From positions 1,412,217 through 1,476,216 of the forward strand of contig JAOPJY010000001.1 of assembly GCA_025517425.1 (NCBI GenBank): 64,000 nt of DNA, in the 5' to 3' direction. Positions 1 through 64,000 of this stretch are shown piece after piece (within the stretch, counting starts at the first letter, position 1; the number at the start of each line of letters is the position of its first letter). The translations under genes were made by a program, and so were the position numbers. This DNA comes from Halobacteria archaeon AArc-dxtr1 (GTDB taxonomy: Archaea; Halobacteriota; Halobacteria; Halobacteriales; Natrialbaceae). A model generated the notes under the pieces. The model was not told the origin of the DNA. It saw nothing but the letters and a program-made list of their open reading frames with translations, and ran no database searches.

Positions 1-2
1 GG

Positions 3-1805
3 CGATTTACCGAGATGCTGGCGGGGTACCAACTCGAGGAGAAGGCAAAGACCGTCCGGACCTGCCGGTACTGTGCCTCCGCAGGTCGATACTCGCCGGT
101 GACGACCGATACGGCGGTCAAAGACGATGCAGACTGGATCTGCCAGGAGTGTGCGACTCAGGAGCTAGAGCGCCAGCTCTCCTACGCTGGGGGTGGGACG
201 GTAACCGGCGCCGCCAAGGAGCGGTTAGAGGAGCTGATGCTTGAGGTCCAGGACTTAGAGCGAATCGTCAACCTGCTCAAGGGCCGACTCGATCCCGATT
301 TAACGAAGTTCGATACCATCTCGGCGACGACCGACGAGGTCGATCCCGTTCGGGTCGACAGCCTCGACCTACACCCCGACCTCCAGGGACTGCTCGAGGA
401 TCGGTTCGAGACCCTGCTGCCGGTCCAGAGCCTCGCGGCTGAGAACGGGCTGTTCGACGGCGACGACCAACTCGTTGTTTCCGCGACCGCGACCGGAAAG
501 ACGCTGGTCGGGGAGATGACGGGGATCGACAGAGTGCTGAACGGAGAAGGGAAGATGCTCTTTCTCGTCCCGCTGGTCGCGCTTGCGAACCAGAAGTACG
601 AGGACTTCAAAGAGGAGTACGGCCACCTCGTCGACGTCTCGATTCGCGTGGGTGCAAGCCGGATCGCAGACTCGGGAAACCAGTTCGATCCGAACGCTGA
701 CGTGATCGTCGGCACCTATGAGGGGATCGACCACGCCCTGCGGACGGGCAAGGAGATGGGCGATATCGGAACCGTCGTCATCGACGAAGTGCACACGCTA
801 AAAGAGGACGAGCGGGGTCACCGGCTGGACGGGCTGATCTCGCGGTTGAAGTACACGTGCGAGCAGCGCGCCGCGCGTCGCGACGGCTACGATGGTGCCC
901 AGTGGATCTACCTCTCGGCGACCGTCGGCAACCCCGAGCAGCTCACAGAAGCGTTGGAGGCAACGCTAGTCGAGTTCGAGGAGCGGCCGATTCCCATCGA
1001 GCGCCACGTCACGTTCGCGGACGGCCAGGAGAAGGTACGGGTAGCGAACAAGCTGGTCAGACGCGAGTTCGACACGGAGTCCTCGAAGGGGTATCGGGGC
1101 CAGACGATCATCTTCACGAACTCTCGCAGACGGTGTCACGAAATTTCGCGAAAGCTCGAGTACTCGGCCGCACCGTACCACGCCGGACTCGACTACAAGC
1201 GCCGCAAGCGCGTCGAGAAGCAGTTCGCAGACCAGGACTTAGCAGCCGTCGTGACGACCGCCGCGCTCGCGGCCGGCGTCGATTTCCCGGCCTCACAGGT
1301 CGTTTTCGACTCGCTGGCGATGGGGATCGAATGGCTCTCGGTTCAGGAGTTTCATCAGATGCTCGGGCGCGCAGGCCGGCCGGACTACCACGACGAGGGG
1401 AAGGTGTACGTCTTAGTCGAGCCCGACTGTTCGTACCACAACTCGATGGAGATGACCGAAGACGAGGTCGCGTTCAAGCTCCTGAAGGGGGAGATGGAAT
1501 CGGTAATGACCTACTACGACGAGGGAGCCGCAGTCGAGGAGACGCTCGCGAACGTCACCGTCGGCGGAAAGGCCGCAAAGCAGCTCAACGACCGGATGCT
1601 CGGCGACGTGCCGACGAAACACGCCGTCGGCAAGCTGTTGCAGTACGACTTCATCGACGGCTTCGAGCCGACGCCGCTGGGACGGGTCATCACCGAGCAC
1701 TTCTTAGATCCCGGCGCGGCGTTTACCCTGCTCGACGGGATTCGAAAAGACGCCCACCCGAACGAACTGGTCGCGGACATCGAACTCCGAGACACGGAGC
1801 TGTAA
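3..1805 (+). CDS. SF2 DEAD/DEAH-box (Ski2/Hel308-like) helicase, 5'-truncated by window edge
   Basis: ATP-dependent superfamily 2 helicase acting on nucleic acid in the cytoplasm. The frame is open back to the window edge, so the first visible ATG (15) is probably internal and the gene starts outside. Numbered from that ATG: a zinc-finger-like pair of CxxC motifs (C17/C20 and C43/C46), a coiled-coil-like stretch near 68-90, Walker A ATATGKT near 158, the DEVH box near 256, SATVGN (motif III) near 302 and QMLGRAGRPD (motif VI) near 448. The order fits the Ski2/Hel308 group, but a full Hel308 C-terminal domain is not obvious, so the precise subfamily is unsure. Substrate and pathway cannot be told from sequence. 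Confidence 0.85.
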   Translation, partial: RFTEMLAGYQLEEKAKTVRTCRYCASAGRYSPVTTDTAVKDDADWICQECATQELERQLSYAGGGTVTGAAKERLEELMLEVQDLERIVNLLKGRLDPDLTKFDTISATTDEVDPVRVDSLDLHPDLQGLLEDRFETLLPVQSLAAENGLFDGDDQLVVSATATGKTLVGEMTGIDRVLNGEGKMLFLVPLVALANQKYEDFKEEYGHLVDVSIRVGASRIADSGNQFDPNADVIVGTYEGIDHALRTGKEMGDIGTVVIDEVHTLKEDERGHRLDGLISRLKYTCEQRAARRDGYDGAQWIYLSATVGNPEQLTEALEATLVEFEERPIPIERHVTFADGQEKVRVANKLVRREFDTESSKGYRGQTIIFTNSRRRCHEISRKLEYSAAPYHAGLDYKRRKRVEKQFADQDLAAVVTTAALAAGVDFPASQVVFDSLAMGIEWLSVQEFHQMLGRAGRPDYHDEGKVYVLVEPDCSYHNSMEMTEDEVAFKLLKGEMESVMTYYDEGAAVEETLANVTVGGKAAKQLNDRMLGDVPTKHAVGKLLQYDFIDGFEPTPLGRVITEHFLDPGAAFTLLDGIRKDAHPNELVADIELRDTEL

Positions 1806-1834
1806 ACCCGTCGAGTCGGGTGAGCCCCACCGCG

Positions 1835-2086
1835 TCAGAAGGCGACGCCGAACACCGACAGGACGACGACGAGCACGGCACCCGGCAGTCCCCCGAGTGC
1901 GACGATCGCCAGCGCGAGCGGACCCACGGAAAGCGAGATACCGAGGAGCCACTGCGCGAGAAACAGGCCCAGTAAGCCGACGGCAGCGTTGACGATGAGC
2001 GGACGCACCGCCTCAACGAGCACTGAGATGCCGAGGACGAGCACGAGAACCACGGCGAGGACCAGGATCTCGATGCCAGTGACCAT
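1835..2086 (-). CDS. BofA-family (pro-sigmaK processing inhibitor-like) membrane protein
   Basis: Small 83-residue integral membrane protein, almost entirely hydrophobic, with two to three membrane segments. The segment VNAAVGLLGLFLA followed by IVALGGLPGAVLVVVLSV is the pattern of the BofA family; in Bacillus BofA inhibits a membrane protease, but archaeal members have no known role. It ends 30 bases from the helicase stop (convergent), so it is a separate unit. Family assignment is from motif recognition; function is unknown. Confidence 0.7.
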   Translation of the reverse strand: MVTGIEILVLAVVLVLVLGISVLVEAVRPLIVNAAVGLLGLFLAQWLLGISLSVGPLALAIVALGGLPGAVLVVVLSVFGVAF

Positions 2087-2158
2087 GTCCGGGCATCACC
2101 AACCGGGCTGGTAAGTCGTTCGGTGGAAGGGGTCCGCTTTCGCGCCGGCGGAACGAAA

Positions 2159-2168
2159 CCCTTTATGG
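2159..2168 (+). promoter_or_regulatory. TATA-like box of tRNA-Pro
   Basis: CCTTTATGGG lies about 28 bases upstream of the first base of the mature tRNA-Pro, the normal archaeal TATA-to-start distance. Inferred from position only. Confidence 0.45.
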
Positions 2169-2191
2169 GGTCCGGGTAAAAGTGAGGGTAC

Positions 2192-2264
2192 GGGATCGTG
2201 GGTTAGCTTGGTATACTTCGGGCCTTGGGTGCCCGTGACCCCGGTTCAAATCCGGGCGATCCCA
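2192..2264 (+). tRNA. tRNA-Pro (anticodon TGG)
   Basis: 73-nt tRNA with a seven-pair acceptor (GGGATCG with CGATCCC), an anticodon stem CGGGC/GCCCG around a loop holding TGG, and a T-arm CCCGG-TTCAAAT-CCGGG. Discriminator base is A and CCA is not encoded. No intron is seen. Its last 22 bases are repeated exactly 110 bases downstream, which marks the gene as a likely integration target. Confidence 0.95.
2243..2264 (+). repeat. att-like direct repeat, copy 1 (3' end of tRNA-Pro)
   Basis: A 22-base block from the T-arm through the discriminator base of tRNA-Pro. It is identical to 2353-2374. Archaeal tyrosine integrases commonly use tRNA 3' ends as attachment sites and leave such a duplication, so this is read as one att core. 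Confidence 0.75.
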
Positions 2265-2352
2265 CTACTTTTGCGCCGAACAAACTCGTGAGGCGCAAAC
2301 TCGTCACATCGGCCGATTTGAATCAGGGAGATGAGCGGAGCGAATCGACCGT

Positions 2353-2374
2353 GGTTCAAATCCGGGCGATCCCA
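2353..2374 (+). repeat. att-like direct repeat, copy 2
   Basis: Exact 22-base copy of the 3' end of tRNA-Pro, 110 bases downstream, without the rest of a tRNA. It is the distal partner expected after integration at the tRNA. No integrase gene remains nearby, so this is a scar or the edge of a deleted element. Confidence 0.75.
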
Positions 2375-2706
2375 TCTTACTGCTGGGAGCAATTCCGCGA
2401 ACAGCGCTGCCCGAAAGCAGCGACTACACCCGAAGAGACGAGCCGCGTCGTTTCGGTGCAGTGTTCCCCACTAGAATTTGATTGTTAGCAGCGTTGGTCA
2501 ACACGACCCGTGCGAGAGTGAGAGAAGATAATTGTACTGAAACCACCGAAATAGCGTATTACATGCCACCCGCATCCGAAAGTCGGTGGGAAACAGTGGG
2601 CGGCGAACGCCACATGCAATATTATCTTAAACAGGAGCGTACGGTCAGAAATGGTATCTTTCTTCATAGAACATAATCCGTGATAGACCGACGAATTGCC
2701 ATAATC

Positions 2707-2714
2707 TTTTTAAT
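2707..2714 (+). promoter_or_regulatory. TATA box for the PQQ-type dehydrogenase at 2737
   Basis: TTTTTAAT is centred 27 bases before ATG 2737. This predicts a leaderless transcript and supports that start over the upstream in-frame ATG at 2680, which would lie before the promoter. Confidence 0.6.
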
Positions 2715-2736
2715 CGCTGGTTACGAGCATACGACC

Positions 2737-4512
2737 ATGTCCAAAGAACGGACTGACGATGCAAGTTCCTCCAGTGTCAATACTCGTAAACGTTTCCTGC
2801 AAGGACTCGGTGCCGCAGGAGCCGTCGGACTCGCCGGCTGTCTCGGTGACGACGACGAGAACGGCGACGACGACAACGGAGAGGACGATCCAAACGGGAA
2901 CGGCCCAGAGAACGGCAATGGCCCAGAAAACGGCAACGGCGACCCAGAGCCAGAGCAGACCTACTGGTTCCGCGACATCGACGCTGACGCCGACCCAGAC
3001 GCTGCCACTGACTGGGACAACTACGAGGAGACTGAGATCTTCAGTTCGGACGAAGTCGACGGCGAGCTGATGGCCATCGACGTCGACCCCGAGGGTCGCG
3101 TCTGGTACATCGACCGCGGTGAGGGCTTCGTCGCTTCCGGTGACGGTACCTGTGACATCGGCTACATCGACCCGGACACGGAAGAGCACACGCACGCGCT
3201 CGAACTCGACGTCATCTTCAGCGGTGACGATGTCACGGATCCCGGTGACACCTCGATCGCCCGCGAGCTGGGTGGACAGAGCGTCGCGATCTGTCCGAAC
3301 TTCGAGGAGACCAACCACGTCTACGTCTTCTATCACCCCTCCAGCGAGGACCAGGAGGTCCTCGACAACCCGTACGCTGACGGACTTCACCTGGTCTACC
3401 AGGAAGTCGTCCGCTTCGAATTCGACGGCGAAGTGCTCGACCCCGACTCGGAAGAGCGCATCATCGGTATCCCACACCAGCAGACTAACTGCTGTCACCA
3501 CGGTGGCTACCTCGAGTTCGGCCCCGAGGGCCACCTCTGGATCTCGACGGGTGACAACGCGAACAACGTCGGTAACCCCGACAGCGAGGTCAACTGGTCG
3601 ATGACCGACGAGCGAGACGGCGACGTCCACGGCCGTCCCGCCGCAGCCTCGGACGCCCAGCGAACGTCGGCCAACACGGCCGACCTCCGCGGGAAGATCC
3701 TGCGCATCACGCCGACCGAAGACGGCGAGGAAGGCGAAATGTACGAGGTTCCGGATGGGAACCTCCAAGAGTGGTACTCCGACAAGATGGGCGAGGACTA
3801 CTCGGACGACGAGATCCTGCCCGAAATCTACGCGATGGGCTTCCGGAACCCGTTCGTCATCTCGCTGGACTCCCACACCGGCTCGCTGTTCACCGGTTCG
3901 TACGGGAACGACGCGGGCTCGGTCGAATTCGAGCTCGGTATGCAGGGCCAGGCCGACTACCACCTGTTCTGTGAGCCAGGTAACGCCGGCTACCCGTACT
4001 TCCGTGGCTACTACCCCTACCGCGACTACGACTTCGAGAACGACCAGCACGGTCAGCCGTTCTGGTTCGACAACCTGCGCAACCGCTCGCCGAACAACAC
4101 TGGTATCGAGAACATCCCGAACGTCACGCCCGGTATCATCTGGCATCCCCAGGGCTTCGACGGCTACGAGGACGCCCCCGCCTGGATGGACATGCCCCGT
4201 CCCGGCGAGGTCACCTGGGACGAACTCGACGCTGGCGGCTCCGCCGACCCCGGCGTCATCTACCGCCACTCCGACGAGCACGGCGAGGGCGCGCTTGACC
4301 CGTACTTCGAGGGCAAGCTGTTCTTCATGAACCCCTCGAACGCGGACAACATCCGCTACATGTCGTTCAACGACGACGGCAGCCTCGAGATCCACGACTT
4401 CCTGCCAGACAACGGCATCGGCGGCGCCTACGACATGGACGTTCTGCCAGACGGCCGCATCGTCTTCATGGGCATGTACTCCGGCATCCACCTCGTCGAG
4501 TACACCGGATAA
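2737..4512 (+). CDS. PQQ-dependent glucose/sorbosone dehydrogenase-like lipoprotein (paralogue 1)
   Basis: 591-residue extracytoplasmic quinoprotein-type sugar dehydrogenase of the soluble GDH/GSDH beta-propeller family, predicted to oxidise an aldose with PQQ. RKRFLQG at 18-24 followed by a hydrophobic segment and a lipobox ending at C35 indicates Tat export and lipid anchoring. A low-complexity Asp/Asn/Gly linker (37-75) precedes the propeller. Family signatures visible: CCHHGGYLEFGPEG with vicinal C252-C253 next to the conserved His, STGD, and GFRNPF (the Arg-Asn pair that contacts substrate/PQQ in sGDH). Start chosen from the TATA spacing. It closely resembles the protein at 31851-33857 and more distantly the ThuA fusion at 5966-8560. 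Substrate and electron acceptor are unknown; PQQ synthesis genes are not in the window. Confidence 0.82.
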   Translation: MSKERTDDASSSSVNTRKRFLQGLGAAGAVGLAGCLGDDDENGDDDNGEDDPNGNGPENGNGPENGNGDPEPEQTYWFRDIDADADPDAATDWDNYEETEIFSSDEVDGELMAIDVDPEGRVWYIDRGEGFVASGDGTCDIGYIDPDTEEHTHALELDVIFSGDDVTDPGDTSIARELGGQSVAICPNFEETNHVYVFYHPSSEDQEVLDNPYADGLHLVYQEVVRFEFDGEVLDPDSEERIIGIPHQQTNCCHHGGYLEFGPEGHLWISTGDNANNVGNPDSEVNWSMTDERDGDVHGRPAAASDAQRTSANTADLRGKILRITPTEDGEEGEMYEVPDGNLQEWYSDKMGEDYSDDEILPEIYAMGFRNPFVISLDSHTGSLFTGSYGNDAGSVEFELGMQGQADYHLFCEPGNAGYPYFRGYYPYRDYDFENDQHGQPFWFDNLRNRSPNNTGIENIPNVTPGIIWHPQGFDGYEDAPAWMDMPRPGEVTWDELDAGGSADPGVIYRHSDEHGEGALDPYFEGKLFFMNPSNADNIRYMSFNDDGSLEIHDFLPDNGIGGAYDMDVLPDGRIVFMGMYSGIHLVEYTG

Positions 4513-4521
4513 CGAGTCTCA

Positions 4522-4547
4522 CGGAAGCGTTCCGCGGACGATTTTTT
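4522..4547 (+). terminator. Probable terminator after the PQQ-type gene
   Basis: A short hairpin CGGAA-GCG-TTCCG is followed after a 7-base spacer by six T residues (4542-4547), 30 bases after the stop codon. T-runs of this kind terminate archaeal transcription. Confidence 0.5.
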
Positions 4548-4633
4548 CGAGACAGTAGCTGTCGTCAGTGCGTTCACACTGAGTACCGACATCGCTCTGA
4601 TAGAGAGCGGTTCGCTCATCAGTCGCAAAATCA

Positions 4634-4708
4634 CGGGCACGATGGGATTCGAACCCACGACCGTCGGATTAGAAGTCCGACGCTCTATCCAGACTGAGCT
4701 ACGTGCCC
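4634..4708 (-). tRNA. tRNA-Arg (anticodon TCT)
   Basis: 75-nt tRNA on the minus strand. The acceptor pairs GGGCACG with CGTGCCC, the anticodon loop reads CTTCTAA (TCT, decoding AGA), and the T-arm contains GGTTCGAATCC. Discriminator is G. No intron and no duplicated 3' end nearby. Confidence 0.95.
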
Positions 4709-4854
4709 TCACGTACGAGTCGACGACGGAGTGGTATAAGCAGTTGGGATTCCAAGCGGCTATGGCCCCAAAACCCGGTTGTAGGGTAGTTGGGCGCCCG
4801 TTCGGTCGAGCCACAACACAGCCCTTATGCGAGTCAGCCGTGTACTCGTCTCCG

Positions 4855-5436
4855 ATGCACGTCATCGGAACGGTGGGGTTGCCCGGCAGCGGGAAGGGTG
4901 AAGCCGCAGCCGTCGCGCGCCAGGAGGGGATCCCGGTAGTGACGATGGGCGACGTCGTTCGCGCCGAGACCGAAGATCGAGGACTGGATCCAACGAAAGA
5001 TCACGGCACCGTCGCACAGGCATTGCGCGAGGAGAACGGGCCGGCAGCGATCGCCGAACGGTCACTCCCGATGATCGAGGAGTTCCTCGAGACGGAGCCG
5101 ACTGTCCTCGTCGACGGAATTCGCTCGGACGTCGAAGTCGACGTCTTCGAGGCGGAGTTCGGGGCGGCGTTCACGCTCGTCAGCGTCGAAGCACCGTTCG
5201 AGATCCGCGCCGAACGGATCGGTACGCGCGGCCGAGACGCGGACGAAGACGACGGCGGCGAGTCCCTCGCGGCCCGAGACGAGCGCGAGCGCGGCTTCGG
5301 GATGGAGGAGGCGATGGCACGCGCCGACGTCGTCATCGAGAACACTGAGTCGCTGTCGGCGTTCCAGGATCGGGTTCGCGATATCGTCACCGACAAACAC
5401 ACCCAGACGGATGGAAACCGGGTAGAACAACGATGA
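4855..5436 (+). CDS. UPF0200-type nucleotide kinase-like P-loop protein
   Basis: 193-residue P-loop NTPase of the archaeal UPF0200 group, related to dephospho-CoA and adenylate kinases. Walker A GLPGSGKGEA lies at the N-terminus, followed by VVTMGDVVRAE typical of the family, and DGIRSDVEVDVF in the middle resembles the Walker B region. The upstream frame runs through tRNA-Arg, so the start is set at ATG 4855. It overlaps the next gene by four bases (ATGA), and the UPF0200-UPF0201 pairing indicates a shared but still undefined role, possibly nucleotide or RNA related. Confidence 0.8.
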   Translation: MHVIGTVGLPGSGKGEAAAVARQEGIPVVTMGDVVRAETEDRGLDPTKDHGTVAQALREENGPAAIAERSLPMIEEFLETEPTVLVDGIRSDVEVDVFEAEFGAAFTLVSVEAPFEIRAERIGTRGRDADEDDGGESLAARDERERGFGMEEAMARADVVIENTESLSAFQDRVRDIVTDKHTQTDGNRVEQR

Positions 5437-5864
5437 GTAGCGAGACGACGGACGGGGGCGTCTATCGCGTTCACGTCGAGATCACTGCTCCCGTCTACGA
5501 TACCGAGGTGACCGCCCGCGTCGCAGACGCGGTCGCGAACATCTTCCCAGGCGCCGACCTCGAAGAGAGCCACGGCGAAATCAGGGGAGAGACCCACTCG
5601 CTTTCGCACCTCTCGGAACTCCTCCATCGCCAGGAGATTCTTGACACTGCCCGCGGCGAGTTCTTCGAGCGCCGGCAAGGCGATACGTTCTCGTTCGCGC
5701 TCAAGAAGCAAGCCGCGTTCGAAGGCCGCGTGAACTTCTCGGTCGGCGAACCAGACGAACTCGGCGAGATCGCAGTTCGGGTTCGTGTCGACGAGCCAGA
5801 CGTCGAGCCCTACGTCGACCACGTCGCTCCACCGACGGAGGACGGGCGACCCGTTACGGAGTGA
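5433..5864 (+). CDS. UPF0201-family RNA-binding-domain-like protein
   Basis: 143-residue soluble protein of the archaeal UPF0201 family. The N-terminal 130 residues are predicted as an alpha/beta fold related to ribosomal-protein-like RNA-binding domains; visible landmarks are HVEITAPVYDTEVTARVADAV and the basic-hydrophobic helix SFALKKQAAFEGRVNFSV. The start codon overlaps the stop of the P-loop gene, so the two are almost certainly co-translated. No enzymatic motif is seen and the biological role is unknown. Confidence 0.75.
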   Translation: MSSETTDGGVYRVHVEITAPVYDTEVTARVADAVANIFPGADLEESHGEIRGETHSLSHLSELLHRQEILDTARGEFFERRQGDTFSFALKKQAAFEGRVNFSVGEPDELGEIAVRVRVDEPDVEPYVDHVAPPTEDGRPVTE

Positions 5865-5936
5865 CGTCCTCGCAATCGTCGCGCCAACAACGTTGTGCTG
5901 TGTGAGATTATCACGTGGGTAGGTCTGCCAACACAC

Positions 5937-5944
5937 ATATATAG
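5937..5944 (+). promoter_or_regulatory. TATA box for the ThuA/PQQ fusion gene
   Basis: ATATATAG is centred about 25 bases before ATG 5966 and supports that start. A second AT-rich run (5950-5960) is too close to the start to serve as the TATA box. Confidence 0.6.
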
Positions 5945-5965
5945 GTGAATTATAATATATGGGTC

Positions 5966-8560
5966 ATGACTCGATCGGAGCCGTCCGAGCTAGTACTGAA
6001 ACGGTACGCAAATCGCAGACGGTTCCTACAGGGTGTCGGAACGGCCGGAATTGTCGGCGCTGCCGGCTGTCTGGGCGACGATAACGGCGATGATACGGGT
6101 GAAGACGACGACCCCAACGGTGGAGACGGTCCGTTTTTCGAGGTCAGTGATCTCTCGCCCGGAGAGACGACCGTTATGGAAACAGCCGACCTCTCGGTCA
6201 CTGCGACGATCACGAACACGGGAGACGACGAGGGGACGCAGGACGTTTCGCTGCGGGTAGCCGGCACGACGCGGGCCAGCGAGACGATCACGCTCGGTCA
6301 CGGCGAAAACGAGGAGGTGTCGCTCGACACCACCGAAGTAGCGATCGGCGATCACGAGTACGGAATCTACTCGACGGACGACGCGGAAACGGCGACTCTC
6401 ACGGTCGAAGGGGAGGATCGGATGGGCGACGATCCGGCGGTGCTGGTGTTCTCGGCGACCGATGGGTTCCGCCACGCGAACATCGAGGACGGGAACGAAC
6501 GGATCACCGAAATGGGATCGGAGATGATCGAACGCCACGCAGCCGTCCGCGAGACGGAAGCCGACTCGGTTACGTTCGACGTGATCGACGATCCCGGCGG
6601 CGACGCCTCCGAGTTTCCCGACGACGCCTCCGAACTCGACGCGTACGACGTCGTCGTCTGGAACAACACGACCGGTGATCTGCTGGACGACGAGCAGCAG
6701 GCGGCGTTCGAAGCATACATCGAGAACGGCGGCGGCTTCGCGGGAATCCACTCTGCCTCGGATACCCACTACGACTGGGAGTGGTACGGCGAGCTCGTTG
6801 GCGCGTACTTCGAACACCACCCGCCCGGAACCCACGACGCCGAGTTGAAGGTCACCGACAGCGTCCATCCGTCGACAGAGTTCCTCCCGGCAGTCTGGGA
6901 GCGCCACGACGAGTGGTACGACTTCGATCGCAATCCCCGCGGGGACGTTCACGTGCTCGCAACGCTCGACGAGGATACGTACGAGGGAGCCGAGATGGAC
7001 AACGGCCGCGTCGATCATCCGATTGCCTGGTGTCAGGAGGTCGAGAATGGTCGGTCGTGGTACACCGCGAGCGGGCATACGAGCGAGAGCTGGGAAGAAG
7101 ACGAGTTCGTCGAACACGCGATGAACGGTATCATGTGGGCCGCAGGCTGGCTCGAGGGCGACGCCAGCGCCACCGTCTGGGATAGCTACGAGCGGACCGA
7201 ACTCGCCGGCGGCCTCGACGAGCCGATGTCGATGAGTATCGGCCCGGACCAGCGCGTCTTCTGCATCCTCCGGGGCGGGGAGGTGATCTCGATCGATCCA
7301 GACACCGGCGAGGTGACGACCGCACTCGAACTCGACGTCTGGCATCAGGAAGAAGACGGCGGACTAGGGCTGGCCCACGATCCGAACTTCGAGGAGACGG
7401 GTTGGATCTACATCTACTACTCGGTAGCGAACGACGATCTCGATCCGGACGAAGAGATGCCGTACAACCTCTTGGCACGCTTCGACGCCGACGGCGCCGT
7501 ACTCGATCCCGACTCGGAGGTCGAACTCCTTCGAGTCATCGAACAGCGAAACGAGTCCCCGGATGCGACCGGCCACTCCGCAGGCGAGATCCAGTTCGGG
7601 CCGGACGGGGTACTTTACCTCTCGACCGGTGACGACGTGACGCCGTTCGAGTCCGACGGGTTCACCCCAATCGACGAGACCAACACTGAACAAGAACAGT
7701 ACGCAGACGCCCAGGGAACCTCCGCGGACACCTCCGATCTACGCGGCAGTATCTTGCGGATCGTCCCAGAGGCGGACGGCTCGTACACGATTCCCGACGG
7801 GAATTTCAAGGAGTGGTGGGAAGGCGAAACCGGCGAGACGTTCGACGACGACGTCGTTCGGCCGGAGATCTTCGCGATGGGCTTTCGAAATCCGTTCCGA
7901 TTCAGCGTCGACCCCGAAACCGGATGGCTCTACATGGGTGACTACGGCCCGGACTCGCTGACGTGGAATGCAGACCGCGGACCGATCGGCATCCGCGAGT
8001 ACAACCAGATTCGCGAACCCGGGTTCTACGGCTTTCCGTACGTTCGCGGCCCGAACTATCCCTACATCGACTACGACTTCGAAACCGGCGAGTCCGGTGA
8101 CCCCTTCGACCCCGACGGGCCGATCAACGATTCTCCGAACAACCACGGTCTCGAAGAGCTGCCGCCGGTCCCCGAGGCGACGTTGCACGTTCCTACGGAC
8201 TGGAACAACTACCTCGACGCTCCGGACAGCGATGTCTGGAACGTCCCCGACGAAATTCCGTGGCCACAGCTGACCGATCGCGCGCCCAACGGCGGTCCGC
8301 TCGTCCGGCTCCCAGAGACGCTCGACGACGGCGCCCTACCAGAGTACTTCGAGGGTAAGTGGTTCATCGGTGAGTGGAACACGGGCAACTTCAAGTACGT
8401 CTCATTCGACGAGGACGGCGAGGTGACCGAGATCTCCGAATTCCTCTCGGATCTCGACCTCTCCGCACCGCACGACATGGAGATCGGGCCAGCAGGCCGG
8501 TTCTACTACGTCGATTACGATCAGAACGCGATCTACCGAATCGACGCCGACGGCGAGTAG
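5966..8560 (+). CDS. ThuA-domain/PQQ glucose-sorbosone dehydrogenase fusion lipoprotein (paralogue 2)
   Basis: 864-residue extracytoplasmic protein. NRRRFLQG (16-23) and the lipobox C35 mark a Tat lipoprotein. A CARDB/Ig-like domain (about 53-150) precedes a ThuA trehalose-utilisation-like domain (about 155-395, with DGFRHANIEDG, HSASDTHYDWEWYG and FEHHPPGTHDAEL) and then a GSDH beta-propeller (about 400-860, with FGPDGVLYLSTGDD and GFRNPFRFSVDPETG). ThuA-propeller fusions are known from bacteria that use sugars, so a role in surface carbohydrate oxidation is likely. Unlike paralogues 1 and 3 it lacks the vicinal Cys pair. The CARDB module resembles that of paralogue 3 but is absent from paralogue 1, so the family looks assembled by domain shuffling. 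Confidence 0.82.
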   Translation: MTRSEPSELVLKRYANRRRFLQGVGTAGIVGAAGCLGDDNGDDTGEDDDPNGGDGPFFEVSDLSPGETTVMETADLSVTATITNTGDDEGTQDVSLRVAGTTRASETITLGHGENEEVSLDTTEVAIGDHEYGIYSTDDAETATLTVEGEDRMGDDPAVLVFSATDGFRHANIEDGNERITEMGSEMIERHAAVRETEADSVTFDVIDDPGGDASEFPDDASELDAYDVVVWNNTTGDLLDDEQQAAFEAYIENGGGFAGIHSASDTHYDWEWYGELVGAYFEHHPPGTHDAELKVTDSVHPSTEFLPAVWERHDEWYDFDRNPRGDVHVLATLDEDTYEGAEMDNGRVDHPIAWCQEVENGRSWYTASGHTSESWEEDEFVEHAMNGIMWAAGWLEGDASATVWDSYERTELAGGLDEPMSMSIGPDQRVFCILRGGEVISIDPDTGEVTTALELDVWHQEEDGGLGLAHDPNFEETGWIYIYYSVANDDLDPDEEMPYNLLARFDADGAVLDPDSEVELLRVIEQRNESPDATGHSAGEIQFGPDGVLYLSTGDDVTPFESDGFTPIDETNTEQEQYADAQGTSADTSDLRGSILRIVPEADGSYTIPDGNFKEWWEGETGETFDDDVVRPEIFAMGFRNPFRFSVDPETGWLYMGDYGPDSLTWNADRGPIGIREYNQIREPGFYGFPYVRGPNYPYIDYDFETGESGDPFDPDGPINDSPNNHGLEELPPVPEATLHVPTDWNNYLDAPDSDVWNVPDEIPWPQLTDRAPNGGPLVRLPETLDDGALPEYFEGKWFIGEWNTGNFKYVSFDEDGEVTEISEFLSDLDLSAPHDMEIGPAGRFYYVDYDQNAIYRIDADGE

Positions 8561-8647
8561 CGTCGACGAAAATCGATGTCGACGGCGAGTAGCTTCTAGA
8601 AGGGGTGAAGTGAGCAGAAATCGGCGGTACGGAACGCGATATGAGCG

Positions 8648-10042
8648 TTAGCCGAACGGGCCGCCACCCATGCCGCCCATTCCGCCACCACCGCCACCGC
8701 CTTGCATCTGCTTCATCATCCGCTGCATCTCCTTTTCGGAACCCATCCCCTGGAACTGTTTGATCGTCCGCTCCATCATCTTGTACTGCTGGAGTAGCTC
8801 CCGGACCGACTCCTCGCTCGTCCCGGAGCCCCGAGCGATCCGTTCGACCTGACTCGCGCCGATGGCTTTGGGATACTCCTTTTCGGCGTCGGTCATCGAG
8901 TCCATAATGACGCTGAACGTGCGCATCCGGTCCTGGGTGACGTCCATCGCGTCGTCGGGAAGCTGGTCTTTGATCCCGCCGCCGAAGCCGGGGATCATAT
9001 CCATCACCTGATCGAGGGGCCCCATATTGTTCATCGCCTCCATCTGCTTTTGCATGTCGTTCAGGGTGAACTGACCCTGGAGCATGTCCTCGGGGTCCCA
9101 GTCGTCGTCTTCGATCTGGGTCTGCTCCATCGCGCGCTCGACGCGCTCTGCGAGCTGTCCCAGATCGCCCATCCCGAGCAGCCGCGAAATGAAGCCGTCG
9201 GGCTCGAAGCGCTCGACGTCCTGTACTTCCTCACCGGTGCCAAGGAAAGCGATCGAAGAGTCGGTCTGGTCGACGGCGGTCAGCGCCCCGCCACCCTTGG
9301 CAGTACCATCCAGTTTCGTGATGACGACGCCGTCGATGCCGATCGACTCGTCGAACTGCTGGGCCTGCTCTTTGGCACCCTGACCGATCGCCGCGTCGAG
9401 AACCAGCAGCGAGGTATCGGGCTCGACGACGCCCTCGATCTCCTCGATCTCGTCGATCAAGTCGTCCTCTAAGGCGTGGCGACCCGCAGTGTCGACGATG
9501 TGGACGTCGGCCTCGCTGGTCTCCTCGAGCCCCTTGCGGGCGATCTCGACGGGGTCGTCGTTATCCGGGTTGCCGTAGAAGTCGACCTCGGCGCGGCCAG
9601 CCATCTGTTCGGCCTGGTCGTAGGCGCCGGGTCGGAAGGTGTCGGTCTGGATGACGGCGGGTTTGAGGCCTTTCGTCGAGAACCACCAGGCCATCTTCGC
9701 GGCGGAGGTGGTCTTCCCCGACCCCTGCAGACCGGCAAGCAGGATCGTCTGCTTCTCTAGGGGAAGCTCGGTCGACTCGCCGATGAGACCGACGAGTTCC
9801 TCGTAGACGATGCGGAGGACGAAGTCCCGGGCGGGCGTTCCCGCCGGTGGCTCTTCCTCTAGGGCCCGCGTCTTGATGTTATCCGACAGCTCCATGACGA
9901 GGGAGACGTCGACGTCGGCGGAGAGCAGCGATCGCTGGATCTCCTTGACGATCTCCTCGACGTCTTCCTCGGAGATGCGGGATTTGCCGCGCAGTTTGTC
10001 GAGAGTGCCCCGCAGGGAACTCTCGAGATCGTCGAGTACCAT
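8648..10042 (-). CDS. srp54: Signal recognition particle 54 kDa protein
   Basis: 464-residue GTPase subunit of SRP that binds signal sequences and 7S RNA and docks to FtsY at the membrane. The N domain (1-90) leads to the G domain with [25 protein letters not shown] and [10 protein letters not shown], then a Met-rich M domain from about 320 and a Gly/Met-rich tail. Length and motifs are standard. A TATA-like CTTTAAC lies just upstream (around 10066-10072 on the minus strand). Its receptor FtsY is in the same window at 18950-20272. Confidence 0.97.
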
Positions 10043-10105
10043 TTGCTCGGTGTACGAGACGGCGGCGTTAAAGCCTTTTTCTGTAGCGAGTGCAGCGACC
10101 GAGGC

Positions 10106-10729
10106 TCACACACCCAGTAGTACGGCCAGCGCGATCCGAGCCGGGAGGTAGCCGACGAACAGAGAGAGGACGAGCACGGTGACGGTCTTCTGGACGCGTT
10201 TTTCGTACTCCGTAAGTTCGTCACTGTCAGTCCCAGCGATCTGCAGGGCGCGAACGGGTCGGAGATACAGCGGCGTCTCGGGGTGGTTCGGCGGCTGCTG
10301 GTGTAGGGAACGCTCTCGCAGTCGCCGTTGTTTCCAGAACGACCAGACGACGTATCCGACCATCGAAACCGCCGTTCCGGTAAGTGACAACAGCCACACC
10401 CACCCGGTGATCGGATCTTCGAGGTGTGGCTGATCGACGAACGGTTCGTCGGACGCTATGAGCAAGACCACGACCAGCGCAATCATAGAGAGAAGGGTCA
10501 ACAGGAAGAACGCGAGCGCAGTCCGAACGAACAGTCCGCCCAGATCCGGCGGGATGACGAGCCTGTGGACCCAGGATCGGTCCGCACCCTCGTCGTCCCC
10601 GCCGCTAGTTTCATTGTCCCACCCATCACCATTGTTGACCCAACCGTCGTCATCGTCGCCCCACCGATCGCCATCCTCGTCCCATCCATCGTCTTCGTCG
10701 TCACCGTCTGACCCGATTCGGATGCTCAT
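10106..10729 (-). CDS. Uncharacterised three-helix membrane protein with acidic DDGW-rich N-terminus
   Basis: 207 residues. Residues 1-50 are a low-complexity Asp/Gly/Trp tract with recurring DDGW/GDGW units, followed by three predicted membrane helices (about 66-92, 108-130 and 185-205) and a basic cytoplasmic loop. No family is recognised. It lies upstream of and parallel to srp54, divergent from the HicB-like gene. The acidic tail would be surface exposed or cytoplasmic depending on topology, which I cannot decide. Confidence 0.6.
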   Translation of the reverse strand: MSIRIGSDGDDEDDGWDEDGDRWGDDDDGWVNNGDGWDNETSGGDDEGADRSWVHRLVIPPDLGGLFVRTALAFFLLTLLSMIALVVVLLIASDEPFVDQPHLEDPITGWVWLLSLTGTAVSMVGYVVWSFWKQRRLRERSLHQQPPNHPETPLYLRPVRALQIAGTDSDELTEYEKRVQKTVTVLVLSLFVGYLPARIALAVLLGV

Positions 10730-10913
10730 GCGTGAGAGATACCTTGGCTGTTGACCGTCTCTTGGAACGCACTATACTAAACAGTGAACGATATTGGAGC
10801 GAGACGAAAACCGGGTCAGGTCACGGGGACCGAGACGCCGCGTTCGACGAACTGTCGGCAATCTCAACGCCGCTGTCAGCAGATACTTGGCTCTGTCAGA
10901 GAGAGTATCGGGT

Positions 10914-11117
10914 ATGACGAGCGATAGGCGAACCACGGTCGAACTCGCCGAGGACGAGTCGATCACCGTCACCAACGAGGACGGGCTCTACGTTGCGGAG
11001 GATTCGAAGACGGGGATCTCCAGCCAGGGGAAAACCGAGGAGGCGGCGCTCTCGAACCTCGCGACGGCGCTCGAGACGTACTACGAGGGGAAAGACGAAC
11101 GAGACGACTGGCTCTGA
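10914..11117 (+). CDS. HicB-like antitoxin-family protein, without HicA partner
   Basis: 67 residues with the HicB partial RNase-H-like fold: short beta strands VTNEDGLYVAEDSKTGISSQG followed by the helix TEEAALSNLATALETYYEG. The frame extends upstream, but the family pattern and the ATG at 10914 favour the short form. No HicA-like mRNA interferase or other small gene lies next to it; the neighbour downstream is a flavoprotein. Stand-alone HicB homologues are common in archaea and may act in regulation rather than as antitoxins. Confidence 0.65.
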   Translation: MTSDRRTTVELAEDESITVTNEDGLYVAEDSKTGISSQGKTEEAALSNLATALETYYEGKDERDDWL

Positions 11118-11249
11118 CCTGCCAAGCTGTTGTGGTCTCGAGACTACGTCGCGTCCACGACGGCGACGCCGGGAATTTCGGGAGTGTGCTGGCACGAGCA
11201 ACCGCCACACCGCCCCAGTTATTTGACGCCGCCCGTGGACGGACGGCAC

Positions 11250-12707
11250 ATGAAAGAGTACGGCGTCGTCGTTCTCGGCGGCGGATCAGGCTCGCAGGTG
11301 GCCACCGCCGCGGCCGAGGCAGGGTACGAGGCAGCCGTCGTCGAGCCCGGCCCGCTGGGCGGCGCCTGTATCACCAGAGGGTGCGTGCCGACGAAGGCGC
11401 TGATCCACCGCGCGGATCTGATAACGGAGATCCAGGATGCCGACCGGTTCGGCATCGACGCCGCCGTCGAGGACGTTCGGTACGACGAGATTACGACCTC
11501 GGTGCACGAGACGGTCTTCGAGAAGGCCGAAAACCAGCGCGAAGCGCTCTCGGAGGCAGAACACGTCACGCTCTACGAGGCTGCCGGCCGGTTCGTCGAC
11601 GAGCGCACGATCGAACTCGCCGACGATCTCGAGACGTTGAGAGGGGATGATGACGAGGGCAATGACCGCGAGCGAATCCGGGGCGAACACGTCGTCGTCG
11701 CGGTCGGCTCCCGGCCGGCAGCGCCGCCGATCGACGGCCTTGATGCGGTCGACTACCTCACCAGTGACGACGCACTCTATCTCGAAGAGCGCCCCGACAG
11801 TCTGGTGATCGTCGGTGGCGGCTACATCGGCGCCGAGCTCGGCTACTTCTTCGGCGCGGTAGGCACCCAGGTTTCGATCGTCGGTCGGAGCGACCATCTG
11901 GTCCCCCGCGAGGACGAGGCCGCAAGCGAGGTGGTCGAGCGGTCGCTCGCGGAGTACTGCGAGCTCTACACGGGATACGAGGCGTCAGCAGTGGCAGAGG
12001 ACGGGGACGGCGTCTCGGTGACGATCGAGGGCGTCTCAGGCGAGGAGTCAGAGACCATCGAAGCCAACCAACTCCTGGTTGCCGCGGGCCGGAAACCGAA
12101 CACGGACCTGCTCGACCTCGAAGCGACCGGCCTCGAGCCCGAAGACGACGGCTCGATCGCGGTGGACGACCGGCTCGAGACCGACGTCGAGAGGATCTGG
12201 GCGCTCGGCGACGTCACAGGCGAGTATCCGTTCAAACACGTCGCCGACTACGAGTCCGAAATCGTTGCGGCGAACGTCATCGAGTCGGCGGCGGAGACGG
12301 TCGACTACGCGGGTGTTCCACACGCCATCTTCACCTCGCCGCAGGTCGCGAGCGTCGGCGAGACCGAGTCGGCGCTTCAGGAGGCAGAGCGAGAGTATGA
12401 GTCGGTGACCGTGGAGTACGTCGCCGCCCCAATGGGGATGGTGCTCGATCCCGACGATGGGTTCGTAAAAATTCTCGCAGCGCCTGACGGAGAGGTGCTT
12501 GGCTGTCACGTCGTCGGCCCGCAGGCGTCGACGCTGATCCACGAGGTCGCCGGATTCGTCCGGCGTGGCGAGGGGACGGTCGACGCGCTCGCCGACGTCG
12601 TCCGCGTCCACCCGGCACTAAACGAGGTGTTGGGGAAGGCAGTCGATGATCTTGCAGGCGTTACGTACTCGACTGCGCCGGACTGGCAGGACGTGGCCGG
12701 TGAGTGA
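11250..12707 (+). CDS. Pyridine nucleotide-disulfide oxidoreductase (dihydrolipoamide dehydrogenase-like)
   Basis: 485-residue class I flavoprotein reductase. The N-terminal FAD dinucleotide fold (VVLGGGSGSQVATAAAEAG) is followed by the redox-active pair C40/C45 in GGACITRGCVPTK, an NAD(P) fold with IVGGGYIGAELGYFF, and a C-terminal dimerisation domain with VHPALNE supplying the His/Glu couple. All catalytic parts are present. Dihydrolipoamide dehydrogenase, mercuric reductase-like or other thiol-disulfide reductases share this layout; no 2-oxoacid dehydrogenase genes are adjacent, so the substrate is open. The start at 11250 removes an upstream non-homologous extension. Confidence 0.82.
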   Translation: MKEYGVVVLGGGSGSQVATAAAEAGYEAAVVEPGPLGGACITRGCVPTKALIHRADLITEIQDADRFGIDAAVEDVRYDEITTSVHETVFEKAENQREALSEAEHVTLYEAAGRFVDERTIELADDLETLRGDDDEGNDRERIRGEHVVVAVGSRPAAPPIDGLDAVDYLTSDDALYLEERPDSLVIVGGGYIGAELGYFFGAVGTQVSIVGRSDHLVPREDEAASEVVERSLAEYCELYTGYEASAVAEDGDGVSVTIEGVSGEESETIEANQLLVAAGRKPNTDLLDLEATGLEPEDDGSIAVDDRLETDVERIWALGDVTGEYPFKHVADYESEIVAANVIESAAETVDYAGVPHAIFTSPQVASVGETESALQEAEREYESVTVEYVAAPMGMVLDPDDGFVKILAAPDGEVLGCHVVGPQASTLIHEVAGFVRRGEGTVDALADVVRVHPALNEVLGKAVDDLAGVTYSTAPDWQDVAGE

Positions 12708-12755
12708 AGAGGCAGACAGGCCACAGGTCGATTCGGCGTCCGTGCCGTCTTGGCC

Positions 12756-13550
12756 CTACGTGTCGCCGGTTTCGACTGGCCCATTGCCGGCGAGCCAGTC
12801 GGTGAGGCTGCCTTCGTAGAAGGCGAGGTTCTCGTAGCCGAGCGCACGCAGGACGACGTAAGTGTGGCTGATCCGGCGGGCGGTGTTGCAGTAGAGGACG
12901 ATTTCGCGATCGGGCAGAATGCCGTGGTCTGTGAGTAGCGTCTCGAGTTCGGCCTCGGGTTTGAGGCGGCGGGCCCCGTCGTCGACGACTTCTCGCCAGT
13001 CGAACCGGACGGCACCGGGGAGGTGAGCCTCGGCGAACTCGTCGGGTTCGCGCGTGTCGACGAGCAGGACGCCCCGATCGATCGCCTTCTCGACGTACTC
13101 ACGGTCGACGAGCGGGCTCTCGGCGGGTGAGACGGGGTCGGTTTCGTAGGTGCTGGAGTCGACCTCGGTGGCCTCGGTCGTCGTCTCGAAGGCGCGATTC
13201 CAGGCGCTGTAGTCGCCGTCTAACAGGCGGACGTCCGCATGCCCGTAGACACGCGCAGTGAGCACGAACCGGGCCGCGAAGACGCCGTGGGTGTCGTCGT
13301 AGGCAACGATCGTATCCTCGGGCTGGATGCCGGCGGCTCCGAGCAGGTCGGCGAACGCCTCGGCGCCCGGGAGGGTTCCGGGCTCGTCGCCGGTCTCGTC
13401 GCGATAGCTGCCGAAGGGGATGCTGACCGCACCCGGCACGTGGCCGATGCCGTCGAACTCCCAGGCGTCCCTGACGTCGACGACGCGGAGATCGGGCTCC
13501 GCGAGGCGCTCTTCGAGCCACTCCGGCGAGACAACGTGGGCTTCGTCCAT
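12756..13550 (-). CDS. Two-domain rhodanese sulfurtransferase
   Basis: 264-residue thiosulfate/3-mercaptopyruvate sulfurtransferase-type protein with two tandem rhodanese domains. The N-terminal domain (about 5-125) is inactive-type with Asp in the loop (YDDTHG), while the C-terminal domain carries the active-site Cys C221 in YCNTARRIS. The start at 13550 is chosen because homology begins there (MDEAHVVSPEWL); the upstream in-frame extension is basic and non-homologous. It is divergent from a second two-domain rhodanese at 13844, with about 290 bases between. It probably supplies sulfane sulfur, but the acceptor is unknown. Confidence 0.85.
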   Translation of the reverse strand: MDEAHVVSPEWLEERLAEPDLRVVDVRDAWEFDGIGHVPGAVSIPFGSYRDETGDEPGTLPGAEAFADLLGAAGIQPEDTIVAYDDTHGVFAARFVLTARVYGHADVRLLDGDYSAWNRAFETTTEATEVDSSTYETDPVSPAESPLVDREYVEKAIDRGVLLVDTREPDEFAEAHLPGAVRFDWREVVDDGARRLKPEAELETLLTDHGILPDREIVLYCNTARRISHTYVVLRALGYENLAFYEGSLTDWLAGNGPVETGDT

Positions 13551-13843
13551 CGGGTCGACGAACGAACCGGGGGGCCGAAGGGGCGTCGGTTCCGGCACCG
13601 CTCTCAGCCGAGACGGGGTGGCGACAATATCTGCCGGGACAAGGACGGCCGGTCGGTCGGGATTCGATTGAACGGGTGACCGCCCCCGTTCGGGGGCGTT
13701 TGGCGGTATAGGTCGTATGTTCCGTCCCACTGGACCGTTGCGAGGCCGACCGAAACACCGGCAAGACTGACCCACAGGACACACCGCTGACCGAATTGTC
13801 CGGTTGAGGTGGCACTTAGTGAATGGGGGGCGTCGAGTCGAGT

Positions 13844-14710
13844 ATGGCAGCAAACGACTACGCGAACGACGTGCTCGTCACGGCCGACTGGGTAGCAGAG
13901 CGACTCGACGACTTCCAGGACGACGATTCGAACCTGCGGCTGGTCGAGGTCGACGTCGACACGGAATCGTACGACGAGGCCCACGCGCCCGGCGCAATCG
14001 GCTTCAACTGGGAGACACAGCTCCAGGATCAGACCCGACGTGACATCTTAGAAAAAGAAGACTTCGAAGAGCTGCTTGGCAGCCACGGGATCAGCGAAGA
14101 CGACACGGTGGTCCTCTATGGCGACAACGCAAACTGGTTCGCCGCCTACACCTACTGGCAGCTCAAGTACTACGGCCACGACGAGGTCTACCTGTTAGAC
14201 GGCGGCCGCGAGTACTGGCTCGAGAACGACTACCCGACGACCGACGAGGAGCCCGACTTCTCCGAGACCGAGTACGAGGCCTCCGGTCCACGTGAGAGCA
14301 TCCGTGCCTACCGCGACGACGTCGAGAAGGCGATCGATCGCGGCGTGCCCCTCGTCGACGTTCGCTCTCCCGAGGAGTACCGCGGCGAGATTCTCGCCCC
14401 GCCGGGCCTCCAGGAGACCGCCCAGCGCGGCGGCCACATCCCGGGTGCGAAGAACATCTCGTGGGCGGCCGTCACGGACGACGACGGACTGTTCAAATCT
14501 CGCGAGGAACTCGAGGAGCTGTACGGTGAGGAGGGAATCGACGGCGAGGGGACGACCGTCGCCTACTGCCGCATCGGCGAGCGCTCCTCGGTCGCCTGGT
14601 TCGCCCTGCACGAGCTGCTGGGCTACGAGGACGCTGTCAACTACGACGGTTCCTGGACGGAGTGGGGGAACCTTGTCAACGCGCCTGTAGAGAAAGGCGA
14701 GGGCGACTGA
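13844..14710 (+). CDS. Two-domain rhodanese sulfurtransferase
   Basis: 288-residue two-domain rhodanese with the active-site Cys C242 in YCRIGERSS in the second domain and a degenerate first domain (LYGDNANWF). The loop CRIGERS resembles thiosulfate sulfurtransferases. The start at 13844 is preferred over ATG 13823 because a TATA-like CACTTAG lies about 28 bases before 13844 and the homologous region begins at ANDVLVTADWV. It is divergently arranged with the other rhodanese and only distantly similar to it. A 48-base repeat pair follows its stop. Confidence 0.87.
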   Translation: MAANDYANDVLVTADWVAERLDDFQDDDSNLRLVEVDVDTESYDEAHAPGAIGFNWETQLQDQTRRDILEKEDFEELLGSHGISEDDTVVLYGDNANWFAAYTYWQLKYYGHDEVYLLDGGREYWLENDYPTTDEEPDFSETEYEASGPRESIRAYRDDVEKAIDRGVPLVDVRSPEEYRGEILAPPGLQETAQRGGHIPGAKNISWAAVTDDDGLFKSREELEELYGEEGIDGEGTTVAYCRIGERSSVAWFALHELLGYEDAVNYDGSWTEWGNLVNAPVEKGEGD

Positions 14711-14725
14711 ACGGAGTGAGGGAGC

Positions 14726-14773
14726 CCTCGAAGTGGAGCGGGGAGGCACTGCCGACCCGCGAAACAAGGCGAG
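14726..14773. repeat. 48-base imperfect direct repeat, unit 1
   Basis: Begins CCTCGAAGTGGAGC and ends GCGAAACAAGGCGAG. A second copy starts 72 bases later with about five mismatches. It lies just after the rhodanese stop codon and before the convergent lipoprotein gene. Confidence 0.7.
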
Positions 14774-14797
14774 GGTGAGTGAGCGACGCGAACGAAG

Positions 14798-14845
14798 CCT
14801 CGAAGTGGAGCAAGGAGGCACCGCTGACCCGCGAAACAGGGCGAG
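14798..14845. repeat. 48-base imperfect direct repeat, unit 2
   Basis: Second copy of the 48-base repeat, ending GCGAAACAGGGCGAG. The spacer between copies is rich in GAGTGAGCGAC-like runs that are common in haloarchaeal intergenic regions. Confidence 0.7.
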
Positions 14846-14919
14846 AGAAGCGTTTTTTCGGACCGTACGACGACGACGCTTCGAATTATCGCACACAGAG
14901 GACGGCGGATTACGGCGCG

Positions 14920-16200
14920 CTACTCGTACACGTACTCCGTGAGATCACCGGGGAGGGCGACTTCCAGGTCGCCGTCGTCTACCAGCTCCCGAATGTCGGC
15001 GACCGTCTCCTGTAATTCGGCGAGGGATCTAGCACCGAGATCGTTGTAGTAGATCGTCGTGATGCCGTTCCACTCCGCGGTCCGCTCCAAGACGTCGCGC
15101 GCCCGGTCAGCATCGGGATTCCCGATTCGGGGACAGAGCTGTGGGTTCGCGAGGTACCCGTGACCGGGGCGTCCACCACCGAATGCAAGGTCGTGGACCG
15201 ATCCGGCGGCTTCGAGGACGTTGGCGTCGTATCGGCCGAGGGGATACGAGAGGTAGTTCGCCCCCTCCTCGAAGCCGTGCTCTTCGAGCCACTCTCTGGA
15301 GGCTTCGAGCGTCGCGTCCGGATCGTCGACCTCCGTCAGCGACATCTGAGTGGGGCCCTGGCTCCCGATCACCCAGCCGTCGTCCTGCAGTTCGGTGAGT
15401 TGGTCCTCGTCCATTCGCCCCTCGGCACCGACGAAGTCGGTGTTGACGAACGCCGTAGCGGGCAGATCGTAGTGTCGCAAGACCGGATAGACGTCTTCGT
15501 AGATGGCTTCTCGTCCATAATCGAACTGGAGAAGGACCGTCCCCGTGTCGGGTTTCGGTACGAAGTGGAGGTCATCACACCAGAATCGCTTCTCCTTTCC
15601 GTCGCCCGCCCAGGCTGTGATCTGGATCGACGTAATGTCGGAGAGGTCGGGGTCGCCGACGACCTCGTTGACGCCGAACTGACAGCGCATGAGCGGGAGG
15701 TCGGAACGGACCCGTCCCCGGTACTCGACCTGGTCGCCATCGCTGTCGGTGAGCTGGATGTCGGGATTGACATCGCCGTCGGTCGCAAGCGCGAGCCCAG
15801 GGGCCAACCCCGTGAGATCGAGAGGGTCGTCGAACGACCGAGAGAGGCGAATCTGGTCGTCGAACAGACCTGCCTCGAGCATGAGCGCAGGCGAGTCGGT
15901 GTACGACCGGTCGTCTGCGATCGACATCGTTCCGGCCTCGATCGACCACAGCGACGGATCCGAGAAGTCGTCGAACGTTCCCGGCTCGACGCCGTCGGAG
16001 CCGTTCGAGGATCCGTCATCATCGTCGTTGTCATCGGAGCCGTTTTCGTTCGATCCGGATCCACCAGATCCACTGCCGCCGGATCCGTTACCGTCGTCGG
16101 CGCTGGTGTCGTCAGTGGGCTCATCGTCGCCGGCGCCGAGGCAGCCGGCAACCGCAGCCGTTCCGGCCGCGGCGGTGAGGAGATATCTGCGTCGATGCAT
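14920..16200 (-). CDS. Tat/Sec lipoprotein with degenerate NodB (polysaccharide deacetylase-like) domain
   Basis: 426 residues. MHRRRYLL, a hydrophobic run and VAGC form a lipoprotein signal, followed by a Ser/Gly/Asp/Asn linker to about 70. Residues about 70-225 resemble a carbohydrate-binding beta-sandwich; residues about 225-420 resemble a NodB fold starting LLQFDYGREAIYEDVYPVL. Active NodB enzymes have a TFDDG motif and HSxxH; here the first is QFDYG and the second region reads GSQGPTQ, with no metal-binding His pair, so deacetylase activity is doubtful. A TATA-like GCTATAAC lies upstream at 16234-16241. Likely a surface carbohydrate-binding or repurposed hydrolase-fold protein. Confidence 0.72.
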   Translation of the reverse strand: MHRRRYLLTAAAGTAAVAGCLGAGDDEPTDDTSADDGNGSGGSGSGGSGSNENGSDDNDDDDGSSNGSDGVEPGTFDDFSDPSLWSIEAGTMSIADDRSYTDSPALMLEAGLFDDQIRLSRSFDDPLDLTGLAPGLALATDGDVNPDIQLTDSDGDQVEYRGRVRSDLPLMRCQFGVNEVVGDPDLSDITSIQITAWAGDGKEKRFWCDDLHFVPKPDTGTVLLQFDYGREAIYEDVYPVLRHYDLPATAFVNTDFVGAEGRMDEDQLTELQDDGWVIGSQGPTQMSLTEVDDPDATLEASREWLEEHGFEEGANYLSYPLGRYDANVLEAAGSVHDLAFGGGRPGHGYLANPQLCPRIGNPDADRARDVLERTAEWNGITTIYYNDLGARSLAELQETVADIRELVDDGDLEVALPGDLTEYVYE

Positions 16201-16333
16201 ACCGATTCAGTACAGTCGTGTGATGCAAATTGTTATAGCCGAGTTACCGAGAGGATGAGAACCGAAGCCAGTCCATTCGAGCGACGACCCTGCGTCACGA
16301 CACACCTAACTCGGGGCCAACCGAACGACGGGT

Positions 16334-16963
16334 ATGAGCAACGCCGAATCCGTCATCGAGCACGTTCGCGAGGACAACCGCACCCCCCTTTCTCGACTCG
16401 GCTCCTCGAAGTCGCTGTACGCCACAACCGGCGGCGAAATAGAGACAGCGCCGGTGTTGCAAGCGACGGCCGATGCCGAGTACGCCGCCTGGCAGACGTT
16501 CGATGGGTGGGCCGAAGAGGCAAGCGAGGAGGCGGTACGCGAGGCTTTCGACCGGATCGCCGAGCAGGAACGGGGTCACTACCAGACAGTAGGGGAGCGC
16601 CTCGACGACTACGAACCCGACCGAGTGCCGGCGCTACACGAGTACCTCCGCGACCTCGAGTCGACCGTCGAGCGCGTCGGCGGGCTCGTCGGCCGAATTC
16701 TGGCCAGCGAGCGCTCGAAAGACCAGGTCGTCGGCTACTTCGTCGGCAACGCAGATCCGACGACGGCGAGCCTGTTCCGTGAGTTCGGCGAGGATTTAGA
16801 CGAACAGCTCGAACTCACAGAAGAACTTCTCGGGACCGTCTGTGACGACGCACAAGACCGCGAGCGTGCCGTCGAGGCCGCAACCGGCGCGATCGAGGCA
16901 GCCTACGGCGAGTACGTCGCGAACCTAGAGGAACTAGGCGCGAATCCGAAGCCGGTCTGTTGA
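16334..16963 (+). CDS. Rubrerythrin-like ferritin-superfamily protein
   Basis: 209-residue all-helical protein resembling haloarchaeal rubrerythrin-family proteins. Carboxylate/His patterns typical of a four-helix di-iron bundle appear as DAEYAAWQTF and AEQERGHYQTV (E...H), but the second-half ligands are less clear and there is no rubredoxin domain. It would act in the cytoplasm in oxidative stress or iron handling if the metal site is intact. It stands alone between a divergent lipoprotein gene and the convergent thiM. Confidence 0.6.
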   Translation: MSNAESVIEHVREDNRTPLSRLGSSKSLYATTGGEIETAPVLQATADAEYAAWQTFDGWAEEASEEAVREAFDRIAEQERGHYQTVGERLDDYEPDRVPALHEYLRDLESTVERVGGLVGRILASERSKDQVVGYFVGNADPTTASLFREFGEDLDEQLELTEELLGTVCDDAQDRERAVEAATGAIEAAYGEYVANLEELGANPKPVC

Positions 16964-17015
16964 GGGGTCATTTTCCTGTCCGTTCCAACGCCGTCAGTTC
17001 GGTCCGACAACGTGC

Positions 17016-17876
17016 TCAGTCGAGACGCTCGAACCGCCCCGCGAACCCGGTGTCGGACGCCGCCGCGTCAGCGTCAAATCCGTACACGGCGTCGTGAAAC
17101 TGCGTCCGGTAGCTCGCTGGGCCAGAAACGTCGCCCTCGGCCGCGCGCTCGCCGGCCAGTCCGAACGCGAGCGTGCCGTGACGGGCGGCCCGGAACGGAT
17201 CGTCGAGCGCGCCACAGAAGGCTGCAAGGGTCGCACCGAGCATACAACCGGTGCCGACGACCGATCCCAGCAGCTCGTGGCCCGCATCGATCCGGACGGG
17301 GTCCTCGGCTCCCGGCGCGGCGACGATATCCGTCATCCCGGAGGCAACGACGACCGAACCAGTCGACTCCGCCAGCGAGGCAGCCGTGTCTTCGATCGCG
17401 TCGTAGTCGCCGACGGATTCGACGCCCTTGACGTCCGCCTCGACGCCCGCGAGCGCGCTGATCTCGCCGTAGTTGCCCTTGATGATGGCGAAGTCGACCG
17501 TCTCGAGCAGCGACTCGGCGACGGCCTGTCGGGTCGCCGTCGAGCCCACACCGACGGGATCGAGAACGATCGGGACGCCGCGCTCGTCGGCTACCTGCGC
17601 GGCCTCGTGCATGGCCTCGACCTTGCGCTCGGGGACCTGGCCGACGTTACAGAGGACAGCGTCGGCGAGTTCGGCCATCTCGCCGGCGTCGCCGGGCGAG
17701 TCGGCCATCACCGGGAGTGCCCCCCAGTGGAGGACGATGTTCGCCGCGTCGTTCATCGTGACCGTGTTCGTCAGCTGCTGGACGAGAGGCTCGCGCTCTG
17801 TGAGCGTTCGCAGGGAGTCCGCGAGGTCGTCGCCAGGAGCGTCGACGGCGCCGGAAGCGTCGCTCGAGTCAGTCAT
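17016..17876 (-). CDS. thiM: Hydroxyethylthiazole kinase
   Basis: 286-residue kinase that phosphorylates the thiazole alcohol during thiamine salvage. Family signatures: PLVQQLTNTVTMNDAANIVL near the N-terminus, GALPVMADSP, DPVGVGST, IKGNYGEISAL and the C-terminal anion hole GTGCMLGA. Start ATG 17876 gives the usual length with a short acidic extension; the frame runs far upstream inside thiE but that part is not homologous. It overlaps the end of thiE by eight bases, so the two are one operon. Confidence 0.95.
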   Translation of the reverse strand: MTDSSDASGAVDAPGDDLADSLRTLTEREPLVQQLTNTVTMNDAANIVLHWGALPVMADSPGDAGEMAELADAVLCNVGQVPERKVEAMHEAAQVADERGVPIVLDPVGVGSTATRQAVAESLLETVDFAIIKGNYGEISALAGVEADVKGVESVGDYDAIEDTAASLAESTGSVVVASGMTDIVAAPGAEDPVRIDAGHELLGSVVGTGCMLGATLAAFCGALDDPFRAARHGTLAFGLAGERAAEGDVSGPASYRTQFHDAVYGFDADAAASDTGFAGRFERLD

Positions 17877-18537
17877 CACGCGCACCTCCGTGCGCCGCTT
17901 CCTTGGCGGTTTCGACGGCATCGGCGAGATCCGCGGTCGCCGCCTGCGGATCGCCGGCGGCGGTGATCTCCGAGATGACGGCAACGCCGGCAGCTCCGGC
18001 CCGGACGACCGGGCCAGCGTTTGCCGCGGTGATACCGCCGATGCCGACGATCGGGATCGAGACCGCGTCGGCGATTTCGGCGACTCGTCCGGGGCCGACG
18101 TTGTCTTTGGCCGGATCGACATCTTTCGAACCGGTACCGTAGATCGTTCCGACGCCGAGGTAGTCGGCGCCGGCGGCTTCCGCTCGCCGAGCTTCCGCGA
18201 CGGTCGACGTCGAGCAGCCGACGATCGCGTCCGGGCCGAGCAGGTCGCGGACGACAGGGACGGGGAGATCGGACTGGCCGACGTGGACGCCGTCGGCGTC
18301 GATTGCCCGCGCGATGTCGACACGATCGTTGACGAGCAGCGGAACGGTCGCCTCGGCGGTCAGCTCACGGAGTTCGCGGCCCTGATCGTATCTGACGGCC
18401 GCGTCGGCGTCTTTCTCCCGGAGCTGGACAGCGTCGACGCCGCCTGCGATCGCGTCGGCGACGACCTCGGGAGTCGTCCGGCCGCGCGAGAGCGACGCCT
18501 GCGTGACGAGGTAGGTTTCCCAGCCGGCTGGGTTCAT
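17869..18537 (-). CDS. thiE: Thiamine phosphate synthase
   Basis: 222-residue TIM-barrel enzyme joining HMP-PP and thiazole phosphate into thiamine phosphate. Motifs: VQLREKDAD, LLVNDRVDIA, DGVHVGQSDLP, YLGVGTIYGTGSKD and IVGIGGITAANA, all expected for ThiE. It is the first gene of a two-gene thiE-thiM unit on the minus strand. I looked for a thiamine riboswitch in the short upstream region and did not see one. Confidence 0.95.
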   Translation of the reverse strand: MNPAGWETYLVTQASLSRGRTTPEVVADAIAGGVDAVQLREKDADAAVRYDQGRELRELTAEATVPLLVNDRVDIARAIDADGVHVGQSDLPVPVVRDLLGPDAIVGCSTSTVAEARRAEAAGADYLGVGTIYGTGSKDVDPAKDNVGPGRVAEIADAVSIPIVGIGGITAANAGPVVRAGAAGVAVISEITAAGDPQAATADLADAVETAKEAAHGGARDD

Positions 18538-18688
18538 GATGGAGACGGCGCGCGGCGGGCCGAAAGGCGCTTCGGTCCCGGATAGTTGGGAGAGAGACCG
18601 AGCCGAGAAACTGGATAATCGGACGTCAACTCACCGACCCTGCCCATTCGAGCCCAACCTATATCCGGCCGATCGGTGGATACGACCC

Positions 18689-18943
18689 ATGGGCGACACG
18701 ACCAGCCACGAGGAAGAGTTGGCAAGAGAGTCCGCAGCAGCGCGGCTACAGGAGCTCGCACGAGAACTCGACAGCGACGGAACGGCCGACGTGCGTGTGG
18801 GCAACAAGATGGTGACGCTCACCCCGGCGTCGGTGTTGAACTACGACATCGAGACGCAGGAGCGCTCACCGATGCTCGGTGGTCACAGCGAGGAGATCAC
18901 GGTGAAACTGTCCTGGAAGCGAGAGAAAGCCGAAGAAGAGTAG
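18689..18943 (+). CDS. Amphi-Trp domain protein
   Basis: 84-residue small acidic protein of the haloarchaeal amphi-Trp family. A charged helix (SHEEELARESAAARLQELARELD) is followed by beta strands and the terminal VKLSWKREK, the Trp pattern that names the domain. No function is established. ATG 18689 is preferred over the frame's earlier start because the upstream part is Arg/Pro-rich shadow sequence. It ends seven bases from the ftsY stop (convergent). Confidence 0.7.
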   Translation: MGDTTSHEEELARESAAARLQELARELDSDGTADVRVGNKMVTLTPASVLNYDIETQERSPMLGGHSEEITVKLSWKREKAEEE

Positions 18944-18949
18944 TCCGAG

Positions 18950-20272
18950 TTACTCGTCTTCGAGCAGCCGATCGACCATCTCGTCGGGGTCGAACCGCTC
19001 GATGTCGGGATACTCCTGGCCGACGCCGAGGAAGAGAATCGGCTTCCCCGTGACGTGGGCGATCGAGATCGCCGCCCCACCGTTGGAGTCGGCGTCGGCT
19101 TTCGTCAGGATCGCGCCGTCGATTTCGGCAGCCTCGTTGAACTCCCGGGCGCGGTTGACGGCGTCCTGGCCGGCGACCGCTTCGTCGACGAACAGCGTCA
19201 TATCCGGGCCGACGACGCGGCCGATCTTCTCGAGTTGGTCCATCAGCCCCTCGTCGGTGTGGAGCCGACCCGCCGTGTCGCCTAAGACGACGTCGATGTC
19301 GTTGGCTTCGGCGTACTCGACGGCGTCGTAGAGCACCGCGGCGGGGTCACCGCCCTGTTCGTGGGCGATTAGCTTGGAGTCTCGTGCCTCGGCGTGCTCT
19401 CTGATCTGCTCGTTCGCGCCGGCACGGTAGGTGTCGCCGTTTGCCATCACCGTCGAGTAGCCGCGTTCTTCGAAGTAGCGATCGAGCTTCGCGATCGAGG
19501 TCGTCTTGCCGACGCCGTTGACGCCGGTGAAGATGATGACGACGGGTTTGTCCTCGACGGCGATGCGCTCGTCGAAATCGAACTGGCCGACGCTGATGAC
19601 CTCGAGGATGGCGTCTTTGAGCGCCTCCTCGACGACGTCACCGGTCGAGGTCGTAAACGTCCGGGTCTCGCCGACGAGTTCGTCGCGGATCGAGTCGGTG
19701 ATCTCCTCGGCGACGCCGAGTTCGACGTCAGCGGAGAGCAAGGCGAGTTCGAGCTCCTGGAGGGGACCTTCGAGATCCTCCTCTTCGATGACGAACTTCC
19801 CGCGAACGAGAGATTTCGCCTTCCGACCGAAGCTGGTGCCGGAGTCTGCCTCGTCAGCGTCGTCCGTCTCGTCGGAATCATCCGCATCGTCAACCGGCTC
19901 GGCGGTCGCGGGCTCGTCGTCTGCGGTGTCGACAGTCGAATCGGGCTCCGTCGTGGCAGACCCATCTGTCGGAGCCGGTGTGGACGCCTCGCTGGCCGCG
20001 GCCGAGGCGGGCGTCTCGTCGGCACCCGACGAGACATCCGTGGACGAATCGCTGGTTCCGTCGTCGTCAGTCGCCTCGTCAGGGGACTCGACGGCGGCAT
20101 CCGCGTCGGCGCTCCCCTGATAGGCGGTCTCTTCGGCGGGAACGTCGTCCGCGTCGGCCTCGTCTGCGACTGGCGCGTCCTCGTCGTCTGCGACCGGTTC
20201 GACGTTCTCTTCGGCCGCCTCCGTCGCGTCGCTCCGGAAGCTGCCGAGTTTTTCTTTCAGGTTATCGAACAT
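18950..20272 (-). CDS. ftsY: SRP receptor FtsY
   Basis: 440-residue GTPase that receives SRP-ribosome complexes at the cytoplasmic membrane. After an amphipathic N-terminus (MFDNLKEKLGSF) comes a very acidic Asp/Glu/Ala linker of about 140 residues, then the NG domain with GVNGVGKTTSIAKL, DTYRAGANEQ, DTAGRLHTDEG and TKADADSNGG. The long acidic linker is usual in halophiles. It lies 11 bases after prefoldin alpha in the same direction, as in other haloarchaea. Confidence 0.97.
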   Translation of the reverse strand: MFDNLKEKLGSFRSDATEAAEENVEPVADDEDAPVADEADADDVPAEETAYQGSADADAAVESPDEATDDDGTSDSSTDVSSGADETPASAAASEASTPAPTDGSATTEPDSTVDTADDEPATAEPVDDADDSDETDDADEADSGTSFGRKAKSLVRGKFVIEEEDLEGPLQELELALLSADVELGVAEEITDSIRDELVGETRTFTTSTGDVVEEALKDAILEVISVGQFDFDERIAVEDKPVVIIFTGVNGVGKTTSIAKLDRYFEERGYSTVMANGDTYRAGANEQIREHAEARDSKLIAHEQGGDPAAVLYDAVEYAEANDIDVVLGDTAGRLHTDEGLMDQLEKIGRVVGPDMTLFVDEAVAGQDAVNRAREFNEAAEIDGAILTKADADSNGGAAISIAHVTGKPILFLGVGQEYPDIERFDPDEMVDRLLEDE

Positions 20273-20283
20273 GGGTCAGCCCC

Positions 20284-20736
20284 TTACTCGTCCGGGCTCG
20301 GGCCCTGCCCCATCCCCTGCATCTGCTGTTGCATCGCCTGCTGCTGGAGCTGCTGGGCCTGCTGTTCGAGCTGGGTGCTCTCGCCTTCGAGTTCGGTGAT
20401 CTCGTCGTTGAGCTCGTCGATGCGGTCGTCGAGGCGCTCCTTGCGGCTCTCTAAGGCGTCGACGGCGCCGTGCTGGTCGAATTCGGCAGCGTAGTCGGCG
20501 CCGAGGTCGACGATGACCTCGTCGATGTCGTCGATCGTTGCACGGACGTAGGCACCGCCGCCGAGTGGCACCTGCACCGTCGAGCCCGACTCGAGGGTCT
20601 CGATCGCTTCGGTCGCCTCGTCGATCGCAGACTGCTCGTTGCGGACGTCCTCGACGTCCGTCTGGAGGTGTTCGATCTCGCCCTGGATCGCCTGAAGCTG
20701 CTGGGAGAGTTCCTGGAGGCGCTGTTGACTACTCAT
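20284..20736 (-). CDS. pfdA: Prefoldin subunit alpha
   Basis: 150-residue chaperone subunit that forms the jellyfish-like prefoldin hexamer and passes unfolded proteins to the thermosome. Coiled-coil helices at both ends (about 1-45 and 100-140) flank a beta hairpin containing VQVPLGGGAYVRA. The Gln/Met-rich C-terminus is typical of haloarchaeal subunits. Its ATG overlaps the stop of the short upstream frame (ATGA), and ftsY follows closely, so it is part of an operon. Confidence 0.95.
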   Translation of the reverse strand: MSSQQRLQELSQQLQAIQGEIEHLQTDVEDVRNEQSAIDEATEAIETLESGSTVQVPLGGGAYVRATIDDIDEVIVDLGADYAAEFDQHGAVDALESRKERLDDRIDELNDEITELEGESTQLEQQAQQLQQQAMQQQMQGMGQGPSPDE

Positions 20737-20804
20737 TGGCGCTCACCCTCGACGATGCGTCCGTTCTCGGCTCGAAACTGACCGCGGACCGTGTACTCGT
20801 CCAT
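20733..20804 (-). pseudogene. Probable truncated ribosomal protein L18Ae/LX remnant (rpl18a)
   Basis: 23-codon frame whose first 15 residues, MDEYTVRGQFRAENG, resemble the N-terminal strand of archaeal LX, which in related genomes sits directly before pfdA and is about 57 residues. Here the frame ends after RIVEGERQ with a stop overlapping the pfdA start, so the middle of the protein is missing. It may be an in-frame deletion product, a nonfunctional stump kept for translational coupling to pfdA, or a separate small peptide. A full copy is not in the window. Confidence 0.45.
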
Positions 20805-20902
20805 GGCTACGCATCCGTCGGGGAGTCGGAAGAATCTTCCCTTCCACATACGGACGGCGGGAAACCGAACGGTAGAAAGGTAGCAGCCGATTCCGGGGCG
20901 AT

Positions 20903-21820
20903 ATGGAGGTCTTTGTCCTGCTGTTCGGGATGCTCGCGGTGTTGCTGGCCGGGATCGGTCTGCGCTCGCGAGGAGTGCTCGACGCGCGCCGAACGGACAG
21001 GGTAAACGCCGCCGCCTACTACGTCGCGCTACCAGCACTGATCTTCGTCTCGACGTACGATCAGGCGATCGGCGAGTTGCTCTCGCCTGCGCTGTTCGGA
21101 GGGTTGCTCTTCGTCCTGGGAGTGACGGTTGCACTCTCCTGGCTGATCCACCACCGACGGAACCCCTCGGCTGGGGCGGACGTCCGAAGTGTCGCAATCG
21201 TCCAGTCGTATCACTCGAATTTGGGTTATCTCGGGCTCCCGCTTGTGGCGGCGACCTTAGACGCCGAGGCGACGGCGATCGCGAGTGTCATACTCGGGAC
21301 GCTCTCACTGGTGCAGGTCCCGCTTACCGTCACCGTGCTCGCGACGCTAAACGGCGCCGAGACCCAGCTCGCGGCCCGCCTCCGCGGGCTCCTGAAAAAC
21401 CCCGTCATCGCGGCGCTGCTGGCCGGACTCGTCGCGGGCCCGATTGGTGTGGAGTTCCCGGGAACCGCAGTCACAGTGCTCGACGCCGTCGGTTCGCTGG
21501 CGCTACCACTCGCCTTGCTCTGTGTCGGCGCCTCGCTCAAGCTCGATCTCCCGTCGGTCGACGTCGAGGCGGCGGGAACCGTTCTCGCGCTGAAACTCGC
21601 CTGGATGCCCGCGCTGGCGTGGTTCGTCTTTACCGTGTTGACGGTCAACACGTCTACGCTCGCCGCCGCTGTGGTCATGCTCGGCACCCCGACGGCAGTC
21701 TCGACGTACGTCTTCACCAGCGAACTCGGCGGGGACGAGGCGTTCGCGTCGCTGAACGTGTTCACGACGACAGTCGCCTCGATCGGGACGCTGCTCGTGC
21801 TCGTGACGATCCTCGGGTGA
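20903..21820 (+). CDS. AEC (auxin efflux carrier) family transporter
   Basis: 305-residue inner-membrane carrier with about ten hydrophobic segments in two five-helix halves, the architecture of the AEC/bile-acid transporter fold. Recognisable pieces are the N-terminal VLLFGMLAVLLAGIGLRSRG, the central YHSNLGYLGLPLV and the C-terminal MLGTPTAVSTYVF. Substrates in this family are anions such as malonate, malate or auxin; nothing here identifies one. It is transcribed opposite to the pfdA-ftsY unit and sits in the block that separates that unit from tif6. Confidence 0.85.
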   Translation: MEVFVLLFGMLAVLLAGIGLRSRGVLDARRTDRVNAAAYYVALPALIFVSTYDQAIGELLSPALFGGLLFVLGVTVALSWLIHHRRNPSAGADVRSVAIVQSYHSNLGYLGLPLVAATLDAEATAIASVILGTLSLVQVPLTVTVLATLNGAETQLAARLRGLLKNPVIAALLAGLVAGPIGVEFPGTAVTVLDAVGSLALPLALLCVGASLKLDLPSVDVEAAGTVLALKLAWMPALAWFVFTVLTVNTSTLAAAVVMLGTPTAVSTYVFTSELGGDEAFASLNVFTTTVASIGTLLVLVTILG

Positions 21821-21891
21821 GGCCAGCAATCAAAACCCGACCCGAGCGCAAACTGTACACCCTCAGATCCCACGCACAGTACGGCCAGGCG

Positions 21892-22095
21892 CTACGCCGT
21901 CTCTTCTTCCTCCTCGGGGTCTGCCGGCTCTTCCTCTTCGGGGTCCATCGGCTCTTCTTCCTCGGGATCACCGGGCCCTTCGTCGCCGCAGCCGGCGAGT
22001 GCGGCCATCGAGCCGGTTGCCAGAAGTCCGGAGAGTTGGATCGTTCGTCTACGGTCCATCGTCGGCCAGTGTGGGCCGCGTGTCTCGTCAGTCAT
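21892..22095 (-). CDS. Tiny acidic lipoprotein with DPEEEEP repeats
   Basis: 67 residues. RRRTIQLSGLL followed by a hydrophobic run and ALAGCG forms a Tat-like lipoprotein signal; the mature part is only about 29 residues, made of three DPEEEEP-type octads encoded by a 24-base repeat. The start may be 22095 or the internal ATG at 22059, just before MDRRRTI. No domain is present; it may be a surface charge tether or a decaying lipoprotein gene. A 10-base inverted repeat brackets its first ATG (22092-22140). Confidence 0.55.
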   Translation of the reverse strand: MTDETRGPHWPTMDRRRTIQLSGLLATGSMAALAGCGDEGPGDPEEEEPMDPEEEEPADPEEEEETA

Positions 22096-22140
22096 GGGTT
22101 CTCAGGGCACACGCCCACCGATGGTATGACGAACCCATGA
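22092..22140. repeat. 10-base perfect inverted repeat around the lipoprotein start
   Basis: TCATGGGTTC (22092-22101) and GAACCCATGA (22131-22140) are perfect inverse complements separated by 29 bases. The left arm contains the start codon of the minus-strand lipoprotein gene. It could be an operator, a hairpin covering the start, or the ends of a lost small element. Confidence 0.6.
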
Positions 22141-22196
22141 AAATGCGTTCGGCTTGCAGACACAAAAAAGAGCAAGCACGCCGGAAACATGCCCAT

Positions 22197-22250
22197 TCAG
22201 TCCGGATAGCCGAGCGCGTCCTCGATCCGCCTCAGCTCGAGATCGACGCC
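22197..22250 (-). pseudogene. Duplicated 3' fragment of tif6
   Basis: Read on the minus strand this 54-base piece encodes [17 protein letters not shown] and a stop, matching the end of intact tif6 ([17 protein letters not shown] and stop). A 20-base core, 22207-22226, is identical to the end of tif6 near 22697. The rest of the gene is absent here. It shows that tif6 sequence was once duplicated at this place. Confidence 0.7.
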
Positions 22251-22288
22251 TAGACGGATCAGTAGTGTAGAGTTTTTCCAACACCACA

Positions 22289-22296
22289 TTTATATC
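22289..22296 (+). promoter_or_regulatory. TATA box of the YgaP-like gene
   Basis: TTTATATC is centred 27 bases before ATG 22319, which predicts a leaderless mRNA and confirms that the small gene is expressed separately. Confidence 0.6.
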
Positions 22297-22318
22297 ATAT
22301 TGGTTCCTTGGTAGGGAT

Positions 22319-22546
22319 ATGGACACAAACGTTGGCCAGACAGACCGATCGATTCGGATCGCTCTCGGTGCGCTTGCAGGTATCGTTTCGCTCGCAATCC
22401 TCGCCGATATCGTCTCACTGCCGATGCTAGCCGCGCCGATTCTGGGCATCGTGGCGATCGTGTTGCTCGCCACTGCAGCCATCCAGTACTGTGGCGCCTA
22501 CACACTGCTGGGGATCGATACCTGCCCAGTCACCAGAGACGAGTAA
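22319..22546 (+). CDS. YgaP-like (DUF2892) small membrane protein
   Basis: 75 residues with two membrane helices (about 13-32 and 36-58) and the family pattern VGQTDRSIRIALGALAG at the N-terminus and YTLLGIDTCP at the C-terminus. In bacteria the domain is often fused to rhodanese; here it stands alone, although two rhodaneses occur about 9 kb away. Function unknown. It lies between two copies of the tif6 tail, so it may have arrived with the rearrangement of this locus. Confidence 0.75.
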   Translation: MDTNVGQTDRSIRIALGALAGIVSLAILADIVSLPMLAAPILGIVAIVLLATAAIQYCGAYTLLGIDTCPVTRDE

Positions 22547-22686
22547 GGGACCTGTTTCGTTCGAGACCGAGACGAGAACGCACGAGAGAAAAAGCCGGCC
22601 GTGAGAACGGACGGCAATCGTTGCGATCGGCCCACCGTTACCGAGACGACGACAAGACCACTACCGAGCAACCGGAGCGAACGTGC

Positions 22687-23352
22687 TCAGTCGATGTAGC
22701 CGAGCGCGTCCTCGATTCGGCCCAGTTCGGGACCGGTGGTATCTTCGCCGACGACGTAGCCCGACTCGTTGGCGAGCAGCCCGGAACCGACGAGGGGTGC
22801 GCCGTAGTTGACCGTGCCGACGTCGGCGCGGACGTCTAACACGTCCTCTACGTGATCGAGTTCGGCGTCGGTCGCCTTCGGATGGCAGAGGACACCGGTG
22901 TTGTTCGCGACGGCGGCCGTCCCGACGGTGCGGACGCCTGCGAAGTCGCCGCGTTCGACGGGGACCTCGAGCGTGTCTTTGATGAGCTTGACTACCTCTC
23001 GGGACAGATCGGGATGGACGTAGGCGCCGTAATCGTTCGCCAACACGACGTTCCCGGCGGCGTTGATGCTGCCCGGGAGCTCCGTGACGGGGACGTCGAT
23101 AGCTGACTCCAGGCGCTCGCGCTCGTAGTCGAGTACGCGGGCACTGACCAACAGCCCGTTCTCGTTGCCGGTGGCTAACGCGCCGACTGTCGAGGAGCCG
23201 GCGAGCGTCGTCTCGACGGCAGGGACGGCGAGTTCGTCGGCCAGACTCGCCACGAGGTCGTCGTCGGCGTCGGGTCTGACGAGTAGGCAGGTATCCGTCG
23301 CTCGGGCGAAGACGCCGACGTACGACGACCCGACAAACGATGCGCGCTGCAA
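22687..23352 (-). CDS. tif6: Translation initiation factor aIF6
   Basis: 221-residue ribosome anti-association factor that binds the 50S subunit. The pentein-fold repeats are visible ([57 protein letters not shown]). The conserved N-terminus ([10 protein letters not shown]) is reached only from a TTG codon at 23352, one base after the rpl31e stop; the upstream ATG is non-homologous. It forms an operon with rpl39e and rpl31e. A partial copy of its 3' end lies 490 bases downstream. Confidence 0.93.
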
Positions 23353-23353
23353 G

Positions 23354-23632
23354 TTACTCGGCGACCTCGGCCTCGACGACGGCCTCTCCCGCCTCGTCGA
23401 AGCGTGCCGCACGGACGCGGAGCTTGCGTGGCGGGTTGGCTCTGCCGCCCTCCCAGACCGTCTCGTTGATCGAGGGGTCTAAGCGGACCGCAGACTCGTC
23501 GACCGAGAAGTGTTTCGCGAGGTGCTCGCGGACGATCGTCATCGCGCGATCTGCAGCCTCGTGGTTGGCTCCCTTCTTGACGTCCCGTAGCGGGACCGTC
23601 ACGACGCGTTCTTCGAAATCGGATGTACTCAT
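23354..23632 (-). CDS. rpl31e: Ribosomal protein L31e
   Basis: 92-residue 50S protein near the peptide exit tunnel. Landmarks: [35 protein letters not shown] and [19 protein letters not shown]. Length is normal. It starts two bases after the rpl39e stop and ends next to the TTG start of tif6, giving a compact three-gene translation operon. Confidence 0.95.
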
Positions 23633-23634
23633 GA

Positions 23635-23787
23635 TTACTCGTCGGTGTCGCTACGACGCCAGTTGCGTCGTTTCGGGTTTCGCTGTACGTTCATGTCCGT
23701 CTTGAGCATGACCCAGGCCGGAACGCGGCTGTTCTGGTTCTCGAGTTTGGCAAGACGCTTCTTCTTGCCCTTGGACTTTTTCCCCAT
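23635..23787 (-). CDS. rpl39e: Ribosomal protein L39e
   Basis: 50-residue, very basic 50S protein lining the exit tunnel. [16 protein letters not shown] begins the family sequence, and PAWVMLKTD and [13 protein letters not shown] follow. Start ATG 23787 is chosen because the family starts MGKKS; the frame continues upstream but without homology. It is first in the rpl39e-rpl31e-tif6 operon. Confidence 0.95.
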
Positions 23788-23912
23788 AGTGGCCGCACGT
23801 AGCCCACGCTGGCTTAAAATCTTGTTCATCCGTTCCCCCGACAGGCAGACGTCTCGGGGGTTCGGCCGCTCGACGGCCGCTCTCCAGAGGGCGTAAGCGC
23901 CAGCAAGCCACC

Positions 23913-24470
23913 TCAGTCGAGCGAAAAACGTTCGACGGTCTCGTAGCGCGGTCCAGCTGCCGTGAGGGTGCTCTCAGTGAGGCGGATCTCCTCGACCCGA
24001 GTTTCGCCGACGGTCGGTTCGCGCTCCCGAACGAGTTCTTGGACAAGCTCCTTGCCGGCTGCGTGTTCCATCCGCGCCAGCGTAACGTGGGGCGTGAAGT
24101 CGTGGGACTCGGCGTCGAACCCCATTTCCGTCGTCCGCATTTCGATCGCCTCGTGGAGCCGGGTCAACTGCGGCCCGCCGCGCTCGACACCGAGCCAGAG
24201 CACGCTGATGTACTCGAGATCAGGGAAGACGCCGAGACCGCCGTAGCGGGCGCTGAAGGGGGACACACCGCTTTCCTCGACGGCCGCGGCGAGTTCCGAC
24301 CGGAGTGCGGGCAGCCGATCCTCGTCGACATCGCCGAGGAATTTGAGGGTAACGTGGGCCTGCTCAGGGGTGGTGAAATTCAGCCCACTTGCGGCGTCGA
24401 ACTCGGCTTGCAGGTCGGCGACTGGCTCCGCGAAGGCGTCGGGAAGATCGACGCTGACGAAGAGGCGCAT
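23913..24470 (-). CDS. thpR: RNA 2',3'-cyclic phosphodiesterase (2H family)
   Basis: 185-residue two-histidine phosphoesterase, formerly called 2'-5' RNA ligase. [11 protein letters not shown] at the start and the two catalytic signatures HVTLKFLG (near 40) and HVTLARME (near 129) are intact. The archaeal enzymes hydrolyse 2',3'-cyclic phosphates on tRNA ends. A second 2H family member is at 38624-39124. It is divergent from the FAD oxidoreductase at 24623 across a 15-base tandem repeat. Confidence 0.93.
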
Positions 24471-24495
24471 ACGTAGTAGCGGACGGCTATCTACT

Positions 24496-24570
24496 CAACA
24501 GTGACGGCTCCAGCAGTGCCCGCTCCAACAGTGCCCGCTCCAGCAATGACAGCGCCAGCAGCGGCAGCTC
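24496..24570. repeat. Tandem repeat, five 15-base units
   Basis: Five consecutive 15-base units starting CARCARYG; the best pair is CAGCAGTGCCCGCTC (24511-24525) and CAACAGTGCCCGCTC (24526-24540), with the outer units more diverged. It fills half of the intergenic region between divergent genes thpR and the FAD oxidoreductase, upstream of both starts. Confidence 0.85.
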
Positions 24571-24622
24571 CCGCAGCCGTTAGGGGTCGGCATTATGCAT
24601 CTGAGGGTCCACTACTGAGACA

Positions 24623-26242
24623 ATGGCGGACGTAGTCGTCGTCGGCGGCGGAATCGGTGGGCTCACCGCGGCTCACGAGCTCGCCGACCGGGGACTCGAC
24701 GTGACGGTCCTGGAGGCCACAGACCGGTTCGGCGGAAAGGCACGGTCGGAGCCGATAACCGACGCGCCGGCGGCCATCCACGGCGAACACGGATTCCGGT
24801 TCTTTCCGGCCTTCTACCGGCACGTGATCGAGACGATGGAGCGGATCCCCGACGGACCGGGAACCGTCGCGGGCAACCTCGTCGAAACCGAGTCGACGCT
24901 GATCGCAGGGATCGACAGCCCCGATCAGATCGCCGAGACGCGCAGCCCGGACACCGTCCGCGGCTGGCTCGAAGCGCTGCGCCCCGCGTTCGCTGAGGAC
25001 CTGCCCGCGCGGGACGTCCGATTCCTCCTCGAACGGCTGCTGTACCTGCTGACCGCCTGCGAACAGCGCCGCGAAGCGGAACTAGACGAGATCTCGTGGT
25101 GGACGTTCGTCGACGCCGAGAACCGCTCGCAGGTGTTCCGGGAACGCCTGGCTTACGCGACGCAAGCGTTGGTCGCGCTGCGACCACAGGTCGGCAGCGC
25201 CCGCACTATCGGGCTGATCTACCTCCAGTTGCTGTTCGGACAGCTCGATCCGAACCGGCCGACCGAGCGCGTGTTGAATGCGCCGACCAGCGAGGCCTGG
25301 ATCGATCCCTGGGTGGACGCACTCGAGGGACTCGGTGTCGAGCTTCGGACCGGCTCGCCGGCCCGCGAGCTGTCGTTCGACGGGCGCCGAATTACGGGGG
25401 TCGAGCTGGCCGACGGCGAGACCGTGGTCGGTGACGACTACGTACTCGCGGTTCCGGTCGACGTCGCACCGCAGTTCGTGACCACAGCGCTCGGTCGGGC
25501 GGCACCGGCGCTGACCCGAATCGAGCGCTTAGATACCGCCTGGATGAACGGAATCCAGTTCTATCTCACTGCGGACGTCTCCCTGACCCGGGGCCATCAG
25601 GTCTACACTGACTCGCCGTGGGCGCTGACTTCCATCTCCCAGCGACAGTTCTGGACTGACGTCGATCTCTCAGAGCGCAAGCCCGAGGGCGTCGACGGCG
25701 TGCTGTCGGTGATCGCCTCCGACTGGGAGACGCCGGGGATCGTCTACGGAAAGCCAGCACGGGAGTGCAGCCGCGAGGAGGTCGCCACGGAGATCTGGGA
25801 GCAACTCAAGCGCCACTTGAACGGGCCGGAGACGCGCCTGACCGACGAGTCACTGGTCGACTGGTTCCTCGATCCGGCGATCGTCGAGGGGGAAGACGGC
25901 CTCGAGAACCACTCGCCGCTGTTGATCAACACGGCCGGCTCGCTGCGAAACCGACCACGGGCAGACACTGGCGTCGAGAATCTGACGCTCGCAGGCGATT
26001 ACGTCCGGACGAACGCCGATCTCGCGTCGATGGAGTCGGCCAACGAGGCCGGCAGGCGGGCGGCAAACGCCGTCCTCGACCGACGGGGGAATCGCGGCTC
26101 CCGGGCCCGGATCTGGGAGCTCGAAGAGCCGGTTATCTTCGAGCCGTTCAAGCGACAGGATCAGCTTCGGTACCGACTCGGACTGCCACATCCAGCGGCA
26201 GTGACGCAGTCGCTACGCGCGGCAATCCGACCGCGACGTTGA
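24623..26242 (+). CDS. FAD-dependent amine-oxidase-type oxidoreductase (phytoene desaturase/hydroxysqualene dehydroxylase-like)
   Basis: 539-residue flavoprotein. The N-terminal FAD fold VVVVGGGIGGLTAAHELADRG leads to LEATDRFGGKARS and EHGFRFFPAFYRHVIETM, a pattern shared with carotenoid desaturases and hydroxysqualene dehydroxylases; the C-terminal FAD contact is NLTLAGDYVRTNADLASMESA. This places it in the amine oxidase/isoprenoid desaturase family. Haloarchaea make C50 carotenoids and squalene, but no other isoprenoid gene is adjacent, so the precise reaction is open. The C-terminal tail after the FAD motif is basic and may touch the membrane. Confidence 0.82.
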   Translation: MADVVVVGGGIGGLTAAHELADRGLDVTVLEATDRFGGKARSEPITDAPAAIHGEHGFRFFPAFYRHVIETMERIPDGPGTVAGNLVETESTLIAGIDSPDQIAETRSPDTVRGWLEALRPAFAEDLPARDVRFLLERLLYLLTACEQRREAELDEISWWTFVDAENRSQVFRERLAYATQALVALRPQVGSARTIGLIYLQLLFGQLDPNRPTERVLNAPTSEAWIDPWVDALEGLGVELRTGSPARELSFDGRRITGVELADGETVVGDDYVLAVPVDVAPQFVTTALGRAAPALTRIERLDTAWMNGIQFYLTADVSLTRGHQVYTDSPWALTSISQRQFWTDVDLSERKPEGVDGVLSVIASDWETPGIVYGKPARECSREEVATEIWEQLKRHLNGPETRLTDESLVDWFLDPAIVEGEDGLENHSPLLINTAGSLRNRPRADTGVENLTLAGDYVRTNADLASMESANEAGRRAANAVLDRRGNRGSRARIWELEEPVIFEPFKRQDQLRYRLGLPHPAAVTQSLRAAIRPRR

Positions 26243-26349
26243 CGGTTGAACGAAACGGGGGCGCAGACGGTTGAGCAAAAACGGAACGCTCACGGTGGGA
26301 GCGAAACGGGGTCGCAGACCTTAACAGTCGTCAGCGCTAGTGTCCGCCA

Positions 26350-27150
26350 ATGAGCGACCGAGACGAAGACCGCGACCACCAGTTCTCACACGGGAGCGGC
26401 TTCGACGATCCCTACGAGGAGTTCGATCTCGATCCACCGGAGTTGGGCGTCGACCCGGGGAAGGTCGACCCCGTCGACTCGCGAGTCGTCTCCGACACGC
26501 TCGACGAGCGCCAGATCGCGGCCGACGACGTCGACGCCGACGAACTACTCGACGTCGGCTTAAATTACATGGCGATCAACCGCTACGAGCAGGCTACGGA
26601 TGCCTTCGAGCGGGCCGCCAACTTCGCCGACGACGACGGGCTCGCCCAGGAAGCCTGGGTGAACAAAGGCGTCGCCCACGCCGAACTCGAGGAGTACGAC
26701 GCCGCCATCGGCGCCCACGAGGAGGCGCTGCGGATCGACCGTGAGGCACGTGCCGGAGATGGCGAGCACGAAGGTGAGATGCGAGCCGCGAGCGAACACG
26801 CCGCCTCGGCGCACACGAACCTCGCCTACGCCCTCTGGGAGTTCGGCGAGACTGCCCAGGCACTCGAACACGCCGAGCGCGCCGTCGAGATCGACGACCG
26901 GTTCGCCCAGGGCTGGTACAACCGGGCCTTTTTCCTCGCCGAGCGCGGTCTCGCGGAGGACGCCTTGCACTGTATCGACAACGCGATCCGGCTGGGGCTT
27001 CGCAACGCACAGGTCCTAGAGGAGAAAGCCCGCATTCTGGAGGAGCTCGGCGAGTACGACGAGGCCGAAGAGATTGCCGACGAGGCAAACGATCTCCGCG
27101 AGCGTGCAGAGGAGCGTCTCGTCGAGGAGCGCCGGCAGATGCGGGAGTAA
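26350..27150 (+). CDS. Tetratricopeptide repeat protein
   Basis: 266 residues. An acidic N-terminal region (1-60) precedes four TPR-like helical hairpins, seen as LLDVGLNYMAINRYEQATDA, AWVNKGVAHAELEEYDAAI, AHTNLAYALWEFGETAQAL and GWYNRAFFLAERGLAEDAL; a charged helix forms the end. TPR proteins scaffold other proteins; the partner is unknown. It is followed two bases later by the DUF424 gene and is probably co-transcribed. Confidence 0.85.
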   Translation: MSDRDEDRDHQFSHGSGFDDPYEEFDLDPPELGVDPGKVDPVDSRVVSDTLDERQIAADDVDADELLDVGLNYMAINRYEQATDAFERAANFADDDGLAQEAWVNKGVAHAELEEYDAAIGAHEEALRIDREARAGDGEHEGEMRAASEHAASAHTNLAYALWEFGETAQALEHAERAVEIDDRFAQGWYNRAFFLAERGLAEDALHCIDNAIRLGLRNAQVLEEKARILEELGEYDEAEEIADEANDLRERAEERLVEERRQMRE

Positions 27151-27152
27151 CT

Positions 27153-27515
27153 GTGGGCGAACCGGACACTGCCGGCAGCGAGGACGAGGCAGGCGAGGAC
27201 GAGGCGGTCACAGACGCGTTGCTCGTCACCGAGCGCCAGACGCCAGAGGGATTGCTCGTCACGGTCTGTGACGGAGACGTGTTAGGGGAGACGTTCGCCG
27301 AGGGTGAGTTCAGCTTGACGGTGACCGAGGAGTTCTACGGCGAGGGCGCCGAGGCGGTCGACGAGGCAGGTGTCGTCGACAGCTTACAGCGGGCGTCCGT
27401 CGCGAACATCGTCGGTGCGCGGTCAGTCGACATCGCCGTTGAGGCCGAACTCGTCGACGAGGCGAACGTCTTAGAGATCGGCGAGACGCGACACGCCCAG
27501 CTGTTGTGGCTCTGA
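27153..27515 (+). CDS. DUF424 protein
   Basis: 120 residues starting at GTG two bases after the TPR stop. The archaeal DUF424 domain spans about 28-120: LLVTERQTPEGLLVTVCDGD, GETFAEGEFSLTVTEEFY and RHAQLLWL are characteristic. DUF424 proteins are linked to translation-related clusters in archaea, but no biochemical role is known. The acidic N-terminal 25 residues are low complexity. Confidence 0.8.
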   Translation: MGEPDTAGSEDEAGEDEAVTDALLVTERQTPEGLLVTVCDGDVLGETFAEGEFSLTVTEEFYGEGAEAVDEAGVVDSLQRASVANIVGARSVDIAVEAELVDEANVLEIGETRHAQLLWL

Positions 27516-27541
27516 GTGCGCCATAGACGGAACCGAGAGAA

Positions 27542-28417
27542 TCAGAGATCCGTTTTCTGGAACCGGTAGTAGCCGATCGCGACCGGAACGGCGATCCACA
27601 GCAGTAGTGGGACGATGCCGAACCACTCCTGGAGATAGAAGGGTGCGTCGCCGGCGTACCGCTCGGCGGAAGTCATCCCGGTCGCCTCGAAGTCCTCAAG
27701 CCCGTACTGGAAGAGGAACGGATAGGCCTCGCCTTCGAGCGCCTCAGTCGCGAGATTCGCGTAGACGACCATCGGGTTGAGCTGATCGAGAAAGAGGTAC
27801 CAGGTTTCGGCCTCGACGGGCGGCGTCTCGTCGTAGAGCAGGTAGTACGGACCGGCCGTCAGCAGCTCCCAGAGGCCGACGAAGACGAGGTAGATGCCGA
27901 CTGCCGCGGCCATCGACCGCCCCCGCGAGGAGACAGAGGCGGAGACGCCGACGGCCATCCCGACGAACGTCAGCCCGAACAGGAGCGTGATCGCGGCGAA
28001 GACGAGCCAGTCGACGATCGGGGCACCGCCGAAGAAGACGAGCCCCAACACGAGCGCGAGGACGAACGCGACACCGATGGCGACGGCGACGACGGCCGTC
28101 CGCCCGAGGAGTTTCCCGAAGACGACGTCGGTCCGATTCGGGGGCAGCCCGAGTAAGATTTTGATGCTACCCGAACGGCGCTCGCCGACGACGGCCATGT
28201 AGCCGACGACCAGCGCTGCGATCGGGAGAATGGTCTGGAGGGGGAACGAGATGAAACCAAGCACCTCGGCAGCGGTCGCGTCGGGGTCGCTGACCCAGAT
28301 CGCGACGTAGCCGATCGCGACGATCGCACCAAGGAGGGCGATCATCCCCCAGAGGAGCTTCGACCGGGCGGCGTCGGCAAAGTCCTTTCGCGCGACAGCG
28401 TCGATGTGTCCGGTCAT
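27542..28417 (-). CDS. ABC-2 type transporter permease
   Basis: 291-residue membrane protein with about six helices; the N-terminus HIDAVARKDFADAARSKLLWG and GERRSGSIKILLGLPPNRTDVVFGKLLGR are typical of ABC-2 permeases of the NosY/NatB type. It overlaps the ATP-binding subunit by four bases, so the two make one exporter. Substrate unknown (drugs, lipids or copper-enzyme maturation are possibilities in the family). Confidence 0.9.
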   Translation of the reverse strand: MTGHIDAVARKDFADAARSKLLWGMIALLGAIVAIGYVAIWVSDPDATAAEVLGFISFPLQTILPIAALVVGYMAVVGERRSGSIKILLGLPPNRTDVVFGKLLGRTAVVAVAIGVAFVLALVLGLVFFGGAPIVDWLVFAAITLLFGLTFVGMAVGVSASVSSRGRSMAAAVGIYLVFVGLWELLTAGPYYLLYDETPPVEAETWYLFLDQLNPMVVYANLATEALEGEAYPFLFQYGLEDFEATGMTSAERYAGDAPFYLQEWFGIVPLLLWIAVPVAIGYYRFQKTDL

Positions 28418-29424
28418 CGGTCGGCCCCCGCGGAGGCTGAGCCGGCAGCGTCGGCCGAGAGTTCGGCGGTCGTCGTGTCGACCGGGGTCGACGTGGTTCC
28501 CTCGGTGCTCGGCGGCTCACCGTTTGTCAGGGCAGTAAACAGCGATTCGAGCGAGACTTCGTCGATCCGCACGTCAGTTATCGTCGCGCCCGCGTCGGAC
28601 AGTACAGTGATCGCGCGAGCCTTCGCGGCGGGTTCGGTAACCGAACACTCGAGGGTGGTGCCGGCCGCGATCGGGTCGATGACACCACCAACCTCGGCGA
28701 GAACCGGCTGCATCGGCTCGGCGGAGTCAGCGAGTGAGAGCGTCATCGTCGCGTCGCCACCCAGCGACTCACGAAGCCCTGCGATCGTGTCGACGGCGAC
28801 GAGTTCGCCCTCGCTGAGCACGCCGACGCGGTCACAGACCGCCTCGACGTGCTCTAAGATGTGACTCGAGAAGAACACGGTCGTCCCCCGATCGGCCTCG
28901 TCACGGACGAGTTCTTGCATCTCGCGGATGCCGTGGGGGTCGAGTCCCGAAGAGGGTTCGTCCATGATGAGCAGGTCCGGATCGCCGACGAGGGCGATCC
29001 CCATCGCCAGGCGCTGGCGCATACCCGTCGAGTAGTCCCCAGCCGGTCGGTCACGGGCGTCAGGGTCGAGACCGACGCGGTCTAAGACCTCGTCGGGGTC
29101 GTCGTCTGTCTCTTTCGTCTCGATTGCGAAGGCGACGTGCCGGCGACCGGAGAGTCGCGGGTAGACGTCGAATCCCTCGGGCAGAATGCCGACCCGTTGG
29201 CTGATCTCGTCGGCACCATCCTGGGCGTCGTAGCCGAGCACGGTCGCCGAGCCGGCCGTCGGGCGGACGAAGTCGAGCAGCATGTTGATCGTCGTCGACT
29301 TGCCGGCGCCGTTCGGGCCCAAAAATCCGAACACTTCGCCCTCCTCGACTGCGAGGTCGAGTCCCTCGAGGGCGGTCAGTTCGCCGTACTCCTTTCGCAA
29401 TCCGGACGTTCGTATGGCGGCCAT
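28414..29424 (-). CDS. ABC transporter ATP-binding protein
   Basis: 336-residue ATPase that drives the ABC-2 permease downstream. Walker A GPNGAGKST, Q-loop region, signature YSTGMRQRLAMGIAL and Walker B LLIMDEPSSGLDP are present. The C-terminal about 100 residues, beyond the NBD, form a DrrA/NatA-like regulatory extension and a Ser/Thr/Ala-rich tail. A TATA box TATATAAT (29449-29456, minus strand) is 28 bases from the start. Confidence 0.92.
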   Translation of the reverse strand: MAAIRTSGLRKEYGELTALEGLDLAVEEGEVFGFLGPNGAGKSTTINMLLDFVRPTAGSATVLGYDAQDGADEISQRVGILPEGFDVYPRLSGRRHVAFAIETKETDDDPDEVLDRVGLDPDARDRPAGDYSTGMRQRLAMGIALVGDPDLLIMDEPSSGLDPHGIREMQELVRDEADRGTTVFFSSHILEHVEAVCDRVGVLSEGELVAVDTIAGLRESLGGDATMTLSLADSAEPMQPVLAEVGGVIDPIAAGTTLECSVTEPAAKARAITVLSDAGATITDVRIDEVSLESLFTALTNGEPPSTEGTTSTPVDTTTAELSADAAGSASAGADR

Positions 29425-29448
29425 CGGGCTGTGCTACGGAAGAGGGGT

Positions 29449-29456
29449 ATATAATA
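29449..29456 (-). promoter_or_regulatory. TATA box of the ABC exporter operon
   Basis: The plus-strand sequence TATATAAT, read on the minus strand as ATTATATA, is about 28 bases upstream of ATG 29424, so the exporter mRNA is probably leaderless. Confidence 0.6.
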
Positions 29457-29600
29457 GCGGGAGGGCGGTTTCCCGGTTGGAAGCCAGGCTATCGGGGCGA
29501 GAAGGGGCACAGCACTTGGGGCGACGAACACAGTGAGAAGCGCCACGGACGGCCGGTTGAGACGAAGTGTTTATACTTGCGACCGAGTATCACAGATACC

Positions 29601-30476
29601 ATGGGAGCCACCAGTTCGAGTCCACTGGATCGCTTGAAGCAACCGGAGTACACCGGCGAAAATCGGTGCATTCCGTGTACAACGGTCAACGTCGCTATCG
29701 CAGTCGTCCTGGCAGGGATAGTGGCACTCCTCACGCCGATTGTTGCAAACACCGTCGTCGGGCTCTCGCTGGCCGGTGGCGTCCTCGTTCTCTCGCTTGC
29801 GGCGATCTACTTCCGAGGCTATCTGGTGCCGGGAACCCCCACACTGACGAAGCGATACTTCCCTGACTGGCTGCTCGCGAAGTTCGACAAGCTCGACGAA
29901 CCCGAGGAGTTCGGCGAGCCGGTCGAGAAGATGCAAGCGGCCCCAGAGGGCGAGTCGCCAGACGAGATCGAGCCGGAGAGCTGGCTGCTCGAACAGGAGG
30001 TACTCGTCCCCTGTGCTGACGTCGACGACCTCTGTTTCCCCGAGGACGTCCGCACCGACCTCTACGCGGCGGTCGAGCAACTGCGAGACAGCGACCAGCA
30101 GGAGGCTGTCGCCACGTTTCTGGAACTCGAGCCAGAAGAGATTCGATTCAAAGACAGCAGTCGCATCATCGTCTACGCCGGCGACCGGATCGTCGCCCGA
30201 TGGCGTTCCGAGGGGCCGATGTTGATCGACCTCGCGGCAGCCGAGACGCTCGGGGAACGGGTCGACGACTGGAGCAGCCTCACGCTCAGACAGCGAAGCA
30301 AGATCGCCAGCGCCCTCCGGCCGTTCGTCGACGAGTGTCCGCTGTGTGCCGAACCGGTCGGCATCGAAGAGGAGACGATAAGTAGCTGCTGTCGCGCGAA
30401 AAAGCGCTACGACGTCGCCTGTGAGGGCTGTGGCGAAACGCTGTTGCAGATCAGTCGCAACATCCACAGCATCTGA
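29601..30476 (+). CDS. Membrane-anchored protein with C-terminal zinc ribbon, function unknown
   Basis: 291 residues. An N-terminal CIPC pair is followed by two membrane helices (about 30-50 and 55-75), an acidic middle domain, and a C-terminal zinc-ribbon-like cluster with CPLCAEP, SSCCRAKKRY and CEGCGETL. The soluble domain would face the cytoplasm if the hairpin is inserted normally. A TATA-like TTTATAC (29570-29576) is 28 bases before ATG 29601. No known family is recognised; haloarchaeal conservation is suspected but not shown. Confidence 0.7.
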   Translation: MGATSSSPLDRLKQPEYTGENRCIPCTTVNVAIAVVLAGIVALLTPIVANTVVGLSLAGGVLVLSLAAIYFRGYLVPGTPTLTKRYFPDWLLAKFDKLDEPEEFGEPVEKMQAAPEGESPDEIEPESWLLEQEVLVPCADVDDLCFPEDVRTDLYAAVEQLRDSDQQEAVATFLELEPEEIRFKDSSRIIVYAGDRIVARWRSEGPMLIDLAAAETLGERVDDWSSLTLRQRSKIASALRPFVDECPLCAEPVGIEEETISSCCRAKKRYDVACEGCGETLLQISRNIHSI

Positions 30477-30594
30477 GACCCCCACGAGAGTAGGGGGGCA
30501 GTTCGCCACGGACACAGTCACAGATCGTCTGCAAAACGGGCGGATACGGGGGAGACCGAAGGAGTGTTTTGTCTTCGGATCCAGTACTGAATCA

Positions 30595-31839
30595 ATGAGT
30601 CATCACGACGTCGGCGCGCTCGATCCCGAGCCACTGCGGGCCGACTTTCCGATCTTAGAACGGGAGTTCGACGGCCAGCAGGTCGTCTACCTCGACAACG
30701 CGGCGACGACACAGACGCCGGACCAGGTCGTCGACGCGATGAGTGACTACTACCGCGAGTCGAACGCGAACGTCCACCGCGGGATTCACCACCTGAGCCA
30801 GGAGGCCTCCGAAGCCTACGAGGTAGCCCACGATCGCGTCGTCGAGTTCATCGGCGCCGACGGCCGCGAGGAGATCGTCTTCACGAAGAACACGACCGAG
30901 GCAGAGAATCTGGTCGCCTACTCGTGGGGGCTGAACGAACTCGGCCCCGGCGACGAGGTCGTCATGACCGAGATGGAACACCACGCCTCGCTCGTCACCT
31001 GGCAGCAGGTCGCCGAACGCACGGGCGCGGACGTCAACTACATCCGCGTCGACGAGACGGGCCGGCTCGATATGGACCACGCCCGCGAGCTGATTACCGA
31101 CGACACGGCGGTGCTCTCGGCGGTCCACGTCTCGAACACACTCGGAACCGTCAACCCCGTCTCCGAGCTGGTCGACATCGCCCACGACCACGACGCCATC
31201 GCCATGATCGACGGCGCACAAGCAGTGCCAAACCAGCCGGTCGACGTCGCCGAGATCGGCGCCGACTTCTACGCCTTCTCGGGCCACAAGATGGCCGGTC
31301 CCACCGGTATCGGTGTCCTCTACGGCAAGCGAGAGCTGTTCGAGTCGATGGAGCCCTACCTCTACGGCGGCGGCATGATTCGGAAGGTCACCTTCGAGGA
31401 GTCGACCTGGGCCGACCTCCCCTGGAAGTTCGAACCCGGCACGCCGCCGATCGCCGAAGCCGTCGGTCTTCACGCCGCGATCGACTACCTGGAGGAGATC
31501 GGGATGGAACGCATTCGAGACCACGAACAGGCGCTGACCCGCTACGCCTACGAGCGCTTAGACGAGCACGACGACGTCGAGATCTACGGCCCCGAACCCG
31601 GCCCCGACCGGGGTGGACTGGTAAGCTTCAACCTGGAGGGGGTCCACGCCCACGACCTCACCTCGATCTGTAACGACCACGTCGTCGCCATCCGGGCCGG
31701 CGATCACTGTACGCAGCCGCTACACGATGCGCTCGGGGTTGCGGCTTCGGCCCGAGCGTCGTTTTACCTGTACAACACGCGTGAGGAGGTCGACAAACTG
31801 ATTGGGGCGGTTGAAGACGCGCGGGAGCTGTTCGCCTAA
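30595..31839 (+). CDS. sufS: Cysteine desulfurase SufS
   Basis: 414-residue PLP enzyme that removes sulfur from cysteine for Fe-S cluster assembly. The internal aldimine Lys is K232 in SGHKMAGP, and the persulfide Cys is C372 in RAGDHCTQP, the group II (SufS) loop. VYLDNAATTQTP and NVHRGIHHLS are typical. The start ATG 30595 is where homology begins. The likely scaffold partner SufU is 28 kb away at 59214-59633, not adjacent. Confidence 0.95.
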   Translation: MSHHDVGALDPEPLRADFPILEREFDGQQVVYLDNAATTQTPDQVVDAMSDYYRESNANVHRGIHHLSQEASEAYEVAHDRVVEFIGADGREEIVFTKNTTEAENLVAYSWGLNELGPGDEVVMTEMEHHASLVTWQQVAERTGADVNYIRVDETGRLDMDHARELITDDTAVLSAVHVSNTLGTVNPVSELVDIAHDHDAIAMIDGAQAVPNQPVDVAEIGADFYAFSGHKMAGPTGIGVLYGKRELFESMEPYLYGGGMIRKVTFEESTWADLPWKFEPGTPPIAEAVGLHAAIDYLEEIGMERIRDHEQALTRYAYERLDEHDDVEIYGPEPGPDRGGLVSFNLEGVHAHDLTSICNDHVVAIRAGDHCTQPLHDALGVAASARASFYLYNTREEVDKLIGAVEDARELFA

Positions 31840-31850
31840 GGCAGGTAGCG

Positions 31851-33857
31851 TTAGCCGGAGTACTCGACGACGTGGATGCCGGAGTACATGCCCATGATCG
31901 CGAGTCGGCCGTCCGGGAGGACGTCCATGTCGTAGGCGCCGCCGATGTCGTTGTCCGGCAGGAACTCGTCGATCTCGAGGCTGCCGTCCTCGTTGAACGT
32001 CAGATACCGGATCACGTCGGCGTTGGAGGGGTTCATGAAGAACTGTTTACCCTCGAAGTACGGGTCGAGCGCACCCTCGCCGAACTCCTCCGAGTAGCGG
32101 TACGCGACACCCGCGTCGGCCGAGCCGCCAGCGTCAAGTTCGGGCCAGGTAACCTCGCCGGGACGGGGCATGTCCATCCAGGCGGGGGCGTCCTCGTAGC
32201 CGTCGAAGCCCTGGGGATGCCAGATGAGGCCAGGCGTAACGTTCGGGATGTTCTCGATACCGGTGTTGTTCGGCGAGCGGTTGCGCAGGTTGTCGTGCCA
32301 GAATGGCTGGCCGGGCTGGTCGTTCTCGAAGTCCCAGTCGCGGTAGGGGTAGTAGCCACGGAAGTACGGGAAGCCGGCGTTACCTGGCTCACAGAACAGG
32401 TGGTAGTCGGCCTGGCCCTGCATACCGAGGTTGAAGTCGACCGAGCCCGCGTCGTTCCCGTAGTTACCCGTAAAGAGGTAGCCGGTGTGGGAGTCGATGC
32501 TAACCGCGAACGGGTTGCGAAGCCCCATCGCATAGATTTCGGGGAGGAACTCGTCGTCCGAGTAGTCCTCGCCGGTTTCTTCCTCCCAGTGGTCTTTGAG
32601 GTTGCCCTCGGGAACCTCGTACATCTCGCCGTCCTCACCGTCCTCGGTCGGGGTGATGCGTAAGACACTCCCGCGGAGGTCGGCCGTGTTGCCGGAGGTA
32701 CGCTGGGCGTCGGAAACCGCCGCCGGTCGGCCGTGGACGTCGCCGTCTCGCTCGTCGGTCATCGACCAGTTGACCTCGCCGTCGGGGTTGCCGACGTTGT
32801 TCGAGTCGTCGCCGGTCGTGATCCAGAGATCACCCTCCGGGCCGAACTCGAGGTAGCCGCCGATGTGACAGCAGGTGTTGAGCTGGAGCGGAATCTCGAT
32901 GACCACCTCCTCGGAGTCGGGATCTAAGCCGTCACCGTCCATCTCGAAGCGAGAAACCCGCTGGAGCATGGTCACGATGTCCTCGTTGTATGGGTTGTCC
33001 CACATGTCCATCTCCTCGCTGGAGGGATGGTAGTAGACGTAGACGTGGCCAGTCTCCTCGAAGTTCGGGCAGATCGCCACGCTCTGTCCGCCCAGTTCGC
33101 GGGCGAGGCTAGTGTCGCCGCCGTCGGCGACTTCTTCGGCCCCGACGATGACGTCGAGTTCAAGCGCGAGCGTGTGCTCTTCAGTGTCGGGATCGACGTA
33201 GACGACCTGGCAGTCGTCGTCGCCGTGGGCGACGAAGCCGGCACCGCGCCCGATGTACCAGATGCGACCCTCGGGGTCGACGTCGATGGCCATCAGCTCG
33301 CCGTCAGCTTCCTCGCCCAGGTCGTGGACGTCGTAGTTGTCCCAGTCGGTCGCGGCGTCGGGATCGGCCTCCGCCTCGATCTCGCGGTTCCAGGAGAGGA
33401 ACTCCTCGTCGGGCTCGCCCTCGATCGTCAGGCTTCCCGTATCTGCGTCGTCCTCAGAGTGGACGCCGTGGCTGTATTCGCCGGGCTCGAGGTCGTCGGT
33501 CTCGATGGCCTCGAACGAGACCGTCTCGTCGGCGCCCGCCTCGAGCGTCAGCTCCGTCGCGTCGAGCGTCTCGTCGCCGACGCGAAGTTCCACGTCCTGA
33601 GTCCCCTCCTCGTCGCCGGTGTTCTCGACGGTCGCGCTGACGTCGATAGGCTCGCCCGCATCGATCGTCGCCACCGCCGGCTCCAGGTCGGCGACTTCGA
33701 AGAACGCCTCGTCTTCCTCGGGATCGTCGTCGACTCCGGGGATGTCGCTGAGACAGCCGGCGAGGCCGATCGCGCTCGCCGCTCCCGTACCCTGGAGAAG
33801 CCGTGTTCTCGCGTCTGACTCCGTCGACTGTACATCGTCCGTATCGGAATTGGACAT
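31851..33857 (-). CDS. PQQ-dependent glucose/sorbosone dehydrogenase-like lipoprotein with CARDB domain (paralogue 3)
   Basis: 668-residue secreted lipoprotein. A lipobox ends at C35 (LAGC), but the twin arginine is weak (ARTRLLQG rather than RR), unlike paralogues 1 and 2. A CARDB/Ig-like domain (about 50-150, with ENTGDEEGTQDVELRV) is followed by the same propeller as paralogue 1, including vicinal Cys-Cys in TCCHIGGYLEFGPEG (codons at 32868-32873), STGD-like TTGDD and GLRNPFAVS. It therefore combines the CARDB module of paralogue 2 with the propeller type of paralogue 1. Extracytoplasmic sugar oxidation is predicted; the electron acceptor is unknown. Confidence 0.82.
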   Translation of the reverse strand: MSNSDTDDVQSTESDARTRLLQGTGAASAIGLAGCLSDIPGVDDDPEEDEAFFEVADLEPAVATIDAGEPIDVSATVENTGDEEGTQDVELRVGDETLDATELTLEAGADETVSFEAIETDDLEPGEYSHGVHSEDDADTGSLTIEGEPDEEFLSWNREIEAEADPDAATDWDNYDVHDLGEEADGELMAIDVDPEGRIWYIGRGAGFVAHGDDDCQVVYVDPDTEEHTLALELDVIVGAEEVADGGDTSLARELGGQSVAICPNFEETGHVYVYYHPSSEEMDMWDNPYNEDIVTMLQRVSRFEMDGDGLDPDSEEVVIEIPLQLNTCCHIGGYLEFGPEGDLWITTGDDSNNVGNPDGEVNWSMTDERDGDVHGRPAAVSDAQRTSGNTADLRGSVLRITPTEDGEDGEMYEVPEGNLKDHWEEETGEDYSDDEFLPEIYAMGLRNPFAVSIDSHTGYLFTGNYGNDAGSVDFNLGMQGQADYHLFCEPGNAGFPYFRGYYPYRDWDFENDQPGQPFWHDNLRNRSPNNTGIENIPNVTPGLIWHPQGFDGYEDAPAWMDMPRPGEVTWPELDAGGSADAGVAYRYSEEFGEGALDPYFEGKQFFMNPSNADVIRYLTFNEDGSLEIDEFLPDNDIGGAYDMDVLPDGRLAIMGMYSGIHVVEYSG

Positions 33858-34064
33858 GGGAAATGCCACCACACTGGGAGTGATGTCGCTTGTGTCATAT
33901 CTGCGCCCCCGCAAAACGGCGGAACATTCATTTACCGATGAGACTCAGCGCTCGGTGACGGTGTTGGTGGGCGACTCGTTCGGTGAGCCGGTACCCGCGG
34001 AAAAACGGTGATAACGCAACCATAGTGATGGGAACTGCGGGCGCTCCCCGGTCGGTTGCCCTCG

Positions 34065-35159
34065 CTAGTCGTCGAATCCGTCCTCGAAGACGAACGTTCC
34101 GTCGCGTTGGACCACCTCACCATCGACCGCGATGAGCGAGTCGTCGCTCATGTCGACGATCATATCGACGTGGACCGCCGAATCGTTCTGCTCGTTGCCC
34201 TCGCCGACGGTGTCGTCGTAGGCGCGGCCAACCGCCATATGGACCGTGTCGCCCATCTTTTCGTCGAAGAGCATGTTGTAGGTGAACTGGTCGATATCGC
34301 GGTTCATGCCGATACCGAGTTCACCCAGCCGGCGGGCGCCGTCGTCGGTGTTCAACACTTCGGTCAGCACGTCCTCGTTTTTCGCCGCCGAATGCGAGAC
34401 GACCTCGCCGTCCTCGAATTCGAGAGCGACGTTCGTGATCTCTCGGCCCTGGTGGTACAGCGGCATGTCGAACAGCACCTCGCCGTCGACGCTGTCGGGG
34501 ACGGGTGCAGTGAAGACCTCGCCGCCGGGAAGGTTGTGCGCGCCGTGGTCGTTGATCGTCGGGTTGCCGGCGACGGACATCGTCACATCGGTAGTCTCGC
34601 CGCTTACGATGCGGACCTCGTCGGCCGGATCGAGGATCTCGACCATGTGTTCCTGGTGCTCGCGCTGGGCCTCCCAGTCTTTGTTGACGGCGTCCCAGAC
34701 GAAGTTCTCGTAGCCCTCGGTGCTCATCTCGGCGAGCTGGGCGTTTGCCGGCGCAGGGAACTGGGTGAGACACCACCGCGTCCCGAGGCGCTTCTCTAGG
34801 ATGGGGCGGTGGGCCTGCTGGTAGGCCGCCTGAGTCTGGGGGTCGACGTCGGCGGTCTCGGTGACGTTGGCGCCCGCACGGATGGCGATGTAGACGTCGG
34901 TGTTCTCGATAAGTGCGAGTTCGTGCTCGGGCGTCTCGAAGTCAGGATCGGCCGCCCGGAGATACGCTCGCCGGCGTCGCTTTCCGGTGCGCTGGGTCGT
35001 CGAGAGCGGGTTCGCGCCAACGTCGCCGATCACCTCGTGGAGGGCGACGACCAGATCGGAGGCGACGGGGTGGGCGTCGATGATGACGTTGTCGCCTTCC
35101 TGTAACTCGACAGAGTGGTTCGCGATGATCTGGGCGTGTTCGCGAATGCGTGGATCCAT
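34065..35159 (-). CDS. Aminopeptidase, M29 family
   Basis: 364-residue metallopeptidase (AmpS/PepS/AmpT type) that trims N-terminal residues from peptides in the cytoplasm. Family landmarks: VELQEGDNVIIDAHPVASDL near the start, EVFTAPVPDSVDGEV and LGELGIGMNRDI in the metal-binding half, and AVHVDMIVDM near the C-terminus, which holds a metal-binding His/Asp. Length is normal. It is a single gene. Confidence 0.92.
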   Translation of the reverse strand: MDPRIREHAQIIANHSVELQEGDNVIIDAHPVASDLVVALHEVIGDVGANPLSTTQRTGKRRRRAYLRAADPDFETPEHELALIENTDVYIAIRAGANVTETADVDPQTQAAYQQAHRPILEKRLGTRWCLTQFPAPANAQLAEMSTEGYENFVWDAVNKDWEAQREHQEHMVEILDPADEVRIVSGETTDVTMSVAGNPTINDHGAHNLPGGEVFTAPVPDSVDGEVLFDMPLYHQGREITNVALEFEDGEVVSHSAAKNEDVLTEVLNTDDGARRLGELGIGMNRDIDQFTYNMLFDEKMGDTVHMAVGRAYDDTVGEGNEQNDSAVHVDMIVDMSDDSLIAVDGEVVQRDGTFVFEDGFDD

Positions 35160-35210
35160 ACCGGTTACTCGCAGCGACGGTCAAAAACGGTTTGCGGTCG
35201 GCGCAACTGA

Positions 35211-35336
35211 TCAGCGCATCCCGTCGCGGAACTCGAGGATCGTCCGGCGGACGAGCAGGTACGAGAAGAAGATCAGCGAGAGCAAGATCAGGACGATCAC
35301 GATGATGACCGGATCGTCGGGGATGAAACCGAGCAT
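35211..35336 (-). CDS. 41-residue single-span membrane protein
   Basis: Short protein starting MLGFIPDDP with one helix IIVIVLILLSLIFFSYLLV and a basic end RRTILEFRDGMR. The longer frame begins at 35429, but the upstream part is not hydrophobic or homologous-looking. Small proteins of this type are common in haloarchaea; function unknown. Confidence 0.6.
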   Translation of the reverse strand: MLGFIPDDPVIIVIVLILLSLIFFSYLLVRRTILEFRDGMR

Positions 35337-35728
35337 ACCACGGGGTACAGTGTGCCCTCGCAAAATCGTTTCGGACCGCTGCGAGAGGTGGACAACGGGC
35401 AAGACCGACGCGACGGGTCCAAGGCGCACTGACCTGCGAACGCGATCACGTCGGTGCGTCTCTGTCTGGGTGAAACACTGATTTTACCTTACGCTGCGTA
35501 TTTTTGTATCCGGTTCGTACTGTGAACTGTCCCGGATCCCTGACTGAAAGCCGGCTGGGACCGGGATGCCTGTCCGCGTTCGGACTCGTCGGCTCGTCCG
35601 ACACCCCCATCCGAACGTCCGCTGGTCACGCTGCCCGCTCGGCCCTCCGCCGACGACGCACTTCGAGTGTCCGATTCCGTGCAGTTCGTTCGTCCGAGTG
35701 ACAATCAGCTGCCCGAGTGACGACGTTC
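35337..35728. other. 392-base region without a convincing gene
   Basis: Lies between a small membrane-protein gene and the convergent end of a phosphoesterase gene. Short frames on both strands are compositionally shadow-like. It contains a 6-base-pair hairpin TCGGAC...GTCCGA near 35578-35600 and an AT-rich patch near 35480-35510 that could be a promoter. A noncoding RNA is possible but unsupported. Confidence 0.5.
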
Positions 35729-36244
35729 TCAGTGTTCACCGTCGATAGGGACGGACTCGACGACGGCACCCTCGAGATCCAGCAACCGGACTTCGACGCG
35801 GTCGTCCACTCGTTCGAGTGCCGCAAACCCCGGCCGATTCCCCCGCGGCTGGGCGTGGCTCCCGGGGTTCAACAGGAGCGTGTCGTCGGTCTCGACGAGT
35901 GCGGGACGGTGGGTGTGTCCCGAGACGACGACGTCGGCGTCGTTTGCCCGGCCGAACAGCGAGAGGGCAGTCTGGCCACCGTCACGGCGGTGGGTGACAG
36001 CGAGGCGAACGCCGTCGTGGTCGAGGACGCGTTCGGTCGGCAGTCGATCGCGGACTGCCAGTCCGTCTGCGTTTCCGTGGACGGCGTACAGCCGCGAGGG
36101 GAGCGCCTGAAACGCCTCGAGAGCGGCCACACTCGTAAAATCCCCCGCATGGACGACCGCGTCAGCCTCGCGAGCGATGTGCGAAGCGGCGTCCGTCAGT
36201 TCGTGACCTCGGTCACTGTGCGTATCCGAAAAGATCGCGAGCAT
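35729..36244 (-). CDS. YfcE/MJ0936-type metallophosphoesterase
   Basis: 171-residue calcineurin-like phosphodiesterase. All metal motifs are present: FSDTHSD near the N-terminus, HAGDF, HGNADG and SGHTHRP. The ATG 36244 starts the homologous sequence MLAIFSDTH; the upstream extension is not conserved. The MJ0936 group hydrolyses phosphodiesters in vitro; the cellular substrate is unknown. Confidence 0.92.
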   Translation of the reverse strand: MLAIFSDTHSDRGHELTDAASHIAREADAVVHAGDFTSVAALEAFQALPSRLYAVHGNADGLAVRDRLPTERVLDHDGVRLAVTHRRDGGQTALSLFGRANDADVVVSGHTHRPALVETDDTLLLNPGSHAQPRGNRPGFAALERVDDRVEVRLLDLEGAVVESVPIDGEH

Positions 36245-36408
36245 GGCTACCGGTATGGAGCGAACAGAGTCATGCGTTTCGCACGCCGGAAGCACAGTGG
36301 GGGAGACGGGACGGCTGCTGTCGCCAATGCAGCTCGCAGCTCCAAGGATGGAGAGCGCCTGCGGACGGCCCCTGAAGGCTTTTATCGTCGGAGGAACCAC
36401 TCCACAGC

Positions 36409-38580
36409 GTGGCCGAGACTACCGGGTACATGCGGTACTTCCCGTACGAGGCGCCCTACGAGAACCAGCGCGAGGCGATGGACCGGATCCACAACGCGCT
36501 CTCGCGGGGCCAGGACGTCCTCTTCGAAGGTGCTTGCGGGACCGGAAAGACCCTCTCCTCGCTCGTCCCGGCCCTGGAGGTCGCCCGCGAGGAGGACAAG
36601 ACGGTCGTGATCACGACCAACGTCCACCAGCAGATGCGCCAGTTCGTCGCCGAAGCGCGGGCGATCGCCCGCGAGGAGCCGATTCGGGCGATCGTCTTCA
36701 AGGGCAAATCCTCGATGTGTCACATCGACGTGGGCTACGAGGAGTGCCAGGCGCTGCGGGACAACACCCGGGCACTCGTCGACGCCGAGCGCGATCGCGA
36801 CCAGTTAGAACGGCGCCAGCGCGAGCTCTTATCTGAGAGTCAGGCGGGAGACGGCTCGGCGGCGGACGCCCGAAGCGCCGTCATGGACGAGCTCGAATCG
36901 ATCGAAGACCGACTCGAGGATCTCGAGGATGGCAACGTCTGTGACTACTACCGGAACAACCTCACCGAAGACACGGACGACTTCTTCGCGTGGCTGTACG
37001 ACGACGTGCGCACCCCCGAGGAGATCTACGAGTACGCCGAGCGGGAGGGGTTCTGTGGCTACGAACTCCTGAAGGAGGGAATCGAGGGCGTCGATCTGGT
37101 CGTCTGTAACTACCACCACCTGCTGGATTCGACCATCCGCGAGCAGTTCTTCCGCTGGCTCGGGCGCGACCCCGAGGACGTCATCGCCGTCTTCGACGAG
37201 GCCCACAACGTCGAGGACGCGGCTCGCGACCACGCCAGTCGCGCCTGTTCGGAACGGACGTTCGACTCCGCGCTGGACGAACTCGCCGAGGCGGACGATC
37301 CGCGGTCCGAGACGGCCGCGAACGTCCTCTCGGCGTTTCATCGCGCGCTCGTCGACACGTACGAGGAGTCGTTCGGCTTCGGCGACCGCGAACGAATCGA
37401 CGAGAGCTGGGAGGACGTCTCAATCGCCAACGAGGACCGGCGCGACGACCTTACACTCGCGTTTCTCCAGCGCTACTCGGGCCAGGGAATCGACGCCGAC
37501 CTGGAGGCTGCGATGAAACTCGGCCAGGAACTAGACGAGGAGTACGAGGAGGCCTACCGCGAGGGCGAGTCGGCGACCCGAACCGAGTGCCAGACCCTCC
37601 ACGCCGCGGCGTTCGTCAGCGCCTGGATGAACGAAGGGACCAAAGAGGGACTGTACCCCGTCGTCTCGGTGACCCGCGACGCCGGCACGGACGAGATCTA
37701 CGGTCGGGCCGAACTGTACACCTGTCTGCCGCGGCAGGTGACCGGCCAGCTGTTTGAGGAGGTCTCGGCGACCGTGCTCATGAGCGCGACGCTCCAGCCG
37801 TTCGACGTCACGGGAGACGTTCTGGGACTCGACGACCCCGTCACGATGGCCTACGGGCTCCAGTTTCCCCCCGAGCGCCGGCGAACCTACGCGGTGGAGA
37901 CGCCCGCGCTGTTCGCCTCGGATCGGGACGATCCGGCCGTCCAGAACGCGGTCACGGAGGCGCTTGCCGACGCCGTCCGGATGACGCCCGGCAACACGCT
38001 GGCCTTTTTCCCCAACTACGGCGAGGCCGCCCGCTACGGCGAGCAGCTAGAGGGACGCTGTGAGAAGCCAGTCTATCTCGACGAGCCGGGCGTGGGCGCC
38101 GAGGAGCTCCGCCAGGAGTTCGTCGCTACCGAGGGTGCCGTGCTCTGTACCTCGCTGTGGGGAACGCTCGCCGAAGGAGTGAGTTTCGACGGCGACGACG
38201 CCACCACAGTAGCGGTCGTCGGCGTCCCCTATCCACACCTCGATGATCGCGCGGAAGCGGTCCAGGAGGCCTACGACGCCGCCTTCGAGGGAACCGACAC
38301 CGGCTGGCGGTACGCGGTCGAAATTCCGACCGTCAGAAAGACCCGCCAGGCGCTCGGTCGAGTGATTCGCTCGCCCGAAGACGTCGGCGTTCGGGCGCTG
38401 CTCGACCGGCGGTATTCGGACCGAGAACGGAGCGATCTGGGGAAGTACAGCGTCAACAGCACGTTCCCACACGAGGAACGCCAGGAGCTACTGGATCTCG
38501 ACCCGGAGAAGCTCAAGTTCGCCATGCGAAACTTCTACGCCGATCTCGACGCCTACGAAGGGGAGCCGCCGGCGCCGTGA
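36409..38580 (+). CDS. XPD/Rad3-like Fe-S ATP-dependent DNA helicase
   Basis: 723-residue SF2 helicase of the XPD/DinG branch, a 5'-3' helicase for repair or replication. Walker A GACGTGKT, DEAH as FDEAHNVED, and QALGRVIRSPED (motif VI) are visible. Four cysteines between motifs Ia and II (C104, C113, C178, C216) match the 4Fe4S domain of this family. Starts at GTG 36409, or possibly ATG 36430. The Fe-S domain is interrupted by a charged helical insertion (about 124-172). Confidence 0.9.
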   Translation: MAETTGYMRYFPYEAPYENQREAMDRIHNALSRGQDVLFEGACGTGKTLSSLVPALEVAREEDKTVVITTNVHQQMRQFVAEARAIAREEPIRAIVFKGKSSMCHIDVGYEECQALRDNTRALVDAERDRDQLERRQRELLSESQAGDGSAADARSAVMDELESIEDRLEDLEDGNVCDYYRNNLTEDTDDFFAWLYDDVRTPEEIYEYAEREGFCGYELLKEGIEGVDLVVCNYHHLLDSTIREQFFRWLGRDPEDVIAVFDEAHNVEDAARDHASRACSERTFDSALDELAEADDPRSETAANVLSAFHRALVDTYEESFGFGDRERIDESWEDVSIANEDRRDDLTLAFLQRYSGQGIDADLEAAMKLGQELDEEYEEAYREGESATRTECQTLHAAAFVSAWMNEGTKEGLYPVVSVTRDAGTDEIYGRAELYTCLPRQVTGQLFEEVSATVLMSATLQPFDVTGDVLGLDDPVTMAYGLQFPPERRRTYAVETPALFASDRDDPAVQNAVTEALADAVRMTPGNTLAFFPNYGEAARYGEQLEGRCEKPVYLDEPGVGAEELRQEFVATEGAVLCTSLWGTLAEGVSFDGDDATTVAVVGVPYPHLDDRAEAVQEAYDAAFEGTDTGWRYAVEIPTVRKTRQALGRVIRSPEDVGVRALLDRRYSDRERSDLGKYSVNSTFPHEERQELLDLDPEKLKFAMRNFYADLDAYEGEPPAP

Positions 38581-38623
38581 GCCGGCTGTTTGCGGCGTAT
38601 CGGACGAGGCGACAACTCGCCGC

Positions 38624-39124
38624 TCACGCCGGCAGCGAGATCCGGTTGACCGGCAGCCGGTAAGTCCCGTCCCAGAACTCGAGTTCCGTCACCGTCCAGG
38701 TGATCGGCTCGATCTCGCGTTCGGCGAGCCGACGCGCCGCCTCGCGGTCGCCGCCTCGGGCGAGGGTAACGTGGGGGACGTAGTCGTCTCCCTCGAGCCC
38801 TTCGACCGCCCCAAAGCTCTCGATCAGGTCGGCGTGGATCGATTCGAGCCCCGGGCTCTCGACGGCGAAGTAGACGACCGGTGCGGCCCCGAGGGGTGGG
38901 TCTTCGAAGTACTCGATACTCGTGATTCGGGCCTCGACGGCGGGGGCGCCCTCGAGCGCCCGTCGCGTTCGGTGCTGGAGATGAGAGACCTGCTCGGCGT
39001 CGCCGAGACGTTTGAGCAGGCAGGAGTGTTCGTCGCGGACGGTATCGAAGCCGACGAGCGACGGGTACAGCTCGGCGGCGAGCTGGCGAACGCGGCCAGG
39101 AACGGGGACGTTGACGCTGTACAC
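38624..39124 (-). CDS. 2H phosphoesterase (2'-5' RNA ligase-like)
   Basis: 166 residues with the 2H fold. The second catalytic motif is intact (HVTLARGG near 120), while the first reads HSCLLKRLG instead of HxT, so full activity is uncertain. It starts with MYSVNVPVPG. It is distinct from thpR (23913-24470) and from LigT proper; the substrate may be a cyclic phosphate on RNA or a nucleotide. Confidence 0.8.
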   Translation of the reverse strand: MYSVNVPVPGRVRQLAAELYPSLVGFDTVRDEHSCLLKRLGDAEQVSHLQHRTRRALEGAPAVEARITSIEYFEDPPLGAAPVVYFAVESPGLESIHADLIESFGAVEGLEGDDYVPHVTLARGGDREAARRLAEREIEPITWTVTELEFWDGTYRLPVNRISLPA

Positions 39125-39211
39125 GGTACTTGACGTTAGAAGGAGCCGCTGATGAGTCTGGCGTTCCGGTGCGTCCCAGCGTGTCCGGTACTAGTCTGGA
39201 ACTGTAGCGAT

Positions 39212-39391
39212 TCAGAGCCGGTCGAACAGCCAGAGGACGACGATCAGCGCGAGAACCAACAACACCAGCGGCGTGAGAAGCCGGGCGATCCAACCGACGA
39301 CGATGCCGACGATCTGGAGGACGAGTAGCACCGCGACGAGCGCGAGGACGATCTTCAGCAAGGTTTCGACCTCGATAGTTGCTCTGTCCAT
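39212..39391 (-). CDS. 59-residue two-helix membrane protein
   Basis: MDRATIEVETLLK followed by two hydrophobic segments (about 11-31 and 35-56). ATG 39391 is preferred to the earlier start at 39412 because the preceding residues are polar and Cys-containing. Similar proteins are frequent in haloarchaea; no function is known. Confidence 0.6.
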   Translation of the reverse strand: MDRATIEVETLLKIVLALVAVLLVLQIVGIVVGWIARLLTPLVLLVLALIVVLWLFDRL

Positions 39392-39481
39392 ACAGTCTCG
39401 TTGGGAGGACAATCGTATAAACGCTCCGTCGTACCGAATCGGCCGTTAGCGGCAGTTTCGAGGATAGATGGTGTCGGAACA

Positions 39482-39490
39482 CATATTTAG
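39482..39490 (+). promoter_or_regulatory. TATA box of the membrane winged-helix gene
   Basis: CATATTTAG is centred 27 bases before ATG 39513 and supports that start over the frame's earlier ATG. Confidence 0.6.
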
Positions 39491-39512
39491 CCGGCCACGT
39501 CATCATTGTACG

Positions 39513-40643
39513 ATGGACGTGTGGGGGCTTCGGGCCCTGCTGTGTGTGGTTGTGGTGACTGGGTGTGTGGTCGCGGTGGGTCCGGTGGCTGTCGCGGCCG
39601 AGCCAGCCTCAGGTGTGACCGAATCGGCAGTCACTACGGAGACTCTACAGGAAGACGAGCCGTCGAGCGCTACGGTACAAGAAGACGTCTCCGCTGAAAC
39701 GACGCTCGAAAACGCCGACGAGATTTCCGTCCGTATCGACATCACGGAGAACGGATCGGCCACGCTCAGAGTCGATTATCGGTACGAACTAGAAGGAAAC
39801 GCGAGCGTCGACTGGGAAGCGATCGAGGACGACGTCGACGCGAACCCAGACGAGTACATCTCGGCGGAATCGGAGGGGTGGCAGGCAACCATCGAGCAGG
39901 CCGAGAACGAGACGGATCGGGAGATGGACCTCTCGAATGGGAACGTCACAACCGATCGAAGCCACTCGCCGGTCGAGCTTGGACACCTCCGATTCCAGTT
40001 CGACTGGTCTTCGTTCGCCTCGGTCGAACTGAACCGGATCGAGGCCGGCGACGCGCTTACAGGGTTCACGCTCGTCGATCGCGCACAGCTAACCCTGTCG
40101 TGGCCTGACGGGTACGAGGCCACAGCAATCGAACCTGGACCGACGACACAGGAGGAAACCTCAGTGACGTGGAACGGCGAGCAGTCGCCAGTCGGCGAAG
40201 ACGGACATCCACAGGTGGAGTTAATTGAGAGCGGCTCGTCATCAGCTGATCCTGAAAACGAACCGATCGGCGGTGAACTGATCTGGTGGAGCGTCGTGGT
40301 CGTCCTCGGCGGGGTGGGGATTGCCGTCTTCCTCGTGGCCAGACGATCGGACTGGCAACCCGGCGAATCGAACTCGAAGCCGACAGAGGCAGGGCCGGCG
40401 ACGGGACCAGAGCCCAAGACCACACAGACGCCACCACCGGAGCTGTTGAGCAACGAAGAGCGCGTCCTCCAGTTGCTCGAACAACACGGTGGGCGCCTCA
40501 AACAACAGCAGGTAGTTACCGAACTCGAGTGGACCGAGGCCAAGACCAGCCAGGTCGTCAGTGGCCTTCGAACGGCAGACGAGATCGACGTGTTCAGAAT
40601 CGGTCGCGAGAACGTGCTCGTCTTGCCCGAGGACGAGGACTGA
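39513..40643 (+). CDS. Membrane-anchored protein with C-terminal winged helix (transcription regulator-like)
   Basis: 376 residues. A signal peptide (1-29, ending AVAAEP) leads to an extracytoplasmic acidic beta-rich domain (30-250) with DUF7345-like character, one membrane helix (about 256-276, WWSVVVVLGGVGIAVFLV), a Pro/Thr linker, and a cytoplasmic winged helix (about 312-376, NEERVLQLLEQHGGRLKQQQ, WTEAKTSQVVSGL). This is the plan of a one-component membrane sensor that could carry an outside signal directly to DNA. Target genes are unknown; it precedes the arginine cluster but has its own promoter and nothing shows it controls that cluster. Confidence 0.78.
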   Translation: MDVWGLRALLCVVVVTGCVVAVGPVAVAAEPASGVTESAVTTETLQEDEPSSATVQEDVSAETTLENADEISVRIDITENGSATLRVDYRYELEGNASVDWEAIEDDVDANPDEYISAESEGWQATIEQAENETDREMDLSNGNVTTDRSHSPVELGHLRFQFDWSSFASVELNRIEAGDALTGFTLVDRAQLTLSWPDGYEATAIEPGPTTQEETSVTWNGEQSPVGEDGHPQVELIESGSSSADPENEPIGGELIWWSVVVVLGGVGIAVFLVARRSDWQPGESNSKPTEAGPATGPEPKTTQTPPPELLSNEERVLQLLEQHGGRLKQQQVVTELEWTEAKTSQVVSGLRTADEIDVFRIGRENVLVLPEDED

Positions 40644-40721
40644 TCACGAAAGAGACAGCCCAGCCATCTCGGCCGACGACGGAAAACCGCGAAGAAGGGC
40701 GTTCGAGGCCATCGAGAAGGA

Positions 40722-40727
40722 TTTAAG
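40722..40727 (+). promoter_or_regulatory. TATA box before the argG leader reading frame
   Basis: TTTAAG is centred 28 bases before ATG 40753, so a leaderless transcript starting on the 23-codon frame is expected. A second promoter (40932-40937) lies nearer argG. Confidence 0.5.
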
Positions 40728-40752
40728 TGTCTCGGGTTCGGTCTATCGGCCA

Positions 40753-40824
40753 ATGAGTCGATTCGTCGGTATCGGTCTCGCCACCGCCGAGACCGACCGG
40801 ACGGTCCGACGGCGGGCTCGTTGA
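40753..40824 (+). CDS. Putative Arg-rich leader peptide of the arginine operon
   Basis: 23-codon frame with ATG 28 bases from a TATA box. Six of 23 residues are Arg, including the end RRRAR, and the TGA stop (40822-40824) lies within the stem of a 7-base-pair hairpin. It is 143 bases before argG. The layout resembles bacterial leader-peptide attenuators in which Arg-tRNA level controls ribosome position. Not proven: such attenuation is not established in archaea, and high GC raises chance Arg codons. Confidence 0.45.
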   Translation: MSRFVGIGLATAETDRTVRRRAR

Positions 40825-40829
40825 GCCCG
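40784..40829 (+). promoter_or_regulatory. Mutually exclusive hairpins (possible attenuator) before argG
   Basis: Hairpin A: CCGCCG (40784-40789) pairs with CGGCGG (40810-40815), and inside it GACCG (40791-40795) pairs with CGGTC (40802-40806). Hairpin B: CGGGCTC (40813-40819), loop GTT, GAGCCCG (40823-40829), a perfect 7-base-pair stem. A and B share 40813-40815, so they exclude each other. A pyrimidine-rich tract CTATCCTTCCCCC follows B, but there is no long T run. Confidence 0.45.
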
Positions 40830-40931
40830 ATCTATCCTTCCCCCACTTCGACGTCGTCTTTCATCCCCAACCGCCCGGTGTTCCCGTCAGCGGACGTGCT
40901 GTGGATATTTTTCACAATTAAAACCAATGGA

Positions 40932-40937
40932 CTTAAG
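40932..40937 (+). promoter_or_regulatory. TATA box of argG
   Basis: CTTAAG is centred about 32 bases before ATG 40967, with an A/T-rich element just upstream (AATTAAAACC). It would give an almost leaderless argG mRNA and bypass the upstream leader. Confidence 0.55.
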
Positions 40938-40966
40938 CCCGCGCTACCGATTTTATCGAGTACGAT

Positions 40967-42160
40967 ATGTCACGCGTTGCACTCGCGTTCTCCGGCGGGC
41001 TCGACACGACGGTCTGTGTCCCGCTGTTAGAGGACGAGTACGGATACGACGACGTCATCGGCGTCACCGTCGACGTCGGACAGCCGGCCTCCGAGTTCGA
41101 CGAGGCCGAAGCAACCGCCGAGGCGCTCGGCTTAGAACACTACGTCGTCGACGCGCGGGAGGAATTCGCGCAGCTCTGTCTCGAGAGCGTCCGCGCGAAC
41201 GCGACCTACCAGGGCTACCCGCTCGGAACCGCTCTCGCTCGCCCGGTGATCGCCGAGGCGATTCTCGAGGTCGCCGAAGAGAACGGCTGCACCGGCATCG
41301 CCCACGGCTGTACGGGCAAAGGGAACGACCAGCTGCGATTCGAGGCCGTCTGGCGCGACTCCGACCTCGAGGTCATCGCCCCAGTCCGCGAACTCGGTCT
41401 GACCCGCGAGTGGGAACAGGAGTACGCCGCCGAGAAGGAACTGCCCGTCGAGGGCGGCAGCGGCGGCGACTGGTCGATCGACACGAACCTCTGGAGTCGC
41501 TCGGTCGAGGGCGACGACTTAGAGGACCCGAGCTACGTTCCTCCCGAGGATATCTACGACTGGACGCAGGCTCCCTCGGGCGAAACCGAAGAGATCGAGA
41601 TTTCCTTCGAGGAGGGCTACCCCGTCGCCATCGACGGCGAAGAGTACGAGCCGATCGCGCTCATCGAACACCTGAACGAGCTCGCCGGCCAGTACGGTGT
41701 CGGCCGCACTGACTCCATGGAAGACCGCATGCTCGGGCTCAAGGTTCGTGAGAACTACGAGCACCCGGCCGCGACGACCCTCCTGAACGCCCACGAGGCA
41801 TTAGAGGGGCTCGTCCTCACCCAGGAGGAACGCGAGTTCAAGCAACTCGTCGACCAGCGCTGGTCGAAGAAGGGCTACGAGGGACTCATCGACGCGCCGC
41901 TCGTCGGCGCGCTCGAGGGCTTCATCGCCGAGACCCAAAAGCGCGTCACCGGCACCGTCACGATTCGCTTCGAGGGCGGGCAGGCTCGCGCAGTCGGCCG
42001 CGACAGCCCCTACGCCGCGTACTCCGCCGAACACGCCTCCTTCGACACCGAGTCCGTCGGCAAGATCGCCCAGGAGGACGCCACCGGCGTCGCGAAGTAC
42101 CACGGTTTCCAGCGTCGCCTCGCAAACGAGTCGATCGCGGCGCTCGAGGACGAGGAGTAA
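40967..42160 (+). CDS. argG: Argininosuccinate synthase
   Basis: 397-residue ATP-dependent ligase joining citrulline and aspartate. The PP-loop AFSGGLDTTV near the N-terminus, TVDVGQP and HGCTGKGNDQLRFE in the nucleotide/citrulline site, and SIDTNLWSRS are typical. Full length. argH follows one base after the stop. It is the first gene of the arginine cluster and lies behind a possible attenuator. Confidence 0.97.
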   Translation: MSRVALAFSGGLDTTVCVPLLEDEYGYDDVIGVTVDVGQPASEFDEAEATAEALGLEHYVVDAREEFAQLCLESVRANATYQGYPLGTALARPVIAEAILEVAEENGCTGIAHGCTGKGNDQLRFEAVWRDSDLEVIAPVRELGLTREWEQEYAAEKELPVEGGSGGDWSIDTNLWSRSVEGDDLEDPSYVPPEDIYDWTQAPSGETEEIEISFEEGYPVAIDGEEYEPIALIEHLNELAGQYGVGRTDSMEDRMLGLKVRENYEHPAATTLLNAHEALEGLVLTQEEREFKQLVDQRWSKKGYEGLIDAPLVGALEGFIAETQKRVTGTVTIRFEGGQARAVGRDSPYAAYSAEHASFDTESVGKIAQEDATGVAKYHGFQRRLANESIAALEDEE

Positions 42161-42161
42161 A

Positions 42162-43697
42162 ATGACCGGAGAGGAAGCCGCCGACGGACCGGACGAGGGT
42201 ACGAGCAGTGTCGACGAGACCGACGACGCGGTCTCGAGCGACGCCTCGCAGCCGAATCCCGGCCAGGGTGTCGTCCGCCGCGATCGCTTCGCCGGCGGCC
42301 CGGCCCGCGGCTTTCTCTCCTCGCTCGCAGCCGACGAGCGGATCTTCGCAGCCGATCTGGCGGTCGACCGCGCCCACGTCGTGATGCTCGCAGAGTGCGG
42401 GATCATCGACGACGAGACGGCCGGTGAGATCCTCCAGGCGCTCGAGGCAGTCGCTGACGAGGGCCATACCGCCCTCCCCGAGGGCGAGGACGTCCACGAA
42501 GCGATCGAGACGGCGGTCATCGATCAGATCGGCGCGGACGGCGGGAAGATGCACACCGCCCGCTCGCGAAACGACGAGGTCGCGGCCTGCATCCGCTACC
42601 GGCTGCGCGAGGATGTCCTCCGGACGATCGAGACGACGCTCGCGCTCCGCGAGACGTTACTCGAGACAGCCGCCGAGCACGACGAGACGATCATGCCCGG
42701 CTACACGCACCTCCAGCCCGCCCAGCCGACCACGGTGGCCCACTGGGCGCTGGCCTACGAGGGCGCGATCGCCCGCGATACGGCGCGCCTGCTCGACGCC
42801 TACGGCCGGATCAACGAGTCGCCGTTGGGCGGGGCCGCGTTCGCCGGCACGCCGTTCGACATCGACCGCGAGCGCACGGCCGAACTGCTCGGCTTCGACG
42901 GTATCGTCGAGAATTCGATGGACGCATCCTCGAGTCGGGACTTCTTACTCGAGGCGACACAGGCGCTGTCGACACACGCGACGACGCTGTCGGGGCTCGC
43001 CGAGGACGTGATCGTCTTCGCGAACCGCGGCTTCGTCGACCTCTCGGACGACTATTCCTCGACCTCGTCGATCATGCCCCAGAAGAAGAATCCCGACACG
43101 CTCGAACTCGTCCGCGCGGTCGCGGGCGACGCCGCCGGCAGCGTCCAGGGACTGACGACGACGCTCAAGGGCCTACCCCGCGCGTATAACCGCGACCTCC
43201 AGCGCGCGACGCCCCACGCCTGGGAGACCGTCGATGCGGTGACGCAGGCGAGCGAAGTCGCCGCCGGCGCGGTCGCGACGGCCGACTGGAACGACGAGGC
43301 GCTGGCCGACGAGGCCGGCGCGGGCTTCTCGACGGCGACCGGCGTCGCCGACCTGCTCGCAATGGCCGGAGTTCCGTTCCGAACGGCCCACGAGATCGTC
43401 GCCATCGCAGCCGAGAACGGGGGCGACTACGACGCGATCGAGGCCGCCGTCGAGGACGTACTCGGCGACCCCCTCGAGTCGCTGGTCGAGCCCGAAGCGG
43501 TCGAAGACGCACTCGACCCCGAGACCAGCGTGTCGAGTCGCGACTCGACCGGCGGCCCGGCCCCCGAGGCCGTGGCCGCCCAGCGCGAGTCGGCTCGCGA
43601 GCAGCTCGCCGACGACCGCACGGAACTCGAGGCCCGTGAGGCGTCGCTTTCAAACGCACACCGCACACTCCGCACGGAGGTGGACGAATATGTCTGA
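42162..43697 (+). CDS. argH: Argininosuccinate lyase
   Basis: 511-residue fumarase-superfamily enzyme that splits argininosuccinate into arginine and fumarate. HTARSRNDEVAA, the active loop SSIMPQKKNPDTLELVR and the helix-rich body are intact. An acidic N-terminal extension of about 40 residues precedes the catalytic core. It is followed by a 216-base gap with a new promoter before lysW. Confidence 0.97.
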   Translation: MTGEEAADGPDEGTSSVDETDDAVSSDASQPNPGQGVVRRDRFAGGPARGFLSSLAADERIFAADLAVDRAHVVMLAECGIIDDETAGEILQALEAVADEGHTALPEGEDVHEAIETAVIDQIGADGGKMHTARSRNDEVAACIRYRLREDVLRTIETTLALRETLLETAAEHDETIMPGYTHLQPAQPTTVAHWALAYEGAIARDTARLLDAYGRINESPLGGAAFAGTPFDIDRERTAELLGFDGIVENSMDASSSRDFLLEATQALSTHATTLSGLAEDVIVFANRGFVDLSDDYSSTSSIMPQKKNPDTLELVRAVAGDAAGSVQGLTTTLKGLPRAYNRDLQRATPHAWETVDAVTQASEVAAGAVATADWNDEALADEAGAGFSTATGVADLLAMAGVPFRTAHEIVAIAAENGGDYDAIEAAVEDVLGDPLESLVEPEAVEDALDPETSVSSRDSTGGPAPEAVAAQRESAREQLADDRTELEAREASLSNAHRTLRTEVDEYV

Positions 43698-43880
43698 GCT
43701 GGTTTCAGGGTTCATTCTCGACGCGGGCGGTCACATTCGACGGCCCCGGCGACGGCGATCCCCGCGAGGGGATAACCTACCTACTACGTGATAATTCAAA
43801 TAAAACCCGGCAAAGAACCGCATCGACGCACCGTTAGAGTGGACTGCGGATAGTATAATTTCGCTGTTAAGTTCGAAGGG

Positions 43881-43886
43881 TTTAAG
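43881..43886 (+). promoter_or_regulatory. TATA box of the lysW-argXCBDEF operon
   Basis: TTTAAG lies about 30 bases before lysW ATG 43914 and shows that the second half of the arginine cluster has its own promoter. The preceding 43700-43880 contains no gene. Confidence 0.55.
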
Positions 43887-43913
43887 GGTGATCGGCTCAC
43901 AGTTTCGGGTACC

Positions 43914-44078
43914 ATGACCGAATGCGTCGAGTGTGGGGCGGAGGTGTCCCTGCACGACGATCTGGAAGTTGGAGAGATCGTTGACTGTACGACCTGTGGC
44001 GCCGAACTCGAAGTCGTCGACACCGAGCCGCCAGTCCTCGAGCGAGCCCCCGAGCTCGAAGAGGACTGGGGTGAGTGA
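43914..44078 (+). CDS. lysW: Amino-group carrier protein LysW
   Basis: 54-residue acidic carrier with a zinc finger formed by CVECG and CTTCG and the diagnostic C-terminus EDWGE, whose terminal Glu is the attachment point for substrate. It protects the alpha-amino group of glutamate (and possibly aminoadipate) through biosynthesis, replacing N-acetylation. It is followed by ArgX, the ligase that loads it. Confidence 0.95.
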   Translation: MTECVECGAEVSLHDDLEVGEIVDCTTCGAELEVVDTEPPVLERAPELEEDWGE

Positions 44079-44139
44079 CCTTGCACACGGTCGCAACGAA
44101 ACTGCGCCGTGTGTCTCTCCCCGCTGAGGGGTGGTTCGC

Positions 44140-45018
44140 GTGAAGGTAGGCATACTCTACTCCCGAATTCGCAAAGACGAGAAGCTCCTCTTGAACGAGC
44201 TTCGCGAGCGTGATCACGACGTCGAGAAGATCGACGTTCGCAAGCAGACGTTCGATATCAGCGAGGCACCCGACGAGATCGCCGACCTCGACATCGTCGT
44301 CGACCGCTGTCTCGCCACGAGCCGGAGTCTGTACGCGACGCAGTTCTTCGAGGCGTACGGCATTCCCGTGGTAAACAGCCACGAGACCGCGGATATCTGT
44401 GCTGACAAAGTCAAAAACAGCCTCGCACTCGAGCAAGCGGGCGTTCCAACGCCCGCCACGAAGGTCGCCTTTACCAAAGAGACCGCGATGGAGGCCATCG
44501 AGGAGTTTGGCTACCCTTGCGTCTTGAAGCCCGTCGTGGGCTCGTGGGGTCGCCTGATGGCGAAGATCGATTCGCCGGACGCAGCAGAGGCCATTCTGGA
44601 ACACAAGGCCACGCTCGGCCACTACGAGCACAAGGTGTTCTACGTTCAGGAGTTCGTCGACAAGCCGGGACGAGACATCCGCGTGCTCGCGACCGACGGC
44701 GAGCCGATCGCGGGGATGGTTCGCTCCTCGGATCACTGGATCACCAACGCCGCGAAGGGTGCCGAGACAGACGTCTTCGAGCCCGACGAGGAAGCAAGAG
44801 AGCTCGTCAAGAAGGCCAGCGACGCCGTCGGTGGCGGCCTGCTGGGTATCGATCTGATGGAGACCGAAGACGGCTATACGGTCCACGAGGTCAACCACAC
44901 CGTCGAGTTCAAGGCCTTAGACGGCGCCGTCGAGACCGATGTCGCCGGCACCGTCGTCGACTGGCTCGAGGAGAAGGCCGCGGAAGCGGCCGATTCGGAG
45001 CTCGAGGTGACCGCCTGA
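44140..45018 (+). CDS. argX: Glutamate-LysW ligase ArgX/LysX
   Basis: 292-residue ATP-grasp ligase that couples the alpha-amino group of glutamate (or aminoadipate) to the C-terminal Glu of LysW. RimK-like features: VGILYSRIRKDEK at the N-terminus, PCVLKPVVGSWGRLM, and HEVNHTVEFK near the C-terminus. Start GTG 44140 is chosen because a strong Shine-Dalgarno-like GAGGGGTGG precedes it; GTG 44131 overlaps that site. Overlaps argC by one base (TGATG). Whether it serves arginine only or also lysine cannot be decided from sequence alone; context favours arginine. Confidence 0.93.
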   Translation: MKVGILYSRIRKDEKLLLNELRERDHDVEKIDVRKQTFDISEAPDEIADLDIVVDRCLATSRSLYATQFFEAYGIPVVNSHETADICADKVKNSLALEQAGVPTPATKVAFTKETAMEAIEEFGYPCVLKPVVGSWGRLMAKIDSPDAAEAILEHKATLGHYEHKVFYVQEFVDKPGRDIRVLATDGEPIAGMVRSSDHWITNAAKGAETDVFEPDEEARELVKKASDAVGGGLLGIDLMETEDGYTVHEVNHTVEFKALDGAVETDVAGTVVDWLEEKAAEAADSELEVTA

Positions 45019-46094
45019 TGGCGGTCGATACTGACACCAGCGCCAGCGGGGCCGGCGAGACCGTGACGGCGACCGTCGTCGGCGGCTCGGGCTTCACTGG
45101 CGGCGAACTGTTGCGACTGCTTGCGGGCCACCCGAACGTCGAGATTGCCGAGGTGACGAGCCGCTCGAAAGCCGGCAAGAGTGTCGGCTCCGTTCACCCA
45201 CCGCTTCGTGGTGCGGACCTGCGCTTTACCGAACCCAACGATCTCGAGAGCGTCGACATCCTGTTCGCCGCGACGCCCCACGGCGTCTCGATGGGACAGG
45301 TCGACGAGTTTTTCGACATTGCAGACACCGTCGTCGACCTCTCAGCAGACTTCCGTCTCGATACGGAAGCACAGTACGACGAGTGGTACGACGGACACGT
45401 CGCGCCGGAGTACTTAGAGAAGGCCGAGTACGCACTGCCCGAAATCAACCGGGAGAACCTCCCCGGTGCGGAGCTCATCGCGGGCGGCGGCTGTAACGCC
45501 ACCGCGACCATCCTAGGGCTGTACCCGCTGTTCGAACACGACATCTTGGAGGGCGGCGAGCAGGTCGTCGTCGACGTCAAAGTCGGCTCCTCTGAAGGCG
45601 GTGCCGGCGGCGGGGAAGCGTCCTCGCATCCCGAGCGCTCGGGCGTCGTCCGCCCCTACGCGCCGACGGGCCACCGTCACGAGGCCGAAATCGAGCAGTT
45701 CCTCGGTACTTCGGTGGCATTTACTTGCCATGCAGTCGACATGATCCGTGGCGCCAGCGCGACGAGCCACGTCTTCCCAAGCGGGCCCGTCTCGAAGGGC
45801 GATCTCTGGAAAGCGTATCGGGGCTGCTACGAGGACGAGCCCTTCGTCCGCATGGCCGCGGGCGGTTCCGGCGTCTACCGCTATCCCGAGCCGAAGGCGG
45901 TTTCGGGAACGAATTTCGCCGAGGTCGGCTTCGAACTCGATCCGTCGAACAAGCGCATCGTCGTCTTCTCGGCGATCGACAACATGATGAAGGGATCGGC
46001 TGGCCAGGCGGTCCACGCCGCGAACATCGCCCTCGGCTTCGAGGAGACGGCTGGCCTCGAGTTCGCAGGGCTACACCCCGTGGGGGCGCCGTAG
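45018..46094 (+). CDS. argC: LysW-glutamyl/aminoadipyl phosphate reductase
   Basis: 358-residue NADPH-dependent reductase making the semialdehyde on LysW. A Rossmann start VVGGSGFTGGELLRLLAGHP, the catalytic Cys C159 in GGGCNATAT, and the typical KVGSSEGGAGGG and HRHEAEIEQFLG are seen. ATG 45018 overlaps the argX stop; a long frame upstream is not homologous. A short variable N-terminal extension (1-14) is present. Confidence 0.95.
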   Translation: MAVDTDTSASGAGETVTATVVGGSGFTGGELLRLLAGHPNVEIAEVTSRSKAGKSVGSVHPPLRGADLRFTEPNDLESVDILFAATPHGVSMGQVDEFFDIADTVVDLSADFRLDTEAQYDEWYDGHVAPEYLEKAEYALPEINRENLPGAELIAGGGCNATATILGLYPLFEHDILEGGEQVVVDVKVGSSEGGAGGGEASSHPERSGVVRPYAPTGHRHEAEIEQFLGTSVAFTCHAVDMIRGASATSHVFPSGPVSKGDLWKAYRGCYEDEPFVRMAAGGSGVYRYPEPKAVSGTNFAEVGFELDPSNKRIVVFSAIDNMMKGSAGQAVHAANIALGFEETAGLEFAGLHPVGAP

Positions 46095-46095
46095 G

Positions 46096-46962
46096 ATGAC
46101 GGTAGTCGTCAAGATCGGCGGCGCTCGCGCCGTCGAACCCGAAGGAGCGCTCGCGGACGTTGCGAGCCTCGTCGAAGACGGCGAGGACGTCGTCCTCACC
46201 CACGGCGGCTCGACCGCCGTCGACGAGACCTTAGAGGCCCTCGGCCAGGAACCGACCTACGTCGAGACGCCCGGGGGCGTCGTCGGCCGCTTTACCGACG
46301 AGGAGACGATGGACGTTTTCAAGATGGTCATGCCCGGCAAGCTCAACACCGATCTGGTCGAGAGCTTGCAGAACGAGGGCGTGAACGCGGTCGGGCTCTC
46401 GGGTACCGACGGCAAACTATTGGAAGGAAAACGCAAGTCCGCCGTCCGCGCGAAGGTGGACGGCAAGAAGAAGATTTTACGCGGCGACCACTCGGGCAAG
46501 ATCGAGTCGGTCAACGCGGACCTACTCGAGACGCTACTCGCAGGCGGCTACACGCCCGTCGTCTCGGTTCCTGCACTCGGCGCCGAGAAGGACGGCGGCT
46601 ACACTGCCGTCAACGCCGACGCCGACCGCGCCGCGGCAGCGATCGCGGGCGCGCTCGAAGCGGACTTGGTCGTCCTGACGGACGTTTCGGGAATCTACGA
46701 AGATCCCGACGACGAGTCGACGAAGATCGATTCGGCGTCGACACCCGAGGAGTTCGAAGCCGTCACGGACGCCGCCGAGGGGTTCATGACAAAGAAGGTC
46801 ATGGCCGCAGAGGAAGCGTTAACCGGCGGCGCGTCGTCGGTCATCGTCGCGACGGCCAACGCCGACGAACCGATCACGAGTGCGCTCGCAGGCGAGGGCA
46901 CGACCCTCGAGTCGACCGTACTCGAGGACGCGGACGCCGAAACGGAGGAAGCAACACAATGA
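46096..46962 (+). CDS. argB: LysW-glutamate/aminoadipate kinase
   Basis: 288-residue amino acid kinase family enzyme that phosphorylates the LysW-bound side chain before reduction by ArgC. VVKIGGARAVEPEG, LTHGGSTAVDETL, VSVPALGAEKDGGY and LTDVSGIYEDP are typical of the LysZ/ArgB group. It starts one base after the argC stop and overlaps argD by four bases. Confidence 0.95.
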   Translation: MTVVVKIGGARAVEPEGALADVASLVEDGEDVVLTHGGSTAVDETLEALGQEPTYVETPGGVVGRFTDEETMDVFKMVMPGKLNTDLVESLQNEGVNAVGLSGTDGKLLEGKRKSAVRAKVDGKKKILRGDHSGKIESVNADLLETLLAGGYTPVVSVPALGAEKDGGYTAVNADADRAAAAIAGALEADLVVLTDVSGIYEDPDDESTKIDSASTPEEFEAVTDAAEGFMTKKVMAAEEALTGGASSVIVATANADEPITSALAGEGTTLESTVLEDADAETEEATQ

Positions 46963-48110
46963 GCGACCACGACTTCGTCTCCGGCAGCAAGCCCATCCGT
47001 ATCGAACGTGGCGAGGGAGCGTCCCTCTACACGCCGGACGGCACGGAGTATCTGGATGCCGGCGCGAGCTACGCCTGCACGCCGCTCGGCCACAGCCACC
47101 CGGCTGTCGTCGACGCAGTACAGGAGCAGGTCGGCAACCTCACGTTCGTCGACTCCTCGTTTCCCGTCCAATCTCGCGAGGACGCCTACGCGGCGCTCGT
47201 GGCAGCCACACCTGACGGACTGGATCAGGCATGGTTCTGTAACTCCGGAACCGAATCCAACGAGGCGGCGCTGAAGTTCGCCCGGTCTGCGACCGGCAAC
47301 TCGACGATCGTCGCGGCAACCCGCTCGTTCCACGGGCGAACGATGGGGTCGCTCGCGGCGACCTGGAAGGACAAGTACAAGAAACCCTACGAGCCCTTAG
47401 CCGGCGACATCGAGTTCGTCCCCTACGGCGACGACGAGGAACTCGCCGCGGCCGTCGACAACGAGACCGCTGCCGTCATCTTAGAGCCGATCCAGGGCGA
47501 AGGCGGCATCAACGTCCCGCCCGCGGGCTACCTCGAGACGGCACGCGAACTCACCGAGGAGACCGGCGCGGCGCTGATCTTCGACGAGGTCCAGACCGGC
47601 ATGGGCCGGACGGGCGAGATGTGGGCCTGCGAAAACGCGGGTGTGACGCCCGACATTATCACGACGGCGAAGGGGCTTGGCAACGGTCTCCCGGTCGGCG
47701 CAGTCGTCGTCACAGACTGGATCGCCGACGGCGCGGCCTCGCACAACGCCACGTTCAGCGGCGGCCCCGTCGTCACTGCGGCGGTCCACGCGACCATCTC
47801 GACGCTGGTCGAAGAGGAGTGGCCCGCCCACGCCGCCGAGATGGGCGACTATCTCACGACGGAACTCGAGAACGCCCTCGGCGACGAGGTGCGCGAGGTT
47901 CGTGGCGAGGGCTTGCTGATCGGCATCGAGCTGAAACGCGGCGCGAACCGCGTCGCCCGGGACCTGGCGCTCGAACACCAGATTCTGGCGCTTCCGGCGG
48001 GCCGGACCGTTCTGCGCCTGCTGCCGCCGCTCACGATCGGCGAGGCCGAAGCCGATCAGTTCGTCGACGCGCTGACCGAGATCCTCGCACCCGACGCGGA
48101 AGCCGAGTAA
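46959..48110 (+). CDS. argD: LysW-ornithine/lysine aminotransferase
   Basis: 383-residue class III PLP aminotransferase converting LysW-semialdehyde to LysW-ornithine. The PLP Lys is K238 in TTAKGLGNGLP, with FDEVQTGMGRTG upstream and the glycine/phosphate binding region NSGTESNEAALKFAR. Overlaps argB (ATGA) and is followed four bases later by argE. Confidence 0.95.
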   Translation: MSDHDFVSGSKPIRIERGEGASLYTPDGTEYLDAGASYACTPLGHSHPAVVDAVQEQVGNLTFVDSSFPVQSREDAYAALVAATPDGLDQAWFCNSGTESNEAALKFARSATGNSTIVAATRSFHGRTMGSLAATWKDKYKKPYEPLAGDIEFVPYGDDEELAAAVDNETAAVILEPIQGEGGINVPPAGYLETARELTEETGAALIFDEVQTGMGRTGEMWACENAGVTPDIITTAKGLGNGLPVGAVVVTDWIADGAASHNATFSGGPVVTAAVHATISTLVEEEWPAHAAEMGDYLTTELENALGDEVREVRGEGLLIGIELKRGANRVARDLALEHQILALPAGRTVLRLLPPLTIGEAEADQFVDALTEILAPDAEAE

Positions 48111-48114
48111 GACC

Positions 48115-49221
48115 ATGAACGCGAGCATGACCGAACCGACCGACGTATCGCTCGACGACGCCCGCGAACTGCTGATCGACCTCGTTTCGATTCCCTCCCC
48201 TTCCGGCGAGGAGACGGACGCGGCCGACCGGCTCGTCGAGTTCTTCGAGACGTACGGCCGCGACGTGTGGATCGACGAGGTCGGCAACGTGCGGGCGCCG
48301 GCGGACGACGCCGCCCTGTTGACCTCTCACGTCGACACTGTTCCAGGAGACATTCCCGTCGACGTGAAACCGGCCAGCGACGCAGATATTGCGGCCGACG
48401 TCGCTGACGAGGGCGACGACGTGCTCTGGGGACGCGGCAGCGTCGACGCGACGGGACCGCTCGCTGCGATGGCCGCGGCCGCCGTGCGGACGGGCGTCTC
48501 GTTCGTCGGCGTCGTTGGCGAGGAAGTCGACTCGACGGGTGCACGCTATCTGGTCGACGATCGCGACGAGATGCCCGAGGCCGTTATCAACGGCGAGCCG
48601 TCTGGAACCGACGGGATCACGCTTGGGTACCGTGGCTTAGTCGCTGGAACCTACGTCGCGACGAGTGAGTCCGGACACACGTCCCGGCCGGATCCGAACG
48701 CGATCCAGCACGCCGTTCGGTGGTGGTCGACCGTCGAAGAGCGCTTCGAAGGCGACGAGTACGAACCCGTCTTCGAGCAGGTGACCACCAAACCGGTCGA
48801 CATCGACGGCGGGGTCAGCGAGGACGGGCTCTCCGTCGAGGCGACGATGGATGTCCAGCTTCGCGTCCCGCCAGCTCTCGACGTCGAGACTGTCCGCGAG
48901 ACCGCAGAGGCCGAACTCGAGGTCGGGACCGTCACCTGGAAGGACGCGGTTCCGCCCGTGATGACGAGCCCGCGAACGGAGGTCGCACGAGCCTTCCGCG
49001 TCGCCATCCGCGAGGAGGGCGAAGAGCCTCGCCTCGTCCGGAAAACCGGCACCAGCGACATGAACATCTACGCCGGTGCGTGGGACTGCCCGATGGCAAC
49101 CTACGGTCCAGGGAACTCCGACCTCGACCACGCGCCCGACGAGCGACTCTCGCTGTCAGCGTTCGATCGCTCGGTCGAGGTTCTGACTCGCGTCGCCGAC
49201 GACCTCGGGGGTGAGGCGTGA
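48115..49221 (+). CDS. argE: LysW-ornithine/lysine hydrolase (M20 peptidase family)
   Basis: 368-residue zinc hydrolase that releases ornithine from LysW. M20 motifs: SHVDTVPGD, GRGSVDATGPLAAM, GEEVDSTGA and NGEPSGTDGI. The start may be ATG 48115 or ATG 48127. It overlaps argF by one base. Its presence completes the recycling of LysW and confirms the carrier-protein route rather than ArgJ/N-acetyl chemistry. Confidence 0.95.
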   Translation: MNASMTEPTDVSLDDARELLIDLVSIPSPSGEETDAADRLVEFFETYGRDVWIDEVGNVRAPADDAALLTSHVDTVPGDIPVDVKPASDADIAADVADEGDDVLWGRGSVDATGPLAAMAAAAVRTGVSFVGVVGEEVDSTGARYLVDDRDEMPEAVINGEPSGTDGITLGYRGLVAGTYVATSESGHTSRPDPNAIQHAVRWWSTVEERFEGDEYEPVFEQVTTKPVDIDGGVSEDGLSVEATMDVQLRVPPALDVETVRETAEAELEVGTVTWKDAVPPVMTSPRTEVARAFRVAIREEGEEPRLVRKTGTSDMNIYAGAWDCPMATYGPGNSDLDHAPDERLSLSAFDRSVEVLTRVADDLGGEA

Positions 49222-50141
49222 TGGCGGGGAACGACGACGTGAGACACCTGCTCGACGTCGACGACCTCTCAGCTGCAGAACTCGAGACAGTCCTCGACCA
49301 GGCCGCCGAGTACAAACGCGCCCAAGACGCCGGCGAGGACCACAAGGACCTCCCCGGCCAGACGCTCGGGATGATCTTCCAGAAGCCGAGCACTCGGACC
49401 CGCGTCTCCTTCGAAACGGGCATGACACAGCTGGGCGGCCACGCGATCTTTCTCGGCGCCGACGACATCCAGCTCGGCCGGGGCGAACCCCTAAAAGACA
49501 CCGCGCGAACGCTCTCTCGGTACGTCGACGTCGTGATGGGACGTGTCTTCAAACACGAAAACATCGAGGTGCTCGCAGAGTACGCCGACGTCCCCATCGT
49601 CAACGGGCTCACCGACGACGCCCACCCCTGCCAGACGCTCGCTGATCTGCTGACGATCCGCGAGCACTACGGTGATCTCTCCGACGTCTCGGCGGCCTGG
49701 GTCGGCGACGGTAACAACGTCGCCCAGTCGTTCGCGCTCGGCTGTGCCCTCGCCGGCATCGACCTCACCGTCGCAACACCCGAGGGCTACGAGATGGACG
49801 AGGATATCGAATCGCGGGCGGCCGAACTCGGACCCGCACCCACGGTGACGACCGATCCCGTCGAGGCCGTCGCCGACGCCGACGTCGTCTACACCGACGT
49901 CTGGATCAGTATGGGCCAAGAGGACGAACGCGACGTCCGCATGGACGCCTTCGAGGGGTTCCAGGTGAACGACGAGCTGTTAGCCCACGCCCCCGAGGCC
50001 TCCGTGCTGCACTGTCTGCCGGCCCACCGCGGCGAGGAGATCTCCGACGACGTGATCGAAGGCGAGCGCTCGATCGTCTTCGACCAGGCGGAAAATCGGC
50101 TCCACGCCCAGAAGGCGCTGTTGAGTTGGTTGGTAGCATAG
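49221..50141 (+). CDS. argF: Ornithine carbamoyltransferase
   Basis: 306-residue transcarbamoylase making citrulline. KPSTRTRVSFE (carbamoyl phosphate loop), HPCQTLADLLT and VLHCLPAHRGEE are complete. ATG 49221 overlaps the argE stop; GTG 49218 is an alternative. It is the last arginine gene; threonine synthase begins 64 bases after its stop, and with the spacing it may be in the same transcript. Confidence 0.97.
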   Translation: MAGNDDVRHLLDVDDLSAAELETVLDQAAEYKRAQDAGEDHKDLPGQTLGMIFQKPSTRTRVSFETGMTQLGGHAIFLGADDIQLGRGEPLKDTARTLSRYVDVVMGRVFKHENIEVLAEYADVPIVNGLTDDAHPCQTLADLLTIREHYGDLSDVSAAWVGDGNNVAQSFALGCALAGIDLTVATPEGYEMDEDIESRAAELGPAPTVTTDPVEAVADADVVYTDVWISMGQEDERDVRMDAFEGFQVNDELLAHAPEASVLHCLPAHRGEEISDDVIEGERSIVFDQAENRLHAQKALLSWLVA

Positions 50142-50204
50142 GCAACTGCCCCGGCCGCCGCGAACCCACGCCACTTTTCTCCCTGCCAGCCCTTCCCGCG
50201 GACA

Positions 50205-51464
50205 ATGAGTCTCAGTCTTGCCGCGGCACAACCCGACATCCCGGCCGACGCCGAGGACGGCGCCTGGCTCGAGTGCATCGAGTGTGGCGAAACGTACGCC
50301 CCATTCGAGGACGTCCGCTACACCTGCGACGAGTGCGACGGGCTGCTCGAAGTCCGATACGCCGACCTGCCCACGCTCGAAGACTTCGCGGGCCAGGGCC
50401 GGGGCGTCTGGCGCTACCGCGACGCGCTCCCCCTCGAATCGGGCGTGACGACCCAGGAGGGAGATACGCCGCTATACCGCGTCCCCCGACTCGAAGAGGA
50501 GATCGGCGTCGAGGCGTTGCGGATCAAACACGAGGGGATGAACCCCACCGGCTCGTTCAAAGATCGAGGCATGACCGTCGGCGTCGCCGTCGCGAAGGAA
50601 CTCGGCGTCGGCCGGCTGGCCTGTGCGTCGACCGGCAACACGAGCGCGGCACTCGCAGCCTACGGCTCCCGGGGCGGGATGGAGACGCTCGTTCTCCTCC
50701 CCGCGGGGAAAGTCGCCGCCGGGAAGATTGCCCAGGCGAGCCTCCACGGCGCCCGCATTCTCGAAGTTGACGGCAATTTCGACGCCTGTCTCGACATCGT
50801 CCAGGAGCTTGCGGCTCGCGGCGAGGCCTACCTACTCAACTCGCTGAACCCCTTCCGGCTCGAAGGGCAGAAGACGATCGGCCTCGAGATCCTGGAGGCC
50901 TTCCGCGACGACTACGGCGCCTTCCCCGACCGGATCATCCTCCCCGTCGGCAACGCCGGCAACACCTCGGCGCTGTACAAGGCTTTCCGGGAGCTAGTCC
51001 AGTCTGGCTCGCTCTCGATCGACGAGGTGCCGAAGCTCACCGGTGTCCAGGCCGAGGGCGCCGCGCCGATGGTCGAGGCGATCGAGAACGACGCCGACGA
51101 GGTCCGACGCTGGGACGACGTCGAGACGCGTGCAACCGCAATCCGGATCGGCAACCCGGTCAACGCGCCGAAGGCGCTTCCGGGTATCCGCGAGACCGGT
51201 GGAACGGCCATTGCCGTCTCCGACGAAGAGATCACCGACGCCCAGCGCCAGCTCGCCGAAGAAGGAATTGGCGTCGAACCGGCCTCCGCGGCCTCCGTCG
51301 CGGGACTGCGAAAGCTCCGCGCCGAGGGAATCGTCGACGGCGACGAGCGCGTCGCCTGCCTGACGACCGGCCATCTGCTCAAAGACCCCGACGCCGCCGC
51401 GGCCGCGGGGAGCGATCCCGAGCCGGTGCCGAACGACACTGAGGGCGTCCTCGAAGTGCTGTAA
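50205..51464 (+). CDS. thrC: Threonine synthase
   Basis: 419-residue PLP enzyme converting O-phosphohomoserine to threonine. A zinc-ribbon-like N-terminus (CIECGETY...CDECDG) precedes the catalytic domain with the PLP Lys K119 in GSFKDRG, and the phosphate-binding GNAGNTSALYKAF. Zn-finger-bearing threonine synthases are usual in archaea. A poorly conserved acidic tail ends the protein. Confidence 0.95.
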   Translation: MSLSLAAAQPDIPADAEDGAWLECIECGETYAPFEDVRYTCDECDGLLEVRYADLPTLEDFAGQGRGVWRYRDALPLESGVTTQEGDTPLYRVPRLEEEIGVEALRIKHEGMNPTGSFKDRGMTVGVAVAKELGVGRLACASTGNTSAALAAYGSRGGMETLVLLPAGKVAAGKIAQASLHGARILEVDGNFDACLDIVQELAARGEAYLLNSLNPFRLEGQKTIGLEILEAFRDDYGAFPDRIILPVGNAGNTSALYKAFRELVQSGSLSIDEVPKLTGVQAEGAAPMVEAIENDADEVRRWDDVETRATAIRIGNPVNAPKALPGIRETGGTAIAVSDEEITDAQRQLAEEGIGVEPASAASVAGLRKLRAEGIVDGDERVACLTTGHLLKDPDAAAAAGSDPEPVPNDTEGVLEVL

Positions 51465-51551
51465 TCGACGCACGGAACACACGTGCGTCTTGTAGCACTG
51501 TCGATTCCGAGCAAGCGACATCTCTCGCGCACAGAGGTAGCCAGCGACGAC

Positions 51552-51587
51552 GTCTGTCGTCTGACAGACAGTGGGCAGACATGTCTG
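51552..51587. promoter_or_regulatory. Array of GTCTG/CAGAC palindromes, operator-like
   Basis: Five copies of the pentamer GTCTG or CAGAC occur in 36 bases. Palindrome 1 is GTCTGTC-GTCT-GACAGAC (51552-51569), palindrome 2 is CAGACATGTCTG (51576-51587), with centres 21 bases apart, two helical turns. It lies about 50-85 bases upstream of the coiled-coil gene at 51638, upstream of where its TATA box would be. Confidence 0.6.
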
Positions 51588-51637
51588 ACTAGTGGCTGAC
51601 TGACAGTTTTGTAGGTAGCCGTTGCAGGGTTCGATCC

Positions 51638-51910
51638 ATGTCCACCCACCATCACACTGCGTCCCACCGCGAGTTGGTCTCGAGGACGACGGAGAGCCCG
51701 GAACTGGTGGATCGATCAGCCGGAGGTTCCCGAACCGATCCCTTCCTGCCACTCGCAACGAATATCGAGCGAACGAGACACCAGTTGCGAATCGCGTTCC
51801 TCGAGCGCGAGCTTGCAGCCAGTCGGATGAACAGACAGGCCATCATCAATCAGTACGAACTCGTTCTCGAGGAGCGAGCGTGCGACTGTAATCGTCCCCA
51901 CAGCACGTAG
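51638..51910 (+). CDS. Small haloarchaeal protein with coiled-coil segment
   Basis: 90 residues: a polar N-terminus (1-40), then an amphipathic helix NIERTRHQLRIAFLERELAA continuing to about 80 (NRQAIINQYELVLEERA), and a Cys-containing tail. It is likely a real gene because the helix is well formed and an operator-like array precedes it. Function unknown; it could be a small regulator or structural partner. The TFB gene begins about 100 bases downstream in the same direction. Confidence 0.6.
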   Translation: MSTHHHTASHRELVSRTTESPELVDRSAGGSRTDPFLPLATNIERTRHQLRIAFLERELAASRMNRQAIINQYELVLEERACDCNRPHST

Positions 51911-52013
51911 CCAAGCCACCGGCCAACAAGCAACCGCCCCACCCACATTCACAATATATTCTAACCCATAATTTAAGTTGTGATGTGCACGATATTATTG
52001 TGTGTGACAATAC

Positions 52014-52898
52014 GTGCCGACCGACCAACCAGGACCGGATACGATCTGCCCGGAATGTGACGGACGTTTGCGCTCGATGAACACCGAAACCATCTGTGAG
52101 GAGTGCGGACTGGTTTCCACAGAGGATGCCATCGATCGTGGCCCAGAGTGGCGATCGTTCGACGACGGGGTGGACCGACGACGAACGGGCGCCCCGCTCA
52201 CTCGATCGAGACACGATCGTGGACTCTCGACGGAGATTGGCTACGGAACTGGGTCCCGGCTCACGGGACGCAAACGCCGCCAGCTTGCGCGGATGCGCCG
52301 GGAGCACAATCGAGCGCGGATCGCTTCGAAGGCGGATCGAAACCAGGTGTACGGGTTCACCGAGATCAGGCGAATCGTCTCTGAGCTTTCCCTCCCCGAA
52401 TCCGCACGCGAGCAGGCGTGTTCGCTGTTCGACTCCGCTCAGTCTGCCGACCTCTTTGCCGGGCGATCGATCGAGGGGTTCGCAGCCGCAGCAGTGTACG
52501 CGATCTGTCGGACACTGTCGATCGCCCGAACACTCGCAGAGGTCGTCGCAGTCTCTCGTGCAGACCGCGAGGAGTTGAAAGTCGCATACGACGCCCTGAA
52601 CCGCGAGCTGGGGTTGCCCACCGGGCCGATCGATCCTACGCAGTACCTGCCGCGGTACGCGTCGAAGCTGGATCTCGATTCAGCGGTCGAGCGCATAGCT
52701 CGGGAGTATGTAACCCAGCTAACCGAGGCACGCGTAATCGGGGGTCGAAACCCCAGCGGAGTGGCAGCAGCATGTCTCTACGCAGCGGCGATCGAGTGTC
52801 CGCAGACAGAGCGAATTACCCAGGCCGCCGCCGCAGACATTGCAGACGTACAGCCAGTGACCGTCCGGTCGACGGTCACCGAACTCGAAAAACTCTGA
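52014..52898 (+). CDS. tfb: Transcription initiation factor TFB paralogue
   Basis: 294-residue basal factor that bridges TBP-DNA and RNA polymerase. An N-terminal zinc ribbon (C12/C15, C28/C31), B-finger-like RGPEWRSFD, a basic linker, and two cyclin repeats (about 115-200 and 205-294) are present. It is shorter and more diverged than the main TFBs, as haloarchaeal TFB paralogues often are. It starts at GTG 52014 after a clearly AT-rich promoter region (51945-52005). It converges on mcm with 29 bases between. Confidence 0.92.
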   Translation: MPTDQPGPDTICPECDGRLRSMNTETICEECGLVSTEDAIDRGPEWRSFDDGVDRRRTGAPLTRSRHDRGLSTEIGYGTGSRLTGRKRRQLARMRREHNRARIASKADRNQVYGFTEIRRIVSELSLPESAREQACSLFDSAQSADLFAGRSIEGFAAAAVYAICRTLSIARTLAEVVAVSRADREELKVAYDALNRELGLPTGPIDPTQYLPRYASKLDLDSAVERIAREYVTQLTEARVIGGRNPSGVAAACLYAAAIECPQTERITQAAAADIADVQPVTVRSTVTELEKL

Positions 52899-52927
52899 GC
52901 GACGGAGAATCCACGGGTCGCGTCGAA

Positions 52928-55900
52928 TCAGGTAGTCCGAAGCGAGTCCGTACTCGGCTCGTAGACCTCGCCTTTCTGTTTTAATTTCTCGATCTCGCGT
53001 TCGGCTTTGGACTGATCGAGCCCGATCTCTGTTGCCCGGTCGAGAACTATGTCAATCGGAGCGCCGTCGTCGTACTCCTCTTCGACCTCGCCGATCAGCT
53101 GCTTGATATTCTTGATCCGGTCGCGCTGGGACTTCGAGGTGCCGGCCTCGACGATGTCGGCGTCGAACTCGCCGGTTTCGGGATCGACGCCGATGTCCTG
53201 CAGACAGGAGCGGACGATCTCGATCACCCGCTCGGCGTCCTCTATTTCAACCGTATCCGAGAGACGAATGCGAGCGCTGGCCTCGGAGAGCCGGACGAGT
53301 GCTTCGAGTTTTCGGGCGGTGACCGGGATGGGGGCGTCCTCGTCGGTTCCCTTCGACCGGAGGTCGACGTAGAAGTCCCGGATCGCTTCGCGGGCCTCCT
53401 CGGTCATCCGCGGGTGACAGTTCTGTTTCGCGTAGGCGACGTACTTGCGCAGGAGGTCAGCGTCGATCGCGGGATCGACCGTCTCGGTCATCTCGTCGAT
53501 CTCGCCCTGGCTGACGTCTAAGTTAGTCATCTGCTCGCGCTGTGTCGTCAGCTCTCCGGCGTAGTTGGTGGTGATGATGTGCTCTGCAAGGTTGCGGTCT
53601 TTTTCCTCGTCGGGCTGGTCCGTGACCGTGAAGATGAGGTCGAACCGCGAGATGAGCGCCGGTTCGAGATCGATCTGCTCGCTGATCGGCTCGTAGTGGT
53701 CGAACCGGCCGTACTTGGGGTTAGCGGCGCCCAGCAGCGAGCAGCGGGATTTCAGGGTGGCGTTGATTCCCGCCTTCGAGACCGAGATTTTCTGCTGCTC
53801 TAACGCCTCGTGCATGGCCGACCGGTCGTCGGCGGCCATCTTGTCTAGCTCGTCGACCGCGGCGATTCCCTGGTCGGCGAGCACGAGCGCGCCGGCCTCT
53901 AAGGTCCACTGTTGGCCGTCGCCGAAGTCATCTCTCACAGCTGCGGCAGTAAGCCCCGCGCTACTGCTGCCTTTTCCGGACGTATAGACGGACCGAGGGG
54001 CGATGTTCTGGATGTAGCCCAGCATCTGGGAGTTGTGCGAGATGACCCCGTTCGAAACGTAGTTGTGCGTCCCTTCGATCTCGAGGTCGTACACCCAGTC
54101 ATAGTCGGGGTCGACCGTTTCGATTGATTCGATGCGTTCCCAGTAGACGTCGCCTTCGACGAATTGCTCGAGAGCGGCGATGCTCGCTTTTACGGATCCG
54201 CCGTCTGCTAATGCACCTTCTTCGGTCTGGCTCTCCTCCCTTGGTAGTGCGGCTTTGAAGGCTCCGATGACCTCTCGAAGGCTCTCGCGGCTCGGATTTC
54301 TCGATCCTCGTTCGTAGTGTTGATACGTCGATCGAGGAAGTCCACAGTCAGCTTGTGTAAGCGATAGCGACTCACGAATCTGTCGAAGCTCCGACCCGAT
54401 ATCAGGAATGATATCGAGGTTAGTGTTCCCTTCCGTATCGACGTACTGTTCGGCAGAGTCCTGTTTTCGCTGCGTTACGAATCCGATCTTCGCGACGTAC
54501 GTCTCGAATTCGCTGCCGCTTATTCTGAGACGATAACTGCCATTACGTCGTTCGTGAAGTTGTGACCGGATCCCGACAGAGAGCAGGAGCGTTCTGATGC
54601 CTTCGAGCAGTTCACGGCTCATTGAAGCGACGGTTATCTCTCGCTGCGACGCCGAAACGTGGCCCTCCCCTTCGATGAACGCTTTGAGGAACTCCGACCT
54701 CGTCGAGTCACTAGCTTCGAAAAGGTCATCCGGGACACATTGTTCGTCGGATGACTGAAGGATACACGGTTCGAGCGCTTCGAGGAAACTTACGAACTCA
54801 CCTGCTGAACAGAGTAGTTCACGGGCTTCTTTACTCTCATGGGGATCCCGTTCTGTCGTATTGAGACCCAGTTCCTCGAGAGCGTTCGTTGCATCGTTCA
54901 GGACTTCTCTATCGTTGTTTGTAATCGAAACGAATCCGGTGTTGTCATTTCGCTTCTCTACATAACCCTCTGCAATTATGTATCCGATTAACCGGGATAA
55001 CGAAGGTGTCCACTCCGTCGGCAGATCGAGTTGAACGGCATTCCGAGACTTGGATCGTCGGAAGTCGACATCGAGAACGTCCTTACCGTCTGTTGGATAG
55101 TTTCGAGGTGCAGCAACGAACTGTCCCTCAGTGAGATCATCTGCTACAACCGGTGTGAACTGTCCGTCTTGTTGGACGAACAGCGGATGCGACGGCGTCA
55201 CCTCGAGTTCCCGTCCACTCACGGTCCGAATTCGATACATTTGCTCAGGTGCTTCGCGTTTCCACACTTTTGTCGCCCGCTGGGGAGCAATGGATCCGTC
55301 GTCCTGAAGCGATGGGACCTCGAGATCAATCTCGTCCCACCAGCCGTCATCGATTGGTTTCGGGTCCTCGAAATGTGATTCGACGAGTTCGCGAATCGGG
55401 ACCGTTCGTCCGTCCGCGAGCGTGATATTCGTATCTCCTTTCACACACTTTCCAGTACCCGGATCACCGATGAGGAGCATGTGCAGGTCCCCGCGAATCC
55501 GGGAGCCGTCGGGCAGCTGTTTCGTCACGCCCGAGAACAGCTGCAACATCATGGCGAGCTTCTCTTCGTCGTAGCCGTAGATCGAAGGGGCGATGGAGTC
55601 GACCATCCGCTCGTAGATGTCCTCCTGGCTCGAGAGGCGGACGATCTCTTCTTTGTCCTCGCCGGTGATATCCATGTCCTCGAACTGCTCTTCGTCGACG
55701 TCGACTGCCATCCCTTCCATGTAGAAGTCGAAGATGGGCGACTTCTCCTGCTGGTTGCCCTGCTGTTCGAGTCGGAGGACGCCGACTGCCGAGACGTGGT
55801 CGCCCGGCGTCACCTCGCCGGTGATGTCGTCTTCGACGTGGACGTCGAGCGCCTGGGGCGTCTCGCCGCCGCGCAGGCCTTCGGGGCTCTCCTGGATGCG

Positions 55901-56446
55901 TAGCTTCTGGGCGTCGACGAACTCGGACTGGTCGAAGTTCACCCGGAAGGGGCCCTGGCGTTCACAGCCCTGGCACTCGTGGGGTTCCTGGAAGTCGCCA
56001 CTGGACTGGGGAACACGGGTGAGGGTACCACAGAGCTGACACTCGAAGGCCGCCTCCTCGATCTTGGGGCGGACGTCTGTCGCCTTGCGGACGATGCCCC
56101 GAACCTGAACCAGCGAGTTCATGTCGCGGGCGCGGATGTCACGGATCTCCGGCGACTCCGTCTCGGCTAAGTTGCGAACTCGGACGTGGGCCTGTCCGAG
56201 GCTGACGTCGATCGGAAGATCGTACAGTCGTAAGGCCTCCTCGGCGTAGCGCTGGAGCTGTTCGGGCTGGGCGAGGACGTCGTCTGCGAGGTCGGGATCG
56301 TACCGGTAGAGATCCTGCCAGTCGATCCAGAGCGACCGCTGCTCGTTTGGGTATCGCTGCGCAAGCTGTTTGATCTCGTTGTCGTAATAGTTGCGGAAGA
56401 ACTGCTCGAACGCGTCGACGAGTTCGGAATTTCCCGCTTGCGCCAT
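52928..56446 (-). CDS. mcm: Replicative helicase MCM, with intein in Walker A
   Basis: 1172-residue precursor; 700 residues after splicing. Extein: N-terminal MCM domain with zinc ligands C136/C139 and C158/C161, AAA+ core with GDPGTGK (327-333) rejoined to SQMLGY by splicing, Walker B-like LVLADQGIAAVDELDKM, Arg finger SRFDLIF and a C-terminal winged helix. The intein spans residues 334-805, placed exactly between Lys and Ser of Walker A, so the helicase is inactive until it is removed. A TATA box at 56473-56478 is 30 bases from ATG 56446. Confidence 0.96.
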   Translation of the reverse strand: MAQAGNSELVDAFEQFFRNYYDNEIKQLAQRYPNEQRSLWIDWQDLYRYDPDLADDVLAQPEQLQRYAEEALRLYDLPIDVSLGQAHVRVRNLAETESPEIRDIRARDMNSLVQVRGIVRKATDVRPKIEEAAFECQLCGTLTRVPQSSGDFQEPHECQGCERQGPFRVNFDQSEFVDAQKLRIQESPEGLRGGETPQALDVHVEDDITGEVTPGDHVSAVGVLRLEQQGNQQEKSPIFDFYMEGMAVDVDEEQFEDMDITGEDKEEIVRLSSQEDIYERMVDSIAPSIYGYDEEKLAMMLQLFSGVTKQLPDGSRIRGDLHMLLIGDPGTGKCVKGDTNITLADGRTVPIRELVESHFEDPKPIDDGWWDEIDLEVPSLQDDGSIAPQRATKVWKREAPEQMYRIRTVSGRELEVTPSHPLFVQQDGQFTPVVADDLTEGQFVAAPRNYPTDGKDVLDVDFRRSKSRNAVQLDLPTEWTPSLSRLIGYIIAEGYVEKRNDNTGFVSITNNDREVLNDATNALEELGLNTTERDPHESKEARELLCSAGEFVSFLEALEPCILQSSDEQCVPDDLFEASDSTRSEFLKAFIEGEGHVSASQREITVASMSRELLEGIRTLLLSVGIRSQLHERRNGSYRLRISGSEFETYVAKIGFVTQRKQDSAEQYVDTEGNTNLDIIPDIGSELRQIRESLSLTQADCGLPRSTYQHYERGSRNPSRESLREVIGAFKAALPREESQTEEGALADGGSVKASIAALEQFVEGDVYWERIESIETVDPDYDWVYDLEIEGTHNYVSNGVISHNSQMLGYIQNIAPRSVYTSGKGSSSAGLTAAAVRDDFGDGQQWTLEAGALVLADQGIAAVDELDKMAADDRSAMHEALEQQKISVSKAGINATLKSRCSLLGAANPKYGRFDHYEPISEQIDLEPALISRFDLIFTVTDQPDEEKDRNLAEHIITTNYAGELTTQREQMTNLDVSQGEIDEMTETVDPAIDADLLRKYVAYAKQNCHPRMTEEAREAIRDFYVDLRSKGTDEDAPIPVTARKLEALVRLSEASARIRLSDTVEIEDAERVIEIVRSCLQDIGVDPETGEFDADIVEAGTSKSQRDRIKNIKQLIGEVEEEYDDGAPIDIVLDRATEIGLDQSKAEREIEKLKQKGEVYEPSTDSLRTT
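54032..55447 (-). mobile_element. MCM intein with LAGLIDADG endonuclease and embedded HTH
   Basis: 472-residue in-frame insertion C334-N805, followed by S806. Splicing blocks: Cys1 in CVKGDTNI, GRELEVTPSH with the TxxH pair T417/H420, and the C-terminal HNYVSNGVISHN. Two LAGLIDADG-like motifs, LIGYIIAEGYV (486-496, acid E493) and FLKAFIEGEGHV (acid E594), keep the acidic residues, so homing may be active. Residues 687-724 read as an XRE-like helix-turn-helix. The insertion sits at a highly conserved catalytic site, as inteins prefer. Confidence 0.93.
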
Positions 56447-56472
56447 TGCACTGGGATAGGGGCGCCACCGCG

Positions 56473-56478
56473 TATAAA
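56473..56478 (-). promoter_or_regulatory. TATA box of mcm
   Basis: TATAAA on the plus strand (TTTATA on the coding strand) is about 30 bases upstream of ATG 56446, consistent with a leaderless mcm mRNA. Confidence 0.6.
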
Positions 56479-56566
56479 TTGTGGCATAGTCCGGCGAAAG
56501 TGGAGGGGCGGTGAGCCGGCGGGCCCCACACTGTGTGACTCGTCGGCGACGTTCCGAAGGCGTCAG

Positions 56567-58642
56567 TCAGTATCGGTTGTCGTCGTTCGAACCGAACCGA
56601 CTACGGATTCGCTTGACCGCGTACGCGCCGCCGACGGCGCCAACGGCGCCCGGAAGGAGGGCAGAGCCGGAGACGTCGTCGGCGTGGTCACGGAGGCCGA
56701 GATCCCGCAACCGGTCTTCGACGCCGGCGTCCGGAACCCAGTCGGGGAGGATGCTGGCCTCCGAGACGGTGTACGGTCGCATCATATCGTGGTCCTCGTG
56801 CTCGATCATGTGACAGTGCCACATGTACTCGCCCGTCTGATCGGTGAACAACCCCTCGTACTCGCCGAAGTGGACGATGACGTGGACCACCTCGCCGGGG
56901 TGGACGGTTACCACGTCGTTCCAGCCCAGTTCGTACGATTCAGGCGGCTCGAGCGCGTCCGGATCGACATCGTCCTCAGCCGGGTCGTACTCCGAGGTCG
57001 GCTGTCGTCCGAGCACCTGAAACTGGACCAGGTGGAGATGAACCGGGTGGGACATCCCGGTGAAATTGTCGAAGCTCCAGATCTCGGTATCGCCGAGCGT
57101 GGGAGTTTCAGTCACCGGGTCGGTCATCCGCAGGCCAGACGGCTCGTCCTCCGTCCCGAGGAGGTGCATCGTCCGGCCATAATCGTCAGACTGGGCGGTG
57201 AGCGTGAGGTAGCGCTCGTTGTCGACCGAGTCGACCGGAATCTCAGGGACCTCGGTCAGTTCGCTTGGCACCTGGCTGTCGTCTTCCCCATCGGCGTCGG
57301 CGGCGACCTCGATCAGCATGATCTCGGGGAGCGGTTCGGAGTCGTCCACCCCGTTTCCGGTCTCACCGCGGTACACCGCCGGCGCGTCGTTGTGGAGGAT
57401 GAGCGTCTCGCCGGCGTAGTCGGTGAAGTCGACGACGACGTCTGCGCGCTGGCTCGAACCAAGTTCGAGGCGGTCGTCGGTCTCGACCGGCTCGGAGAGC
57501 AGCCCACCGTCGCTGCCGATCTCGACGAACGGGGGGCCGCCGGCGCCTACCTCGCCCGAAGACTCGTCGTATTCGAGTAGTTTGAGGTTGTAAAAGCGAC
57601 TGTTGGAACCATTTAGCATCCGGAATCGGTATTTTCGTGGTTCGACCGAAAGACGCGGCCAGGCCTTCCCGTTGACGACCGGCGTGTCTCCGAAGAAGTG
57701 TGGGACGATGCTCGGTTCGGGATGCGAATCGTCGGGACTGCCGTGTGTCTCGGAGACGGCAGTTGGGTAAAAGAGAGAGCCGTCGTCGTTGAAACGCCGA
57801 TCCTGAATAAGAAGGGGGATCTCGTACTCGCCGTCGGGGAGGTCGAGGCTACGCTCGTGATCGTCCCGAAGCAGATAGAATCCTGCGAGGCCGGCGTAGA
57901 CGTTCAGTCGCGTGATGGCCTTCGCGTGGTCGTGATACCACAGCGTCGCCGGCGGCTGGTCGTTGACGTAGTAGTAGTCTTTCTTCTCGAAATCGGGACC
58001 CGTCTCCGCAAAGTCGCGGGTGAACCAGGCTTGGGCCTTCCCATCGCTTACGTCTTCGATACTCCCGCCGTGGAGATGGGTGACGGTCCGCACACCGTCT
58101 ATATCGTAGGGAATCATCTCGTCGTGGATCGTGGTGTCGACGGGGAGGAGATGATCATCCGGTAGATCGTTCTTCCACCGGACGTAGATCGGCTCGCCGC
58201 GCTCGGCCTCGATAGTGGGGCCGGGATACTGCCCGTCGAACCCCCAGACTGTCGTTTCGGGGAGATCGCGGTGGATCTCCTGTTCGACCTCGCGCATCTC
58301 GATTTCGTAGTAGGGGTGGTCGTCTTTCGTCCCGGTCGGCTCGACGGTGCCGGGGCGTGGCAGTTCGTCGACCCACTTCTCGAGATCCGGAGACGAGTGT
58401 TCGGTCTGGGTCAGTTGGGGAATTTCGGACGCGCGCTGAACCGAAGTGGTCTCTCCCGAAATAGCGCCGGTCGACGACGCCGACGTCGCGGCCGCACCGC
58501 TCGATCCGAGCAGTCCAGCAGCCCCAATTCCCCCGATCCCCTTCAGGATGGATCGCCGCCTTGCAGGGAGTTCGGTACCGACACTAGTCCCACCGTCCCG
58601 CTGCGCCCGGTGGACGGGTGACGAGCGCTGATCGTCTGTCAT
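56567..58642 (-). CDS. Tat-exported multicopper oxidase (laccase/CotA-like)
   Basis: 691-residue extracytoplasmic copper enzyme that couples one-electron oxidations to oxygen reduction. ARRRSILKG (27-35) starts a Tat signal. Copper ligands are present in order: HLHGG, WYHDHAK, HPVHLHLVQF and WHCHMIEHEDHDMM, giving the T1 and trinuclear T2/T3 centres. The size and order match haloarchaeal laccases such as LccA. Ser/Thr/Ala-rich residues follow the signal. The start at 58642 (MTDDQRSSP) is preferred over the slightly longer frame. Confidence 0.93.
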   Translation of the reverse strand: MTDDQRSSPVHRAQRDGGTSVGTELPARRRSILKGIGGIGAAGLLGSSGAAATSASSTGAISGETTSVQRASEIPQLTQTEHSSPDLEKWVDELPRPGTVEPTGTKDDHPYYEIEMREVEQEIHRDLPETTVWGFDGQYPGPTIEAERGEPIYVRWKNDLPDDHLLPVDTTIHDEMIPYDIDGVRTVTHLHGGSIEDVSDGKAQAWFTRDFAETGPDFEKKDYYYVNDQPPATLWYHDHAKAITRLNVYAGLAGFYLLRDDHERSLDLPDGEYEIPLLIQDRRFNDDGSLFYPTAVSETHGSPDDSHPEPSIVPHFFGDTPVVNGKAWPRLSVEPRKYRFRMLNGSNSRFYNLKLLEYDESSGEVGAGGPPFVEIGSDGGLLSEPVETDDRLELGSSQRADVVVDFTDYAGETLILHNDAPAVYRGETGNGVDDSEPLPEIMLIEVAADADGEDDSQVPSELTEVPEIPVDSVDNERYLTLTAQSDDYGRTMHLLGTEDEPSGLRMTDPVTETPTLGDTEIWSFDNFTGMSHPVHLHLVQFQVLGRQPTSEYDPAEDDVDPDALEPPESYELGWNDVVTVHPGEVVHVIVHFGEYEGLFTDQTGEYMWHCHMIEHEDHDMMRPYTVSEASILPDWVPDAGVEDRLRDLGLRDHADDVSGSALLPGAVGAVGGAYAVKRIRSRFGSNDDNRY

Positions 58643-58851
58643 AACTACGCCATCGAACATCAGTTCGAAACAAGTACTTTCGCTCGAAATTCAGTGCATA
58701 AGTTTCGCGAGAGTTAGTCACAGAAAATAGTCACCGCGCGTGATCGGTCCCGAGCGCGGTTGACGATCGCAAGAGGTGGAGAGGGCGTTCGACAGCGGCG
58801 ATGGGCTTTTTCGGGACGCGGGCGTATCTACTGGCGCCGAGGTGAGAACGA

Positions 58852-59100
58852 ATGTACGAACGATCGAGCAGTCGTTCCGAGCGCGATCCGTTCGACGCCC
58901 TGATCGACACTCTCACCGCGGCGAGCCGGTACGATCTCCTGCTCGCGATCGTTCCGGCAGCGTTCGCGGTTTCGCTGGTCGCAACTGCCGTCTTGGGTGT
59001 GTCGGTACAGCAGGCACTGGTGGTCGCATCCACCGTCGGCGTGTTCGCGATCGTCGACGCCTGCTACCGCAACCCGCCAGTCGAGCAGGGCTCGAACTGA
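58852..59100 (+). CDS. 82-residue two-helix membrane protein
   Basis: A polar, Ser/Arg-rich N-terminus (1-27) precedes two membrane helices (about 29-49 and 53-70) and a short Cys-containing tail. A Shine-Dalgarno-like GAGGTGAG (58839-58846) lies five bases before ATG 58852. No family recognised. It is divergent from the multicopper oxidase and precedes sufU. Confidence 0.55.
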   Translation: MYERSSSRSERDPFDALIDTLTAASRYDLLLAIVPAAFAVSLVATAVLGVSVQQALVVASTVGVFAIVDACYRNPPVEQGSN

Positions 59101-59213
59101 GCAGCGTCGGCCAGCAACCGCCGCCCGTTTTTGTTCGAGATCGAGCACCGCCCGTGTCGCTCGTTTCCTGCCCGGAACCCTTTTACAGCGCAGCGATGTA
59201 GTCTGGCATAGCA

Positions 59214-59633
59214 ATGGGACTGGGCTCGGACATGTACCGACAGCAGATCCTCGACCACTACAAGAACCCCCGGAACTACGGGGAACTCGAGGATCCAACC
59301 TTCACCCACGTCGGCGAGAATCCGATGTGCGGGGACGAGATTCGCATGGACGTCGTACTCGGGGACGACGACGAGACCATAGAACATGTGGCGTTTTCCG
59401 GAGACGGCTGTGCGATCAGCCAGGCCAGCGCGAGCATGCTCTCCGGGGAGCTCCAGGGGAAAAGCATCGACGAGCTACTCGAGATGGACCGAGACGACGT
59501 CGTCGACATGCTCGGCGTGGACATCTCGCCGATGCGGATCAAGTGTGCGGTGCTCGCAGAGAAGGTCGCCCAGGACGGCGCGGAGATCTACCGGGGCGAA
59601 CTCGAAAAGGAGAAAACCTCGACCGAAGAGTAA
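59214..59633 (+). CDS. sufU: Fe-S cluster scaffold/sulfur acceptor SufU (IscU-like)
   Basis: 139-residue zinc protein that takes sulfur from SufS during Fe-S cluster synthesis. Ligands C39, D41, C66 and C111 are placed as in SufU (ENPMCGDEI, SGDGCAISQ, RIKCAVLAE). The start MGLGSDMYRQQIL is typical for haloarchaea; a TATA-like CTTTTAC is about 32 bases upstream. Its desulfurase sufS is 28 kb away. Confidence 0.92.
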   Translation: MGLGSDMYRQQILDHYKNPRNYGELEDPTFTHVGENPMCGDEIRMDVVLGDDDETIEHVAFSGDGCAISQASASMLSGELQGKSIDELLEMDRDDVVDMLGVDISPMRIKCAVLAEKVAQDGAEIYRGELEKEKTSTEE

Positions 59634-59711
59634 CAAGAGATCTCGTTTTGCGGTGGTTTGTCCCCATCTCGCCGGCCACACCCTTACCCGCCGGTACGAC
59701 GGAGGTGACGT

Positions 59712-60119
59712 ATGGTCGACACCGCCCTCGGGTTCGTCCTCGGCGCGATCATCGGTGCGATCGCCACCGCGGCAGGCTCGTACCTGCTTTACTGGAAACG
59801 GGAGCGAGACGCGACCCGCCGGCTTCGGCAGGCCTTCCGGAAGGAACTGCGCGCGTACGAGCACGTCGACGAGGTGATCGACGAGGGCGACTACGAAGGG
59901 GTCACGACGCGCATTGAGGCGCCCGTGATCTACGAGTCTGCGGCCGGTGATCTGGGGTTGCTCACCGAGGACGAAATCGGCCGACTGGTCGCGTTCTACA
60001 GCGCGCTGTCCTGGCTCGACGGGCTGGAAGATCCCGAGGACAAGAAGGCGCGCATCAAGACCGTCCCTGAAAAGCGACGAGCCGCACTCGAGGCGCTGGC
60101 CGAGACAAGTAGTGCGTAG
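59712..60119 (+). CDS. Uncharacterised single-span membrane protein
   Basis: 135 residues. One N-terminal helix GFVLGAIIGAIATAAGSYLL (about 5-24) followed by a charged, helical cytoplasmic domain (WKRERDATRRLRQAFRKEL, then LLTEDEIGRLVAFYSALSWL). It may be a membrane-tethered small regulator. No family recognised. Confidence 0.6.
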   Translation: MVDTALGFVLGAIIGAIATAAGSYLLYWKRERDATRRLRQAFRKELRAYEHVDEVIDEGDYEGVTTRIEAPVIYESAAGDLGLLTEDEIGRLVAFYSALSWLDGLEDPEDKKARIKTVPEKRRAALEALAETSSA

Positions 60120-60175
60120 CGACCTCGGATCGCCGTCGCTCGCGATCGAATCGAGACACCGAGATGGAATCGACG

Positions 60176-60571
60176 TCAGTTGGATAGACCGCTCGTCTGC
60201 GGTTGTGCGGGGGTCGGAACGCAGTGACGGCTGTGCTCTAGTGGTTCGGCGTGCTCGACGAACGGCCTGATCTCGTCGAAGCGCTCGGCCGTGGTGGCGA
60301 CGCCGTTCCCGTCGTTGTACTCGATCACGCCGTAATCGACGAGTTGCGGGAGGTGGTTGTGTGCGAACGAGATCGACACCTGCTGGCACTCCCTCTCGGA
60401 TACTGCCTCGATCGGAACGCCCCGTTCGCGGGCGGCGAGTTCGCAGGAAAGATTGTCGACGTCCACCTGATCGGTGTAAAGAAGTCTGTAGAGGAGAGAC
60501 CGACGCCGCGAATCCGACAGCAGTTCGTGAACGCGATCCACCATCTCCGGTTCCATCGCTTCGGACGTCAT
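60176..60571 (-). CDS. DUF7344-like winged-helix protein
   Basis: 131-residue haloarchaeal winged-helix protein. RVHELLSDSRRRSLLYRLLY, a helical middle, and the recognition region VSISFAHNHLPQLVDYGVIEYND are typical of the DUF7344 family, in which the RRR-LLY stretch precedes the wHTH. Start ATG 60571 is chosen because homology begins at MVDRVHELLSDS. It may be a phage- or stress-linked regulator; the target is unknown. It is upstream of radA by about 110 bases on the same strand, but has its own start. Confidence 0.75.
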   Translation of the reverse strand: MTSEAMEPEMVDRVHELLSDSRRRSLLYRLLYTDQVDVDNLSCELAARERGVPIEAVSERECQQVSISFAHNHLPQLVDYGVIEYNDGNGVATTAERFDEIRPFVEHAEPLEHSRHCVPTPAQPQTSGLSN

Positions 60572-60681
60572 TGACGAACGGGAAAACGAGGGAGAGTAAT
60601 AGAACCGTACTGCCAAATTATTTTAATTCGCTATCCGGTGAGCACTGACCCCGGCCCCAAGGGGAACTGCCGGATCAGTCC

Positions 60682-61713
60682 TTACTCCGGCTTCAGTCCA
60701 CCATCCTGGACGCGCATAATGGCCTCGCCGTCGGCTAAGTTCGGAGCGTCGACGAGTTTGACGATCCGCTTGTCACCCTTGGATTTGCGGAGGTACATTC
60801 GAAACGTGGACTTGTGTCCCAAAATGTTTCCGCCGATCGGCTGGGTCGGATCGCCGAAGAACGAGTCGGGGTTCGAGGCGACCTGGTTGGTGACGATGAC
60901 CGCGGCGTTGTAGAGGTTGCCGACCTTGTCGATGTCGTGGAGATGCTTGTTGAGTTTCTGCTGGCGGTCGGCGAGGTTTCCACGGCCGACGTACTCCGCA
61001 CGGAAGTGTGCGGTCAGGGAGTCGACACAGACCAGTCGCACGGGGTAGTCGGAATCTTCGTGCTCGCTCGCGAGTTCCTTTGCCTTCTCGGCGAGGAGCA
61101 TCTGGTGGTTCGAGTTGAACGCCTTCGCGACGTGAATCTTCTCGAGAACGTCTTCGACGAGTTCGTCGACTGCCTCCTCGTCGCCGGCCGATCCCTCGAT
61201 CTCGCGGTCGTCGAGGGCAGCGTCGATCGCCTCGTCTGGGAGTCCGCGAACCATGTCGTCGATTCGCTCGGGACGGAACGTGTCCTCGGAGTCGACGAAG
61301 ATACAGGAGCCGTGAAGACCGCCGACCTCCCGTGGAAGTTGGACGTTGACCGCCATCTGGTGAGTGACCTGCGATTTGCCGGCCCCGAACTCGCCGTACA
61401 CTTCGGTGATCGACTGGGTCTCGATGCCGCCACCCAGCAGGTCGTCGACCTCGTCGATGTGCCAGGAGAGTTTGCCGATCTCGTTGCGTCGTTCGAGCAC
61501 CGTCGATCCAGTCTCGAAGCCCCCGATGTCGGCGGCGTCCCGGGCGGCCCGGACGATGTCTCCCGCGGTCGACTCGCCGACGTCAGCCGTGTTCGACAGC
61601 TCTGAGGGAGAGGCAACGGCCAGACTCTGGAACGAGTCGTAGCCTGCATCGAGGAGTTTGTCCGCGGTCGCCGGTCCGACGCCAGGAAGGGTTTCGAGGT
61701 CTACGTCTGCCAT
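60682..61713 (-). CDS. radA: DNA repair and recombination protein RadA
   Basis: 343-residue RecA/Rad51-family recombinase. An N-terminal HhH domain ([20 protein letters not shown]) leads to the RecA core with Walker A GEFGAGKS (107-114), Walker B-like [10 protein letters not shown] and the L2-region [12 protein letters not shown]. The start [11 protein letters not shown] (61713) is the normal archaeal RadA start; a TATA box (61737-61744) is 28 bases upstream. Full length. Confidence 0.97.
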
Positions 61714-61736
61714 GGATGGTCGTTGCGCCGACGCCA

Positions 61737-61744
61737 CTATAAAC
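61737..61744 (-). promoter_or_regulatory. TATA box of radA
   Basis: CTATAAAC on the plus strand (GTTTATAG on the coding strand) is about 28 bases before ATG 61713. Confidence 0.6.
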
Positions 61745-61834
61745 CCTCGTTAACAGGAGAGTGAAAGTGGAAGTGGGAGACGGCGGTGCGACCGGTGAGA
61801 AACGATCCGCAAGACTATGAGAGAAGGTCTTCGG

Positions 61835-63109
61835 TCAGTTCCACCCAGGCTCGTCCTCGGCCCAGCCGAGACGGACGAGGCGTCCGTCGTCGGTACCGAC
61901 GTACAGTCCGTCCTCGCCGATTGCGGGACCAGCCGAGGCGCCCGCTTCCAGCGGACGGTGCCACGCGAAGTCGAGATCGTCGACCTCGATTCCGTAGACG
62001 GAGCCGGTGTCGTCGCCGAGACAGAGCCGTCCACCGGCGTAGGCGGGTTCGGCGGTGGTGACACCGTCGAGACCGATCCCTTTCTTCGAGAAGAGCCAGC
62101 CACGAACCTTCCGGGTGCCAAACTGCGTGTCCGTGACGTGGCAGTAACCGTCCGCCGCCGCGACGAAGACCGCGTCGTCGATCACCGTCGGGGCAGTCGT
62201 AAACGCGTCGCGAATCTGGTAGGTGAACCACGTCTGGCCCGTCGCAGCGTCGAGTGCGAGCATGAGCCCGTCGTCGTCGGCGACGTAGACGCGATCTGGC
62301 GCCTCGTCGGGAGCGACGACCACCGGTCCGCCGACGACCGTCCCATCGATCGGCGCTGTCCAGATCGACTCGTCGTCCGTGTCGGCGTCGTCGGCGTCCG
62401 TGGCGGGGGTGTCGGCGTCCGTGGCGGGGGTGTCGGCGTCAGCGGCGGGGGTGTCAGCGGCGAGGGTGTCAGCGTCCGCAGCGGTATCGTCGTTTGGAGC
62501 GGGGGCAGGGTCTGCAGCGAAATCGTCTGATTCCGCCCGAGAATCGGACGAACTGCTGTCGTTGGCAGCCGTCCGGAAGGCGCGAACGTCCTCGTCGCGC
62601 GTCCCGACGAAGACGCGGCCGTCGTGGACCGCAGGGGTTCCGACAACGGGGGCGTTGATTCGTCGCGTCCAGCGTTCCTCGCCCGTTTCGACGGCGAGTG
62701 CAGAGACACCCGCGGCATGGCCGACAACGAGGAGATCGCCGTCTGCCGTCGGAGGAGCCTCGACGGGTCCGGGAACCGAGACGCCCCAGCGCGGCTCGCC
62801 GGAGCGCGCGTCGAGCGCGCGGACGGTTCCGTCGCGAGTCACGAACGCAACGACGTCGCCCGTTCGAATCGGCGCGTGTACCGCGGCATCGGTATCGAAG
62901 CGCCACCGGCGGTCGCCGGTGTGTCTGTCGACCGCCACGATGCCGATTTCGGTACCGGCGTAGACGGCATTCCGATCGAGGATTGGCGATCCGATCGGCG
63001 TGGCGTCGAGATCAGCGGTCCAGGAGACGTCCGGTCGGGGCGGTGACGAGACCTCGTCTCGGCGCCCCGAGTTACGTTCGTCGCCGCGAAACTGTGTCCA
63101 CTCGCTCAC
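61835..63109 (-). CDS. Cytosolic PQQ-like beta-propeller repeat protein with Ala/Asp/Thr repeat linker
   Basis: 424-residue beta-propeller of the PQQ-like repeat family; repeats read like GDRRWRFDTDAAVHAPI and GDVVAFVTRDGTVRALDA. It probably starts at GTG 63109: a TATA box (63133-63140) lies between that codon and the ATG at 63151. No signal peptide is then present, so it is cytosolic and probably a protein-binding propeller rather than a secreted enzyme. A linker of ADTPATD repeats (encoded by 21-base units at 62390-62473) lies in the middle. No catalytic residues are seen. Confidence 0.75.
   Translation of the reverse strand: MSEWTQFRGDERNSGRRDEVSSPPRPDVSWTADLDATPIGSPILDRNAVYAGTEIGIVAVDRHTGDRRWRFDTDAAVHAPIRTGDVVAFVTRDGTVRALDARSGEPRWGVSVPGPVEAPPTADGDLLVVGHAAGVSALAVETGEERWTRRINAPVVGTPAVHDGRVFVGTRDEDVRAFRTAANDSSSSDSRAESDDFAADPAPAPNDDTAADADTLAADTPAADADTPATDADTPATDADDADTDDESIWTAPIDGTVVGGPVVVAPDEAPDRVYVADDDGLMLALDAATGQTWFTYQIRDAFTTAPTVIDDAVFVAAADGYCHVTDTQFGTRKVRGWLFSKKGIGLDGVTTAEPAYAGGRLCLGDDTGSVYGIEVDDLDFAWHRPLEAGASAGPAIGEDGLYVGTDDGRLVRLGWAEDEPGWN
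62390..62473. repeat. 21-base tandem repeat inside the propeller gene
   Basis: Three units of GTCGGCGTCCGTGGCGGGGGT type (62390-62410, 62411-62431, 62432-62452, the last slightly diverged) plus a degenerate fourth, encoding ADTPATD on the minus strand. The copy number probably varies between strains. Confidence 0.8.
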
Positions 63110-63132
63110 TGGCCGGGCGTTTCGACTCGGAC

Positions 63133-63140
63133 AGTATAAG
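63133..63140 (-). promoter_or_regulatory. TATA box of the PQQ-like propeller gene
   Basis: AGTATAAG on the plus strand (CTTATACT on the coding strand) is about 28 bases upstream of GTG 63109 and downstream of ATG 63151. It decides the start in favour of GTG. Confidence 0.6.
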
Positions 63141-63181
63141 CGATCCGACACAGTACGAACGGAGGGCGGTCAAACGGCGAC

Positions 63182-63817
63182 TCACTCCCAGGGGTGCGTT
63201 CCGCCCTGGCTCGGCCAGAGCGGATACCAGTACTCCTTCTCGCGCTCGATCTCGAGTTCGCCGTCTAAGGCGGACTCGAGTGTGAACTCGACGCTGGAGT
63301 CGCGCTCGCGGCCGGCTCGGGGCGCGAAGGGGTAGAATCGACCGCGACGAAACGAGTAGATCCAGTAGACGCGTCCGTCCACGTCGTCGCCGCCACGCAG
63401 GCGATCGGCTGGCTCGCGATAGGCGAAGACGGCCGCCAGCAGCCGCGAGCCGTAGCCGTGCTCGATGAACGTATCCGCGGCGAAGTGCATGCTCGTGACG
63501 AGGTCCTCCGGATCGTTCTCCTCCAGGACGACCCAGCGGTAGCCGTGGTCGTCCGCGGTGAGGTCGAACTCGGTGCCGGTGGTTTCGCGGCCGGCTTCCA
63601 GAATCGCCTCGACCTCCTCGACGGCCTCGCGAAAGGTTCGGGAGTCGACGCCGGCGAAACAGAGCGCACCCGCGTTGGCGGACTCGAAGCCAAGGTCGGC
63701 CGACATCGTGATGTAGGCGGTGCTCATCCCGAAGAGGTCGTCCGGATCGGCGTCGCGGGAGGCGTCGGCTTCGGCGCGTAGGCCGAGTACCGACCGGAGG
63801 CCGTCGAGCAGTCCCAT
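63182..63817 (-). CDS. PspA-associated protein PspAB
   Basis: 211-residue haloarchaeal PspAB homologue, a protein of the phage-shock/membrane-stress system. The start MGLLDGLRSVLGLR and FGMSTAYITMSADLGFES are typical. No membrane segment or enzymatic motif is seen. The htpX gene ends 24 bases upstream, an association known for PspAB and M48 membrane proteases, and it suggests a joint role in membrane protein quality control. Confidence 0.85.
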   Translation of the reverse strand: MGLLDGLRSVLGLRAEADASRDADPDDLFGMSTAYITMSADLGFESANAGALCFAGVDSRTFREAVEEVEAILEAGRETTGTEFDLTADDHGYRWVVLEENDPEDLVTSMHFAADTFIEHGYGSRLLAAVFAYREPADRLRGGDDVDGRVYWIYSFRRGRFYPFAPRAGRERDSSVEFTLESALDGELEIEREKEYWYPLWPSQGGTHPWE

Positions 63818-63841
63818 GGTTCGTGTGGGGTCGCCGACCCC

Positions 63842-64000
63842 TTAGAAACCACTCATCTCTCGCTCGAGCTGGCGGAGCTGTTCGACCCGGCGCTCGGTCG
63901 AGGGGTGAGTGCTAAACAGCTTTCCGACGATGCCGGACTTCAGCGGGATGATGAAGAAGGCGTTCATCTCGGCTTCCTCCCGCATGTCCGTGTCAGGGAC
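63842..64000 (-). CDS. htpX: HtpX M48-family membrane metalloprotease, C-terminal part only
   Basis: The window edge cuts this gene; only the last 52 residues are present, reading FFIIPLKSGIVGKLFSTHPS and TERRVEQLRQLEREMSGF. The FSTHPSTERRV pattern is diagnostic of HtpX. The catalytic HExxH lies outside the window. It is upstream of pspAB on the same strand and likely co-transcribed. Confidence 0.9.
   Translation of the reverse strand, partial: VPDTDMREEAEMNAFFIIPLKSGIVGKLFSTHPSTERRVEQLRQLEREMSGF

Follow-up and report, generated by a model that had tools for sequence, protein, structure and literature searches.

In the window, which is the whole 64,000-nt stretch of DNA from Halobacteria archaeon AArc-dxtr1 that was analysed, the argG gene for argininosuccinate synthase (40967..42160) is the first gene of an operon with the order argG-argH-argW-argX-argC-argB-argD. 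The nearest relatives of this argG by DNA are those of Natrialbaceae. The parts of the window described here lie on the plus strand, except for a palindrome to which no strand is assigned. It was confirmed that a promoter-linked frame of 23 codons with six Arg, ending RRRAR, precedes the operon, as the original prediction had it. This leader ORF encodes MSRFVGIGLATAETDRTVRRRAR followed by TGA (40753..40824; ATG from 40753, TGA at 40822-40824) and lies 142 nt upstream of the argG ATG at 40967. A TATA-like box, TTTAAG (40722..40727), the likely leader promoter, is located 31 nt upstream of the leader ATG, and this spacing would imply a leaderless transcript starting from the ATG or near it. The last sense codons, CGA CGG CGG GCT CGT (40807..40821), are regarded as control codons on the basis of the codon bias in the tails of related leaders, and an additional CGG codon lies at 40798-40800. 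A hairpin inside the ORF, P1 (TCGGTCTCG/CGAGACCGA, nine pairs, 40772..40796), is found upstream of the Arg run, and a second hairpin, P2 (CGGGCTC-GTT-GAGCCCG, seven pairs, 40813..40829), has the stop codon at its loop and 3′ arm. Directly 3′ of P2 lies a G-free, pyrimidine-rich tract (40830..40849), which is G-free in most relatives too. Further downstream are an AT-rich palindrome, TGTG-N9-CACA (TGTGGATATTTTTCACA, 40900..40916), and another TATA-like box, CTTAAG (40932..40937), that of the second, argG-proximal promoter.

Is such a leader common among haloarchaea? The sequence preceding argG was gathered for 40 relatives and for 80 named GTDB genomes, which include Natronorubrum, Natrinema, Natrialba, Haloterrigena, Halorussus, Haloferax, Halogeometricum, Haloglomus, Natronomonas, and Halegenticoccus, and 87 leaders were curated. 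Nearly every haloarchaeal argG examined has a leaderless ORF of about 23-31 codons upstream, whose Arg-rich end (for instance RRPRRPRPGL, RRRRPGR, RPRRRAL, or RRRPGSP) abuts a small GC hairpin, so that the conservation of the Arg-codon leader that had been proposed as a check was borne out. The distance between the curated leader and argG is about 100-220 nt. A TATA-like box lies upstream of the leader start in 82 of the 87 and at position -29 to -33 in 81 of the 87, a spacing that fits a leaderless leader transcript. Leaderless transcripts are the main kind in Haloferax (PMC4983044). The stop codon is inside the P2 hairpin, usually in its loop, in 77 leaders, just 3′ of it in four, and further downstream in six. 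The last six belong to some Natronorubrum, Salinadaptatus, and one other, and their frame extends beyond P2. In the leaders that have lost the stop codon in P2 (L014/L048, L041, L042, L044, and L020), the Arg run and the hairpin are kept, and the frame continues for about 15-20 codons. The G-free tract after P2 is about 17 nt in relatives; no G is found in the 16 nt after P2 in 71/87 leaders versus 20/261 downstream control stretches. The tract is not U-rich. It is a third conserved part of the leader and plausibly a loading or release site. As for the second promoter nearer argG, it is present in the sequence as predicted but is not universal, since a TTAA box near argG occurs in about 63 of the 87 loci and Halorussus-type loci, for example, are without it. 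In Natrialbaceae relatives, an AT-rich sequence related to the palindrome occurs at the same place upstream of argG, and the palindrome is a candidate operator for a transcription factor.

A covariance model, R1, was built from the tail, the hairpin, and the tract. Matches were obtained in 86 of 116 haloarchaeal genomes, representing 38 of 46 genera, and rarely more than once in a genome; all of the 30 best matches are upstream of argG. The E-values of the model are rough. The second or off-target matches at L333, L335, L337, L338, and L346 look like chance, most of them lying within long open frames. The anatomy was also expressed as three ORF criteria, namely at least three CGA/CGG codons in the last eight codons, a stop codon within a hairpin that has 5 bp or more, and a tract poor in G thereafter. 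The 80 named argG loci contain 1292 short ATG ORFs when both strands are counted; 56 of these combine all three features, and all 56 are the argG leader. The anatomy of the argG leader is far beyond chance. No Rfam family matching the arg leader site was found.

The codon choice in the Arg tail is peculiar. The tail Arg codons are CGA (259), CGG (131), CGC (7), CGT (5), AGG (4), and AGA (1), while the non-tail Arg codons of the same leaders are CGC (62), CGT (45), CGG (23), CGA (20), AGG (5), and AGA (3). Thus, CGA and CGG make up 390/407 (about 95%) of the tail codons versus 43/158 (27%) elsewhere in the leaders; they make up about 9% of the Arg codons in argG itself (CGC 73%, CGT 17%, CGG 7%, CGA 2%). 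The Fisher p for the tail-versus-rest bias is about 5e-64 with related sequences treated as independent, and because the leaders are related, this value overstates the number of independent events. Neither ancestry nor base composition accounts for the contrast between the tail and the rest within one ORF. When tail codons differ between related species, the difference is synonymous in 49% of cases if read in the ORF frame but in 9% and 19% if read in the others, which indicates that the peptide frame is under selection there. A biased choice of control codons is also known for bacterial attenuators, where theory and data explain it by the selective charging of isoacceptors (PMC1183508).

A probable second copy of the Arg-codon leader lies inside the operon. 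Its ORF, MSELVSGFILDAGGHIRRPRRRRSPRGDNLPTT (43690..43791), is located between argH and argW, and its ATG overlaps the argH stop codon (ATGTCTGA). Its run RRPRRRR is encoded, the Pro codon aside, by CGA and CGG alone. At the end of this run lies a hairpin, ATCCCC-GCGA-GGGGAT (43758..43773), followed by a G-free tract (43774-43787). Of 74 loci, 60 have an equivalent hairpin following argH, and 81% (159/196) of the tail Arg codons at this place are CGA or CGG. One additional R1 match, in L339, appears genuine; it is located in the gap between argH and argX. The second copy is rated only as probable because the Arg frame is less consistent there, and judging from these sequence features, the chance that 43690-43791 is a second leader copy may be put at about even.

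It was revealed that ilvB has a sister leader. Of 20 ilvB loci, 15 have the same anatomy before the gene, with an ORF of about 26-33 codons and a TATA-like or AT-rich box. The control codons in this case are ATT GTA GGG, and the leaders end with, for example, ..IIVGAA, ..AIVGAV, or ..IRIVGAL. ATT accounts for 19 of 23 Ile codons and GTA for 15 of 18 Val codons among the control codons, and each makes up 5% of the respective codons within ilvB. The stop codon is mostly in the loop of a GGGGC/GCCCC hairpin, and a G-poor tract follows. The ilvB leader of the same genome, MRTPVQESTASVDSSTSISLAIVGAA, with the hairpin AGGGGC-GGCCTA-GCCCCT, lies outside the window (locus L209, G000:C1 ~1108364-1108463). 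The amino acid in the leader matches the operon product in two unrelated pathways, and this match is a signature of charged-tRNA sensing. A blind scan of 13 genomes for GGGC-loop-GCCC followed by 16 non-G residues, with the reversed pattern as the control, gave 0-5 matches per genome, a total not above that of the control; among the matches, an ilvB leader turns up in most genomes and the argG leader in three. The same leader type was not found before trpC, trpD, hisG, hisB, the homoserine dehydrogenase gene, or leuA by simple ORF and hairpin tests; the trp, his, homoserine dehydrogenase, and leuA scans covered the arg-type leader design only, and their automatic orientation failed at a few loci. 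Upstream of trpD (L242-L245), a TATA-linked short ORF, MYSFGHCKTTTYIGVYYAGVRRTGD, was seen.

How may the hairpin respond to the ribosome? The original prediction had drawn two mutually exclusive hairpins. One of them, the perfect 7-pair hairpin over the last codons and the stop codon, is P2 and was recovered at exactly 40813-40829, with a probability of 0.99 in the whole leader. The other, an 11-pair hairpin at 40784-40815, can be drawn and has -18.5 kcal/mol as a segment alone, but its probability in the whole leader is 0.00. The exclusive pair was therefore given up, since one partner is absent in context and a ribosome on the early codons leaves P2 intact. An antiterminator between P1 and P2 was likewise rejected on the 0.00 probability of 40784-40815 and on the sparing of P2 by an early ribosome in most leaders. 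P1, whose arms are 40772-40780 and 40788-40796, competes with the 11-pair hairpin and has a probability of 0.92 in the leader context; relatives have hairpins of unrelated sequence at this place (mean z -1.1, 86 sequences), and folding thus moderately supports P1 across them. P1 may pace the ribosome or keep the Arg run free. Covariation of the stems was another proposed check. That of P2 is modest on an automatic alignment; the stem is kept with several sequences. The weak signal arises because the stem is GC-conserved and because MAFFT shifts it by one column in several rows, and an inventory of the stem sequences is therefore the better statement. The shape of P2 is kept with GGGCC/GGCCC, GGCCC/GGGCC, GGGGC/GCCCC, GGGGTCT/AGACCCC, and GACCCC/GGGGTC.

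The ribosome was modelled with a footprint from -15 to +13 around the A site. The predicted pairing of P2 has a median of 0.98 with the ribosome on early codons and is about 0 with the footprint on the middle or the last Arg codon. In the model, P2 is lost only once the A site is within about 11 nt (median) of it, and the distance from the last tail Arg codon to P2 has a median of 4 nt. Because P2 would be lost only near the A site, the model points to direct occlusion by a stalled ribosome and not to a hairpin switch; P2 itself would lie under a ribosome waiting at the tail Arg codons, which would make an antiterminator unnecessary. The folding of P2 is thus predicted to depend on the position of the ribosome, as is expected of an attenuator.

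In haloarchaea, the leader probably acts as a ribosome-mediated attenuator that controls the arginine operon. The core idea of the prediction, an Arg-codon leader that senses charged tRNA, is strongly supported by the conservation, by the rare codons confined to the tail, and by the ilvB sister leader. A leaderless mRNA would begin at the leader ATG. With ample Arg-tRNA, the ribosome would read the rare CGA and CGG codons, end at the stop codon in or beside P2, and depart; P2 would then fold, and P2 and the G-free tract would stop the transcript upstream of argG. This stop may be brought about by termination, either hairpin-aided or dependent on FttA, or possibly by cleavage of the RNA. If the Arg-tRNA of the minor isoacceptors is short, the ribosome would wait while its A site is no more than about 11 nt from P2, covering the 5′ arm of P2; P2 would remain unfolded, and the operon would be transcribed. 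The occlusion of P2 is a result of modelling; the translation of the leader, the stalling, the termination step (or RNA decay), and the sign of the control are what I infer. In Haloferax volcanii, 59% of transcripts are reported to be terminated by one hairpin (PMC7237163). It has been proposed that a coupled ribosome excludes FttA-dependent termination (PMC8116511, PMC11616081). Several points stand against an attenuator: the tract after P2 is unlike the T-stretch typical of haloarchaeal terminators, whereas the RNA that FttA prefers is described as U-rich (PMC11616081); the stop codon is lost from P2 in six of the 87 leaders; the second promoter downstream of P2 in many loci would bypass the control; the covariation of P2 is modest; and the scans before the trp, his, homoserine dehydrogenase, and leuA genes found no such leader.

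The departure of the G-free tract from the canonical T-stretch also lends some weight to a post-transcriptional role of the leader, in which the position of the ribosome would set the cutting or decay of RNA at P2 and the tract, or the access of ribosomes to argG. RNA-processing sites have been mapped genome-wide in haloarchaea (PMC8303175), and argG is only about 100-160 nt downstream. However, nothing was seen to sequester the argG start, and where the second promoter is lacking, argG is preceded by a long CA-rich stretch; such a role is rather unlikely. The sensing half would be identical in that case. It was also considered that the nascent Arg/Pro-rich peptide stalls the ribosome or senses free arginine, instead of tRNA-Arg charging. 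Polybasic and Pro-rich stretches slow ribosomes, and leaders such as the one ending RRPRRPRPGL contain both, but a peptide sensor does not need the tail-only synonymous selection of CGA/CGG over CGC/CGT, and the ilv leader is an unrelated peptide with its own rare codons; this explanation is very improbable. Still less credible is that a regulator binds the conserved element as DNA or RNA, the ORF being incidental, as the conserved GC-rich core and the separate AT-rich palindrome adjoining the argG promoter might suggest. Against it speak the frame-dependent synonymous substitution, the fixed TATA-to-ATG spacing of about 30 nt, the variation among leaders in how many Arg codons occur and in what order, and the codons at ilvB that match the product of that operon.

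The attenuator reading of the haloarchaeal leader can be compared with known systems. The bacterial attenuators (trp, his, leu, ilv, and thr leaders) likewise have a short leader ORF between the promoter and an amino-acid operon, codons for the pathway product with an unusual synonymous choice, a hairpin immediately downstream, and product-matched codons across different operons of one genome. In contrast to them, the haloarchaeal leader belongs to an archaeal host, is on a leaderless mRNA, and usually has its stop codon within the hairpin; its control codons abut the output hairpin, the antiterminator by which the classical kind is defined was not found, and a G-free C/U/A tract of about 17 nt takes the place of a U-tract. 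In the Rho-dependent type of Escherichia coli tnaC, a ribosome is parked near the end of a short ORF with a G-poor, C-rich tract just behind. By analogy, the haloarchaeal leader would resemble this type in having a ribosome near the end of the ORF and a G-poor tract behind it, while it differs in the hairpin between the codons and the tract. The archaeal analogue of Rho is proposed to be FttA/aCPSF1, which is not homologous to it (PMC11616081). Taken together, I slightly favour an archaeal attenuation common to arg (probably twice) and ilv, which would act by direct occlusion of the hairpin, with no antiterminator, and probably through FttA-linked termination.

A search of the open literature, with subscription journals mostly outside its scope, found no report of ribosome-mediated amino-acid attenuation in archaea. 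Haloferax volcanii has uORFs of 15-31 amino acids in long 5′-UTRs, some with a second transcription start (PMC4983044). The 16 uORFs listed there include neither argG (HVO_0049 in this species) nor ilvB, and the part of that report dealing with them proposes no codon-based sensing. If the attenuator is true, archaea too use coupled transcription and translation to sense nutrients, whether through convergence or from deep ancestry. The leader would then allow archaeal transcription-translation coupling and FttA-dependent termination, whose relation has so far only been hypothesised (PMC8116511, PMC11616081), to be studied in a natural setting on a specific gene. Haloferax relatives carry the leader, which makes it directly testable in a tractable organism.

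The leuA-Halobacteria RNA (Rfam RF03001) is likewise a haloarchaeal cis-regulatory element upstream of a leuA-type gene, but it differs from the arg leader in sequence and structure and has no Leu codon run. The RF03001 model did not match anywhere in 40600-41100 with E allowed up to 5, and at the gathering score it had no match in the whole window. It does match at the other leuA-type gene of the same genome, where the element too lies within a short leaderless ORF. At locus L135 (1373-1425), the surrounding ORF is MARDTLSTPYAEDRGSRGDPAGREIPRRH, which is conserved in relatives, and the RF03001 motif may also be a leader-peptide element. At the leuA gene of the ilvB-upstream loci (L121-L132; G000:C1 ~1107.0k in the same genome), the only good ATG is out of frame, so that a +1 shift is needed. 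The start problem of leuA and possible ribosomal slippage when leucine is lacking have already been noted (PMC8305020). This out-of-frame ATG carries the ultraconserved sequence GGTCGAGTTCTTCCAGGGCAC.
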